Origin: an uncultured Granulosicoccaceae bacterium | Lineage (GTDB): Bacteria > Pseudomonadota > Gammaproteobacteria > Granulosicoccales > Granulosicoccaceae | DNA length: 38,593 bases | Assembly (NCBI GenBank): GCA_937928685.1 | Contig: CALGJU010000232.1 | Location: 1-38,593, forward strand | Direction of reading: 5' to 3' | In this document: one piece after another, positions 1-38,593 of the stretch | Layout: each line of letters starts with the position of its first letter | Numbering within the stretch: position 1 is the stretch's first letter | The notes under the pieces: generated by a model | Databases searched by the model: none | The model's input: the letters and a program-made list of their open reading frames with translations, nothing else | Told to the model about the DNA's origin: nothing | Translations under genes and position numbers: made by a program

Positions 1-102
1 AAGATCGTCGTATTGGTCTTTACGCAAGGCCCACATAAAGGCTGCAAGGCCGATAAGGCCAAGGCACAGTGATATGGGTATTAGAAAAAGAAATTCACGC
101 AT
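1..102 (-). CDS. ccoS: CcoS, cbb3 oxidase maturation protein (partial, cut by window edge)
   Basis: Only the first 34 residues are present; the gene runs off the left edge. The visible part starts MREFLFLIPISLCLGL, has one membrane helix, then WALRKDQYDD, which matches the CcoS pattern of a helix followed by W-x-x-(R/K)-x-x-Q-(F/Y)-D-D. The start ATG overlaps the ccoI stop by 8 nt, so the two are translationally coupled. CcoS is a small inner-membrane protein needed to insert cofactors (heme b and copper) into cbb3 cytochrome oxidase. In Pseudomonas-type genomes the genes after ccoS often include hemN and anr/fnr, so the regulator reading the operators in this window may lie just outside it; that is inference. 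Confidence 0.85.
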   Translation of the reverse strand, partial: MREFLFLIPISLCLGLIGLAAFMWALRKDQYDDL

Positions 103-2497
103 AGTGACCAACCTTGCCTGTTGCAGCTTTACCCGTAGCCATGGCGGCCGGTGTGAGTGTCTTTGATGAATTCTGGTGTTTTGTATTATTGCTTGCAGAT
201 CGCCATGTGTTAAGACGCAATGCATTGGCCATGACGATAATCGATGAGGCGGACATTGCCAGTGCTGCGACCAGTGGTGTCACCCAACCGCCGATGGCAA
301 GCGGGAGTGCCAATGCATTGTAGAGCAGGGCAATGGCAAGATTTTGTCTGATAGACCGATTGGCCGTGTGCGCTAAACTGAGCGCTTGCTCTACCGCCAC
401 CAGGTTGTTTCTGGTAAATACCAGATCGGCCGAGTTTCTACCCACTTCACTGGCGCTACCTGGTGCCATAGATACATGCGCCGCAGCAAGCGCTGGTGCA
501 TCGTTGAGCCCGTCACCAATCATCATCACCTTATGTCCTGAGGATGCAAGTTCATCTAGATAAGCGACTTTTTCTGCGGGCAAAAGCTCGGCTTTAAAGT
601 GACTAATTGCAAGTTCTGCTACACATGATTCAACCGCATGGGCAGTATCCCCTGAAAGGCAGTGAACGCTAATTCCTTTTGCGCGCAGTGCATTGATAGT
701 TGATGCTGCTTCATCTCGCGGTGAATCTTCGAATAAAAACGTTGCGATTACCTCCCCATTGCGTGTGAGCATTGTTTCTGAGGCTGCTGTTCCTGTTTGA
801 GCAGTGCCGTTATTGTTTGAGTGCGCTATCGATTCATCTATCGATTCATGCAGGGGTTCATGCAACGATTCTGTGGCCCAGGAAGTACGACCGAGTCGGT
901 ACCTGCCATTGTCTATGATCAACTCCAGGCCGAAGCCGGGATATTCGATTGCCGAAGACGGATTTTCCGGCAAGTCTGTATCTATTCGATGGTGAAAAGC
1001 GTTGAGTAGTGCTTGCGAGTAGGGATGTTCTGAAACACAAGCCATTGACGCGGCCATATTAAACGCCTCCGGTTTGATAGTATCAGCGTTAATTAGTTGT
1101 GGTTTACCGTTGGTTAGCGTGCCGGTTTTGTCAAATACAATGGTATCAATCTGTGTCAGTCGCTCAAGTGCAGCACCGTCTTTAACCACTATACCTGCTT
1201 CAAACAAACGCCTGGCTATCACCACCTGAACCATGGGTACCGCAAGGCCCAGGGCACAGGGACAAGTGATAATGAGAACCGCTATAGCGATGGTGACAGA
1301 ATGATGTAAGTCGTTGGTCAGGTAGTACCACGCCAGACAGCTCAATAACGCTGTAAGGTGAACCACAGGGGCGTACCAGGCACTGATTTTATCAGCCAGT
1401 CTTCTGCCTCTGGAGCGGGTGTTTTCTATGTTTTGTATCAGTGCGATCATCTGTGACAGATAAGAATCTTTCACAGCTGCTGTGGATATTGCGTATAGAT
1501 CGGCAGTCAGGTTGCGTGAACCAGCCAGTAGCTTGTCTCCAGCGCCTACGCTGCGCGGCAGGCTTTCACCAGTGACTAAAGCGCAATCAACATCTGATGA
1601 GCCGCGCTCCACAAGACAGTCGACTGCCACGAAGTCACCCGCTGCTATTCGAAGCTTATCTCCAACAGAGACTTCAGACAAAGCGCAATATTTAACACTT
1701 TTATCGTCCTGGACTATCCATGCTCCCAGGGGTTGTAGTTTGGCGAGACCGCCTACGGCATTGCGTGCCCTTTCTCGCATCAGGTGATCGAGCGTGCGCC
1801 CAATCAGTAAAAAAAACACCAGCATCACAGGTGCTTCAAAATAGACAGCCTCTGTTGACTGACGTACGAATGTGTCATAACAACTTAAGCTCAGGGTCAA
1901 CAATATACCAATGGATATCGGTACATCCATATTGGTTGTCCGGTGTCGAAGCGCGCGCCACGCAGAGAGAAAAAACACCTGTCCCGAATAGGCAACCGAT
2001 GGCAGTGCGATCAATGCCGACAGCACATGAAATAAATGTTTAGTTTGTTGCTCTGCGCCGGACCACACAGACACAGAGAGCAACATGATATTACCTGAGG
2101 CAAATGCAGCAACGGCAAGGGCGCGCATCAGGTAGGGGGTGGTGTGATCTTGATTGGCCTGCGTGTTATCAACCATCACCTGTGGAGAGTAGCCGAGTGA
2201 GCGTAGTTTACGCAAAACAAGAGGTGGGGCCTCTTGACTGTTCCAATCAACTGTCACCTGTTTGCTGGTGAGATTGACTCGTACTTTTGTAACGTTTTTA
2301 AGGCTACCAATCTCTTTTTCAATTTGATTAATGCAACCACCACATCGGATGTCAGGCACACTCAACTCACACTGGCGCTGATGTTTATCGAGTGTACGAC
2401 TGGCGAGTAAAAACTCCTGCTCAGCATTTTCAGTGTTCAAGCCCTGATCGGGCAACACATGTACTGCTTCAGCGCCTGATGGCTTAATCCGTTGCAT
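95..2497 (-). CDS. ccoI: CcoI/FixI-type copper-translocating P-type ATPase
   Basis: P1B-type ATPase of the inner membrane that supplies copper for cbb3 oxidase assembly. An N-terminal heavy-metal-associated domain carries CGGC. It is followed by membrane helices, the CPC metal site (ITCPCALGLAVP), the phosphorylation motif DKTGTLT, the nucleotide-domain HP motif (SEHPYS) and the hinge GDGLNDAPAL. The track start at 2668 reads through the upstream DUF2189 gene; the ATG at 2497 leaves an 8-nt gap after that gene and gives 800 aa. The extra N-terminal Cys-rich CxxC/PGC region found in Pseudomonas CcoI is absent. A low-complexity insert rich in ES, H and N lies in the nucleotide-binding domain and is encoded partly by a 12-bp tandem duplication. 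Position between cco structural genes and ccoS supports CcoI over a general CopA. Confidence 0.9.
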   Translation of the reverse strand: MQRIKPSGAEAVHVLPDQGLNTENAEQEFLLASRTLDKHQRQCELSVPDIRCGGCINQIEKEIGSLKNVTKVRVNLTSKQVTVDWNSQEAPPLVLRKLRSLGYSPQVMVDNTQANQDHTTPYLMRALAVAAFASGNIMLLSVSVWSGAEQQTKHLFHVLSALIALPSVAYSGQVFFLSAWRALRHRTTNMDVPISIGILLTLSLSCYDTFVRQSTEAVYFEAPVMLVFFLLIGRTLDHLMRERARNAVGGLAKLQPLGAWIVQDDKSVKYCALSEVSVGDKLRIAAGDFVAVDCLVERGSSDVDCALVTGESLPRSVGAGDKLLAGSRNLTADLYAISTAAVKDSYLSQMIALIQNIENTRSRGRRLADKISAWYAPVVHLTALLSCLAWYYLTNDLHHSVTIAIAVLIITCPCALGLAVPMVQVVIARRLFEAGIVVKDGAALERLTQIDTIVFDKTGTLTNGKPQLINADTIKPEAFNMAASMACVSEHPYSQALLNAFHHRIDTDLPENPSSAIEYPGFGLELIIDNGRYRLGRTSWATESLHEPLHESIDESIAHSNNNGTAQTGTAASETMLTRNGEVIATFLFEDSPRDEAASTINALRAKGISVHCLSGDTAHAVESCVAELAISHFKAELLPAEKVAYLDELASSGHKVMMIGDGLNDAPALAAAHVSMAPGSASEVGRNSADLVFTRNNLVAVEQALSLAHTANRSIRQNLAIALLYNALALPLAIGGWVTPLVAALAMSASSIIVMANALRLNTWRSASNNTKHQNSSKTLTPAAMATGKAATGKVGHYA
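826..849. repeat. 12-bp perfect tandem duplication inside ccoI
   Basis: The unit CTATCGATTCAT occurs twice head to tail. It is in frame (12 nt) and on the minus strand encodes part of the repetitive stretch LHEPLHESIDESI in the ATPase nucleotide-binding domain. It looks like a slippage expansion. Confidence 0.85.
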
Positions 2498-2505
2498 TGC
2501 AATCC

Positions 2506-3333
2506 TTAATCCGGTATTGCCGGCCCGACAACCGGCGTGCCGGGTTCTTTGCGTATCGCCACATACGCATGCCATGTCGCATGACCTAACACCGGATAGA
2601 CAATGATCATTGCGATAAAGCCGGTGATCACTGTTAAGCCGAACAGGGTCATGACGATAAAGCCCCACATCAACATGACCGGTAAGTTATGCCACACTAA
2701 AACGATGCTGGCCCCCATCGCTGAGAATGCATCGGATTTTTCATTGAGCAGTATGGGAAACGAAAACGCACTGACCGCAAAGCCAAAAGCCGCGAACAGG
2801 CCGCCAACTATCGTGCCCACTAGCAATAGAAGCCAGCCGTCTGTGGTGGCCAGTAAGGTACCAGCCACTTGTTCCAGTCCCGGGAAAGGTCGCATACCGT
2901 AAAACAGTGCATAAAGAAGTACCGCCGTTCTCATCCACATCAGCACCAGCAGGCTCAGTAGAACCCCGACAAACAATACTTGTCCTTTGGATCTGGCTTT
3001 AACAAAAAGCATGTCATAGAAAGACACTGTTTCACCGGATGTAATGCGGCGGCTTTTCTCGTACAAACCGATAGCCAGTGCGGGGCCGATCACAGTAAAT
3101 GCTGACAGCGCCGGAAACATGATGTAGTCCATCTTCAATAGATAGAGCGAACTGACAATGGCGACAGACAGCACAAACACCAACAAACCGTACAGCAAAC
3201 TGGCAACAGGGTTCACTGAGGTGAAATCGCGCCATCCGGCATGTAACCACTGAAAGGCAGTATCAGGAGGCAGGTTATGGTTGAGTTTGAATTGCCGTGG
3301 TATGGCAGGTACTGGCTTGGGAATTGTTGACAT
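2506..3333 (-). CDS. DUF2189 family integral membrane protein
   Basis: A 275-aa protein with about six predicted membrane helices. It has the DUF2189 layout: a short N-terminal cytoplasmic part with a LHAGWRDF-type motif followed by VNPVASLLYGLLVFVLS, then paired hydrophobic segments. The molecular function of the family is unknown to me. It lies between the FixH-like gene and ccoI, inside an operon otherwise devoted to cbb3 oxidase and its assembly, which suggests a role at that oxidase or its membrane environment (inference). The ATG at 3333 follows the FixH-like stop by 32 nt, and ccoI begins 8 nt after its own stop. Confidence 0.8.
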   Translation of the reverse strand: MSTIPKPVPAIPRQFKLNHNLPPDTAFQWLHAGWRDFTSVNPVASLLYGLLVFVLSVAIVSSLYLLKMDYIMFPALSAFTVIGPALAIGLYEKSRRITSGETVSFYDMLFVKARSKGQVLFVGVLLSLLVLMWMRTAVLLYALFYGMRPFPGLEQVAGTLLATTDGWLLLLVGTIVGGLFAAFGFAVSAFSFPILLNEKSDAFSAMGASIVLVWHNLPVMLMWGFIVMTLFGLTVITGFIAMIIVYPVLGHATWHAYVAIRKEPGTPVVGPAIPD

Positions 3334-3365
3334 AGCAGAGTCCTGTCAGTCGCTTTTGAAAAGGA

Positions 3366-3593
3366 TTAGCATGATGATTTTGCAGCGATGTGATTACCTG
3401 TGTCGTTCGCGCTTCCCTTTACATGGGGAACGCAACCAGGTTGGGTGTCGAATGCAATGTAAACCATTTTAATACTGGCATAGGCGAAGATAATCAACGC
3501 TATTGAGGCACCCGAGACTATCCATTTTTTACTGTATAGGCTTTTTGTTAAGGTGCTGTTTGCCGATTGTTTCTCTCCTGATGGGACACTCAT
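3366..3593 (-). CDS. Short FixH/CcoH-like single-pass membrane protein
   Basis: A 75-aa protein with one membrane helix (about residues 24-46), then MVYIAFDTQPGCVPH and a short hydrophilic tail. FixH/CcoH proteins stabilise cbb3 oxidase subunits. They have one N-terminal helix followed by M-x-Y-x-A...PG-L-V and a periplasmic domain of roughly 100 residues. Here the helix and the MVY-x-A / PG-x-V pattern are recognisable but the periplasmic domain is missing. The start overlaps the ccoP stop by 4 nt (ATGA), as is usual for ccoH-type genes after ccoP. I treat the family link as likely on position and weak on sequence; it could be an unrelated small oxidase-associated protein. Confidence 0.5.
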   Translation of the reverse strand: MSVPSGEKQSANSTLTKSLYSKKWIVSGASIALIIFAYASIKMVYIAFDTQPGCVPHVKGSANDTGNHIAAKSSC

Positions 3594-4489
3594 GGGTTAT
3601 CTCCGACTCCATTCAGTGACAGCACATAGAACGTTAATATTTTACGTTCGCTTAGTGACAGCCTGCTTTCCCACGCCGGCATATGTCCACTGCGGCCGTC
3701 TGTCAGTGTGGCTGTTAATGCAACTGAGTCGCCACCGTAAATCCAATAATCATCGGTCAGATTCGGCGCACCTACCTCAATGTTGCCACTACCGTCTTGT
3801 GCATGACAGCCGGCGCAGTACATAGAATAGGCTGCTTGCCCGGCATTGATATTTTCAGCGGTCGTTGTTGTTTCCGTTGTTGAGCTAGTTTCCGTTGTCG
3901 AGATAGACTGAATATACAAGACAAGACTATCTATCGTTTCAGCACTGAGTACCCCGGACGAGCCGAATGCAGGCATCAATGCTATACGTGTATCGGGATG
4001 GGCACTGTTAATGCCGACCGCCAGCGTCTCTAAAATAGCATTCGGATCTGCACCCCATAGCCAGCTTGTGTCGTTGAGTTTAGGAAAGTACTTGCCGCCA
4101 TCGCCGTTGTTGCCATGGCACATAGCGCAGTTGTCTTCAAATAGAGCCGGGCCGCTTTCACGAACTATGGCCATGAGTTGCGGATTGTCGCGAATAGCAT
4201 CAAAGTCAAGTTGTTCGATCGGGTCTGTCCAACGAGTTTGATTATTATCGCTTTCTATCATTTGCTGCGCGAGGTGCTTTCGTTGATCAAAGCCAAGGGT
4301 GCCTTTTGTGAATGTGTCTCCCAAAGGCCAGGCTGGCATCAAAACCCAGTAACCGATAGCAAACAAAAAAGCAGCTGATAAGCAAGCGATCAGTATTTTT
4401 GGTACCGGGGTGTTGAGTTCTTTAATGCCATTCCATTCGTGGCCCGTTGTCATGTGGCCGGAATATTTGTCTCTCTCACTTACTGACAT
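3590..4489 (-). CDS. ccoP: cbb3 cytochrome oxidase subunit III (diheme cytochrome c CcoP)
   Basis: A 299-aa membrane-anchored periplasmic diheme cytochrome that passes electrons to CcoO and CcoN. Near the N-terminus it has the family segment NTPVPK, a membrane helix with GYWVLMPAWPLGD and TKGTLG. Two heme c sites follow: CAMCH and CAGCH. Methionines in MPAF and MPAW are the likely distal ligands. Between the heme domains lies a low-complexity Ser/Thr/Glu linker (TTETSSTTETTTT). The start overlaps the end of ccoQ and the stop overlaps the next gene by ATGA, so the operon is tightly coupled. Confidence 0.95.
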   Translation of the reverse strand: MSVSERDKYSGHMTTGHEWNGIKELNTPVPKILIACLSAAFLFAIGYWVLMPAWPLGDTFTKGTLGFDQRKHLAQQMIESDNNQTRWTDPIEQLDFDAIRDNPQLMAIVRESGPALFEDNCAMCHGNNGDGGKYFPKLNDTSWLWGADPNAILETLAVGINSAHPDTRIALMPAFGSSGVLSAETIDSLVLYIQSISTTETSSTTETTTTAENINAGQAAYSMYCAGCHAQDGSGNIEVGAPNLTDDYWIYGGDSVALTATLTDGRSGHMPAWESRLSLSERKILTFYVLSLNGVGDNP

Positions 4490-4650
4490 GGATGATCCTC
4501 ATCGGTCAGAATACTGGTAGCCGCATCATCAAATTTCTCCTTATTGCCAGGCCAGTAGACGTAGACAATGACAGCGATAGAAAACAATATAAAATAGAAT
4601 AGCCCGCCGGCTTTAGCTATGAGCACCAAGGTGTTATGTAGTGAATCCAT
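4480..4650 (-). CDS. ccoQ: cbb3 oxidase small subunit CcoQ (not in the ORF track)
   Basis: A 56-aa ORF below the track cutoff. Translation begins MDSLHNTLVLIAKAGG, has one membrane helix (GGLFYFILFSIAVIVYVYW), then the typical CcoQ end YWPGNKEKFDDAA. The start is 1 nt after the ccoO stop and the end overlaps the ccoP start by 10 nt. CcoQ stabilises the cbb3 complex and the CcoP association. Confidence 0.9.
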   Translation of the reverse strand: MDSLHNTLVLIAKAGGLFYFILFSIAVIVYVYWPGNKEKFDDAATSILTDEDHPCQ

Positions 4651-4651
4651 G

Positions 4652-5419
4652 CTAGCTACCCTCTGCTTTTATCGTGTTGTCGTTAGTATCTGTTTGCACA
4701 GATTGCTCACTGTGAGCAATTTCTGTTAATCGACCTAGTATTTGCAGGTAGGCTACCACTGCATCCATTTCTGTTACCCGTTGCGAATCACCATCAAACA
4801 CCCGCACCGAAGTTGCCGGGCCGTAGCGTGCGATCAAACCAGCTACATCATCTGAAGAAGGAGTGGCCTGGGCGACGGCATCCCGGTTCGCGAGGTTGAT
4901 CATAGAGTCTTCATAAGGCACTCCAACCCGACTCATGGCCTTCAGGTTGCCTCGTAGGTCTGTGGTGTTGAGTTCATTTTCCAGTAACCAGCTGTAGGCA
5001 GGCATGATTGATTGCGGTACCACATCACGCGGATTGACAAGATGGCGCGTGTGCCACAGATCAGAGTACTTTTCACCGATACGCGCAAGGTCAGGCCCTG
5101 TTCGTTTAGAGCCCCACAACATCGGGTGATCGTATTGTGATTCAACTGCCCGCGAGTAGGGTCCATAACGATCGACCTCATCCTTAAGCGTTCGAATCAT
5201 TTGTGAGTGGCAAGCGTAGCAGCCCTCACGGATGTAAATGTTCCGCCCTGCGAGCTCCAGCGGTGTGTAGACCCGCATGTCAGGAGCGTGCTCCACGGTG
5301 TCATCGATGGTAAAAAGCGGCGCTATTTCAACCAGGCCGCCAATTGCCGAGACGGCGATGATACCCAGTGCCAGTACAATTGAGTTGCGTTCTATCTTAT
5401 TATGTAACGTGAAAATCAT
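4652..5419 (-). CDS. ccoO: cbb3 cytochrome oxidase subunit II (monoheme cytochrome c CcoO)
   Basis: A 255-aa membrane-anchored cytochrome c. An N-terminal helix is followed by IYIREGCYACHSQMIR, which holds the single CxxCH heme site. Further on are RTGPDLARIG and HLVNPRDVVPQSIMPAY; the methionine in SIMPAY is the expected axial ligand. The start overlaps the ccoN stop by ATGA. It is somewhat longer than the usual 200-240 residues, with a polar C-terminal tail. Confidence 0.95.
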   Translation of the reverse strand: MIFTLHNKIERNSIVLALGIIAVSAIGGLVEIAPLFTIDDTVEHAPDMRVYTPLELAGRNIYIREGCYACHSQMIRTLKDEVDRYGPYSRAVESQYDHPMLWGSKRTGPDLARIGEKYSDLWHTRHLVNPRDVVPQSIMPAYSWLLENELNTTDLRGNLKAMSRVGVPYEDSMINLANRDAVAQATPSSDDVAGLIARYGPATSVRVFDGDSQRVTEMDAVVAYLQILGRLTEIAHSEQSVQTDTNDNTIKAEGS

Positions 5420-7062
5420 GCTGTGGCTTCTCCGGTGGGAACAGACAATGGGCCAACAGATGCATCGTTAGTTACATTGCGTGCAAGTGGCACATGCCTG
5501 ACCGTCATAACAATGTTATAAAAAGCCAGCGCCGCCCCGACCAGAAAAAGGAACCCTCCGAATGCCCGTGCAACGTAATACGGGTGCATGGCAACGAACG
5601 ATTCAAGAAACGAATAAGTCAATGTTCCGCTTTCATTATAGGTGCGCCACATAATTCCCTGTGTTATTCCAGCATTCCACATTGCGATCAGATAAATGAT
5701 TGTGCCTGCGATAGCGAGCCAGAAGTGTACTTCTATTAATATCAGTGAATACATACGTTCGCGATGCCAGATCCAGGGTACCAGGCTATAAAACGTCCCA
5801 AACACAATAAACGCCACCCAACCCAATACGCCGGCATGCACATGGCCAATCGTCCAGTCGGTGTAATGAGACAGGGAGTTCACCGGGCGTATCGCCATGA
5901 ACGATCCCTCGAAGGTTGATATGCCATAGAATACCGCCGCGACCATCATGAATCGTAAGGTGGCGTCATCACGTACCCTGTGCCATGCACCGTTGAGGGT
6001 CATAAGCGCATTGCCCGCAGAGCCCCAGCTTGGCACTAACAACATGACTGAAAAGGTAACACCCAGTGTTTGCACCCATTGAGGAAGTGCGGTGTAGTGC
6101 AGGTGGTGTGATCCTGCCCACATATACATGAACGTAATACCCCAAAAACTGATGATAGACATTCGGTAGGAATAAATGGGTCGCTCAGCGCGTTTAGGCA
6201 GGTAGTAGTACAGCATGCCAAGAAACCCTGACGTCAGAAAGAACGCGACTGCATTGTGCCCGTACCACCATTGCGTCATCGCATCCTGTACTCCTGAAAA
6301 GAGGGAATAGCTCTTGGATCCCAGGAAGGATACCGGCACTGCGAGGTTGTTGATTATATGCAGCACGGCCACCACAAGAATGAAGGCCAGGTAGTACCAG
6401 TTGGCCACGTATATATGGGGCTCTTGACGACGCGCGAGCGTACGCAAATACAACACCAGATAAGTAACCCATACAATGACAAGCCAGATGTCTGCGTACC
6501 ATTCAGGTTCAGCGTATTCTTTAGATTGGGTAATGCCCAACAGGTAGCCGGTAGCGGCGACTAAACAAAATAAGTTAAAACCCAGTAGCACAAACCAGGG
6601 GCTAAGCTGATCGGGAAGACGGGTTCGACTGGTACGTTGCACCACGTGAAAGGAAGTTGCTATAAGTGCGTTGCCGCCAAAGCCGAAAATCACCCCCGAG
6701 GTATGGACTGGCCTTAAACGTCCGAGACTGGCCCACGCATAGTCAAAAGTGAGCTCCGGATAGGCAAGTAGCAGCGCCACCCAGACACCAACAAACATAC
6801 CGAGCATGGCCCAAATTAATGACAGATAAATACCCGCCTTAATCGGCGCATCATAATAGTAGGTCAGCTCCTCTGCTGTCGCTTCCGGTTGCGAACGAAT
6901 AGAAAACAGAGCGCCGAGCGTTACCAGAGCGGCCGTGACGATCACGGCGCCCTGAAGTTGAAAACCGATGTCGTGGCCGGCGAGTGCCATAATCAGACCG
7001 ACACCTAAAAGGAGTAAAGTGATGCGTGTAGCGAGTGTTCGCTCTGAAAAAGTCATTTGCAT
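5416..7062 (-). CDS. ccoN: cbb3 cytochrome oxidase catalytic subunit CcoN
   Basis: A 548-aa heme-copper oxidase subunit I of the C type, the proton-pumping O2-reducing core with very high O2 affinity. Heme and copper ligands are visible: RPVHTSGVIFGFGGN and SFHVV (low-spin heme side), WWYGHNAVAF (CuB histidine with the nearby tyrosine region YYYLP), GSHHLHY (two CuB histidines) and GHVHAG (heme ligands). There are about 12-14 helices, including an extra N-terminal hydrophobic pair before the core. The start could be ATG 7062 or the ATG two codons on. The promoter region upstream has an FNR-type site centred 82 bp before the start, with TATGCT 31 bp from the site centre. Confidence 0.97.
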   Translation of the reverse strand: MQMTFSERTLATRITLLLLGVGLIMALAGHDIGFQLQGAVIVTAALVTLGALFSIRSQPEATAEELTYYYDAPIKAGIYLSLIWAMLGMFVGVWVALLLAYPELTFDYAWASLGRLRPVHTSGVIFGFGGNALIATSFHVVQRTSRTRLPDQLSPWFVLLGFNLFCLVAATGYLLGITQSKEYAEPEWYADIWLVIVWVTYLVLYLRTLARRQEPHIYVANWYYLAFILVVAVLHIINNLAVPVSFLGSKSYSLFSGVQDAMTQWWYGHNAVAFFLTSGFLGMLYYYLPKRAERPIYSYRMSIISFWGITFMYMWAGSHHLHYTALPQWVQTLGVTFSVMLLVPSWGSAGNALMTLNGAWHRVRDDATLRFMMVAAVFYGISTFEGSFMAIRPVNSLSHYTDWTIGHVHAGVLGWVAFIVFGTFYSLVPWIWHRERMYSLILIEVHFWLAIAGTIIYLIAMWNAGITQGIMWRTYNESGTLTYSFLESFVAMHPYYVARAFGGFLFLVGAALAFYNIVMTVRHVPLARNVTNDASVGPLSVPTGEATA

Positions 7063-7136
7063 ATTATTACGGCCAATCTTAAGTTTCGTGCCACTTAGCT
7101 ACGGAGGGCAGCATAAGGCTTTCAGTGGAAATCAAT

Positions 7137-7150
7137 TTGACTTGAATCAA
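7137..7150. promoter_or_regulatory. FNR/Anr-type site for the cco operon
   Basis: TTGACTTGAATCAA matches TTGAT-N4-ATCAA at 9 of 10 positions. On the minus strand a -10-like TATGCT (7110-7115) is centred 31 bp downstream, the class II FNR geometry. It lies between divergent ccoN and usp. Confidence 0.8.
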
Positions 7151-7172
7151 CTGGTGGTTATTGATGCGTCAA

Positions 7173-7186
7173 TTGATTCTGATCAA
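7173..7186. promoter_or_regulatory. FNR/Anr-type site, perfect half-sites
   Basis: TTGATTCTGATCAA matches the consensus at all 10 positions. It is 98 bp (centre) before the usp start at 7278. No strong -10 hexamer sits at the ideal distance; TTTAAT (7201) and GTTAAT (7212) are nearby candidates. Confidence 0.8.
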
Positions 7187-7252
7187 GTTACCAGCGTGAG
7201 TTTAATGAGAAGTTAATTCAAGCACTAAAAAAACCGAATTTCAATTTAATTT

Positions 7253-7266
7253 GTGATTAAAATCAA
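7253..7266. promoter_or_regulatory. Possible third FNR-type site close to the usp start
   Basis: GTGATTAAAATCAA matches the consensus at 8 of 10 positions. It ends 11 nt before the usp ATG, a position that would suit repression or fine tuning rather than activation. Confidence 0.4.
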
Positions 7267-7277
7267 AGGTTAAGGCA

Positions 7278-7703
7278 ATGACTACATACAACAATATACT
7301 GATTCCGGTAGATTTCTCAGAAGCGAGTGCAATGGCTGTAAAAAGAGCGCTTGACAGCGAAATATCCACAGCTACCCAGATAACCTTAGCGCATATCGTC
7401 GACTACATGCCACCGGCCTACGTTAGGCCCGAAATACCAGAGATCTATGCCTCAGAAGATCTCATGAAACAGCGCGCACAGAAGCATCTTGATGAGTTTA
7501 TACAGCAAATCGGCCTCACAGGGTGCAAATCAATTATAGAGTTTGGGCGTGCCAAATCCCGTATATTAAAACTGCTTAGCGAGAACAACTTTGATCTGGT
7601 GATACTTGCCAAGCACAACCGCACTGGCGTTCAGAAGTTACTCGGGTCCGTGAGTAACGCCGTCGCAAACGAAGCGAAGTGTGATGTTTTGATTGTTCAT
7701 TGA
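7278..7703 (+). CDS. Universal stress protein, UspA family
   Basis: A 141-aa single Usp domain, starting NNILIPVDFSEAS and ending CDVLIVH. The usual ATP-binding G-2x-G-9x-G-S/T loop is only partly kept: AKHNRTG replaces the GTHGRTG-type start while LLGSVSN remains, so nucleotide binding is uncertain. The ATG at 7278 has AAGG just upstream. It is followed 49 nt later by a second Usp gene, probably co-transcribed. FNR-type sites upstream suggest induction at low oxygen, as known for Usp genes controlled by Anr in Pseudomonas. Confidence 0.9.
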   Translation: MTTYNNILIPVDFSEASAMAVKRALDSEISTATQITLAHIVDYMPPAYVRPEIPEIYASEDLMKQRAQKHLDEFIQQIGLTGCKSIIEFGRAKSRILKLLSENNFDLVILAKHNRTGVQKLLGSVSNAVANEAKCDVLIVH

Positions 7704-7752
7704 TAACCTATCAGAGTGTCCACTATATCAATCAAGAAGTCGGGAGAGCTGA

Positions 7753-8154
7753 GTGTTAAGTTACGAAAGAATTCTGGTACCTATTGATTTCACCGAAATA
7801 AGCACTGCAGCTCTTGCTAAGGCAGCACACCACTCCGAAGCCAGTGGCAGCAGACTTTACGTTGCTCACATTGCTGCGCCAACGCCTGTGTTGTCACAAG
7901 TGACACGTGATTCGGTACAACAGGAGATATTGCAGAAAATAGATCAGATGCTTGATGATGCAGAGGTCGGGTATAGCGAGAAAATCGTCGAATTCGGTGA
8001 TACTGTTCCGACCCTTTTAGATATTATTTTAAAACACAAAATTGATCTGGTGGTCATGGGTACTCACCATTTCAACTCAATGGATGAACATAATTCCGTC
8101 ACCAAAGCGATGGGAGAAAATATCGAGTGTGACATTCTGATTCTACATAAATAA
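7753..8154 (+). CDS. Universal stress protein, UspA family (second copy)
   Basis: A 133-aa single Usp domain, starting YERILVPIDFTEIS, with VVMGTHHF near the C-terminus. The start is GTG at 7753, with GGGAG at good spacing upstream. The glycine/serine ATP-binding loop is lost (GTHHFNSMDEHNSV), so this copy probably does not bind ATP in the canonical way. It forms a pair with the preceding Usp; such paired copies often differ in nucleotide binding and may heterodimerise (inference). Confidence 0.88.
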   Translation: MLSYERILVPIDFTEISTAALAKAAHHSEASGSRLYVAHIAAPTPVLSQVTRDSVQQEILQKIDQMLDDAEVGYSEKIVEFGDTVPTLLDIILKHKIDLVVMGTHHFNSMDEHNSVTKAMGENIECDILILHK

Positions 8155-8230
8155 GCTTATATGTCAGGTACCCGTTAAGCGAAAACCAATAGATTGGTAT
8201 CAATAACACACCTCAGGTTGCTAATTGATT

Positions 8231-8326
8231 ATGCAAACATCGCTGCCAGTGGTAAGCACCCTACTTGCTATCGCAATTACGGCTCTTTTTTGCTGGCGCA
8301 TTGTAGACAGTTCCCACGACCGTTAG
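8231..8326 (+). CDS. Possible 31-aa single-helix membrane protein
   Basis: An ATG-initiated ORF too short for the track. It translates to MQTSLPVVSTLLAIAITALF followed by a short charged end, which would be one membrane helix. The ribosome-binding site is weak. It sits between the usp pair and the FNR-type site of the next gene. Size and topology resemble small oxidase-associated peptides, but I see no family match and it may be chance. Confidence 0.25.
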   Translation: MQTSLPVVSTLLAIAITALFCWRIVDSSHDR

Positions 8327-8332
8327 TGATTG

Positions 8333-8346
8333 TTGACTTCGATCAA
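8333..8346 (+). promoter_or_regulatory. FNR/Anr-type site for the metallo-hydrolase gene
   Basis: TTGACTTCGATCAA matches 9 of 10 positions. TAGATT (8368-8373) is centred exactly 31 bp downstream as the -10 candidate. The start codon is 63 bp from the site centre. Confidence 0.8.
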
Positions 8347-8402
8347 AGAAATCACCCGGGAAGCTTGTAGATTCGTGATTGCCAATGAACAGGAGCCACA
8401 TC

Positions 8403-9266
8403 ATGAATCCCGTAGTGACAGCGTTTTTCGATGAACCCACCAATACGGTATCCTACGTAGTTCGTGAGCCGGATGGTAATCACTGCGCCATCATTGATTC
8501 AGTGCTTAACTACGATCCCAGCTCGGGTCGTACAAGTACAGATTCAGCCGATAAAATTGTTTCGTATGTACTTGAGAATGGTTTTAAGGTCGATTGGCTA
8601 CTGGAAACACATGCACACGCTGACCATCTGAGTGCGGCACCGTACTTGAAGAAACGCCTGGGCGGAAAAACTGCTATTGGTGAGCATATATGTGAAGTAC
8701 AAAAAACGTTCTCAAAATTGTTTAATTTTGAGAGTGACTTCCCGCCAGACGGGAGTCAATTTGACCACTTATTTGGTGATGCTGAAACCTTTGCGATAGG
8801 CGATCTATCGGTAATTACGATGCATACTCCTGGGCATACTCCCGCTTGTATCTCTTATGTTTCGGGTGATACAGCGTTCGTAGGTGATACCCTGTTTATG
8901 CCTGACTACGGCAGCGCTCGCGCTGATTTCCCCGGTGGGGATGCTACAACATTGTATCAATCTATTCATAAAATACTGACATTACCTGACCACACAAGGC
9001 TCTTTCTGTGTCATGACTATAAAGCCCCTGGCAGAGATGAGTATCAGTGGGAAACCACTGTCGAAGCACAACGGCAAAGCAATATTCATGTCGGTGATAA
9101 CAGCAGTATGGATGAGTTTGTTTCCATGCGTACGGAAAGAGACGCTACCCTTAGCATGCCAGCGCTGCTTCTGCCTGCCGTGCAGGTTAATATTAGAGCA
9201 GGGGAGCTACCACCGGCTGAAGAAAACGGCGTGGCCTATCTAAAAATACCGGTTAACCAGCTCTAA
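8403..9266 (+). CDS. Metallo-beta-lactamase fold hydrolase, persulfide dioxygenase (ETHE1/Blh)-like
   Basis: A 287-aa protein. The track start is a TTG; the ATG at 8403 has AGGAG 7 nt upstream and is preferred. Metal-site motifs: ETHAHADHLS, MHTPGHTPACISYV, GDTLFMPDYG and LCHDYKAPG. The ETHxHADH plus GHTxxCxSY pattern and the RADFPGGDATTLYQSI segment fit the ETHE1/Blh branch, which are mononuclear-iron glutathione-persulfide dioxygenases that detoxify sulfide. Blh members additionally process sulfide for respiratory protection. Placement beside the cbb3 operon makes sense because sulfide poisons heme-copper oxidases (inference). No rhodanese domain is fused. Confidence 0.85.
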   Translation: MNPVVTAFFDEPTNTVSYVVREPDGNHCAIIDSVLNYDPSSGRTSTDSADKIVSYVLENGFKVDWLLETHAHADHLSAAPYLKKRLGGKTAIGEHICEVQKTFSKLFNFESDFPPDGSQFDHLFGDAETFAIGDLSVITMHTPGHTPACISYVSGDTAFVGDTLFMPDYGSARADFPGGDATTLYQSIHKILTLPDHTRLFLCHDYKAPGRDEYQWETTVEAQRQSNIHVGDNSSMDEFVSMRTERDATLSMPALLLPAVQVNIRAGELPPAEENGVAYLKIPVNQL

Positions 9267-9275
9267 CCGAGGCTG

Positions 9276-9353
9276 TCGAAATAATTCGTTTTATCGCCTT
9301 AATACACTGCATATAAAGACATAACGGCTATTTTTCTGGTCGCCTTGTAAATA
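9276..9353 (-). repeat. Dispersed intergenic repeat, copy A
   Basis: The reverse complement of this 78-bp stretch aligns with 32428-32504 with about 9 mismatches and one 1-nt gap by eye. Shared cores include ACAAGGCGACCAG, GTCTTTATATGCAGTGTATT and AACGAATTATTTCGA. It fills almost all of the convergent gap between the metallo-hydrolase and the DUF4404 gene. Confidence 0.85.
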
Positions 9354-9359
9354 GTCATA

Positions 9360-9623
9360 CTAGATGCCCATTTTTCCAAGCGTATCTATGATTTCACGTA
9401 ACGTACCTTCTGCTATCGGGTATCTTTGGGCGAATTCTATTTCCAGCTGTTTTGCCTGATCGATAAGTGTGTGTTTATTATTGTTATCGATACCAGCGCT
9501 GATGTATGGCTCTATGTGACGTTCGAATTCACGTAGTTTTTTGATAGTCGTGTCATCCAGCTGTGCTTTGTCTACTTCCTGCGACAACTGGATGATCAGT
9601 TGCTCTATGTTTTTATTTGTCAT
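9360..9623 (-). CDS. DUF4404 family protein
   Basis: An 87-aa soluble, mostly helical protein. The C-terminal part, with LEIEFAQRYPIAEGTLREII and a final LGKMGI, fits DUF4404. Its function is unknown. The gene follows the two-domain Usp on the same strand after 87 nt, so it may belong to the same FNR-controlled unit. Two copies of TGTGAAATACAA lie in the gap (9657 and 9674). Confidence 0.75.
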   Translation of the reverse strand: MTNKNIEQLIIQLSQEVDKAQLDDTTIKKLREFERHIEPYISAGIDNNNKHTLIDQAKQLEIEFAQRYPIAEGTLREIIDTLGKMGI

Positions 9624-9710
9624 GGAATGGTCTCTCGTGAATTAGGGTTTTGGTAATGTGAAATACAACTTACTGTGAAATACAAAAGGCTACTATCAGC
9701 AGATAACGAA

Positions 9711-10523
9711 TTAATGTGAAACAAACAATGGAACAGAGACGTCCCGAATCATGGTGCGCGAAGCGCCTCCAAGAATATACTCACGTATTCGCGAATGGCC
9801 ATAAGCGCCCATAACCACCATGTCAGAGTCAAATCTGCCTGCCAGCTCCAGCAATCGATCGCCAATTTCCGAATCGTCTAAACTGCTGTTGAGTAGATCG
9901 AAAGTAACATCATAACGGGTTAGATGCGCTTCCAGCGCAGCACAACAGCTGTCTTCCTGCGTAGACTTCTGTGTATTAAAAGAGACGATGTTCACAGACT
10001 TGGCCCGGGTAAGTATTGGCATGGCATCGTGTAGTGCGCGTGTAGATTCCCGGGTACCGTTCCAAGCGACCAATACATTCTCCCCCAGTGCATTCTGATT
10101 GAGTTCTTTTGGCACAATCAGTACAGGTCGGCCGCCGCCCAGAGTCGCATTTGCAGGCAGCGCTACGCGCTGTTCGTATTGGTGTCCGGTTTCCGGCTTG
10201 CCCACAACAGCAATGTCACAGGTGCATGCATGCTTTATTAATTGATGGCTTGCGTCGCCGGTGGTTTCTATATAGTTAGCTGTCACGCTATCTTCACCAA
10301 AAAAGGAACCAAATAGTGTGCGAGACTTGCCTGCTGCTTCACCTTCGCGTTCTTCGAATTCCTTTATCAAGTCGGGGTTCATATCTGCATCAAAATATTC
10401 ATAGCTTAGTGGTTGTTTTATATGTAGCCCGGTAATATGCGACGCGAATATTTTTGCAAGCTTCATCGAGGCCCATAATCTGGAGCTGGGATTGCCGTTT
10501 AAGTATACGAGAATATCTTTCAT
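9711..10523 (-). CDS. Two-domain universal stress protein
   Basis: A 270-aa protein with two Usp folds. The first begins KDILVYLNGNPSS. The second begins VLVAWNGTRESTRALHDA and ends with MGAYGHSRIREYILGGASR, a near-complete G-x2-G-x9-G-S type ATP loop. The track start is a TTG; the ATG at 10523, with GGAG 7 nt upstream, is preferred. Tandem Usp proteins of this type occur in many proteobacteria and are frequently induced by low oxygen. The promoter has an FNR-type site 79 bp before the start. Confidence 0.9.
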   Translation of the reverse strand: MKDILVYLNGNPSSRLWASMKLAKIFASHITGLHIKQPLSYEYFDADMNPDLIKEFEEREGEAAGKSRTLFGSFFGEDSVTANYIETTGDASHQLIKHACTCDIAVVGKPETGHQYEQRVALPANATLGGGRPVLIVPKELNQNALGENVLVAWNGTRESTRALHDAMPILTRAKSVNIVSFNTQKSTQEDSCCAALEAHLTRYDVTFDLLNSSLDDSEIGDRLLELAGRFDSDMVVMGAYGHSRIREYILGGASRTMIRDVSVPLFVSH

Positions 10524-10595
10524 AGCGTTCTCCAATGATATTTGGAATCTTAACTTTGTGCAGCGGTCATTCTCTTATTTCTTGGCTACCAGTTA

Positions 10596-10609
10596 TTGAT
10601 ACAGCTCAA
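10596..10609. promoter_or_regulatory. FNR/Anr-type site for the two-domain usp
   Basis: TTGATACAGCTCAA matches 9 of 10 positions. On the minus strand GAGAAT (10569-10574) is centred exactly 31 bp downstream. Confidence 0.65.
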
Positions 10610-10657
10610 TTTCTCCTGAGCCGGCAGCTTAAACATCGATGACTCATTGCATATTTG

Positions 10658-10671
10658 TTGATTTCAGTCAA
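10658..10671. promoter_or_regulatory. FNR/Anr-type site for the multiheme cytochrome
   Basis: TTGATTTCAGTCAA matches 9 of 10 positions. AATACT (10694-10699) lies 32 bp downstream, and the ATG is 67 bp from the site centre. Confidence 0.75.
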
Positions 10672-10731
10672 AAAAGTCAGGCTCTGACTGATGAATACTG
10701 TTATCAGGCAACAGCAGGCGAGAATTGACAA

Positions 10732-11814
10732 ATGGAAAGTCGGGTGTCACAGATTTCTACCGCATTTTGCATGTTTGTTATTCAGATGGTTATGGCTCCG
10801 CTGGTCATAGCAGATGAAATGAGTATCGATGAGATGTGGGCAGACTCTCCTCATGCAGATGCAAAGTCTGAATCGTTTGTGCACTGGGATAAAGACGGAA
10901 TCATTCCTTCAGACTGTGCAACATGCCATTCAGGTACCGGGTTCAGGGATTTTCTCGGCGATGATGGAAGCAGCGCTGGAGTCACCGACAAAGATCATGC
11001 GCCGGGAAGTCTGGTCGATTGCCAGGCATGTCACAATGATGCGGCTAAAGTGCTGAGTAGCGTTAGATTCCCCTCTGGCGTGGTGGTAGAAAACCTTGAA
11101 TCATCGGTGCAGTGTCTCGTGTGTCATCAGGGAAGATCATCTACCAACAGTGTTAATGCTAAACTGGCAAATCTGGCGGTAGATACCGTCAATGATGAAT
11201 TATCGTTCATAAATATTCACTACCGCGCTGCGGCAGCAACGCTGTACGGGGGGGAAGTTGCAGGTGGCTATCAATACGAAAATCTCACTTATGTGGGACG
11301 TTTCGCTCATGTACCCGGTTTTGACACCTGCACCAGTTGCCACAACGCTCACACCACAGTAGTAGATAGCACACAGTGCAGTACCTGCCATGCAGGCAAT
11401 GATGAGTTAAGTACTATCCGGATAACGGCTATTGATTTTGATGGTGATGGTGATAAAAATGAAGGAATCGCGGCCGAGATAGCCTCTCTTCATGAAAGAC
11501 TTGGCGCCGCCATTCGCGATTACAGTTCTGATGTTGCTAATGCGCCGATCGGATATAAACCCGGGCGATATCCATACTTTTTCCACGATAAAAATGGTGA
11601 CGCTCAGATTGACGACGCTGAAGGAATCTACCCGAACCGTTATCAAAGCTGGACGCCGCGTTTATTGCAAGCGGCCTACAACTACCAGTTTGTATTGGTT
11701 GATCCGGGAGCATATGCCCATAATCCCAAATATGTTATACAGCTTCTGTACGACAGTATCAGTGACCTCAAAACCCGTATTGATGTTGATATTGATGATA
11801 TCTCACGACCGTAA
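10732..11814 (+). CDS. Periplasmic pentaheme c-type cytochrome with EF-hand-like calcium loops
   Basis: A 360-aa protein with an N-terminal signal peptide (hydrophobic to about residue 27, ending near VIADEMS). Five CxxCH heme sites are visible: CATCH, CQACH, CLVCH, CTSCH and CSTCH. After the last heme come two acidic loops: DFDGDGDKNEG and DKNGDAQIDDAE. The second fits the EF-hand D-x-(D/N)-x-D-x-x-I-x-x-x-E pattern. The C-terminal third is heme-free, with aromatic residues (YPNRYQSWTPRLLQAAYNYQ). Family and redox partner are not recognised. It is likely a periplasmic electron carrier or reductase used at low oxygen, given the FNR-type site upstream. No membrane quinol oxidase partner is encoded next to it. 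Confidence 0.85.
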   Translation: MESRVSQISTAFCMFVIQMVMAPLVIADEMSIDEMWADSPHADAKSESFVHWDKDGIIPSDCATCHSGTGFRDFLGDDGSSAGVTDKDHAPGSLVDCQACHNDAAKVLSSVRFPSGVVVENLESSVQCLVCHQGRSSTNSVNAKLANLAVDTVNDELSFINIHYRAAAATLYGGEVAGGYQYENLTYVGRFAHVPGFDTCTSCHNAHTTVVDSTQCSTCHAGNDELSTIRITAIDFDGDGDKNEGIAAEIASLHERLGAAIRDYSSDVANAPIGYKPGRYPYFFHDKNGDAQIDDAEGIYPNRYQSWTPRLLQAAYNYQFVLVDPGAYAHNPKYVIQLLYDSISDLKTRIDVDIDDISRP

Positions 11815-11843
11815 ATGACCACTATGATGCCATTGCCGCATCG

Positions 11844-11878
11844 ATTGTGGTTTATAATTAGAACAACATAACCACAAT
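11844..11878. promoter_or_regulatory. Inverted repeat around a -10-like element before the sensor kinase
   Basis: ATTGTGGTT (11844-11852) and AACCACAAT (11870-11878) form a perfect 9-bp inverted repeat. TATAAT (11853-11858) lies immediately inside the left arm. No good -35 is at the normal spacing. It ends 8 nt before the kinase ATG, so it could be an operator or a leader hairpin. Confidence 0.4.
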
Positions 11879-11886
11879 ATATCGCT

Positions 11887-13782
11887 ATGGTACACAGCAC
11901 CAGTAAAAGTCAGCTTGACTCAATTCTTGATGCAGTTGACGCTGCAATAATAACGATTGACCAATCCGGCATCATTGTTAATTGTAATGACGCCACCACA
12001 AGAATGTTTGGCTACCCAAGGGACAAGCTGGTAGGAAAAAACGTAAAAATACTGATGCCCCAGCCGTACAAGCAAGAACATGACGGATATATCGAAAACC
12101 ATTTAACCACAGGCGAGAAGCGAATCATTGGCACTGGCAGAAAAGTCAGTGGGCAGCATCAGTCTGGCAATATTTTCCCGGTGCACCTGTCTGTCGCGAA
12201 GTTTGAAGACGAAGGCAGACTATTCTTTACCGGCATCCTTCACGACTTAACCGAACTGGAAGAGGTTCGTTCGACAAGTCAAAGGCTGGGGCAGATTGTT
12301 GACGAATCTGTCAATGAGATTTACACATTTGATGTTAAATCCCTACAGTTTACCAATGCTAATCGTGCAGCAATTAAAAACCTGGGCTATACACTGGAGC
12401 AGCTAAAAACGCTGACCCCTGTTGGTATTGTTTTACGGTTGACAGAAGAAGCGCTACTCAACACGCTTAAACCTCTACTCAATGGTAATTCTGAACGTGT
12501 GTCACTTCATACTCGCTTGGTGCGCAGTGATAAAACACAATACGAAGCAGAGGTTAACTTACATTTATCTCACGCTTTCGAATCACCGGAGTTCGCCGCC
12601 ATCGTGCAGGATGTTACTGATAAGAATCGTATGATTGAGTCCTTGCATAACAGCCAAAAAATTGAGTCTATCGGTAACTTGACCGGTGGAATTGCACATG
12701 ATTTTAACAATATCCTGACCGTGATTATCGGCAATCTGGATCTGCTGGAAATGGACAAATATGATACTGACGAGACTGAACTGCTGGATGAGGTAAAAGG
12801 CGCAGCTGATATGGGGGCAAGACTGACGAAACGGCTTTTAACATTTGCACGTCGGAGTCCGCTGTCTCCTAAAACGATAAGTGTAAACAACCTGATAATC
12901 GATCTCACAGATATGCTGTCGCGCACCCTGGGCGGCAATATATCGCTTGAAACTCAGCTTGCTGATAAGTTGTGGCGTACCAACGTTGATATTTCAGCGC
13001 TGGAGAATTCCCTGGTAAATTTAGCTATCAATGCACGTGATGCCATGCCTGACGGAGGTCGTCTGATCATAGAGACGAGCAATTGTCAGCTCGATGATGA
13101 AACAATACTAGGTAAAAACATCAATCCCGGTGATTTTGTAAAGATATCAATCACCGATACTGGCAGCGGCATACAGGAAGACCTGCGTGACACACTTTTT
13201 GAGCCCTTCGTTACCAGTAAAAAGGGTGGCAACGGTACAGGCCTTGGCTTAAGTATGGTCTATGGATTTGTACATCAATCCGGCGGTACGATCTCTGTCT
13301 ACTCTGAGTTGGAAATAGGCACTACATTTTCAATGTATTTACCAAGAGAGCAGGGAGAGAGCTCGAAAAGTACAGAACAAATCACCTCGACGTCAGCGAT
13401 TATTGGTCAGGGTAAAAGAATCCTTATCGCTGAAGATGACGATAATGTACGAAAATTGACTATAAAGCGTCTGGAAGCACTCGGGCATCACGTTATACCG
13501 GCTTCGAATGGACATGAAGCACTGGCACTGTTTGAAGCAGACCCGTTTGTGGATATTGTTTTCAGCGACGTAGTGATGACAGAAGGCATGTCCGGCTATG
13601 ATTTAGCGCTGATAATTCGTGAACTCAGCCCGGCTACGCCAGTCCTGCTAACGTCGGGTTTTGCAGAAAACATCATCAGCGATGGTCAGCTTGAGGCATC
13701 TGGATTGACGTTATTGCGTAAGCCGTATCATCAAAGCGATTTAAAGTTCGCCCTTGAAGACTTGCTAAAGGATAGCTATTAA
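11887..13782 (+). CDS. FixL-like PAS hybrid histidine kinase with C-terminal receiver domain
   Basis: A 631-aa soluble protein with no membrane helices. Order: PAS1 (about 5-125), PAS2 (about 130-245), HisKA with GGIAHDFNN (His about 269), HATPase (N box NARDAM, G1 DTGSGI, G2 GTGLGLS), receiver (acidic pocket EDDD, phospho-acceptor in FSDVVM at about 561, lysine in RKPYH). PAS1 closely follows the FixL heme-PAS: His65 in EHDGYI aligns with heme-ligand His200 of Bradyrhizobium FixL, Ile80 with Ile215 and Arg85 with the O2-contacting Arg220 (IIGTGR). Some related PAS domains keep this His without heme, so heme binding is likely but unproven. No FixJ-type partner is adjacent; output may pass from the built-in receiver to a separate regulator. 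It has no FNR-type site upstream. Confidence 0.88.
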   Translation: MVHSTSKSQLDSILDAVDAAIITIDQSGIIVNCNDATTRMFGYPRDKLVGKNVKILMPQPYKQEHDGYIENHLTTGEKRIIGTGRKVSGQHQSGNIFPVHLSVAKFEDEGRLFFTGILHDLTELEEVRSTSQRLGQIVDESVNEIYTFDVKSLQFTNANRAAIKNLGYTLEQLKTLTPVGIVLRLTEEALLNTLKPLLNGNSERVSLHTRLVRSDKTQYEAEVNLHLSHAFESPEFAAIVQDVTDKNRMIESLHNSQKIESIGNLTGGIAHDFNNILTVIIGNLDLLEMDKYDTDETELLDEVKGAADMGARLTKRLLTFARRSPLSPKTISVNNLIIDLTDMLSRTLGGNISLETQLADKLWRTNVDISALENSLVNLAINARDAMPDGGRLIIETSNCQLDDETILGKNINPGDFVKISITDTGSGIQEDLRDTLFEPFVTSKKGGNGTGLGLSMVYGFVHQSGGTISVYSELEIGTTFSMYLPREQGESSKSTEQITSTSAIIGQGKRILIAEDDDNVRKLTIKRLEALGHHVIPASNGHEALALFEADPFVDIVFSDVVMTEGMSGYDLALIIRELSPATPVLLTSGFAENIISDGQLEASGLTLLRKPYHQSDLKFALEDLLKDSY

Positions 13783-13800
13783 CAACCCGATCACTGTCTG

Positions 13801-16239
13801 ATGTTTCAAAGAATAGAGACAGCCTACAAAAAGGTGCGCAGAATATTTAGTCGCAGTGAATGGCTGGTGAGGCTGCTTGGTCTCGACAGACATAACAATT
13901 CATTATTGAACAACAAGGAATATGCAGCGCACCCGGTTGGATTAATATTGGTTCAGATTGATGGTCTGGGCCACGATCAGCTTAAACAGGCTATTGATAG
14001 TGGTGAGCTGCCGTTTATAAGAAGGCTACTTAATAAAGAACATTATCAATGCCTTCCGCTCTACAGCGGTTTGCCAAGCTCAACACCAGCAGTGCAGGGC
14101 GAACTTTTCTATGGTGTGAAAAACATAGTGCCGTCATTCGCCTTTAGACGCAAAGCAGACGGCAGGCAGACGCGCATGGTTGAACCTGCAGCGGCTCACC
14201 GTATACAGAAAGAACTTGAGGCGCGCGGTACAGCACTTTTAAAAAATGGCAGTGCATACTGTGATATTTATACCGGTGGTGCAAGAGAGTCACACTTTTG
14301 TGCCGCTTCATCCGGATGGAATACCCTGTTTAGCTGGTCGGCGGTACGGCACTGGGGGATAGTTTTATTGTTGAACATTCCCACGTTGGTGAAAGTCGTT
14401 GCTTTGATGGTGATAGAAATATTATTAGCAGTAAAGGATCTGTTCAAGGGCATTATAGACGGAAAATCTGCTATAGCAGAAATGAAGTCCCTTGTAGCAC
14501 GTGTGATGGTTAGTATTCTGCTGCGTGATCTTGTCACTATTGGTGCAACTGTCGATATTGCGCGCGGCCTCCCGGTGATCCACCTAAACTATCTGGGATA
14601 CGATGAGCAAAGTCATCGCAGGGGCCCCGACTCACCCTTTGCTCACTGGACACTCAAGGGCATAGATAAATGCATAGAGAAATTATGGAGAGCCAGCCAT
14701 CACAATATACATCGTCACTACGATCTTTGGGTATATTCAGATCACGGGCAAGAGCGAACCACCCCTTATACAAGGCTTACCGGCAACACTATTAACTCAG
14801 CGGTAGCTTTCGCATATGACGATATTCTGCGGAAACACCAGCCGACTACAACACGTGTTTCAAGGAATTCACTGACAGAAGAACAGTTGAACTCAGGCAA
14901 TGCTTGCTACGAAAAACTCGATGTAAGTGGCACTAATTCATCCCAGCCAGGTAAGACAGCACATTCCCCGGTCACTATCGCTATAGGACCGGTAGGGCAC
15001 GTATACATCGACAATAAGCGTGCGTTATCGTTGCGATCGGATATAGCGTCTCAGTTGGTACTGCATTATAAAGTACCCGCGGCAGTGCTTATGTGTTCCG
15101 ATCGATTGGAAGTGCACATGGCGGCTGGCGTATCGTATCTTCCCGGTGATGGCAACAGGGTCTTTGGTGCTTGCCATCCGTTTCTCAAGGAACTATCAAG
15201 TGATCTGCTCGAGATGTGCCGACACGTGGATGCAGGCGATATTGTATTACTCGGCTGCGTTAACGGCGTGGAGTCGGTGTCGTTTAAGACAGAGAATGGC
15301 GCACATGCCGGAATCGGACCCAATGAAACCAAGGCATTCGCGTTAATTCCCGCGGACACCGACTTGAGTGATGATAAAAAAGATTATATCCGTCCGGCAG
15401 TGTTACACCGCGCCGGGCTTAGAATACTAAGCCCGCAATCGCAAAAAATATCCGTTTCTGCTGGTGCAGACAAAATTCCAAAGGCGGACATTACTCATCA
15501 GAATCACAGCTTAAAGGTAATGACTTATAACGTGCACAGTTGCATTGGCATGGACAATATTGCATCGCCGGAGCGTATTGCTCGTGTTATATCGCGCTAT
15601 AGACCTGACATCATTGCGCTACAGGAGCTTGATGTTAACCGTACAAGAAGCAACAATATTCATCAGGCGAGTTTGATTGCCGAAATGCTGGATATGGATT
15701 TTTATTTTCATCCCTCAATCAGTGAAGCACATGAGGAATACGGTGATGCCATTATCAGTCGCTTTCCTATGCAACTGAGAAAGGCTGCGGCACTTCCCAA
15801 GCCGACGTCTATGATTGATATAGAAACCCGTGGTGCACTTTGGGTTACAGTAGATTATTTTGGTGACAAATTGCAGATCTTTAACACACACTTGGGATTA
15901 CGCAACAAGGAGCGATTACTACAGACAGAAGCACTGCTCGGTGATCAGTGGCTACATCACCCGGATTGCATCGGGCCCTCAATACTGTGTGGTGATCTGA
16001 ATGCGGTAGCAAGCTCTCGGGTAGTGCAACGATTCAGCCCGGAGTTTACAGATGTACAAACACACCTGCCACGCAATATGCGGAAGAAGACATTTAGCTC
16101 AAGAGTTCCGACCGTGCAGATTGACTATATACTGGCAAATGAGAACTTTAAAACTCATTCTGTGGAGGTTCTGGATAGTGAGTTGACCAGAGTGGCAAGT
16201 GATCATTTGCCGATGATGGCGTCACTTACGCTGCAATAA
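13801..16239 (+). CDS. Fusion of a nucleotide-pyrophosphatase/phosphodiesterase-like domain and an endonuclease/exonuclease/phosphatase domain
   Basis: An 812-aa protein with two hydrolase modules. Residues about 40-540 are an alkaline-phosphatase-superfamily domain with a metal Asp in VQIDGLGHD, a likely nucleophile Thr in SSTPAVQGE, YDEQSHRRGPDS, SDHGQE and the late His of NGAHAGIGP, so the two-metal site looks complete. A hydrophobic stretch near 180-215 may associate with the membrane. Residues about 570-812 are an EEP domain with TYNVHS, ALQELD, NTHLG, CGDLNA and SDHLP, all catalytic motifs intact. No signal peptide is evident. The substrate is unknown; EEP relatives of this kind include lipid phosphodiesterases and nucleases. 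The start is 18 nt after the kinase stop, so co-transcription with it is likely. Confidence 0.8.
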   Translation: MFQRIETAYKKVRRIFSRSEWLVRLLGLDRHNNSLLNNKEYAAHPVGLILVQIDGLGHDQLKQAIDSGELPFIRRLLNKEHYQCLPLYSGLPSSTPAVQGELFYGVKNIVPSFAFRRKADGRQTRMVEPAAAHRIQKELEARGTALLKNGSAYCDIYTGGARESHFCAASSGWNTLFSWSAVRHWGIVLLLNIPTLVKVVALMVIEILLAVKDLFKGIIDGKSAIAEMKSLVARVMVSILLRDLVTIGATVDIARGLPVIHLNYLGYDEQSHRRGPDSPFAHWTLKGIDKCIEKLWRASHHNIHRHYDLWVYSDHGQERTTPYTRLTGNTINSAVAFAYDDILRKHQPTTTRVSRNSLTEEQLNSGNACYEKLDVSGTNSSQPGKTAHSPVTIAIGPVGHVYIDNKRALSLRSDIASQLVLHYKVPAAVLMCSDRLEVHMAAGVSYLPGDGNRVFGACHPFLKELSSDLLEMCRHVDAGDIVLLGCVNGVESVSFKTENGAHAGIGPNETKAFALIPADTDLSDDKKDYIRPAVLHRAGLRILSPQSQKISVSAGADKIPKADITHQNHSLKVMTYNVHSCIGMDNIASPERIARVISRYRPDIIALQELDVNRTRSNNIHQASLIAEMLDMDFYFHPSISEAHEEYGDAIISRFPMQLRKAAALPKPTSMIDIETRGALWVTVDYFGDKLQIFNTHLGLRNKERLLQTEALLGDQWLHHPDCIGPSILCGDLNAVASSRVVQRFSPEFTDVQTHLPRNMRKKTFSSRVPTVQIDYILANENFKTHSVEVLDSELTRVASDHLPMMASLTLQ

Positions 16240-16258
16240 TAATTACCTTAATTGATTA

Positions 16259-16272
16259 TTGATATGTATCAA
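16259..16272 (+). promoter_or_regulatory. FNR/Anr-type site for dnaK
   Basis: TTGATATGTATCAA matches all 10 consensus positions and is a perfect palindrome at the half-sites. The site centre is 69 bp before the dnaK ATG. The -10 candidate TACGTT, about 32 bp downstream, is weak. Confidence 0.8.
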
Positions 16273-16334
16273 TCACCTGTTTGATGTACACCAGTACGTT
16301 ATTGAAAACCGAACATCAAAAAGGGCACGGAACA

Positions 16335-18242
16335 ATGGGTAAAACGATAGGAATTGATCTAGGTACTACGAATTCATGTGTGGCGGTGATGGAGGGTGAT
16401 AGGCCAAAGGTGGTTGAAAACAGTGAAGGCGCACGTACTACGCCCTCTGTAATCGCTTATACCGCTGATGGTGAAACCCTGGTAGGGCAATCAGCGAAAC
16501 GCCAGGCGGTTACTAATCCGCACAATACTTTATATGCAATTAAGCGTTTAATCGGTCGTCGCTTTGATGATGATGTAGTGCAAATGGATATAGACAAATC
16601 ACCATTCAAAATTATCAAGGCTGACAATGGAGATGCCTGGGTAGAAGCCAATGGTAAAAAGATGGCACCGCCAGAGATTTCAGCGCTGGTGCTGGCTAAG
16701 ATGAAACAAACCGCAGAGGAATACCTGGGTTATTCAGTAACTGACGCTGTCGTTACGGTACCGGCTTACTTTAATGATTCTCAGCGTCAAGCGACGAAAG
16801 ATGCCGGGCGCATCGCCGGGCTGGACGTAAAACGTATTATCAATGAGCCCACAGCCGCGGCGCTTGCGTATGGTTTGGATAAAAAAAGCGGTGATCAAAA
16901 AGTTGCTGTGTTTGATCTCGGTGGCGGCACCTTCGATATTTCTATCATCGAAATTGCTGAGGTAGAAGGAGAACAACAGTTTGAGGTACTGGCGACCAAC
17001 GGAGATACCTTTCTGGGCGGTGAGGATTTTGATCTCGCGATCATAAATTACCTGTCGAATGATTTTAGAAAGGAATCAGGAGTCGATCTTACCGCTGATC
17101 CGGTGGCGTTACAGAGGCTCAAAGAAGCCGCTGAAAAAGCCAAGATCGAGCTCAGCTCTAACCAGCAAACTGATATCAACTTACCCTATATTACAGCGGA
17201 TGCAAGTGGCCCTAAGCATCTGAACTTAAAACTCACTCGTGCGAAACTGGAGTCATTGGTATCTGATCTGGTAGACCGGAGCCTTGCGCCCTGCAAGCTT
17301 GCTGTCAAAGATGCAGAGCTAAATATTTCCGATATTGACGATGTAATTCTTGTTGGTGGTCAAACGCGAATGCCATTGGTTCAACAGAGAGTGAAAGAAC
17401 TATTCAACAGAGAACCGCGTAAAGACGTCAACCCGGATGAAGCCGTTGCCGTCGGTGCTGCGTTACAAGGTGCAGTATTATCTGGTGATGTCAGTGATGT
17501 ACTTCTACTGGATGTCGCTCCGCTCTCACTGGGGATTGAGACCATGGGCAGTGTGATGACCAAACTAATTACCAAGAACACTACCATTCCAACCAAAGCC
17601 AAAGAAACCTTTTCAACGGCAGAGGATAACCAGGCGGCAGTGACAGTGCATGTTCTGCAAGGTGAGCGGGAGCGAGCGCAGGACAACAAGTCATTAGGCC
17701 AGTTCAACCTTGAAGATATTCCTGCGCAACCTCGTGGCCTACCGCAGATTGAAGTAACGTTTGATATTGACGCCAACGGGATCCTAAGCGTTTCAGCCAA
17801 AGATAAGAAGAGCGGCAAAGAGCAGTCGATCACCATTAAAGCGTCCTCTGGCCTGTCTGACGACGAGGTCAAGCGTATGATCAAAGAGGCGGAAGAAAAT
17901 GCAGTATCCGATCAGAAGTTCCGTGCACTGGCTGATTCACGCAATGAGGCGGATGCCCGTATACACAGCAGTAAAAAGTGGGCAGACGAGCAGGGCGATA
18001 CACTTGCAACCGCCGACAAGGAAGCAATTAGTGATGCGGTTATCGCGCTTGAACAAGATATTAAGGGTGATGATAAGGGCAAAATTGATGAAGGTGCTGC
18101 GTCTTTGAAGGCGCTGGTTGATAAATTAACGCAGCAAAGCGTTCAACAAGATCCCGCGCCGAGCCAGTCGGGCGCGACGAATGAACCTGCAACAGAGGAC
18201 GTTATCGACGCTGAGTTCGAAGATGTTAGCGATGATCGATGA
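16335..18242 (+). CDS. dnaK: Hsp70 chaperone DnaK
   Basis: A 635-aa full-length DnaK. It has the ATPase motifs [41 protein letters not shown] and [11 protein letters not shown], the substrate domain with VLQGERERA, and a C-terminal tail ending near EFEDVSDD. The track start adds 18 residues; the ATG at 16335 gives the canonical N-terminus [13 protein letters not shown]. It is not next to grpE or dnaJ. Instead it faces an operon with cbpA and cbpM, and it has an FNR-type site upstream rather than a visible sigma-32 promoter. It may therefore be a second, low-oxygen DnaK in addition to a housekeeping copy elsewhere (inference). Confidence 0.95.
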
Positions 18243-18277
18243 AGCTACGCTCATTGATATGACGGGTCAGATGCATC

Positions 18278-18296
18278 GCCGCTTAAAATAAGCGGC
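18278..18296. terminator. Hairpin in the dnaK/cbpM convergent gap
   Basis: GCCGCTTA-AAA-TAAGCGGC forms an 8-bp stem with a 3-nt loop, 35 nt after the dnaK stop. No clear T-run follows, so it is a possible rather than a textbook intrinsic terminator. Confidence 0.45.
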
Positions 18297-18401
18297 TGAT
18301 GTTGCCTTGTGCATGATCTGGCAGATCTTGTCCTTCTGTTATGGGTTCGTGTAGATGCTGAGTTCTCAACCTGCAAGTGGACTACAGGTTAATTCAGAAA
18401 C

Positions 18402-18704
18402 CTACCTTAGATGCCTAAGCCTCCGCAATTCTTGATCTTGCTGCTCTATCGTATCTATCAATTGCAATGCCAGTGCTACGCCTGCAGTATTTAGTTCGAG
18501 ATCAGTTTGAAGCCGAAGTGCTTTTAGCGTGATATGCAGCTGGTGGTAACTAAACTTATTACCGTTCACATCAGATACGATTACGTCGTATTCGAGCAAT
18601 GAGCCTATCCAGTCACTATTTTTTCCGGCTAGCCGGCATAGATCATCTAATGAGTAAACGGAACTTTGAGAGGTGATAATTTCTAGGTTTATTTCATCGG
18701 ACAT
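18402..18704 (-). CDS. cbpM: CbpM, chaperone modulator of CbpA
   Basis: A 100-aa small protein from the ATG at 18704, preceded by AAAGGA; the track start at 18851 runs into cbpA. It shows the MerR-like CbpM arrangement: a short N-terminal strand-turn with YSLDDLCRLAG, then helices rich in Leu and a final coiled-coil-like segment (IDTIEQQDQELRRLR). CbpM binds the J domain of CbpA and inhibits its action with DnaK. Its place directly after cbpA is the standard arrangement. Confidence 0.82.
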   Translation of the reverse strand: MSDEINLEIITSQSSVYSLDDLCRLAGKNSDWIGSLLEYDVIVSDVNGNKFSYHQLHITLKALRLQTDLELNTAGVALALQLIDTIEQQDQELRRLRHLR

Positions 18705-18729
18705 TTCGTTAATTCCTTTGAATAAAGTG

Positions 18730-19677
18730 TCAGGATGCAATCTGTCGTGGATTAAAATCAGGCCATGCTGCCTGCATTTTTTTATACAGTTTCTTTTGAT
18801 CTTCATTTTCAGCGACCGGCAAAACGACAGACAGCACAACGAGCTGATCACCGGGAGGTTTGCCCGGCAGGCCCCGGCCTTTTAGACGTAATGTTTGGCC
18901 TTGTTTTGCATTTTCAGGGATTTTAAGCGCAACATTTCCGCCAAGCGTTGGAACTTCTATACTGGTGCCAGTGGATGCCTCCCATGGAGCAAGAGGTATG
19001 TTGACCGTCACATCGCGGCCGTGAAGAAGAAACACCTGGTCGAATGAAATGTTTACTTCAATAATCAGGTCACCGCTGCTGCCGCCACCAATCGGTGGCC
19101 CGCCTTGACCTTTAAGACGGATTTTCTGACCGTTGATAATGCCTTGCGGCAGGGTGACTTTCAGCTCTTTATTTTCCGAATGTATTGTACCGTCCGCGTG
19201 ATGCACAGGCATTTGTAAGGTTAACGGTAGGGAAGCGCCTCGATAAGCATCATGTAACGTGACAGTGATTTTTGCATTTATATCTTGCCCATTAACTGAA
19301 AACCGCTCTTCGGCGTGGCGCGATTGTGCCCCGTAACCCTGGTTCGGATAGAAGGCATTAAATATGTCTGATAATGACTCATCAAAATTACCGTCAGAAT
19401 ATTGCCTGTGACTACCCTGTGTAGCTCGTGGCTGCTGATCACCAGGTCTCCGACCTTGTTTGGCCATTTCCCTACGTTGATCAAACTCGGCTCGCTTATC
19501 TTTGTCTTTTAGTACGTTCCACGCCTCCGATACTAGTTTAAACTGTTCCTCAGCGTTGTCTTCCTTGCTTACATCGGGATGATAGAGACGCGCGAGCTTA
19601 CGATAAGATTTTTTTATCGTGGCAGTATCTGCATCACCTGATACACCCAGAATTTTGTAGTAGTCAAGGAATTCCAT
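18730..19677 (-). CDS. cbpA: CbpA, DnaJ-class co-chaperone
   Basis: A 315-aa protein with an N-terminal J domain starting MEFLDYYKILGVS and containing the HPD triad in LYHPDVS. A Gly/Gln-rich linker follows, then two C-terminal beta domains (KGQGGPPIGGGSSGDL and LRLKGRGLPGKPPGD). There is no cysteine-rich zinc domain, which separates CbpA from DnaJ. It stimulates DnaK ATPase and delivers clients. The gene lies between a GNAT-like gene (10 nt upstream) and cbpM, and faces dnaK. Confidence 0.92.
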   Translation of the reverse strand: MEFLDYYKILGVSGDADTATIKKSYRKLARLYHPDVSKEDNAEEQFKLVSEAWNVLKDKDKRAEFDQRREMAKQGRRPGDQQPRATQGSHRQYSDGNFDESLSDIFNAFYPNQGYGAQSRHAEERFSVNGQDINAKITVTLHDAYRGASLPLTLQMPVHHADGTIHSENKELKVTLPQGIINGQKIRLKGQGGPPIGGGSSGDLIIEVNISFDQVFLLHGRDVTVNIPLAPWEASTGTSIEVPTLGGNVALKIPENAKQGQTLRLKGRGLPGKPPGDQLVVLSVVLPVAENEDQKKLYKKMQAAWPDFNPRQIAS

Positions 19678-19687
19678 GGAATGTTTT

Positions 19688-20236
19688 TTATACCTCCGTC
19701 ACTTCAGCCGCGCGCTCTTGTTCGTTAACTTTTAACGAGTAAATAATATCGCCGGAATTGCCATTGCGTTGGCGATCTGTCATGTTAAATTCATGCGCCA
19801 GGTTGTTCATAAACACGTTGTTTTCACTATCTGTTGTATACAGGTTTTTGACCCCGTTTATTTTCGCCTCAACGAGCAAAGAATCAAATAGCTCATGGGG
19901 AATCCGGGTTCCGCGGTATTTCTTTTGTACCACCATTCCCATTTCATGATCTCCGGTTTTGTTATTCAACCTATAAAACCCGATGGCGACCATTATTGAT
20001 TCAGTCCCCTCATAGGTAACTCTAAATACTTCAGAATCCGGATCATCGTCTTTACATAGTTGATTCAGTTTTATCTCAACACCGTTATTTTTATGCCCGT
20101 AAGCGTAAAACCCGGGTTTTTCCTGAACCTCTTTGATAGTCTGACCGGACAGGTCATTTTTCCCACGAAAAGGCGCTATTAGAAACATTTTCCCGTTTAG
20201 AAAAAACTCCTTACTTTCCTGACCCTTAGTTGCCAT
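19688..20236 (-). CDS. GNAT-like N-acetyltransferase domain protein
   Basis: A 182-aa soluble protein. The central part contains EMGMVVQKKYRGTRIPHELF, which fits GNAT motif A (beta strand, then a Q/R-x-x-G-x-G/A-like acetyl-CoA loop), followed by GVKNLYTTDSENNVFMNNLA, which fits motif B. The loop reads YRGTRI, a slight departure from the consensus, so activity is not certain. It is the first gene of an FNR-controlled unit with cbpA and cbpM, so a link between acetylation and chaperone or metabolic control at low oxygen is possible. GNAT domains of similar look occur in protein acetyltransferases such as Pat, but no nucleotide-binding or acyl-CoA-synthetase domain is present here. Confidence 0.6.
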   Translation of the reverse strand: MATKGQESKEFFLNGKMFLIAPFRGKNDLSGQTIKEVQEKPGFYAYGHKNNGVEIKLNQLCKDDDPDSEVFRVTYEGTESIMVAIGFYRLNNKTGDHEMGMVVQKKYRGTRIPHELFDSLLVEAKINGVKNLYTTDSENNVFMNNLAHEFNMTDRQRNGNSGDIIYSLKVNEQERAAEVTEV

Positions 20237-20339
20237 TTATTTCTCCCCAAGGTAGTTCCAACGACTATTCCAAGACCGGTTGGTCTCGCTCTTACAAAAA
20301 CTGATATGGCCAGTAGACACTATGCGCTTCTTATTCAGG

Positions 20340-20353
20340 TTGATTTACATCAA
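20340..20353. promoter_or_regulatory. FNR/Anr-type site for the GNAT-cbpA-cbpM unit
   Basis: TTGATTTACATCAA matches all 10 positions. On the minus strand TCTACT (20312-20317) lies 32 bp downstream. The start codon is 110 bp from the site centre. Confidence 0.78.
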
Positions 20354-20428
20354 GTCAGTCTGTTTGAGACGACGTGCAGCAATCCGCCTTGGCTCTGCGG
20401 TCACTAAATTTGATCTGTATTGCCCTTC

Positions 20429-20442
20429 TTGATCAAAATCAA
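20429..20442. promoter_or_regulatory. FNR/Anr-type site for the host-attachment family gene
   Basis: TTGATCAAAATCAA matches all 10 positions. TAGATT (20464-20469) is centred exactly 31 bp downstream, and the ATG is 64 bp from the site centre. Confidence 0.82.
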
Positions 20443-20499
20443 TTTGAATTCTAATACCGAGAGTAGATTGAGAGGCCAAGCAAAGTAAGGCGGAACATA

Positions 20500-20949
20500 A
20501 TGGCAATTCGTGATACCTGGGCAATAGCGGCTAATGGTGGTCGGGCAAAAATCGTAAGAAATCTTGGGTCTGAATCTGGTGAGCGGATAGATGCGTTTAA
20601 AACTGAACACACCAAGGCGGGTGACCTGATGACCGACCGTGCAGGTCGTACATTTTCAACAGTCGGCAAAAGCAGATCGGCCTTGGAACCACACTCAGAC
20701 CCGGTGCGCAATAACGAAAGGTTATTTGCAGAGCAGCTCACTGACTATCTGTTAAAGCATTTTACCGATAAGCAATTTGGGTCACTGGTGGTGACTGGCG
20801 CCCCGCGTACGCTGGGTGATCTTCGTGCGGCGTTTCCGACACGACTTACTGATTCAATAATTGTTGAAGCAGACAAGGACTATACGCAATTGTCTGACCA
20901 CGAGCTGCCGGGAAAAATACAGGCACTTGTGAAGCAGGCTACGACTTAG
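20500..20949 (+). CDS. Host attachment protein family (PF10116-like)
   Basis: A 149-aa soluble protein. WAIAANGGRAKIVRN near the start, RAGRTFSTVG in the middle and LVVTGAPRTLGDLRAAF toward the end fit the family named for an Agrobacterium attachment protein. The fold resembles release-factor-like (eRF1 domain) proteins, and the family name probably does not describe its role here. The ATG at 20500 has AAGG upstream. It stands alone behind a perfect FNR-type site, so low-oxygen induction is predicted. The function is unknown. Confidence 0.8.
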   Translation: MAIRDTWAIAANGGRAKIVRNLGSESGERIDAFKTEHTKAGDLMTDRAGRTFSTVGKSRSALEPHSDPVRNNERLFAEQLTDYLLKHFTDKQFGSLVVTGAPRTLGDLRAAFPTRLTDSIIVEADKDYTQLSDHELPGKIQALVKQATT

Positions 20950-21109
20950 GGTGTCTGGAGCTGTCGATGTATTAACAGAGGTTTGAAATGACAGACTGAC
21001 ATATTTTTAAATACACCTGGAATTAGAGAGGGGAGCCCGGGTAACTGTGCACAATTTCCAAGCTAACGTACCTAAATGAATGCAGAGGTAATCTCAGTAA
21101 CTCTTGCAA

Positions 21110-21511
21110 TTACCCGGCAACAGTATCAAAAAGCGCCCTGAGTACGTCACTTCGGCTTACCTGACCAAGCAGTTTATGGTTTTCAACAACTGGTATACGT
21201 CGAAAGCGACTGTTAATAAAATGTAAAGCGGCATCGGTGAGTTCTGTATCCGGAGCAATTGTTTCTACCGGGGACACCATATAGTCACTGACCAGTCCTC
21301 CCCACACGTGATGATAGTGAGCGTTCAATGCTGCTTTTAAGCAGTCGCGTTTTGATAGAACGGCGAGTAAATTTCCGTCACCATCAAGAACTGGTGCGCC
21401 AGAGATATTTCTTCTTAGCAATTCGGTGGTGGCACTGAGTATCTCGGTATCCGGCGTCACCGTATAGAGGTCAGTGATCATTATTTCTTTGATAAAATGT
21501 GGTTTAATCAT
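21110..21511 (-). CDS. CBS domain pair protein
   Basis: A 133-aa protein made only of two CBS repeats: VTPDTEILSATTELLRR with GAPVLDGDGNLLAVLSKRD, and IAPDTELTDAALHFI with RRIPVVENHKLLGQVSRSD. CBS pairs bind adenine nucleotides and act as energy sensors. The start overlaps the nqrM stop by 8 nt, so it is the last gene of the Nqr-like operon and is probably translated with it. That makes a regulatory link between adenylate state and the redox complex plausible (inference). A stand-alone CBS protein is likewise part of the mycobacterial DosR regulon. Confidence 0.88.
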   Translation of the reverse strand: MIKPHFIKEIMITDLYTVTPDTEILSATTELLRRNISGAPVLDGDGNLLAVLSKRDCLKAALNAHYHHVWGGLVSDYMVSPVETIAPDTELTDAALHFINSRFRRIPVVENHKLLGQVSRSDVLRALFDTVAG

Positions 21512-21680
21512 TGTGGGCTTCCGGGTGCGCTCCGTCGCAACCTGTAAGGCAGCTAGTGTTGGTGAGAAAGTGCACGCTACTGCAAGTCCTGTTTAGTGGC
21601 GTTCGCCTTGTTAGTATACCTATACCCAGTCCGGCTATCAGTACCGTAAACGCAACCAGGCATGCCAATAACTCAATCAT
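21504..21680 (-). CDS. nqrM: NqrM-like small membrane protein (divergent)
   Basis: A 58-aa protein from the ATG at 21680, with GAGGTG at good spacing upstream; the track start at 21752 runs into apbE. It has one N-terminal helix (MIELLACLVAFTVLIAGLGI), then a basic turn and a cysteine cluster (CSSVHFLTNTSCLTGC). NqrM (DUF539) delivers iron for the membrane Fe-S centre of NqrD/NqrE and has four cysteines after its helix; here three follow the helix and one lies inside it. Position after apbE in the Nqr operon supports the call, while the sequence is divergent. Confidence 0.65.
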   Translation of the reverse strand: MIELLACLVAFTVLIAGLGIGILTRRTPLNRTCSSVHFLTNTSCLTGCDGAHPEAHND

Positions 21681-21702
21681 AAATTCACCTCTATAAAGCG
21701 GT

Positions 21703-22674
21703 TCATATAATGTTGCCGATGATAGTAAAAGCGCCTGCATTATTATTGTCATTTTTGTCTATAAGCAGGGCGTCTAGTTTGTTCTGCGTAGCGTATGCAA
21801 TAGATTTGTTTTTTCCCATAGTGAATAACGCCGTTGACCAGGCGTCGGCCAACATCGCACTGGGGTGGAAAACAGACACCGAGAACAGATCTGTATCTAC
21901 GACCGACAGTGTAGATGGGTTGATCAGATGACTATAAGTATTATTGAGGTAGTCAAAACTGTTTTGCTTAACACCAGAGGTGGCAATAGAACGATTATCT
22001 AAGGTTGCCAAAAACGGCACATCGGTGGTGGTTTCAATGGCGATCTTCCAGTATCGCCCGCTGGGGTGGCGTCCCTTTGCTACTAACTCTCCGCCGAGTT
22101 CAAAAAGAAAGTGTTTATAGCCAAGGTCAGTAAGGTGGTGTGCGATTTTATCAAGCGCAAAGCCTTTTGCTATTCCGCACAGATCGACTGTTGCACCTTC
22201 CCGCCGCTTGGTGATTGCGTCATCAGTGAGTGACAGGTCATGGTAGCGGCAGTGCCTGCTTCCGGTGATGGGACCAAAACCGTATTGATTTACATGCGGT
22301 CCAACCGTTGGATCAAACGCGCCGTCTGACTGTATTGCTACATCGAGTGCGGCCTTTGTCACGGTATAACACCAGGGCGACAGTGGCTGACTGTAAGCGC
22401 TGTGGCTATGATGATTGAAGCGGGATACTTCAGAGTCTGGCAAATAGGGAGACATCGACTGGTCTACTTTTTTGAGCGTAGTGTGCACTGCGTTGATTGC
22501 CTTGTGCACTGGATACTCTGGCAAGAGGGTCAACTGCCAGCTGGTGCCCAATGCCGCTCCCTTACAGGTGATAAGGCCGTCTTTATTGTATTCATCTGCA
22601 ATGATTGATGGGCATATCACAGCACCCCCTAATCCAACAGCTGCTGTAACGAAATTGCGTCTGTCTATGTTCAT
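21703..22674 (-). CDS. apbE: ApbE, FAD:protein FMN transferase
   Basis: A 323-aa periplasmic enzyme that attaches FMN to threonine in SGAT-type motifs. The N-terminus has a twin-arginine-like signal (DRRNFVTAAVGLGGA). Motifs include GTSWQLTL, SPYLPDSEVSRFN, GAFDPTVGP, DLCGIAKGFALD, ELGGELVAKG and the late ADAWSTALFTMG. Its expected target in this operon is NqrC, which carries DGISGATRT. NqrB here lacks such a motif. The start is 3 nt after the nqrF stop. Confidence 0.93.
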   Translation of the reverse strand: MNIDRRNFVTAAVGLGGAVICPSIIADEYNKDGLITCKGAALGTSWQLTLLPEYPVHKAINAVHTTLKKVDQSMSPYLPDSEVSRFNHHSHSAYSQPLSPWCYTVTKAALDVAIQSDGAFDPTVGPHVNQYGFGPITGSRHCRYHDLSLTDDAITKRREGATVDLCGIAKGFALDKIAHHLTDLGYKHFLFELGGELVAKGRHPSGRYWKIAIETTTDVPFLATLDNRSIATSGVKQNSFDYLNNTYSHLINPSTLSVVDTDLFSVSVFHPSAMLADAWSTALFTMGKNKSIAYATQNKLDALLIDKNDNNNAGAFTIIGNII

Positions 22675-22677
22675 ACG

Positions 22678-23892
22678 TTAGATCTCGAAGTTGTCAGAGT
22701 AGATGTGGGCTTCATCAATACCTGCCTGCTTCAACATGGTGATGACTGCTTTTAGCATCAATGGGGGCCCACACAAGTAGTAGTCGCACTGGTCTGCTTG
22801 TGGGTTGCCATCAATAAATTGTTGCCGCACTACGTCGTGAATAAATCCTCTCTCTCCCGACCATTGATCGTTCGTTGCTGGCTCTGAAAGCGCTACGGTC
22901 CATGTAAAATGCTTGTTGTTTTGTGCCAACTGATCGAATTCTTTCTGGAAAAAAAGATCTGTCAGACTGCGGGCTCCGTAGAAAAACCGGATGTCCTGAT
23001 TTGTGTTGTCTCTAACCTGCTGATGGATAATAGCCCGTAGCGGCGCCATGCCCACACCACCGCCAATGAGCACCATAGGTCGACGATGGTCGTGCACGGT
23101 AAAATCACCAAACGGTCCACTGATCTCCACTTGATCATTATTCTGCAAGCTGAATAGCCAGCTTGAGACTTTACCTGGTGGCAGGTCAGTAGATTGAGGT
23201 GGCAATGCCAGGCGGATTAACAGCACAATATGCCGTTTATCTTGTGTGTGATTAGCAATTGAGTAGGCGCGAGTTTCGGCAACGTCACTGTGTACAGTCA
23301 ATCTTGAGAGGTTCATCTGCTGCCATTGTTCCCGGTACCGATCATCAACGTGGAAATCGCTGAATTTGCATGCAAATGGCGGGGTAGTTACCTGTACATA
23401 TGCACCTGCGTCAAAGTAAAACTCTGCATCTGCTGGAAGCTCGAGAGTGATCTCTTTTATTAGTGGTGATAGATATTTTGAGGATGTGACGGTGCAATTC
23501 CAGTGTTGCGCTGTGAAGACTTCTTCGGCAACGGTAATTTCCAGGTCATCGCGTACTGTTAGCTGACAGGCAAGCCGTACACCGCGTTCGCATTCTGTGT
23601 CGCTGAGCCTGCCACGTTCAGTGGGCAATACTGAACCACCTCCTGCGGTGACAGTGACTTTGCATAAGCCGCAAGTACCGGCTCCGGCACAGCCAGAGGG
23701 CAATAGAATATTTTCAGATGCCAGTGCGTCAAGAAGTTTGCTACCAGCGTGCGCTGGTAGTTTACGTGAATGGTTCACCATTACGCTCACTAACCGATCA
23801 GGCAATAATGCACGTCGAATCTGCTGCACCAGTAGCGACAGAAAAACCACAAGCGTTGTGATTATGATTGTGGCTAGAATAATAGTATTCAT
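22678..23892 (-). CDS. nqrF: NqrF-like NADH dehydrogenase subunit (2Fe-2S, FAD)
   Basis: A 404-aa subunit that oxidises NADH and starts the electron path. Order: N-terminal membrane helix (about 4-24); 2Fe-2S ferredoxin domain with [10 protein letters not shown] and a later C in RLACQ; FAD domain with RAYSIAN; NAD domain with [25 protein letters not shown] and [10 protein letters not shown]. All cofactor motifs of Na+-NQR subunit F are present. Length is close to normal. The ATG overlaps the nqrE stop by 4 nt. Confidence 0.93.
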
Positions 23893-24482
23893 GAAAGAGT
23901 AAACGCTGAAAAGCCCATCGATATCAGGCCGGTGATGATAAACGCCAGCCCAAGACCACGTAGTCCGTCAGGTATGCGCTGTTGGTTCAGGCGTTCCCGG
24001 ATGGCGGCGAATAGTACTACGGCCAGCGCCCATCCAACCCCACTGCCAAAGCCGTAGGCAATACTTTCGGTAAAATTGTAGTGCCGCTCTACCATGAAAA
24101 GACTGGCACCGAGGATTGCACAGTTAACGGTAATTAGTGGCAGAAAAACACCCAGTGCACTATATAGAGCGGGCGAAAACCGGTCGAGTACTACCTCAAG
24201 TATTTGCACCATCGCCGCGATAATCCCAATAAACGCAATGAGCTTGAGGAACGATAAATCCTGATTCGCTATGCCTGCCCATTGCAATGCGTTTTCTGAC
24301 AGCAGGGTGTGAAATACCAGATTGTTCAGCGGTACGGTGATGGTCTGAACCACAATAATAGCAACGCCAAGTCCGGCTGCTGTTTCAACGCGGCTGGAAA
24401 CAGCCATGAAGGTGCACATGCCAAGGAAGAAAGACAGCGCTAGATTGTCTGAAAATATAGCGCTGATGATGATATCGATCAT
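23889..24482 (-). CDS. nqrE: NqrE-like membrane subunit
   Basis: A 197-aa membrane protein of about six helices. The two cysteines expected to hold half of the membrane 2Fe-2S centre are present: [14 protein letters not shown] in the first half and [13 protein letters not shown] in the second. The length equals NqrE/RnfA. It pairs with NqrD. The start overlaps the nqrD stop by ATGA. Confidence 0.93.
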
Positions 24483-25156
24483 GATCCACCCTCGCGACTT
24501 GTAGCGCTTACTGGCGGCGTGTTGTGCAATGTGATTTTTGCCGGTTCCACCTGTTCGGTTTTAATGCTCCGGATGCCCCATATCAGTAGACCGATAATAA
24601 AGAAAGCACTAGGTGCTTTTTGCATGAAAGCCATCGGCTCAAACCAACCCCCATGTTCAGCCAGTGGCAGCAGAGGAATACCCAGCAGAGTCCCCATACC
24701 CAGTATTTCTCGTATGCTTGCGACAAAAATCAGTATTAGGCTATAGCCCGCGGCGTTACCCAGTGCATCTAATATGCTTGGCACAACGTCATTGTGCATA
24801 GCAAACCCTTCGGTACGTCCCATCACCAGACAGTTAGTGACTATCAGACTGACAAATATTGATAACACCTGGCTGATCTCGAAAAACCACGCTTGTAGTA
24901 TTTGATCAATTACGATCACCATCGAGGCGATAATGGTGATCTGAATAATCAATCGGATAGACGACGGAATATGATGACGTATAGCACTGATAATCCCACT
25001 GCTGACAGTCAACACCACAATCACGGCGATACACATCGTTAACGCAGTTTTTAAGTTCGTGGTAACGGCCAGTGCCGAACAGATGCCAAGCATTTGTATC
25101 GTGATTGGATTATTGTTGAGCAATGGCTCAAACAGATAACGCCGCCAATAGGTCAT
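24479..25156 (-). CDS. nqrD: NqrD-like membrane subunit
   Basis: A 225-aa membrane protein of about six helices, paralogous to NqrE. The conserved cysteines are kept: [13 protein letters not shown] and [31 protein letters not shown] is characteristic of NqrD/RnfE. Its start overlaps the nqrC stop in a TAATG arrangement. The intact cysteines mean the inward-to-outward electron step through the membrane should still work. Confidence 0.93.
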
Positions 25157-25977
25157 TAGCTCGCCCTCATAGGAATTTCACCTGTACGGAGCTTGTCTAA
25201 AAACGGTGCAAAACCATAGTCACCCAGCCAGAACTGAATCATTGAATTTATCCCGAGCCCGGTGCGGGTGGCGCCGCTGATACCGTCAACTTCATTCGCA
25301 TTGGTGGCTTTCCCGGTGACCACACTCAGTGCGACATCACCGTTCTCGTTGTGAAGTTGTTTTTGTGCCCATAATTGCTGCCACGCAGTTTCTGTGATTC
25401 GTGCACCTATACCCGGGGTTTCAGCTTGTTCAAACACAGACAGCGCGACGACGGTATTGAGATCACCCGAAAGGGTTAGCCAGGCTCGAATGGTTGACTG
25501 ATACCCTCGGCCGTAAATCGGTAACACCAATAGATCTAACACGCCCTTCTTTTGTAGTAGGTGAACTTCTATCAGATTCGGCCGTTGCTCGATGCCTGCA
25601 ATATCTATGGAGTCATCAAGCGCTAACGTATATATCTCAGCGTTACTATTGTCCGAGACCGTCAGCGCCTGCGCCTTGAAGTTTTCTATTTGTGCCGGCT
25701 CAGCGGCCGTCCCGGTATTAAGATCAATGAAGAGTGATTGCAGCGTGTCTGCATCACTGTTCTGCAACACATCTTTTAAGCCTGGAAGTGACGACAACAT
25801 CGTATCCATACGTTGTTGCCGAAAAGCTTCTTGGTTCGCCTGTCGTTGAGGTTTTAAAAGTACAGCGGTTGCAGACACTGTTAACGCGCAGGTCACGCCG
25901 ACAAGTGTTGCCATGCAAAACGCCTTTGCCGTGCTGTCGTTAGGCATGTTGTGAAACTTTCGACTAATCCACGACAT
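25156..25977 (-). CDS. nqrC: NqrC-like subunit with covalent FMN site
   Basis: A 273-aa subunit with one N-terminal membrane helix (about 17-42) and a periplasmic FMN-binding domain. The flavinylation motif is DGISGATRTG, in which the second threonine (S-G-A-T-x-T) is the expected FMN attachment site. ETPGIGARITE, upstream of it, is also typical of the family. The start overlaps the nqrB end by 14 nt. FMN would be attached by the ApbE encoded downstream in the same operon. Confidence 0.93.
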   Translation of the reverse strand: MSWISRKFHNMPNDSTAKAFCMATLVGVTCALTVSATAVLLKPQRQANQEAFRQQRMDTMLSSLPGLKDVLQNSDADTLQSLFIDLNTGTAAEPAQIENFKAQALTVSDNSNAEIYTLALDDSIDIAGIEQRPNLIEVHLLQKKGVLDLLVLPIYGRGYQSTIRAWLTLSGDLNTVVALSVFEQAETPGIGARITETAWQQLWAQKQLHNENGDVALSVVTGKATNANEVDGISGATRTGLGINSMIQFWLGDYGFAPFLDKLRTGEIPMRAS

Positions 25978-26782
25978 TTTGAGAACCTCCCTTAAGTTTG
26001 ACGTTGGTCGCGCTGACCATATAATCGATCAAAGGGGTTGCAACACTGGCAAGTAGAATAATAAACACTGTTTTCTCGAGTGACAGCCAGTGGCTTTGCA
26101 GCACTTGCATTGCAATGCCGATTAGCGCACCGATAATTATTCGCCCAGGCAAAGTACGTGGCATAACCGCTGAATCACTGGCCACAAACAACAGGCACAT
26201 AACCACCGCGGTGGACGGGGAATAGGAAACCGGCGAACCTCCGGTCATAGCGACCGTAAGTAAGTAGCCGATGGGCACTGCCAGTAAATACGGTATATCA
26301 ATGAATCGATACCATAGAAACAGTGCTGCCGGTAGTGTGAGAACTACCACGGGATAGGTATTTAGCGGGGACATCGCGTCTGTTTTAAATGCGTAAAACA
26401 GGAAGGCGAGCCCGGTGATCACGGGATTTACAAAGCTGTCGCCACGTCCGCCGAATATCTGTTCACCAATCACAGTGCCGAAGCTCACAATCAACACCAG
26501 TTGCCATGAACTCAGGTCAATTGGTAGCAAAAGAGTAAAAAACAACGCTGATACCAGCAAATCAACACCTGGTGTTTCAGACCGACCCCTTGCAAATAAC
26601 CAACCCCAGAAAAAAACGGTTAGCGAAATCACTGCAAGCTTTACAAGCAAGGCAGGCTGAATTGCAAACAGTGGTAGTGTCAGTATCGTGAGAACAACAC
26701 TCTTTACGATATCCTCTGAAAAAACCCGACCATAAATAGTGACGCTACCCGCAGAGTAGGGTGTGTGGAGATTTGTCTGCAT
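25964..26782 (-). CDS. Short NqrB/RnfD-like membrane subunit lacking the FMN motif
   Basis: A 272-aa membrane protein of roughly 8-10 helices; NqrB is normally about 410 and RnfD about 350. Recognisable anchors: SFGTVIGEQIFGG, FVNPVITGLAFLFYAF (compare LNPALAGRAFLFFAYP in Vibrio NqrB), CLLFVASDSAVMP (compare FFMATDPVSA) and ATPLIDYMV (compare FAPLFDHVV). The segment between the second and third anchors, which in NqrB and RnfD carries the SGAT flavinylation threonine and the following GSIGE region, is absent, and the N-terminal extension is shortened. It is the first gene of the operon; nothing like nqrA precedes it. The electron acceptor of this variant is unknown. Confidence 0.85.
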   Translation of the reverse strand: MQTNLHTPYSAGSVTIYGRVFSEDIVKSVVLTILTLPLFAIQPALLVKLAVISLTVFFWGWLFARGRSETPGVDLLVSALFFTLLLPIDLSSWQLVLIVSFGTVIGEQIFGGRGDSFVNPVITGLAFLFYAFKTDAMSPLNTYPVVVLTLPAALFLWYRFIDIPYLLAVPIGYLLTVAMTGGSPVSYSPSTAVVMCLLFVASDSAVMPRTLPGRIIIGALIGIAMQVLQSHWLSLEKTVFIILLASVATPLIDYMVSATNVKLKGGSQNVVD

Positions 26783-26872
26783 TATCTTTGCACTTTACCG
26801 TTGTGGAGCACGTAACGTTTTGCGATCAATACGACTGTATAGAGAATTAGACACTACCGTTGCAGGCTGGAT

Positions 26873-26886
26873 TTGATCCATATCAG
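26873..26886. promoter_or_regulatory. FNR/Anr-type site for the Nqr-like operon
   Basis: TTGATCCATATCAG matches 9 of 10 positions. On the minus strand TCTAAT (26846-26851), five of six matches to TATAAT, is centred exactly 31 bp downstream. This is one of the best promoter reconstructions in the window. Confidence 0.8.
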
Positions 26887-26957
26887 TTATGCCGAATAGA
26901 AGTACTAAACAGGTTCGACGTTGTGCTTGCTTCCACACCCGGCACACCCTGAACAAT

Positions 26958-26971
26958 TTGATGTCAATCAA
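26958..26971. promoter_or_regulatory. FNR/Anr-type site for the ABC exporter operon
   Basis: TTGATGTCAATCAA matches all 10 positions. CACAAT (26993-26998) is centred exactly 31 bp downstream, which predicts a transcript start near 27006. Confidence 0.78.
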
Positions 26972-27072
26972 GCCTTCATCTCAGCGTTAATTCACAATGC
27001 ATCAAAGACTTTTCTGTGGAGCTGCACTTCATTTATATGTTGGCTGCACAAAGGATTAAACGGATTCAATGC

Positions 27073-28206
27073 ATGAAAATTAAAACACTGGTGTTATTGG
27101 GTATCGCAGTGATCATCGCTGGCGCCATCTATTTTCAAACCTCGCATGAGGACGCAGTAGAGGTAGTTACGGTCACTGTAGACAGAGGAGAAGTGATTGC
27201 ATCTGTATCCAACACTCGCGCCGGTACAGTGAATACCTGCAACCGGGCACGTATTTCACCTATGCACAGTGGTCAGATAAGCTCCCTTACTGTGCGACCA
27301 GGTGACAAAGTCCAACAGGGGCAAATATTGCTGACACTTTGGAATCAGGATGTCGCAGCGCAGCTGAAGCTATCGAAACAGGAAAAGAACGTCGCCACAG
27401 CTCGGGCAGATGAAATGTGTGCAATGTCCAGAGTAGCCAGCAGTGAAGCCGACAGAATAGGCGTGCTGGTAGAGCAGAAAATGATCTCTGATGAACGTGC
27501 TGATTTTATCGTTGGGGAGGCGCGTGCCAAAGTCGCTGGTTGCAGAGCCATGCGTCACATGATCGACGTGAGCTCTGCAAAGATTGAAATTGCTGAAGCA
27601 CACGTTGAGCAAACGATACTAAGAGCGCCGTTTGATGGCACGGTAGCCGAAGTCAATGGCGAAGTGGGAGAAATCGTTACTGCCTCACCTGTCGGGGTCG
27701 CGACTCTCCCCGCAGTGGATTTAATTGACGATTCCTGCACCTATGTCAAAGCGCCTATAGACGAGGTAGATGCGCCTGACATCCGCGCGGGCATGCCAGC
27801 CAGAATATCGCTTGATGCTTTTTCAGATAGGACTTTCCCCGGCACTGTGAAACGTGTTGCCCCCTATGTGCTGGATCTCGAAAAGCAAGCCAGAACAGTA
27901 GAGATAGAGGTTGAGTTTGATCAACCTTCTGAAGAATTGTTACCGGGCTACAGCGCAGATGTTGAGGTGATTCTAGACACCCGCCGTGACGTTCTGCGAA
28001 TCCCGACACAGGCGCTAAAAAACAGTGATCGAGTGATGACGATTGATGCGACAGGAGTACTTGCCGAACAGCCAGTTAAGACCGGTTTAAGTAATTGGCA
28101 GGTCACCGAGATTACAGATGGCCTTGAACAGGGGCAATCGATTGTGCTTTCTATTGATCGGCAGGGTGTAGAGGCCGGTGCTGCAGCGGTGGCGACAGAA
28201 GAGTAA
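27073..28206 (+). CDS. Periplasmic adaptor (HlyD/MacA-like membrane fusion protein)
   Basis: About 377 aa. One N-terminal helix is followed by a beta-barrel/lipoyl domain (SPMHSGQISSLTVRPGDKVQQG), a helical hairpin, the second lipoyl half (LRAPFDGTVAEVNGEVGEI) and barrel domains. It links an inner-membrane ABC exporter to an outer-membrane channel. The start is uncertain: the track GTG at 27016 and an ATG at 27037 are alternatives; 27073 (MKIKTLVLLGI) places the helix at the very N-terminus. Several unusual cysteines (NTCNRA, DEMCAMS, AGCRAM) occur in the hairpin region. It forms an operon with the next three genes. No TolC-type gene is nearby. Confidence 0.85.
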   Translation: MKIKTLVLLGIAVIIAGAIYFQTSHEDAVEVVTVTVDRGEVIASVSNTRAGTVNTCNRARISPMHSGQISSLTVRPGDKVQQGQILLTLWNQDVAAQLKLSKQEKNVATARADEMCAMSRVASSEADRIGVLVEQKMISDERADFIVGEARAKVAGCRAMRHMIDVSSAKIEIAEAHVEQTILRAPFDGTVAEVNGEVGEIVTASPVGVATLPAVDLIDDSCTYVKAPIDEVDAPDIRAGMPARISLDAFSDRTFPGTVKRVAPYVLDLEKQARTVEIEVEFDQPSEELLPGYSADVEVILDTRRDVLRIPTQALKNSDRVMTIDATGVLAEQPVKTGLSNWQVTEITDGLEQGQSIVLSIDRQGVEAGAAAVATEE

Positions 28207-28211
28207 GGCAA

Positions 28212-28901
28212 GTGTTGATACAACTAGATGGGATACAAAGAATATTTCAGGTCGGTAGTGAGCAAGTGCATGCGCTACAGGACATCGATTTGCTTATAGA
28301 CAAAGGCGAGTATCTGTCTTTGATGGGGCCTTCCGGTTCGGGAAAATCAACGCTTCTGAATTTACTCGGTTTACTGGACAGGCCGAGCGCCGGTTCCTAT
28401 CTGTTTGACCAGCGTGATACCACTACACTTGATGATTCAGAACAAGCACATATCAGGAACAGTCGAATTGGATTTGTATTTCAGTTCTTCCATTTGATCC
28501 AGCGACTGACAGCTTTTGAAAATGTTGAGCTGCCGTTGATGCTCAGAGGCGTGCCAGCTTCAAAGCGTCGTGAGCAGGTTCGTGCCGCACTAGATGGTAT
28601 GGGTCTGACAGATCGCTTTGATCATAGACCAGACCAACTCTCCGGTGGGCAACGACAACGTGTTGCCATTGCACGCGCCACGGTAACCAGCCCTAATCTT
28701 ATATTGGCTGACGAGCCGACCGGAAACCTTGACCGAAAATCGGGTAATGAAGTGATTGAAATACTGGAGCAGCTTAACTCGCAGGGAATGACGCTGATTG
28801 TAGTCACCCATGATGCGGCCATCGGTCGGCGTGCAAAAAGACAATTAAAAATGGTAGACGGACGCATTGTTGAAGACATACAAAAGCAACCTGCATTATG
28901 A
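28212..28901 (+). CDS. ABC transporter ATP-binding protein (MacB/LolD type)
   Basis: A 229-aa ATPase with Walker A GPSGSGKST, signature LSGGQRQRVAIARA, Walker B with LILADEPTGNLD and the switch His in VVTHD. It is of the MacB/LolD/FtsE class that powers mechanotransmission exporters. The start is GTG at 28212, 5 nt after the adaptor stop. The stop overlaps the next start by 4 nt. Confidence 0.92.
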   Translation: MLIQLDGIQRIFQVGSEQVHALQDIDLLIDKGEYLSLMGPSGSGKSTLLNLLGLLDRPSAGSYLFDQRDTTTLDDSEQAHIRNSRIGFVFQFFHLIQRLTAFENVELPLMLRGVPASKRREQVRAALDGMGLTDRFDHRPDQLSGGQRQRVAIARATVTSPNLILADEPTGNLDRKSGNEVIEILEQLNSQGMTLIVVTHDAAIGRRAKRQLKMVDGRIVEDIQKQPAL

Positions 28902-30106
28902 ATACCGGGGATATTGTTCGTTATTCTTTTTTCTCGATCGAACGAGCCCGATCAAGAACCTTATTGATGCTGTTAGCAGTGGCAATTGCAGTCACGTCGG
29001 TGATCCTGCTCATCGGCCTCGGTGAAGCCGCCAGACGCTATGTGACACGGGAATTCGCAAGTCTCGGTACCAATCTGGTTTTTGTATTGCCCGGCAAGTC
29101 AGAGACCACTGGTGGTGCCATGAGTGCCAGTCTTGGTGCCACTACGCGACCAATAACAATTGCAGATGCGCAAGCGCTTACCCGTCACCCTGCAGTATTT
29201 AGAGTCGCTCCTATGGTGATCGGTGCGGCGAGCGTTAACCGAGCCGGATTAGAACGTGAATCTGTTGTGCAGGGCACTACCGCCGAGATGCTGCCACTGC
29301 GTGAATGGCAAATGTACAAGGGCAGCTTTCTACCGGGCGGCAACTGGCAACATGCCAGTCCTGTATGCGTGATCGGCCGCGAGATAGAAACTGAGTTGTT
29401 TGGCTCTGAATCTTCAGTCGGGCAATTCTTAAGGATTGGTGAGAGCCGTTTCCGTGTTATCGGTGTTCTTGATCACGCGCCAAGCACGTTCGGAATGACC
29501 GTCGATGAATCGATTATTGTTCCTATCGCATCTGCTATGAGATTGTTTAATACAGACAACGTTTTCAGGATCATGATCGAAAGTAACCACCCCGATTCAA
29601 TACCCGCCATTTCTACGTTTGTCACAAAAACCTTAAAAGCCCGACACCATGGCGAGGACGATGCCACAGTGATTACACAGGATGCAGTGCACGAAACATT
29701 CAATACCATTTTCAACGCACTGACACTGACCGTCGCAGGCATAGCCGCGATCAGTCTGGCAGTGGCGGGGGTGTTAATCATGAATGTGATGTTAGAGACC
29801 GTTTCACAGAGAACCGGGGAAGTCGGTTTGTTAAAGGCACTTGGTGCATCGCCATCGCAAATTGTATGGTTGTTCCTGACCGAGTCTGCAATGTTGTCAT
29901 TATTTGGTGCGCTGATCGGAGTCGTTGTCGGATTAACAGCTTGTTGGCTGGTGTCGGCCTATTACCCGATACTCGATATGCTGCCACCCGTGTGGGCAGT
30001 AGCTGCCGGGGTACTGGTAGCGTTTATAACCGGGCTTGTGTTCGGTATATTGCCCGCGCGTCGAGCAGCCGCGCTCGACCCCATCGCCTCACTGGCAAAA
30101 CACTAG
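28898..30106 (+). CDS. ABC exporter permease 1 (MacB/FtsX type)
   Basis: A 402-aa protein with one N-terminal helix (about 20-42), a large periplasmic MacB-type domain (residues about 45-270), then three C-terminal helices with the FtsX signature GEVGLLKALGASPSQIVWLF and a final ARRAAALDPIASL. It is a separate permease without a fused ATPase, and a paralogue follows directly, so the transporter is probably a heterodimer. The substrate is unknown. Confidence 0.9.
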   Translation: MNTGDIVRYSFFSIERARSRTLLMLLAVAIAVTSVILLIGLGEAARRYVTREFASLGTNLVFVLPGKSETTGGAMSASLGATTRPITIADAQALTRHPAVFRVAPMVIGAASVNRAGLERESVVQGTTAEMLPLREWQMYKGSFLPGGNWQHASPVCVIGREIETELFGSESSVGQFLRIGESRFRVIGVLDHAPSTFGMTVDESIIVPIASAMRLFNTDNVFRIMIESNHPDSIPAISTFVTKTLKARHHGEDDATVITQDAVHETFNTIFNALTLTVAGIAAISLAVAGVLIMNVMLETVSQRTGEVGLLKALGASPSQIVWLFLTESAMLSLFGALIGVVVGLTACWLVSAYYPILDMLPPVWAVAAGVLVAFITGLVFGILPARRAAALDPIASLAKH

Positions 30107-30118
30107 GAGGGCGTCAGT

Positions 30119-31318
30119 ATGCAGAGTAAAGATTTTTTAAAACTGACGTTTAGTTCGATTACTGATAATCGGGTTCGCAGCACTTTGACCACACTCGGTA
30201 TTGCGATTGGCATTGCTGCGGTAGTGCTGCTTACTTCGATTGGTGAGGGGATTAATCAGTTTGTAGTGACCCAATTTACGCAGTTCGGCACTACCATTGT
30301 TCAAATTCAACCTGGTAAGACGGCCACACTGGGCAGTTCCATTGGAGCAATCAATACCACCAGACCCCTGACGCTTGACGACTCACTTGCACTTGCCCGT
30401 CTGCCGCACATAGAAGCAGTTGTCGGCTTTGTTGTGGGAAATGCTGAAATTGAAGGCAATCGACGTCAGCGGCGCAGCACGGTATATGGCACCAGCCCCG
30501 CATTTCCAGAGGCTTTTTCATTTGCAGTGGCTGCAGGTAATTTTTTACCTGATGACAACCCGCACTTTCCCCGGCCTACCGCTGTCCTGGGCAGCAAAAT
30601 GCGCCATGAACTATTTGGCGATATCAACCCATTGGGAAAGTTTATTCGCATTGGCGGCAATCGCTACCGGGTTGTCGGAGTGATGCAGGCCAAAGGACAG
30701 ATGCTTGGTATTGATCTCGACGACACCGTCTATTTGCCTTTAGCACGCGCAATGGAACTATTTAACAGCCAATCTTTAATGGAAGTTGATCTGCTGTATG
30801 CTGAAACCGCGCCAGTCGAGGAGGTAGTGGCCAGTGCCAAACGATTGCTGCATGCAAGACACGGTAGCGACGACGTCACCATTGTCACTCAACAGCAAAT
30901 GATGCAGGTACTTGACTCGATCCTCGGCGTGTTAACCACCGCCGTCGCGGGTCTCGGCGCCATCTCACTGGTGGTGGGAGGGATAGGCATACTGACCATC
31001 ATGACTATCGCTGTACGCGAACGCACAAATGAAATAGGTTTGCTGCGGGCGCTGGGAGCAACGCGCTCGCAGATCTTACAGCTGTTTCTTGGTGAAGCTG
31101 TTTTGTTGGCCGCGCTTGGGGGATTTTTCGGCCTGTTGATTGGCTTTGGAGGGGCACAGCTGCTGCACTTATTTATCCCGGCGCTTCCGGTTCAAACCTC
31201 TATGTTTTATGTCTTATTGGCGGAGGCGGTGGCACTGATGGTTGGCCTGATTGCAGGCGTTTTACCAGCACGTGGTGCGGCAGTAATGTTACCGGTTGAC
31301 GCATTGCGAGCAGAGTGA
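30119..31318 (+). CDS. ABC exporter permease 2 (MacB/FtsX type)
   Basis: A 399-aa paralogue of the preceding gene with the same layout: an N-terminal helix after RVRSTLTTLGIAIGIAA, a periplasmic domain, and three helices with NEIGLLRALGATRSQILQLFLGEA, ending in PARGAAVMLPVDALRAE. An AGGAGGG ribosome-binding site precedes its ATG by 8 nt. It completes the adaptor-ATPase-permease-permease operon. Confidence 0.9.
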   Translation: MQSKDFLKLTFSSITDNRVRSTLTTLGIAIGIAAVVLLTSIGEGINQFVVTQFTQFGTTIVQIQPGKTATLGSSIGAINTTRPLTLDDSLALARLPHIEAVVGFVVGNAEIEGNRRQRRSTVYGTSPAFPEAFSFAVAAGNFLPDDNPHFPRPTAVLGSKMRHELFGDINPLGKFIRIGGNRYRVVGVMQAKGQMLGIDLDDTVYLPLARAMELFNSQSLMEVDLLYAETAPVEEVVASAKRLLHARHGSDDVTIVTQQQMMQVLDSILGVLTTAVAGLGAISLVVGGIGILTIMTIAVRERTNEIGLLRALGATRSQILQLFLGEAVLLAALGGFFGLLIGFGGAQLLHLFIPALPVQTSMFYVLLAEAVALMVGLIAGVLPARGAAVMLPVDALRAE

Positions 31319-31655
31319 CATCAACAATAGATAAGTAGCTCTGCACACGTGATGGGTACAGCGCAAAATTTATCGAATAATATCTTAAACCCAGTTGTGC
31401 TCCATGTTACCTTTCGTAACCCGAGAGGTTTTAAACATGGCTTTACACACAGTCTAATATAGATATAGTAAGTTCTTGTATATATGGGAAAAATTCCACA
31501 CCTGAACAGAGGGATAATAGGCAGCTCACTATGTTATTCTGTTGTCGTTTTCCAGGCAGCGCTTACATTAAATAGAGCGGCCATTCATGCTTAATAGACC
31601 GCTTAAACAGGAACGCTTAAACAGGAATGGATAGGCCAGACAGAACAGATGGGCA
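31319..31655. other. 337-bp gap between ABC exporter and response regulator
   Basis: No gene seen. It holds a possible hairpin with arms CCATGTT and AACATGG (31402-31440, inner ACCT/AGGT) and a 14-bp tandem repeat (31600-31627). There is no FNR-type site, unlike most other gaps of the window. Confidence 0.6.
31600..31627 (+). repeat. 14-bp perfect tandem repeat before the response regulator
   Basis: CGCTTAAACAGGAA occurs twice without a gap, ending 28 nt before the GTG at 31656. This is a position and form typical of OmpR-type regulator binding sites, so it may be an autoregulatory site. Confidence 0.75.
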
Positions 31656-32420
31656 GTGTACTGCGATCGAGTATTTATTTTAGTGATAGATTCAAACCAG
31701 AAAATACTTGTAGTCGATGACGAAGCGCCGATCCGCAAGCTACTACGCAGATGCCTCGAACGGGAGACCTTTCATGTTCTAGAGGCAGAGAACAGCGCGC
31801 AAACGCTTGATTTACTGCGCGGCAACGATATCAATCTGATCACCCTGGACCTATCGCTGGGTGGTGAAGATGGTCTGGAGCTTGCGCGTGCAATTCGGGC
31901 TGAATCTCAGGTGCCGATCATTATGGTCAGTGGCAAAGGAGACTTGATTGATACCGTCGTCGGGCTCGAGATAGGCGCTGATGACTACATTAGTAAACCG
32001 TTTGAGCTACGGGAAGTAGTAGCACGTGTGCGTGCGGTTCTTCGACGCTATCAGCCTGCCGCTCAGCCACAGCCAACACCGGCCGCCCAGGCCGACAGCG
32101 GTGAGGAGCTTCATTTCGAGCGCTGGATACTAAACTGCATCACTCGTGAACTACATGATACTGACGGCAACCCTGTGCCTCTCACGACTGGCGAATTCGA
32201 TCTGCTCCACCTATTCGTAAAAAGCCCGCGCAAAGTACTCAGCCGTGATCAAATCATGGATGAACTAAAGGGTAATGAGTGGCTGCCTAATGATCGTACA
32301 ATTGACAATCAGGTCGCAAGATTACGAAAGAAGCTTACTCTTGAGGGTGATCAACAGCTTATTAAGACCGTTCGTGGATCAGGATATTTGTTTACACCGC
32401 AAGTTACGTTTTGTAGCTAG
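31656..32420 (+). CDS. OmpR/PhoB-family response regulator
   Basis: About 254 aa. Receiver domain with KILVVDDEAPIRKLLR, the phospho-acceptor Asp in LITLDLSLGG and lysine in DDYISKPFELREV; then a winged-helix DNA-binding domain with LTTGEFDLLHLF, SRDQIMDEL and NDRTIDNQVARLRKKL. The track start is GTG 31656; a GTG at 31683 would begin just before DSNQKILVVDDE and is also possible. No histidine kinase is adjacent, so the partner kinase is elsewhere; the FixL-like hybrid kinase 18 kb away is a conceivable but unsupported partner. Confidence 0.9.
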   Translation: MYCDRVFILVIDSNQKILVVDDEAPIRKLLRRCLERETFHVLEAENSAQTLDLLRGNDINLITLDLSLGGEDGLELARAIRAESQVPIIMVSGKGDLIDTVVGLEIGADDYISKPFELREVVARVRAVLRRYQPAAQPQPTPAAQADSGEELHFERWILNCITRELHDTDGNPVPLTTGEFDLLHLFVKSPRKVLSRDQIMDELKGNEWLPNDRTIDNQVARLRKKLTLEGDQQLIKTVRGSGYLFTPQVTFCS

Positions 32421-32427
32421 CCTGCAT

Positions 32428-32504
32428 TATTCACAAGGCGACCAGTGAACTAGGCGCTAAGTCTTTATATGCAGTGTATTAGGTCGATAAACGAATTATT
32501 TCGA
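32428..32504 (+). repeat. Dispersed intergenic repeat, copy B
   Basis: It aligns with the reverse complement of 9276-9353 at about 87% identity by eye. Like copy A it lies in a convergent gap, here between the response regulator and the VIT1-like gene. A small internal palindrome CGAA-TTAT-TTCG is present in both copies. Confidence 0.85.
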
Positions 32505-32554
32505 TTTAGCCGCTACCACAAATAACGCCGTATTATCCCAAAGTGCACAGGTGC

Positions 32555-33280
32555 TCAGGCGAATCGGGTCACCACATTGCCTGCTGAAAATGCAATCACA
32601 GCGGCAATACCGCCGAGAAGTGTCGTCTGCAAGGCTGATGTAAACCACGACTCAGCCGTCCAGCGGGCCTTTAAAGCGCCAACAGTAAAAAAAGTCATCG
32701 CGGCGATAAGGCATGAAAGTATATAGGGGGTTTCTGAACCTCCTAAAAACGGCATCAGGGCAGCGCCACCGCACACCACGAATGCCACAAAAGTAGCTAG
32801 CGCGGCAGCAAAAGGTTTGGGCTCGCCCGGTGGGAGTCCGTATTCGTCTGAAAGCATTAAGTTGATCCAAAGCGATTCATGACGAGTAATGATCTCGGTA
32901 GTGTTGATCAGATCTGCACCCTTCAGCCCATGGCGCGAAAGAATATACTTAAGCTCTGCTTTTTCGCCTTGCGGAAATTCACTGATGTGTCGTTGTTCAT
33001 TAGCGCGTATTCGCCGATGATTAAACTGCTCAGAGCGTGTGCCTAAGTAGTTGCTTGTGGCCATTGAAAAGCCGTCTGCCAAAACGTTTGCAAGACCCAG
33101 TACGATAATAACGTTTTGCGGCAAGCCGGCCCCTGCCACTCCGGAAATAATGGCAAACGTAGTAACGGTTCCGTCTATTGATCCGTAAACAAAATCACGC
33201 AACAAGCTACGATCGTTTGAGCCTGCTATGCGTTGCTCAATCTCCTGTGGAGAATGTCCATGATCCAGGCCTGTATCCAT
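32555..33280 (-). CDS. VIT1/CCC1-family iron/manganese transporter
   Basis: A 241-aa membrane protein. The N-terminal part has the family signature DFVYGSIDGTVTTFAIISGVAGA and GLANVLADGFSMATSNYLG. A charged cytoplasmic loop follows (EQRHISEFPQGEKAEL), then three C-terminal helices. VIT1/CCC1 proteins export Fe2+ or Mn2+ from the cytoplasm. The promoter has an FNR-type site; raised ferrous iron at low oxygen would be a reason for such control (inference). Confidence 0.88.
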   Translation of the reverse strand: MDTGLDHGHSPQEIEQRIAGSNDRSLLRDFVYGSIDGTVTTFAIISGVAGAGLPQNVIIVLGLANVLADGFSMATSNYLGTRSEQFNHRRIRANEQRHISEFPQGEKAELKYILSRHGLKGADLINTTEIITRHESLWINLMLSDEYGLPPGEPKPFAAALATFVAFVVCGGAALMPFLGGSETPYILSCLIAAMTFFTVGALKARWTAESWFTSALQTTLLGGIAAVIAFSAGNVVTRFA

Positions 33281-33386
33281 AATTGTATTTATAAACCGTT
33301 CATCATTTGTGCCGCTGTTTACTAAAATAACGACACGAGCCGTTAGACACCAAATACCAAGAATGCCTTTTCTGCTGCATTAATAA

Positions 33387-33400
33387 TTGACTGACATCAA
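33387..33400. promoter_or_regulatory. FNR/Anr-type site, probably for the VIT1-like gene
   Basis: TTGACTGACATCAA matches 9 of 10 positions. The site centre is 113 bp before the VIT1-like start; the -10 candidate at the ideal distance is poor. Confidence 0.65.
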
Positions 33401-33462
33401 TAAAGGCATCTGCTTGATGTAGTGCTATTGGTCCATAACCAGTTTGACCTTATCGTTTTTAA

Positions 33463-33476
33463 TTGATTCAGGTCAA
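33463..33476. promoter_or_regulatory. FNR/Anr-type site for hsp20
   Basis: TTGATTCAGGTCAA matches 9 of 10 positions. GATATT (33499-33504) lies 32 bp downstream; the hsp20 start is 82 bp from the site centre. Confidence 0.75.
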
Positions 33477-33551
33477 TAGGCTGCAAACGCATTTCACTGA
33501 TATTGCATCAACAGTGACAATCACTGTGTTTAAGCCACCACTCAGGAGATA

Positions 33552-34142
33552 ATGATGAACTTAAATAATTTCTTTCCTTCAATTCGTAAACAAGCACTTC
33601 GTCCTGATCCGTTTAAGGATTTGCAAGTGGAAATCGCTAGGGTGTTTGATCAGTTTAATGATTTTCGGCCTGTCTTAAGCGATCTAGACGCGACTGACAA
33701 TGGGGGTTATCTGCGAGCGCCTAATATCGATATCACGGAAACAGATACTGCACTTGAAATAACAGCAGAGATACCCGGCGTTAATGAAGAAGACGTTGAC
33801 GTACAGTTGAATGGAGATTTACTGACAATTACCGGAAAACGAGAAGAGGAGATTAATGACGAAGGTAAAAATTACCGCATAGTGGAAAGATCCAGCGGTA
33901 GTTTTAAACGCACAATCCGCCTGCCTTTTGATCCTGATACTGAAAAAGTAGACGCTGAATTAAATGCCGGAGTACTCACATTGGCAATAGAAAAACCAGT
34001 TGAAGTAATCGATAAGGTTAAGAAAATTGCAATTAAAAAAGGTAATGACAAAGCGCTTGGCGGTGAAAAAAAGCAAACCGCTAAAGCGACGCCAACGAAG
34101 GCTAGTTCAAAAGACAAGGAGGAGGAGGTGGCAACAAGTTAG
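33552..34142 (+). CDS. Hsp20/alpha-crystallin family small heat shock protein
   Basis: A 196-aa holdase chaperone. The N-terminal arm (FPSIRKQALRPDPFKDLQVE) is followed by an alpha-crystallin domain (about 58-150) with ITAEIPGVNEEDVDVQLNG and LTITGKREEE, and the A-x-L-x-x-G-V-L motif as AELNAGVLTLAIEK. The IAI after it is a likely I-x-I oligomerisation motif. The C-terminus is an unusually long lysine-rich tail of about 35 residues. AGGAGATA is the ribosome-binding site. The second codon is also ATG. FNR-type control recalls HspX of the DosR regulon. Confidence 0.93.
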   Translation: MMNLNNFFPSIRKQALRPDPFKDLQVEIARVFDQFNDFRPVLSDLDATDNGGYLRAPNIDITETDTALEITAEIPGVNEEDVDVQLNGDLLTITGKREEEINDEGKNYRIVERSSGSFKRTIRLPFDPDTEKVDAELNAGVLTLAIEKPVEVIDKVKKIAIKKGNDKALGGEKKQTAKATPTKASSKDKEEEVATS

Positions 34143-34163
34143 ATTATCCGAGCTTGTAGTGCT

Positions 34164-34186
34164 GGTCCGGTTAATTTAACCGGACC
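34164..34186 (+). terminator. Intrinsic terminator after hsp20
   Basis: GGTCCGGTTAA and TTAACCGGACC form an 11-bp inverted repeat around one T, 22 nt after the hsp20 stop and followed by a short T stretch (TTTAG). Confidence 0.75.
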
Positions 34187-34467
34187 TTTAGTTCACTAAA
34201 TTCAGGAGTTGAGCATATAACCTTGACTTAGCTGGTGAGGCGAACCAAGTAGTGTAGTGGTTAATAAATTTGCAGGGTTGAGAGCGACTAATGACTGTAT
34301 ATAACAAAAAACATATTGTCTATTCAATGCCACAGCGCGACTTTGCGTCACATCTCATCGGATGACACTCGGCACATGGCAAGCCACGAATCTTCCGCGA
34401 TCTAATAACCTATCTAATAATATTGGCTTTGGATGTCGAACCCATATAAACAATACAGGCTAACGAA
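34187..34467. other. Gap before the Cu ATPase gene, with a possible sigma-70 promoter
   Basis: No gene seen. TTGAGA (34278-34283) and TATAAC (34300-34305), 16 nt apart, form a fair sigma-70 promoter that would give a long leader of about 155 nt. There is no FNR-type site and no convincing copper-regulator palindrome. Confidence 0.35.
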
Positions 34468-36840
34468 GTGCAAAACGCAGTGTATAAAACGCAATCGAAA
34501 TCAGTTACCAACCTAATGACAGGCACTGACCCTACCGATGTGATAAGCCCCACCGATGTCAAAGACCCTGTATGTGGCATGCAAGCCTATGATGACGGAC
34601 GCAGTCCCGAGTCTGATTATCAAGGTGCTAAATACTATTTTTGCTCCAGCGGTTGTAAGCAGCGTTTCAACGTTGATCCGTGGTTTTATGTTTCGGGTAC
34701 CCATCATCAGGTAAGTCAAAACGTTACTGAAGAAACACAGTATTCGTGCCCGATGGATCCTGAGATCATTCAGGATACGCCCGGCACTTGCCCGATATGT
34801 GGCATGGCGTTAGAGCCAATGTCTGCCACGCTATCAGAAGAAAACCCCGAATTAGTTGATTTCACTCGTCGATTCAAAATTGGTTTGTTATTCACCATTC
34901 CTTTATTTTTGATTTCCATGGGCCCAATGGTAGGCCTGCCAATTAGATCATGGCTAGGTGAAATAACCGCTATATGGACAGAGTTATTCCTTGCAACACC
35001 TGTGGTGCTTTGGGTGGCATTGCCATTCTTTCAGCGCGGAATTGAATCGCTAAAGTATATGCATTTAAACATGTGGACTCTAATCACCCTGGGGGTAACA
35101 GCTGCGTATGGCGTAAGCCTTGCCGCTGTGTTGTTTCCCGATCAGTTTCCTTCAGTCTTTCTGCGCAACGGTCATATGCCTGTCTATTTTGAAGCGGCAG
35201 CAGTGGTTATTGTGCTGGTTTTATTGGGTCAGATTCTGGAGCTTAAAGCCCGGGCACGTACCAGTGAGGCTATTCGAGAATTGCTAAACCTTGCCCCTGA
35301 AGTTGCCAGTCGTATAAACCCTGATGGTAGTGAATACGATGTACCACTGGCTCATGTGGTCGTTGGTAATAAGCTACGCCTGCGACCGGGGGACAGCGTA
35401 CCGGTAGACGGCACTGTGTTATCCGGCACTTCAACAATTGATGAAAGCATGATCACCGGTGAACCGATACCAGTGGTGAAGTCAGTTGAGTCGCCTGTAT
35501 CTGCAGGTACCATTAATGGCGATGGCAGTATGATAATTGTCGCCGATAAGGTGGGGCAGGAAACGATACTGGCGAAAATCATAGAGATGGTCGGCAAAGC
35601 ACAGCGATCAAGACCTCCGATACAGAATATGGCTGACCGGGTGGCGCGTTGGTTCGTGCCAGGGGTTGTAGTCATTGCTATTATGGCATTTTCTCTCTGG
35701 CTGCTGTTTGGTCCGGCACCGCAGCTACCCTTCGCGATTGTATCTGCAGTGTCTGTGTTAGTGATCGCTTGCCCTTGTGCACTGGGACTTGCAACGCCCA
35801 TGTCAGTCATGACCGCCATGGGACGCGGTGCTCAGGGCGGGGTGCTGGTGAGGGATGCAACCTCGCTTGAATTGATGGCTCAGGTTGATGCACTGATTGT
35901 TGATAAAACCGGCACGCTTACAGAGGGCAAGCCAACATTGACTGACTGTGAGGCAATAAATGGTGCATCCGAAAATGAAGTGATTTTAATGGCAGCCGCA
36001 CTCGAGTTTAACTCACAGCATCCACTGGCGCATGCGATTGTTGAAGCGGCGCAACAAAGAGAATTAAAAATTGGATCAGTAATCGAGTTTAATAATGTTA
36101 GTGGCAAAGGTATTGTGGGTGCTATTGATGGACACACTGTTGTGTTTGGAAATGCCAGTTTAATGCGTGATCACAATGTTGACATGACACAACTGACCGA
36201 GCGTGCGCAGGAACTGCAATCCGATAGCAAGACTGTTATGTACCTTGCCCGTGATTCTGTGTTGCTTGGTTTGATTGGTGTTGCCGACAAAATAAAGGCC
36301 ACTGCTGCGGAGGCAATAAGCGCACTACAACGCGAGGGTATAAAAGTCATTCTCGCCACCGGCGACAACCCTCAGACAGCAGGTGTCGTTGGTGCTTTAT
36401 TATCTATAGACGAAGTGCATGCGGGTTTGTTACCTGAGCAAAAACAGGCATTGATCCATGAGCTGAAAAGTATGGGCCACACGGTGGCCATGGTCGGTGA
36501 TGGCGTTAATGATGCACCAGCGCTTGCGGCCGCCGATGTCGGTATTGCAATGGCTGATGGTTCAGATGTGGCGGTTGAAAGTGCCGGTATCACTTTATTG
36601 AAAGGCGACCCGGCGGGCATTGTTAAATCACGAAAATTGGCCCAGGCAACAATAAGAAACATCAAACAGAACCTGTTTTTTGCCTTTGCTTATAATGCCG
36701 CCGGAATTCCAGTAGCAGCAGGCATTCTATATCCGCTCACTGGATCAGTAATGTCACCGATGCTGGCAGCTGCTGCCATGAGTCTTTCGTCCGTGTCTGT
36801 GATCAGTAATTCCCTGCGGCTGAGAAAACTCGTTCTTTAA
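34468..36840 (+). CDS. Copper-translocating P1B-type ATPase with YHS and Cys-rich metal-binding N-terminus
   Basis: A 790-aa protein starting at GTG. Order: YHS domain with KDPVCGMQAYD and YYFCSSGCKQRF; a heavy-metal-binding domain with YSCPMDPEI and CPICGMALEP; membrane helices; GEPIPV actuator motif; CPC (VIACPCALGLATP, about residue 434); DKTGTLTEGKP (about 477); SQHPLAHAI; GDGVNDAPAL. The YHS plus CPMDP/CPICGM front end is typical of CopA- or SilP-type exporters of Cu+ or Ag+, rather than the CcoI assembly type at the left of the window. It is followed after a few nt by an antiporter gene, probably in one operon. The GTG start is not certain; an in-frame ATG (MTGTDPTDV) is an alternative. 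Confidence 0.92.
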   Translation: MQNAVYKTQSKSVTNLMTGTDPTDVISPTDVKDPVCGMQAYDDGRSPESDYQGAKYYFCSSGCKQRFNVDPWFYVSGTHHQVSQNVTEETQYSCPMDPEIIQDTPGTCPICGMALEPMSATLSEENPELVDFTRRFKIGLLFTIPLFLISMGPMVGLPIRSWLGEITAIWTELFLATPVVLWVALPFFQRGIESLKYMHLNMWTLITLGVTAAYGVSLAAVLFPDQFPSVFLRNGHMPVYFEAAAVVIVLVLLGQILELKARARTSEAIRELLNLAPEVASRINPDGSEYDVPLAHVVVGNKLRLRPGDSVPVDGTVLSGTSTIDESMITGEPIPVVKSVESPVSAGTINGDGSMIIVADKVGQETILAKIIEMVGKAQRSRPPIQNMADRVARWFVPGVVVIAIMAFSLWLLFGPAPQLPFAIVSAVSVLVIACPCALGLATPMSVMTAMGRGAQGGVLVRDATSLELMAQVDALIVDKTGTLTEGKPTLTDCEAINGASENEVILMAAALEFNSQHPLAHAIVEAAQQRELKIGSVIEFNNVSGKGIVGAIDGHTVVFGNASLMRDHNVDMTQLTERAQELQSDSKTVMYLARDSVLLGLIGVADKIKATAAEAISALQREGIKVILATGDNPQTAGVVGALLSIDEVHAGLLPEQKQALIHELKSMGHTVAMVGDGVNDAPALAAADVGIAMADGSDVAVESAGITLLKGDPAGIVKSRKLAQATIRNIKQNLFFAFAYNAAGIPVAAGILYPLTGSVMSPMLAAAAMSLSSVSVISNSLRLRKLVL

Positions 36841-36854
36841 CCGCAGTGGCGGAC

Positions 36855-38045
36855 ATGAAAATGAATCACTTCGGAACCGACGTATCGACATTACTGATTG
36901 GCGTCGGAAGCTTACTGCTGCTGGGTCTTGCGACTGATTTTCTTGGTAGAAAAACAGCGCTGCCACGCGTGACATTGCTTTTTCTATTCGGTTTTCTGTT
37001 AGGGCCGGGTGCATTCGATATATTACCAAAGAACGCTAGCGACTGGATGCCACTGATAACCAACATATCGTTGTTACTGGTGGGTTTTTTATTGGGTGGA
37101 AAAATCACACGCGCAAACACGATTGAAAACGGCATGGTCGTTTTAGGTGTTTCAATCAGTGTAGTGCTGACGACAGTAGTAGTCGTTGCCGGTGGATTGC
37201 TGTTGATGGGTGTTCCTGTAATTGTAGCGATACTGCTCGGTGGTATTGCCACCGCTACTGATCCGGCGGCAACCTTAGATGTTATTAAAGAAAACAATGC
37301 AGCGGGGAAATTCACCAATACATTACAAGGTATTGTCGGCATTGATGACGTCTGGGGCTTGATTGCATTTAGCATCGTACTTGCTGTAGCAAAGACATTG
37401 AGCGGTGAAGGCGCATCACTGCAGATTGTGGCTTACTCACTTTGGGAGCTGGGTGGAGCGGTAATACTCGGCATCGTGCTTGGTATACCTATGTCGTATG
37501 CCGTCGGAAGGGTGAAACCCGGCCAACCAACCCTACTTGAAGCACTCGGCATGGTTTTACTTTGCGGTGGTATTGCACAGTACATTGGCGTCTCTTATTT
37601 GTTGTCGGCAATGGTGTTGGGAGTGGTGGTGACAAATTTTGCCAAACATCATGAAAGGCCGTTCCATGAACTGGAAGATATCGAGTGGCCATTTATGGTG
37701 CTGTTTTTCACCTTAACAGGTGCATCATTAGAGCTCTCTATGTTGTCAGCTATCGCTTTGCCTATCATCGGTTACATTGCGCTTCGCTGCCTGGCCAGGC
37801 TCGTCGGCTGTTGGCCAGGGGCAGTACTGGCAGGCGGTAGTGACAGCGTAAAAAAATGGATGGGAGGAGCCTTATTGCCACAGGCAGGGGTGGCGATGGG
37901 TATGGCACTAATAGCATCGGCACAGTTCCCCCAATACGCTGACGTCATAATTCCAGTGGTGGTGGTGGCGACCATGTTTTTTGAATTAGTAGGACCGGTA
38001 TTTACAAAGATTGGATTGGCTAAAGCGGGTGACCTGCCAAAATAG
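36855..38045 (+). CDS. Cation/proton antiporter (CPA family)
   Basis: About 396 aa with 11-13 membrane helices. GGIATATDPAATLDVI and GIVGIDDVWGLIAF contain the TDP and acidic DD residues of the ion site in CPA-type Na+(K+)/H+ exchangers. There is no C-terminal TrkA domain. The ATG at 36855 is chosen; the track uses GTG 36846, and another ATG lies two codons further. It follows the Cu ATPase by about 14 nt and is probably co-transcribed. The transported ion is not predictable from sequence. Confidence 0.85.
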   Translation: MKMNHFGTDVSTLLIGVGSLLLLGLATDFLGRKTALPRVTLLFLFGFLLGPGAFDILPKNASDWMPLITNISLLLVGFLLGGKITRANTIENGMVVLGVSISVVLTTVVVVAGGLLLMGVPVIVAILLGGIATATDPAATLDVIKENNAAGKFTNTLQGIVGIDDVWGLIAFSIVLAVAKTLSGEGASLQIVAYSLWELGGAVILGIVLGIPMSYAVGRVKPGQPTLLEALGMVLLCGGIAQYIGVSYLLSAMVLGVVVTNFAKHHERPFHELEDIEWPFMVLFFTLTGASLELSMLSAIALPIIGYIALRCLARLVGCWPGAVLAGGSDSVKKWMGGALLPQAGVAMGMALIASAQFPQYADVIIPVVVVATMFFELVGPVFTKIGLAKAGDLPK

Positions 38046-38127
38046 AATGTACCTTTACATAAACTTGAGATTGATGAAAATCTAGATTCAAGTGAGATGC
38101 CGTCATCATCATGAATAATCTGGGTTA

Positions 38128-38209
38128 GTACCTGGAACAAGAATGAAGTCGGTAATACACGGCTTGCCACTCGCTCACGCGTCGGGTTTCCTGAGTATGG
38201 AAGTTCCCC
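38128..38209 (+). repeat. 82-bp direct repeat, copy 1
   Basis: Identical at every position to 38512-38593. It begins GTACCTGGAACAAG and ends GGAAGTTCCCC. The base before it differs between copies, so the left boundary is real; the right boundary cannot be seen because the window ends. Confidence 0.95.
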
Positions 38210-38301
38210 GATTGAGTGCTTTGTTGCTTTGAGGCTGTGCAAGAATTGCAAATCCGGTAGGTGTCTCCGAATAACTACCACCAACTACAGCCCCATGACA
38301 T

Positions 38302-38436
38302 ACCCGCCAGCGTGAGCGAGGGATACCCTGTACGTAAAGTTACTCTCGTACACCCAAGAGAGCACTATCTAATCAGCGCAGGGGGTATAATTGAGCGGCT
38401 TGACGAGCTGGATATCCCTCGCTCACGCCGGCGGGT
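38302..38436. repeat. MITE- or REP-pair-like element with 24-bp inverted ends
   Basis: The arms 38302-38325 and 38413-38436 are inverted repeats with a single mismatch; the left begins ACCCGCCAGCGTGAGCGAGG. The 87 bp between them have no coding capacity. A short palindromic pair like this fits a REP doublet or a miniature inverted-repeat element. Confidence 0.75.
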
Positions 38437-38511
38437 TTGTTGACCGGGAGCTACAACAAACATGTCAGGGAGATTTTCCAGTTCGTTTTACGAAAGTCCT
38501 AATATGTTGCG

Positions 38512-38593
38512 GTACCTGGAACAAGAATGAAGTCGGTAATACACGGCTTGCCACTCGCTCACGCGTCGGGTTTCCTGAGTATGGAAGTTCCCC
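38512..38593 (+). repeat. 82-bp direct repeat, copy 2 (runs to window edge)
   Basis: Exact second copy of 38128-38209, 384 bp downstream. It may continue beyond the window. Confidence 0.95.

Follow-up and report, generated by a model that had tools for sequence, protein, structure and literature searches.

Why does one bacterial protein carry two phosphoester hydrolase domains, and does its position close behind a FixL-like kinase bear on its function? These questions are raised by an ORF in the window (the whole stretch of 38,593 nucleotides analysed here, from an uncultured Granulosicoccaceae bacterium), in which an alkaline-phosphatase-superfamily (AP) domain is followed by an endonuclease/exonuclease/phosphatase (EEP) domain. 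The features referred to below are as follows.

13801..16239, + strand: AP-EEP fusion gene, 812 aa (single ORF; N-terminus conserved in homologues)
13804..13875, + strand: N-terminal basic helices, aa 2-25, a possible membrane-surface helix (AlphaFold2 secondary structure, read by us as amphipathic)
13801..15444, + strand: predicted NPP-type alkaline-phosphatase-superfamily phosphodiesterase domain, aa 1-548 (PF01663, residue conservation, NPP alignment, Foldseek)
14335..14565, + strand: hydrophobic helical insertion within the AP domain, aa 179-255, a probable membrane-binding hairpin (hydropathy, homologues, model)
15445..15501, + strand: disordered linker, aa 549-567 (pLDDT < 50)
15502..16236, + strand: EEP domain, aa 568-812 (PF03372, invariance in 54 homologues, Foldseek)
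11887..13782, + strand: PAS histidine kinase with a receiver domain (FixL-like), 18 bp upstream, context only
16281..18242, + strand: dnaK, downstream, context only (HSP70 at the same place in a relative)

Identification of the AP-EEP protein

The region 13801-16239 (+) was a single ORF of 812 aa with no internal stop, and its opposite strand was rich in stop codons. The start at 13801 appeared to be sound because the N-terminus (MFQRIE...) was common to relatives. A chance ORF or a frameshift artefact was rejected on the basis of the single open frame and of homologues with the same layout. Pfam matches of the protein were limited to PF01663, PF03372, and PF23226: Phosphodiest (PF01663) was found with an E value of 4e-11 (43.5 bits against a cut-off of 23), and Exo_endo_phos (PF03372) at aa 574-802 with an E value of 4e-21 (76.3 bits against a cut-off of 24.5). 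The latter profile was matched at positions 1-225 of 225, corresponding to the whole EEP domain. The EEP half also exceeded the cut-off of the Pfam model for the C-terminus of PGAP2IP, with a better score for PF03372. PDB matches to Armadillo-repeat proteins were regarded as noise, as no single stretch passed alone, and a phage origin was rejected after a PHROG search without a match.

The AlphaFold2 model (54 sequences) contained two compact domains (pLDDT 86.6, pTM 0.88), and the AP half folded alone gave a pLDDT of 87.8. In Foldseek, the EEP half retrieved EEP structures (4ruw, 3mpr, nocturnin, and TDP2), while the AP half retrieved phosphonoacetate hydrolase, Xanthomonas NPP, ENPP6, ENPP7, and autotaxin. 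The preliminary description of this DNA, in which the ORF was read as a fusion of two phosphoester hydrolases, was therefore borne out by the single ORF, the two Pfam domains, the model, and the structural matches.

Active sites and the hydrophobic hairpin

The metal and nucleophile set of the AP domain consisted of D54, T95, D268, H272, D314, H315, and H502, and that of the EEP domain of N577, E609, H697, D732, N734, D775, D801, and H802. All 15 residues checked were kept in 54 full-length homologues with a sole change, D268 to H in two sequences; the AP metal site, which had been described as apparently complete, and the full set of EEP catalytic motifs thus held up, the eight EEP residues being invariant. 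The substitution of this metal ligand occurred in two related planctomycetes (L050 and L057), and D was found at the position in 52/54. Loss of catalysis in either half was rejected because of this conservation. Judging from its residues, the 812-aa protein has two phosphoesterase sites, both intact, and phosphodiesterase activity is predicted for the NPP-type AP domain. The segment with D268/H272 and D314/H315 aligned to the same motifs in Xanthomonas NPP; T95 and H502 were assigned from motif and conservation, not from superposition.

The AP domain contained a hydropathy peak of 2.5 at aa 187-205, and in 51 of the 54 homologues a 19-residue stretch within the hairpin region exceeded 1.6 (Kyte-Doolittle). 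Three helices were modelled by AlphaFold2 in the insertion at aa 179-255. From its hydropathy and the model, this hairpin probably binds the membrane.

Distribution and evolution of the fusion

Homologues were collected from the GTDB species collection by one scan with two short peptide patterns. Most of the 64 loci obtained encoded the same AP-EEP protein of ~800 aa, and were found in about ten phyla, including Pseudomonadota, Thermodesulfobacteriota, Omnitrophota, Planctomycetota, Verrucomicrobiota, Fibrobacterota, Elusimicrobiota, Lentisphaerota, Sumerlaeota, and Nitrospirota, although these loci were mostly from metagenome bins, whose taxon labels may be unsure. A local fusion limited to one lineage was thereby rejected. 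The gene was present in 10 of 368 other gammaproteobacterial genomes sampled. A cultured species, Saccharospirillum salsuginis (L028), was among its carriers. Within the window's genus, it was found in two of the 14 genomes searched (the window genome and G007), indicating a patchy distribution there.

AP-only genes branched inside the fusions in the tree, and the divergence of the AP and EEP halves was parallel (Mantel r 0.85, with 0/2000 permutations as high). Separately encoded halves, for which a search had been suggested, were found in a Hydrogenedentota locus (L034), in which AP and EEP were two overlapping genes, and in a Desulfobacterales locus (L067) with five neighbouring genes for EEP, a GT4 glycosyltransferase, AP, a VTT protein, and a glucoamylase-like protein. 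At L084 (5860-7432), the AP frame was split into two short ORFs, and the adjoining EEP gene was intact. The AP-EEP fusion is a conserved, widespread, old, and common architecture, and no description of it was found in the literature searched.

The GT4 partner and other neighbouring genes

Upstream sequence of 900 bp or more was available for 65 loci. In 41 of these, from nine named phyla, a GT4 glycosyltransferase gene immediately preceded AP-EEP on the same strand or was joined to it in frame; in 21/65 loci, such a GT4 was absent from the fetched stretch. The GT4 and AP-EEP genes overlapped by exactly 4 bp in 16 loci. In eleven Omnitrophota genomes, GT4, AP, and EEP formed one ORF (frames of about 1210-1274 aa). 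Loci with this triple arrangement were L053 (4687-8403), L121, L122, L131, L133, L135, L137, L138, L140, L141, L144, and L150 (the last fetched in part). Among the loci fetched from the phylum of L053 (285 genomes sampled), 11 had GT4-AP-EEP in one frame versus 16 with AP-EEP and no in-frame GT4. A GT4-AP fusion without EEP was observed at L044/L124.

The best NCBIfam model for all five GT4 partners tested was alpha-monoglucosyl-diacylglycerol synthase (NF049988), at 140-169 bits compared with a curated cut-off of 400 bits. Since these scores were far below the cut-off, diacylglycerol is a putative acceptor. The same model gave 42-59 bits for three GT4s of generic type from the window genome, and for a fourth, from the relative G390, it was not among the best 25 families. 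PimA, which acts on a lipid, was among the best PDB matches of the GT4 partner.

A membrane protein with a VTT domain was encoded nearby in 17 loci, and a protein of ~760 aa with no Pfam match and weak similarity to glucoamylase in 27. A gene for a CDP-alcohol phosphatidyltransferase was a neighbour in three Omnitrophota. The conserved ~760-aa protein, which weakly resembles bacterial glucoamylase/oligosaccharide amylase, adjoined GT4, for example at L075 (3722-6007) and L114 (5347-7677). In an upstream scan of 15 loci and three window starts, nearly all contained no Pho box above chance (two were borderline, p 0.025); control by phosphate starvation through a Pho box was unsupported, and a role in phosphate starvation is therefore not claimed.

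Stand-alone EEP proteins

The closest stand-alone EEPs were proteins of rhizobial megaplasmids, with 43-47% identity to the EEP half. Three annotated cases from rhizobia were inspected, and in each the EEP gene adjoined phospholipase-D-like and UPF0104/LPG-synthase-like genes; at L096, L097, and L118, rhizobial megaplasmids carried a YbhP-like EEP, a PLD-like, and a UPF0104 gene in a clsB-type lipid cluster. A more distant clostridial stand-alone EEP that was inspected was without such PLD/UPF0104 neighbours. The rhizobial order corresponds to the layout of ybhP-clsB-ybhN in Escherichia coli, which has been named as an operon (PMC9241728). The identity between YbhP and the EEP half was 25%. 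The GT4/double-phosphodiesterase module also offers a starting point for working out what stand-alone YbhP-type EEP proteins do.

Genomic context in the window lineage

In the closest relative, G007, of the same genus (L021), the order of kinase, AP-EEP, and dnaK was kept, whereas the gap between kinase and AP-EEP was about 340 bp, compared with 18 bp in the window. A FixL-like kinase beside AP-EEP was seen only in the window's genus. As the link was confined to one genus and loosely spaced, it represents a local stress-island arrangement, and a conserved operon with the kinase was rejected. Universal stress proteins, GNAT, Hsp20, DnaJ, CBS, and cbb3-oxidase-like genes were recognized from translations at 4652-10535, 18730-21511, and 33552-34142 of the window. 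Such gene content suggests that the window may be a stress/low-oxygen island, and the proximity of the FixL-like kinase, left unexplained in the preliminary description, is best explained by local placement in it. Just a few AP-EEP loci had genes for universal stress proteins, CBS, and Hsp20 nearby. A stress-gene neighbourhood was rejected as a trait of the AP-EEP family; it characterizes the family of the window and a few others.

GT4 was not adjacent to AP-EEP within the window, and a protein search of the window genome (77% complete) revealed no GT4 partner and no glucoamylase-like protein; the pathway may therefore be incomplete in this organism, or a contig may be missing. In G007, the GT4 and glucoamylase-like genes lay side by side on another contig. 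The same genome contained a second AP-domain gene without EEP (L080, 6019-7689), beside genes encoding GNAT, universal stress, and KefB-like proteins. In the Granulosicoccaceae genome G390, GT4, the glucoamylase-like gene, and an AP gene (cut by the contig end) were found together, behind genes for a universal stress protein and GNAT, and a small gene that, in our own reading, appears HPF-like.

Proposed function

We propose a role in membrane-lipid metabolism for this protein, as a bifunctional phosphodiesterase that is associated with the membrane on its cytoplasmic side and whose product would be used by the co-encoded GT4 in most bacteria with the gene (estimated probability, roughly 0.5). 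AP-EEP is probably part of an undescribed pathway from phospholipid to sugar lipid. With its hydrophobic hairpin as a membrane anchor, the NPP-type AP domain would cut the phosphodiester of a lipid headgroup, using Thr95 as the nucleophile together with a two-metal site; a second phosphoester, located either on that lipid or on the headgroup set free, would be cut by the YbhP-like EEP domain; and the GT4 (alpha-monoglucosyl-diacylglycerol-synthase-like) would glycosylate the product, diacylglycerol or a related acceptor, to a sugar lipid. Such a scheme would be a functional analogue of the phospholipid-to-glycolipid pathway of PlcP-Agt. We infer four of its elements, namely, the lipid substrate, the order of steps, the cytoplasmic side, and membrane binding. 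The fused or overlapping GT4 genes suggest that the phosphodiesterases act on the cytoplasmic side and in the same pathway, because the sugar nucleotide for a GT4 fused to them would come from the cytoplasm. Evidence from the GT4 partner and the triple fusions, together with the VTT, CDP-alcohol transferase, and PLD/ClsB contexts, speaks for a lipid headgroup, and a lipid role is also supported by the conserved hairpin and by the lipid enzymes ENPP6 and ENPP7 among the fold neighbours of the AP half. It had previously been supposed that both domains may act in sequence on one substrate, such as a lipid headgroup or a nucleotide polymer: a shared substrate is plausible, but nothing pointed to the polymer. 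More tentatively, it is possible that one cytoplasmic membrane-bound protein, in Omnitrophota the GT4-AP-EEP polypeptide, turns phospholipid directly into an alpha-glucosyl lipid in a widely distributed bacterial pathway, independent of PlcP-Agt and with no tie to the Pho regulon. To our knowledge, many uncultured phyla, among them Omnitrophota, Planctomycetota, and Verrucomicrobiota, lack assigned enzymes for glycolipid synthesis, and the module of GT4 and two phosphodiesterases, even as one polypeptide, is a concrete candidate for it.

The AP superfamily also contains transferases (LtaS, OpgB, EptA, and PIG-N/O), and GPI-anchor assembly offers an analogy with its GT4 PIG-A, AP-type ethanolamine-phosphate transferases, and EEP-type CWH43/PGAP2IP. 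The AP domain could then be a headgroup transferase, by which phosphoglycerol or phosphoethanolamine would be moved from a phospholipid to the glucolipid of GT4, giving a phosphoglycolipid, while the EEP domain would remove it or recycle the by-product; the GT4 linkage, the triple fusion, and the score of the EEP half against the PGAP2IP model are in line with this. We consider such a transfer unlikely, since the AP half was nearest to NPP-type hydrolases by profile and fold, PF03372 outscored the PGAP2IP model, and the GT4 fusion suggests the cytoplasm, whereas LtaS, EptA, and PIG-N act outside it.

As a counterpoint to the lipid assignment, the closest folds of the AP half included nucleotide pyrophosphatases (NPP) and phosphonoacetate hydrolase. 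Hydrolysis of NDP-sugars is known for NPPs, and nucleotide phosphatases, for example nocturnin, are found among the EEPs. In such a role, the NPP domain might split a dinucleotide or UDP-glucose and the EEP domain take the next phosphate, two steps by which the neighbouring glycosyltransferase would be regulated. However, a hydrolase fused to a glycosyltransferase would destroy its own donor, and both the conserved hydrophobic hairpin and the contexts with VTT, CDP-alcohol, and PLD genes suggest a membrane setting, making this role rather improbable. Equally improbable, in our estimate, is that each domain has a substrate unrelated to that of the other and that the fusion serves co-expression or scaffolding only, the protein of the window lineage having been co-opted into a stress/hypoxia island. 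In several lineages AP alone would be sufficient, as it occurred with GT4, and no EEP in the fetched stretch, at L027, L044, L068, and L076, and the window and G390 loci contained universal stress protein, GNAT, and chaperone genes, as such a history would predict; on the other hand, both sites were invariant in 54 sequences (except for D268), the halves diverged in parallel, and a split EEP can stay in the same gene cluster (L067 and L034).

Comparison with known systems

PlcP-Agt is a system for phospholipid-to-glycolipid remodelling (PMC4796936). AP-EEP is similar in that a phosphodiesterase gene lies beside a lipid glycosyltransferase gene (41/65 loci), with diacylglycerol and then a glycolipid as the expected products. 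It differs in having two hydrolase domains, in being sometimes fused to GT4, and in the lack of a Pho box in the regions scanned. Membership of PlcP was rejected because PF00149, which we take to be the superfamily of PlcP (calcineurin-like metallophosphoesterase), was not among the Pfam matches. With the NPP family (PF01663: Xanthomonas NPP, ENPP6, ENPP7, and autotaxin), AP-EEP shares the fold, the Thr nucleophile, and the metal-site motifs, but it has, in addition, a hydrophobic helical hairpin and an EEP domain that looks active, and identity was 9-14% in the Foldseek alignments. In ENPP1-3, a phosphodiesterase domain is likewise followed by a domain of nuclease-type fold, which belongs to another family and is inactive, whereas the EEP residues of AP-EEP were intact. 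Escherichia coli YbhP and the rhizobial EEPs, 25% and 43-47% identical to the EEP half, respectively, lie in lipid-gene neighbourhoods with PLD and UPF0104 genes, but stand alone without the AP domain to which EEP is fused here. Finally, the partner GT4 resembles alpha-monoglucosyl-diacylglycerol synthase (NF049988), its best curated family over most of its length, and differs from the members of that family in scoring below the curated cut-off.

Follow-up and report, generated by a model that had tools for sequence, protein, structure and literature searches.

The nqr operon of an uncultured Granulosicoccaceae bacterium belongs to a clade of NQR complexes with a shortened NqrB, and this clade appears to be marked by its pentaheme cytochrome partner and not by the absence of nqrA. 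The usual view of NQR is that of a sodium-pumping quinone reductase. The variant described here is probably an NADH-driven transmembrane electron exporter that delivers electrons to a periplasmic pentaheme cytochrome c and is not a quinone reductase. For the clade as a whole, we lean towards an undescribed type of NADH:cytochrome c oxidoreductase, which would act via NqrC on a dedicated pentaheme cytochrome, bypass quinone and be interchangeable with ferric-reductase-type exporters. The form found in this bacterium would then be a minimal version without NqrA.

RESULTS AND DISCUSSION

An nqr operon with a shortened NqrB

The window, i.e., the whole stretch of 38,593 nucleotides that was analysed, contains an operon of mostly overlapping genes in the order nqrB-C-D-E-F-apbE-nqrM-CBS (positions 21110-26782, reverse strand), with no nqrA. 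The gene order, coordinates, overlaps and motifs described in the initial annotation of this DNA were confirmed (Table 1).

Table 1. Features of the window, with positions counted from its first nucleotide
Feature	Position	Strand	Description
Short nqrB	25964..26782	-	272 aa; without the FMN-threonine segment and the N-terminal quinone-site helices
nqrC	25156..25977	-	Periplasmic FMN subunit, SGATRT
nqrD	24479..25156	-	Two of four membrane [2Fe-2S] cysteines
nqrE	23889..24482	-	Remaining two of four membrane [2Fe-2S] cysteines
nqrF	22678..23892	-	2Fe-2S/FAD/NADH subunit
apbE	21703..22674	-	Flavin transferase
Small nqrM-like gene	21504..21680	-	58 aa from the conserved start; 82 aa from an upstream ATG at 21752
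CBS-domain gene	21110..21511	-	Last gene of the operon, conserved as such in most relatives
Pentaheme c-type cytochrome	10732..11814	+	Putative periplasmic electron acceptor of the complex
Perfect FNR-type box TTGAT-N4-ATCAA	26958..26971	.	Upstream of nqrB
Second FNR-type box	26873..26886	.	1 mismatch
Two FNR-type boxes	10596..10671	.	1 mismatch each; upstream of the pentaheme cytochrome
ccoN-ccoO-ccoP	3590..7062	-	cbb3 oxidase, in the same FNR-box-rich region

NqrD, NqrE and NqrF score above the equivalog cut-offs of NCBIfam (for NqrF, 413.9 bits with TIGR01941 versus a cut-off of 295), and NqrC is at its NCBIfam cut-off (144.1 versus 144). The motifs of the 2Fe-2S, FAD and NADH sites were found in NqrF, and all four [2Fe-2S] cysteines are present across NqrD and NqrE. 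The covalent-FMN motif of the NqrC from the window recurs in 36 of the 38 loci of the clade, with TGASRT and AGATRS in the remaining two. The sites that lead from NADH to the FMN of NqrC are retained across the short-NqrB clade, which bears out the proposal that this part of the path is intact. The presence of NqrF and the lack of both rnfB and rnfC in the operon likewise agree with the view that the complex is not Rnf. The small open reading frame appears to be NqrM-like, its product aligning with a homologue annotated as nqrM. Two relatives match PF04400, one above the cut-off (23.7 bits) and one below, and the protein of the window itself gave no Pfam match.

NqrB lacks the covalent flavin site and much of the quinone site

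NqrB matches PF03116 and TIGR01937 only piecewise (72 bits versus a cut-off of 349.9; two pieces). Twelve short NqrB were aligned with the NqrB of Vibrio cholerae and ten canonical NqrB. The periplasmic segment that carries SGAT and the FMN-threonine (T236) in Vibrio is a gap in all 12, as had been described for the 272-residue protein of the window, and the N-terminal ~45 residues and the loop between TMH1 and TMH2 are also missing. A motif scan showed that [ST]GA[ST] is absent in 37 of 39 short NqrB. A displaced FMN motif was rejected: the match in locus L128 is a non-homologous C-terminal site, and the match in L067 is the NqrC motif within a frameshifted NqrBC frame.

The quinone pocket of NqrB is built in part by the N-terminal amphipathic helices and by G141, and any other residue at position 141 should sterically block quinone (PMC10643135). 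The amphipathic helices AH-I/II are absent from short NqrB, and the equivalent of G141 is a phenylalanine (F57) in the window, the glycine being kept in 5 of the 12 aligned proteins. N156, E157 and F159 are lost in every one of them. With residue roles taken from the same source (PMC10643135), which places E157 in the Na+ path, the acids of this path (D52, E157, E273/E274) fare similarly, since the SIGE segment is absent and D52 aligns only loosely. The alignment and the motif scan revealed neither a displaced flavinylation site nor a full quinone site. The loss of the FMN segment and of the quinone helices is in line with the proposal that the standard electron exit through NqrB is gone. The accompanying claim that NqrB lacks its flavin site holds for the covalent FMN. 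In the non-covalent riboflavin pocket the loss is partial, with D346 and G198 present in all 12 proteins, N203 in eight of them, and variable residues at N200 and T162. Given the invariant D346 and G198, NqrB may still bind a non-covalent flavin.

Such a flavin would allow the complex to remain an NADH:quinone oxidoreductase, in which NqrC-FMN passes electrons to the retained pocket of NqrB and from there to quinone, with the cytochrome as an accessory or side branch. The pocket residues and the five retained G141 favour this possibility, as do the retention of nqrA by most relatives and the two-subunit Nqr/Rnf-like complexes, which also have no conserved flavinylation site in their NqrB-like subunit and for which direct contact between NqrC and a non-covalent flavin was modelled (PMC10979944). 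We consider it unlikely, however, because short NqrB has no pocket-forming helices AH-I/II, the window has Phe in place of G141, and N156, E157 and F159 have disappeared throughout. It also leaves the near-universal pairing with the cytochrome, and the replacement of the operon by ferric-reductase-type proteins, without explanation.

A frame resembling RnfD is present elsewhere in the genome of the window. An AlphaFold model of NqrB, built on a two-sequence alignment, had a pLDDT of 43.7 and was too poor for a fold search.

A pentaheme cytochrome accompanies the short NqrB

Among the Granulosicoccaceae tested, the pentaheme cytochrome is found in 5/5 genomes with short NqrB versus 0/8 others. 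Seven genomes in a sample of the phylum (399 genomes) have the cytochrome, and five of these are all the short-NqrB genomes found (5/5 versus 2/394 others; Fisher p 2.6e-10, shared ancestry ignored). In one alphaproteobacterial family (220 genomes), the cytochrome is present in 35 genomes and the short NqrB in 29; 25 have both, so that the cytochrome occurs in 25/29 short-NqrB genomes versus 10/191 others (Fisher p 6e-21, which again ignores shared ancestry). In 25/25 of the genomes with both, the cytochrome is on the contig of nqrB, within about 3 kb of that gene. The usual layout in this family is cytochrome <- -> nqrA-B-C-D-E-F-apbE-nqrM-CBS, which is also found on four named plasmids, those of Paracoccus seriniphilus, Shinella sp. 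HZN7, Nitratireductor sp. OM-1 and Pseudooceanicola algae. In G020, G051 and G062, too, nqrA faces a divergent multiheme c-type cytochrome, and it was a search with this protein that singled out the five short-NqrB genomes from the eight others among the Granulosicoccaceae. Of the 29 short-NqrB genomes of the alphaproteobacterial family, the four exceptions are G886, with a different c-type cytochrome (EB_dh type) at the same divergent place; G994, where the locus ends at the contig end; G802 (locus L122), with no cytochrome within the 1.6 kb available; and G821 (locus L140), with a selO gene at the place of the cytochrome. In the window itself, the cytochrome gene is ~9 kb from the operon and not adjacent to it. 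These associations lend support to the periplasmic partner that had been suggested as one possibility from the operon, for which the pentaheme cytochrome is now the candidate.

All 46 cytochromes contain five CxxCH motifs and five further invariant histidines (H41, H163, H193, H207 and H330), which would fit five bis-His electron-transfer hemes. The N-terminus resembles a signal peptide by eye. A sequence search of the PDB with the cytochrome gave no significant relative, and Pfam gave generic cytochrome matches only. A single-sequence AlphaFold model (pLDDT 33.1) was too poor for a fold search.

Multiheme cytochromes include terminal reductases, and the genes are near FNR boxes, which raises the possibility that the cytochrome itself reduces a nitrogen oxide, sulfur compound or metal, with the operon as its dedicated donor. 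This is improbable, since the five CxxCH hemes and the five invariant non-motif histidines suggest that all hemes are six-coordinate, and the PDB and Pfam searches point to no enzyme homologue. It would differ from electron export to the cytochrome in the final step only.

The cytochrome also pairs with other membrane systems

At loci without the NQR operon, the cytochrome is usually transcribed divergently from a ~490-aa membrane protein that has Ferric_reduct, FAD and NAD domains. This is the case in nine loci, and one of these genomes, G831, carries the NQR pair in addition. Elsewhere its neighbours are PepSY/DUF2271/ApbE genes (Defluviimonas) or a nonaheme cytochrome with a b561 (locus L148), and L154 and L155 show no evident partner. 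Ferric-reductase-type NAD(P)H oxidase-like proteins are a class that exports electrons, and most of the replacement partners belong to types believed to carry electrons outwards. Because the cytochrome otherwise pairs mostly with such exporters, the NQR operon would occupy an electron-exporter slot.

This also bears on the direction of electron flow, which nothing in the sequence fixes. Electrons could instead enter from a periplasmic donor and run through the pentaheme cytochrome, NqrC, NqrD/E and NqrF to reduce NAD+. This reversal is quite unlikely, considering that the interchangeable partner belongs to an electron-exporting class, that inward electrons would go against the membrane potential, and that no donor gene was found nearby. 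It does have a counterpart in Desulfovibrio, where Rnf was at one time suggested to receive electrons from a decaheme cytochrome encoded ahead of the rnf operon (PMC4841214).

Loss of nqrA is secondary

Profile searches of the genome of the window (77% complete) and of its sister species G007 (93% complete), an uncultured Granulosicoccaceae bacterium with an identical operon layout, found neither a separate nqrA nor a canonical nqrB. The operon is without nqrA, as reported in the initial annotation. That annotation had placed the missing gene at the core of the finding, which did not hold once homologous operons and their neighbours were collected: nearly all relatives with short NqrB keep nqrA, and what they share is the cytochrome. 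Genomes with short NqrB comprise five of Granulosicoccaceae and others of Alphaproteobacteria, the clade extending over Rhodobacterales, Hyphomicrobiales and Granulosicoccaceae (Alpha- and Gammaproteobacteria). In a tree of NqrC, a branch supported at 100/100 separates the 38 short-NqrB loci from 32 canonical NqrC. The NqrC of the window falls within the short-NqrB group, among loci that retain nqrA. Because of this nesting, the loss of nqrA is late, secondary and confined to the lineage of the window, with the short NqrB as the older trait.

A lost nqrA and a shortened nqrB could also be signs of a decaying operon without function. Versus the sister species, however, dN/dS ranges over 0.05-0.18 among those operon genes that were tested, with 0.08 for the cytochrome, which indicates that the operon is not decaying. 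Together with the identical operon of the sister and the conservation of the short form across two classes as one clade, this makes decay extremely improbable; for the clade, conservation and purifying selection already refute it.

FNR boxes and respiratory setting

The association with FNR noted earlier is borne out by the perfect box upstream of nqrB and by the 17 FNR boxes (≤1 mismatch) in the whole window, versus 2.2 expected. They are found ahead of nqrB and of the cytochrome gene, in the interval from ccoN to a universal stress gene, and at other places. Across relatives, 16 of 32 divergent cytochrome/nqrA regions have an FNR box (0.84 expected). The cbb3 oxidase is a possible final acceptor. 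A general linkage of the operon with cbb3 was rejected, as the window is the sole one of the loci read that has cbb3 genes nearby. Since complex I is present in 7/7 genomes checked, the short-NqrB complex is not the sole NADH dehydrogenase. Cytochrome c1 was identified in 6/7 of these genomes and was not found in the incomplete genome of the window.

Proposed electron path

Gene content, loss and retention of residues, the single clade, co-occurrence, layout and FNR boxes are all read from sequence. In the path with the best support, the steps up to the FMN of NqrC follow from the conserved sites and the known biochemistry of NQR. Electrons from NADH would be taken up by the FAD and [2Fe-2S] of NqrF, pass to the intramembrane [2Fe-2S] of NqrD/E, and reach the covalent FMN of NqrC on the periplasmic side. 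From there they would go to the pentaheme cytochrome, docked where NqrC normally hands its electron to the FMN of NqrB. We infer this transfer from the association, from the replacement and from the loss of the NqrB branch. The direction of the transfer, the terminal acceptor and the lack of quinone reduction and of ion pumping are proposals too. NqrB would remain as a scaffold, ApbE would attach FMN to NqrC only, and NqrM would mature the D/E cluster. In the lineage of the window, NqrA would have been lost, its anchor on the N-terminus of NqrB being gone. Outward electron flow uses the membrane potential, and the likely use is therefore disposal of NADH electrons or supply of periplasmic reducing power. 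The former would probably take place at low oxygen, to a periplasmic acceptor and possibly the cbb3 oxidase; alternatively, reducing power would be delivered to a periplasmic acceptor under the same conditions.

Some observations do not sit easily with electron export to the cytochrome. D346 and G198 are invariant, G141 persists in five of 12 proteins, and the cytochrome of the window is not adjacent. Most relatives keep an nqrA to which this scheme gives no role. The G821 locus has no cytochrome at the expected place and the G802 locus shows none within its 1.6 kb, L154 and L155 have no evident partner, and L148 has the nonaheme cytochrome and b561.

Comparison with known systems

The operon shares with the Na+-NQR of V. 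cholerae the subunits NqrC-D-E-F, with their FMN, membrane [2Fe-2S] and NADH/FAD/2Fe-2S sites, as well as apbE and nqrM. It differs in an NqrB without the covalent FMN site, the quinone-site helices and an acid residue of the Na+ path, in the absence of nqrA from the window, and in the link of the clade to a pentaheme cytochrome. The closest working analogue is the Rnf of Methanosarcina acetivorans, for which the heptaheme cytochrome MmcA is the outlet (PMC11024163). In both cases, a multiheme c-type cytochrome is encoded with the complex, for the short-NqrB clade as a divergent neighbour in most relatives and ~9 kb away in the window. MmcA takes up the electrons outside the membrane, as the pentaheme cytochrome would. 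MmcA-Rnf is, in contrast, an archaeal Rnf with ferredoxin as donor, and MmcA is related to octaheme tetrathionate reductases. In Desulfovibrio, the gene for the decaheme DhcA is beside an Rnf operon that carries an apbE-like gene, but the complex is Rnf and not NQR, and cytochrome mutants had no fitness effect in the cited data (PMC4841214). One-way transfer from NAD(P)H to an extracytosolic FMN-binding protein was proposed for two-subunit Nqr/Rnf-like complexes, whose NqrB-like subunit also has no FMN threonine (Meheust 2021, PMC8238504; PMC10979944). These consist of two subunits only, with NqrB fused to an NAD-binding domain, whereas the window encodes separate NqrB and NqrF and the full NqrC-D-E-F. 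Rnf shares a membrane subunit of the NqrB/RnfD family, and NCBI labels the short NqrB on four plasmids as RnfABCDGE type subunit D; the operon of the window, without rnfB and rnfC and with NqrF, is different.

With NqrF as the only criterion for NQR clusters, as in one published survey (PMC8238504), short-NqrB operons would count as ordinary NQR. In the open-licence literature searched, we found no description of the pairing of short NqrB with a pentaheme cytochrome, nor of a truncated or nqrA-less NQR, NQR with a multiheme cytochrome, a Granulosicoccus NQR or FnrL with NQR.

If the proposed path is correct, current annotation, with NqrF as marker and short NqrB taken for RnfD, mislabels such operons as sodium pumps. 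The half of NQR that leads from NADH to NqrC would export electrons by itself, on the model put forward for MmcA and Rnf. The two halves of the NQR path would be separated genetically, which bears on the purpose of NqrA and NqrB. For the organisms that carry it, the complex looks like an undescribed route by which electrons of NADH leave the cell interior when oxygen is low.

Genomic context of the pentaheme cytochrome and the short-NQR operon

A ferric-reductase-like NAD(P)H membrane protein is encoded divergently from the pentaheme cytochrome at loci L089, L090, L149-L153, L156 and L157, and one genome (G831) contains both this pair and a cytochrome-NQR pair. On a Defluviimonas plasmid (L070, NZ_CP156080.1), genes for PepSY, cytochrome b561, DUF2271 and ApbE lie near the pentaheme cytochrome, and no NQR genes were found in the stretch examined. 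Another arrangement around the pentaheme cytochrome, and a substitution for it beside a short-NQR operon, are listed in the table. At L067 and L145 (genomes G760 and G803), the frames of the cytochrome and several nqr genes are broken, reflecting either decay or assembly errors.

The genome carrying the window may also have an Rnf complex. By eye, the C-terminus of the 812-aa protein reads like an endonuclease/exonuclease/phosphatase domain.

Features of the window, its genome and related loci
Feature	Location	Strand	Remark
RnfD-like frame	G000:C115:6693-6893		Window's genome, outside the window
812-aa protein	window 13801-16239		Retained in the sister genome (L069)
Pentaheme cytochrome, adjoining nonaheme cytochrome and cytochrome b561	L148:6863-10549		
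EB_dh-type c cytochrome	L131:1367-2752	-	Adjoins short-NQR operon in place of pentaheme cytochrome
Neighbors of FNR-type boxes	window 7137-33476		cbb3 oxidase, three Usp genes, MBL-fold gene, dnaK, baeRF/host-attachment gene, VIT1, HSP20

Positions 7137-33476 of the window are a low-oxygen/stress region rich in FNR boxes, with 17 such sites (at most one mismatch) against 2.2 expected for the whole window. An alphaproteobacterial locus (L065, genome G497) has in common with the window not only cytochrome-NQR but also genes for VIT1, a response regulator, a PAS histidine kinase, HSP20, DnaJ and Usp. The gene content suggests an island that is shared or has been transferred.
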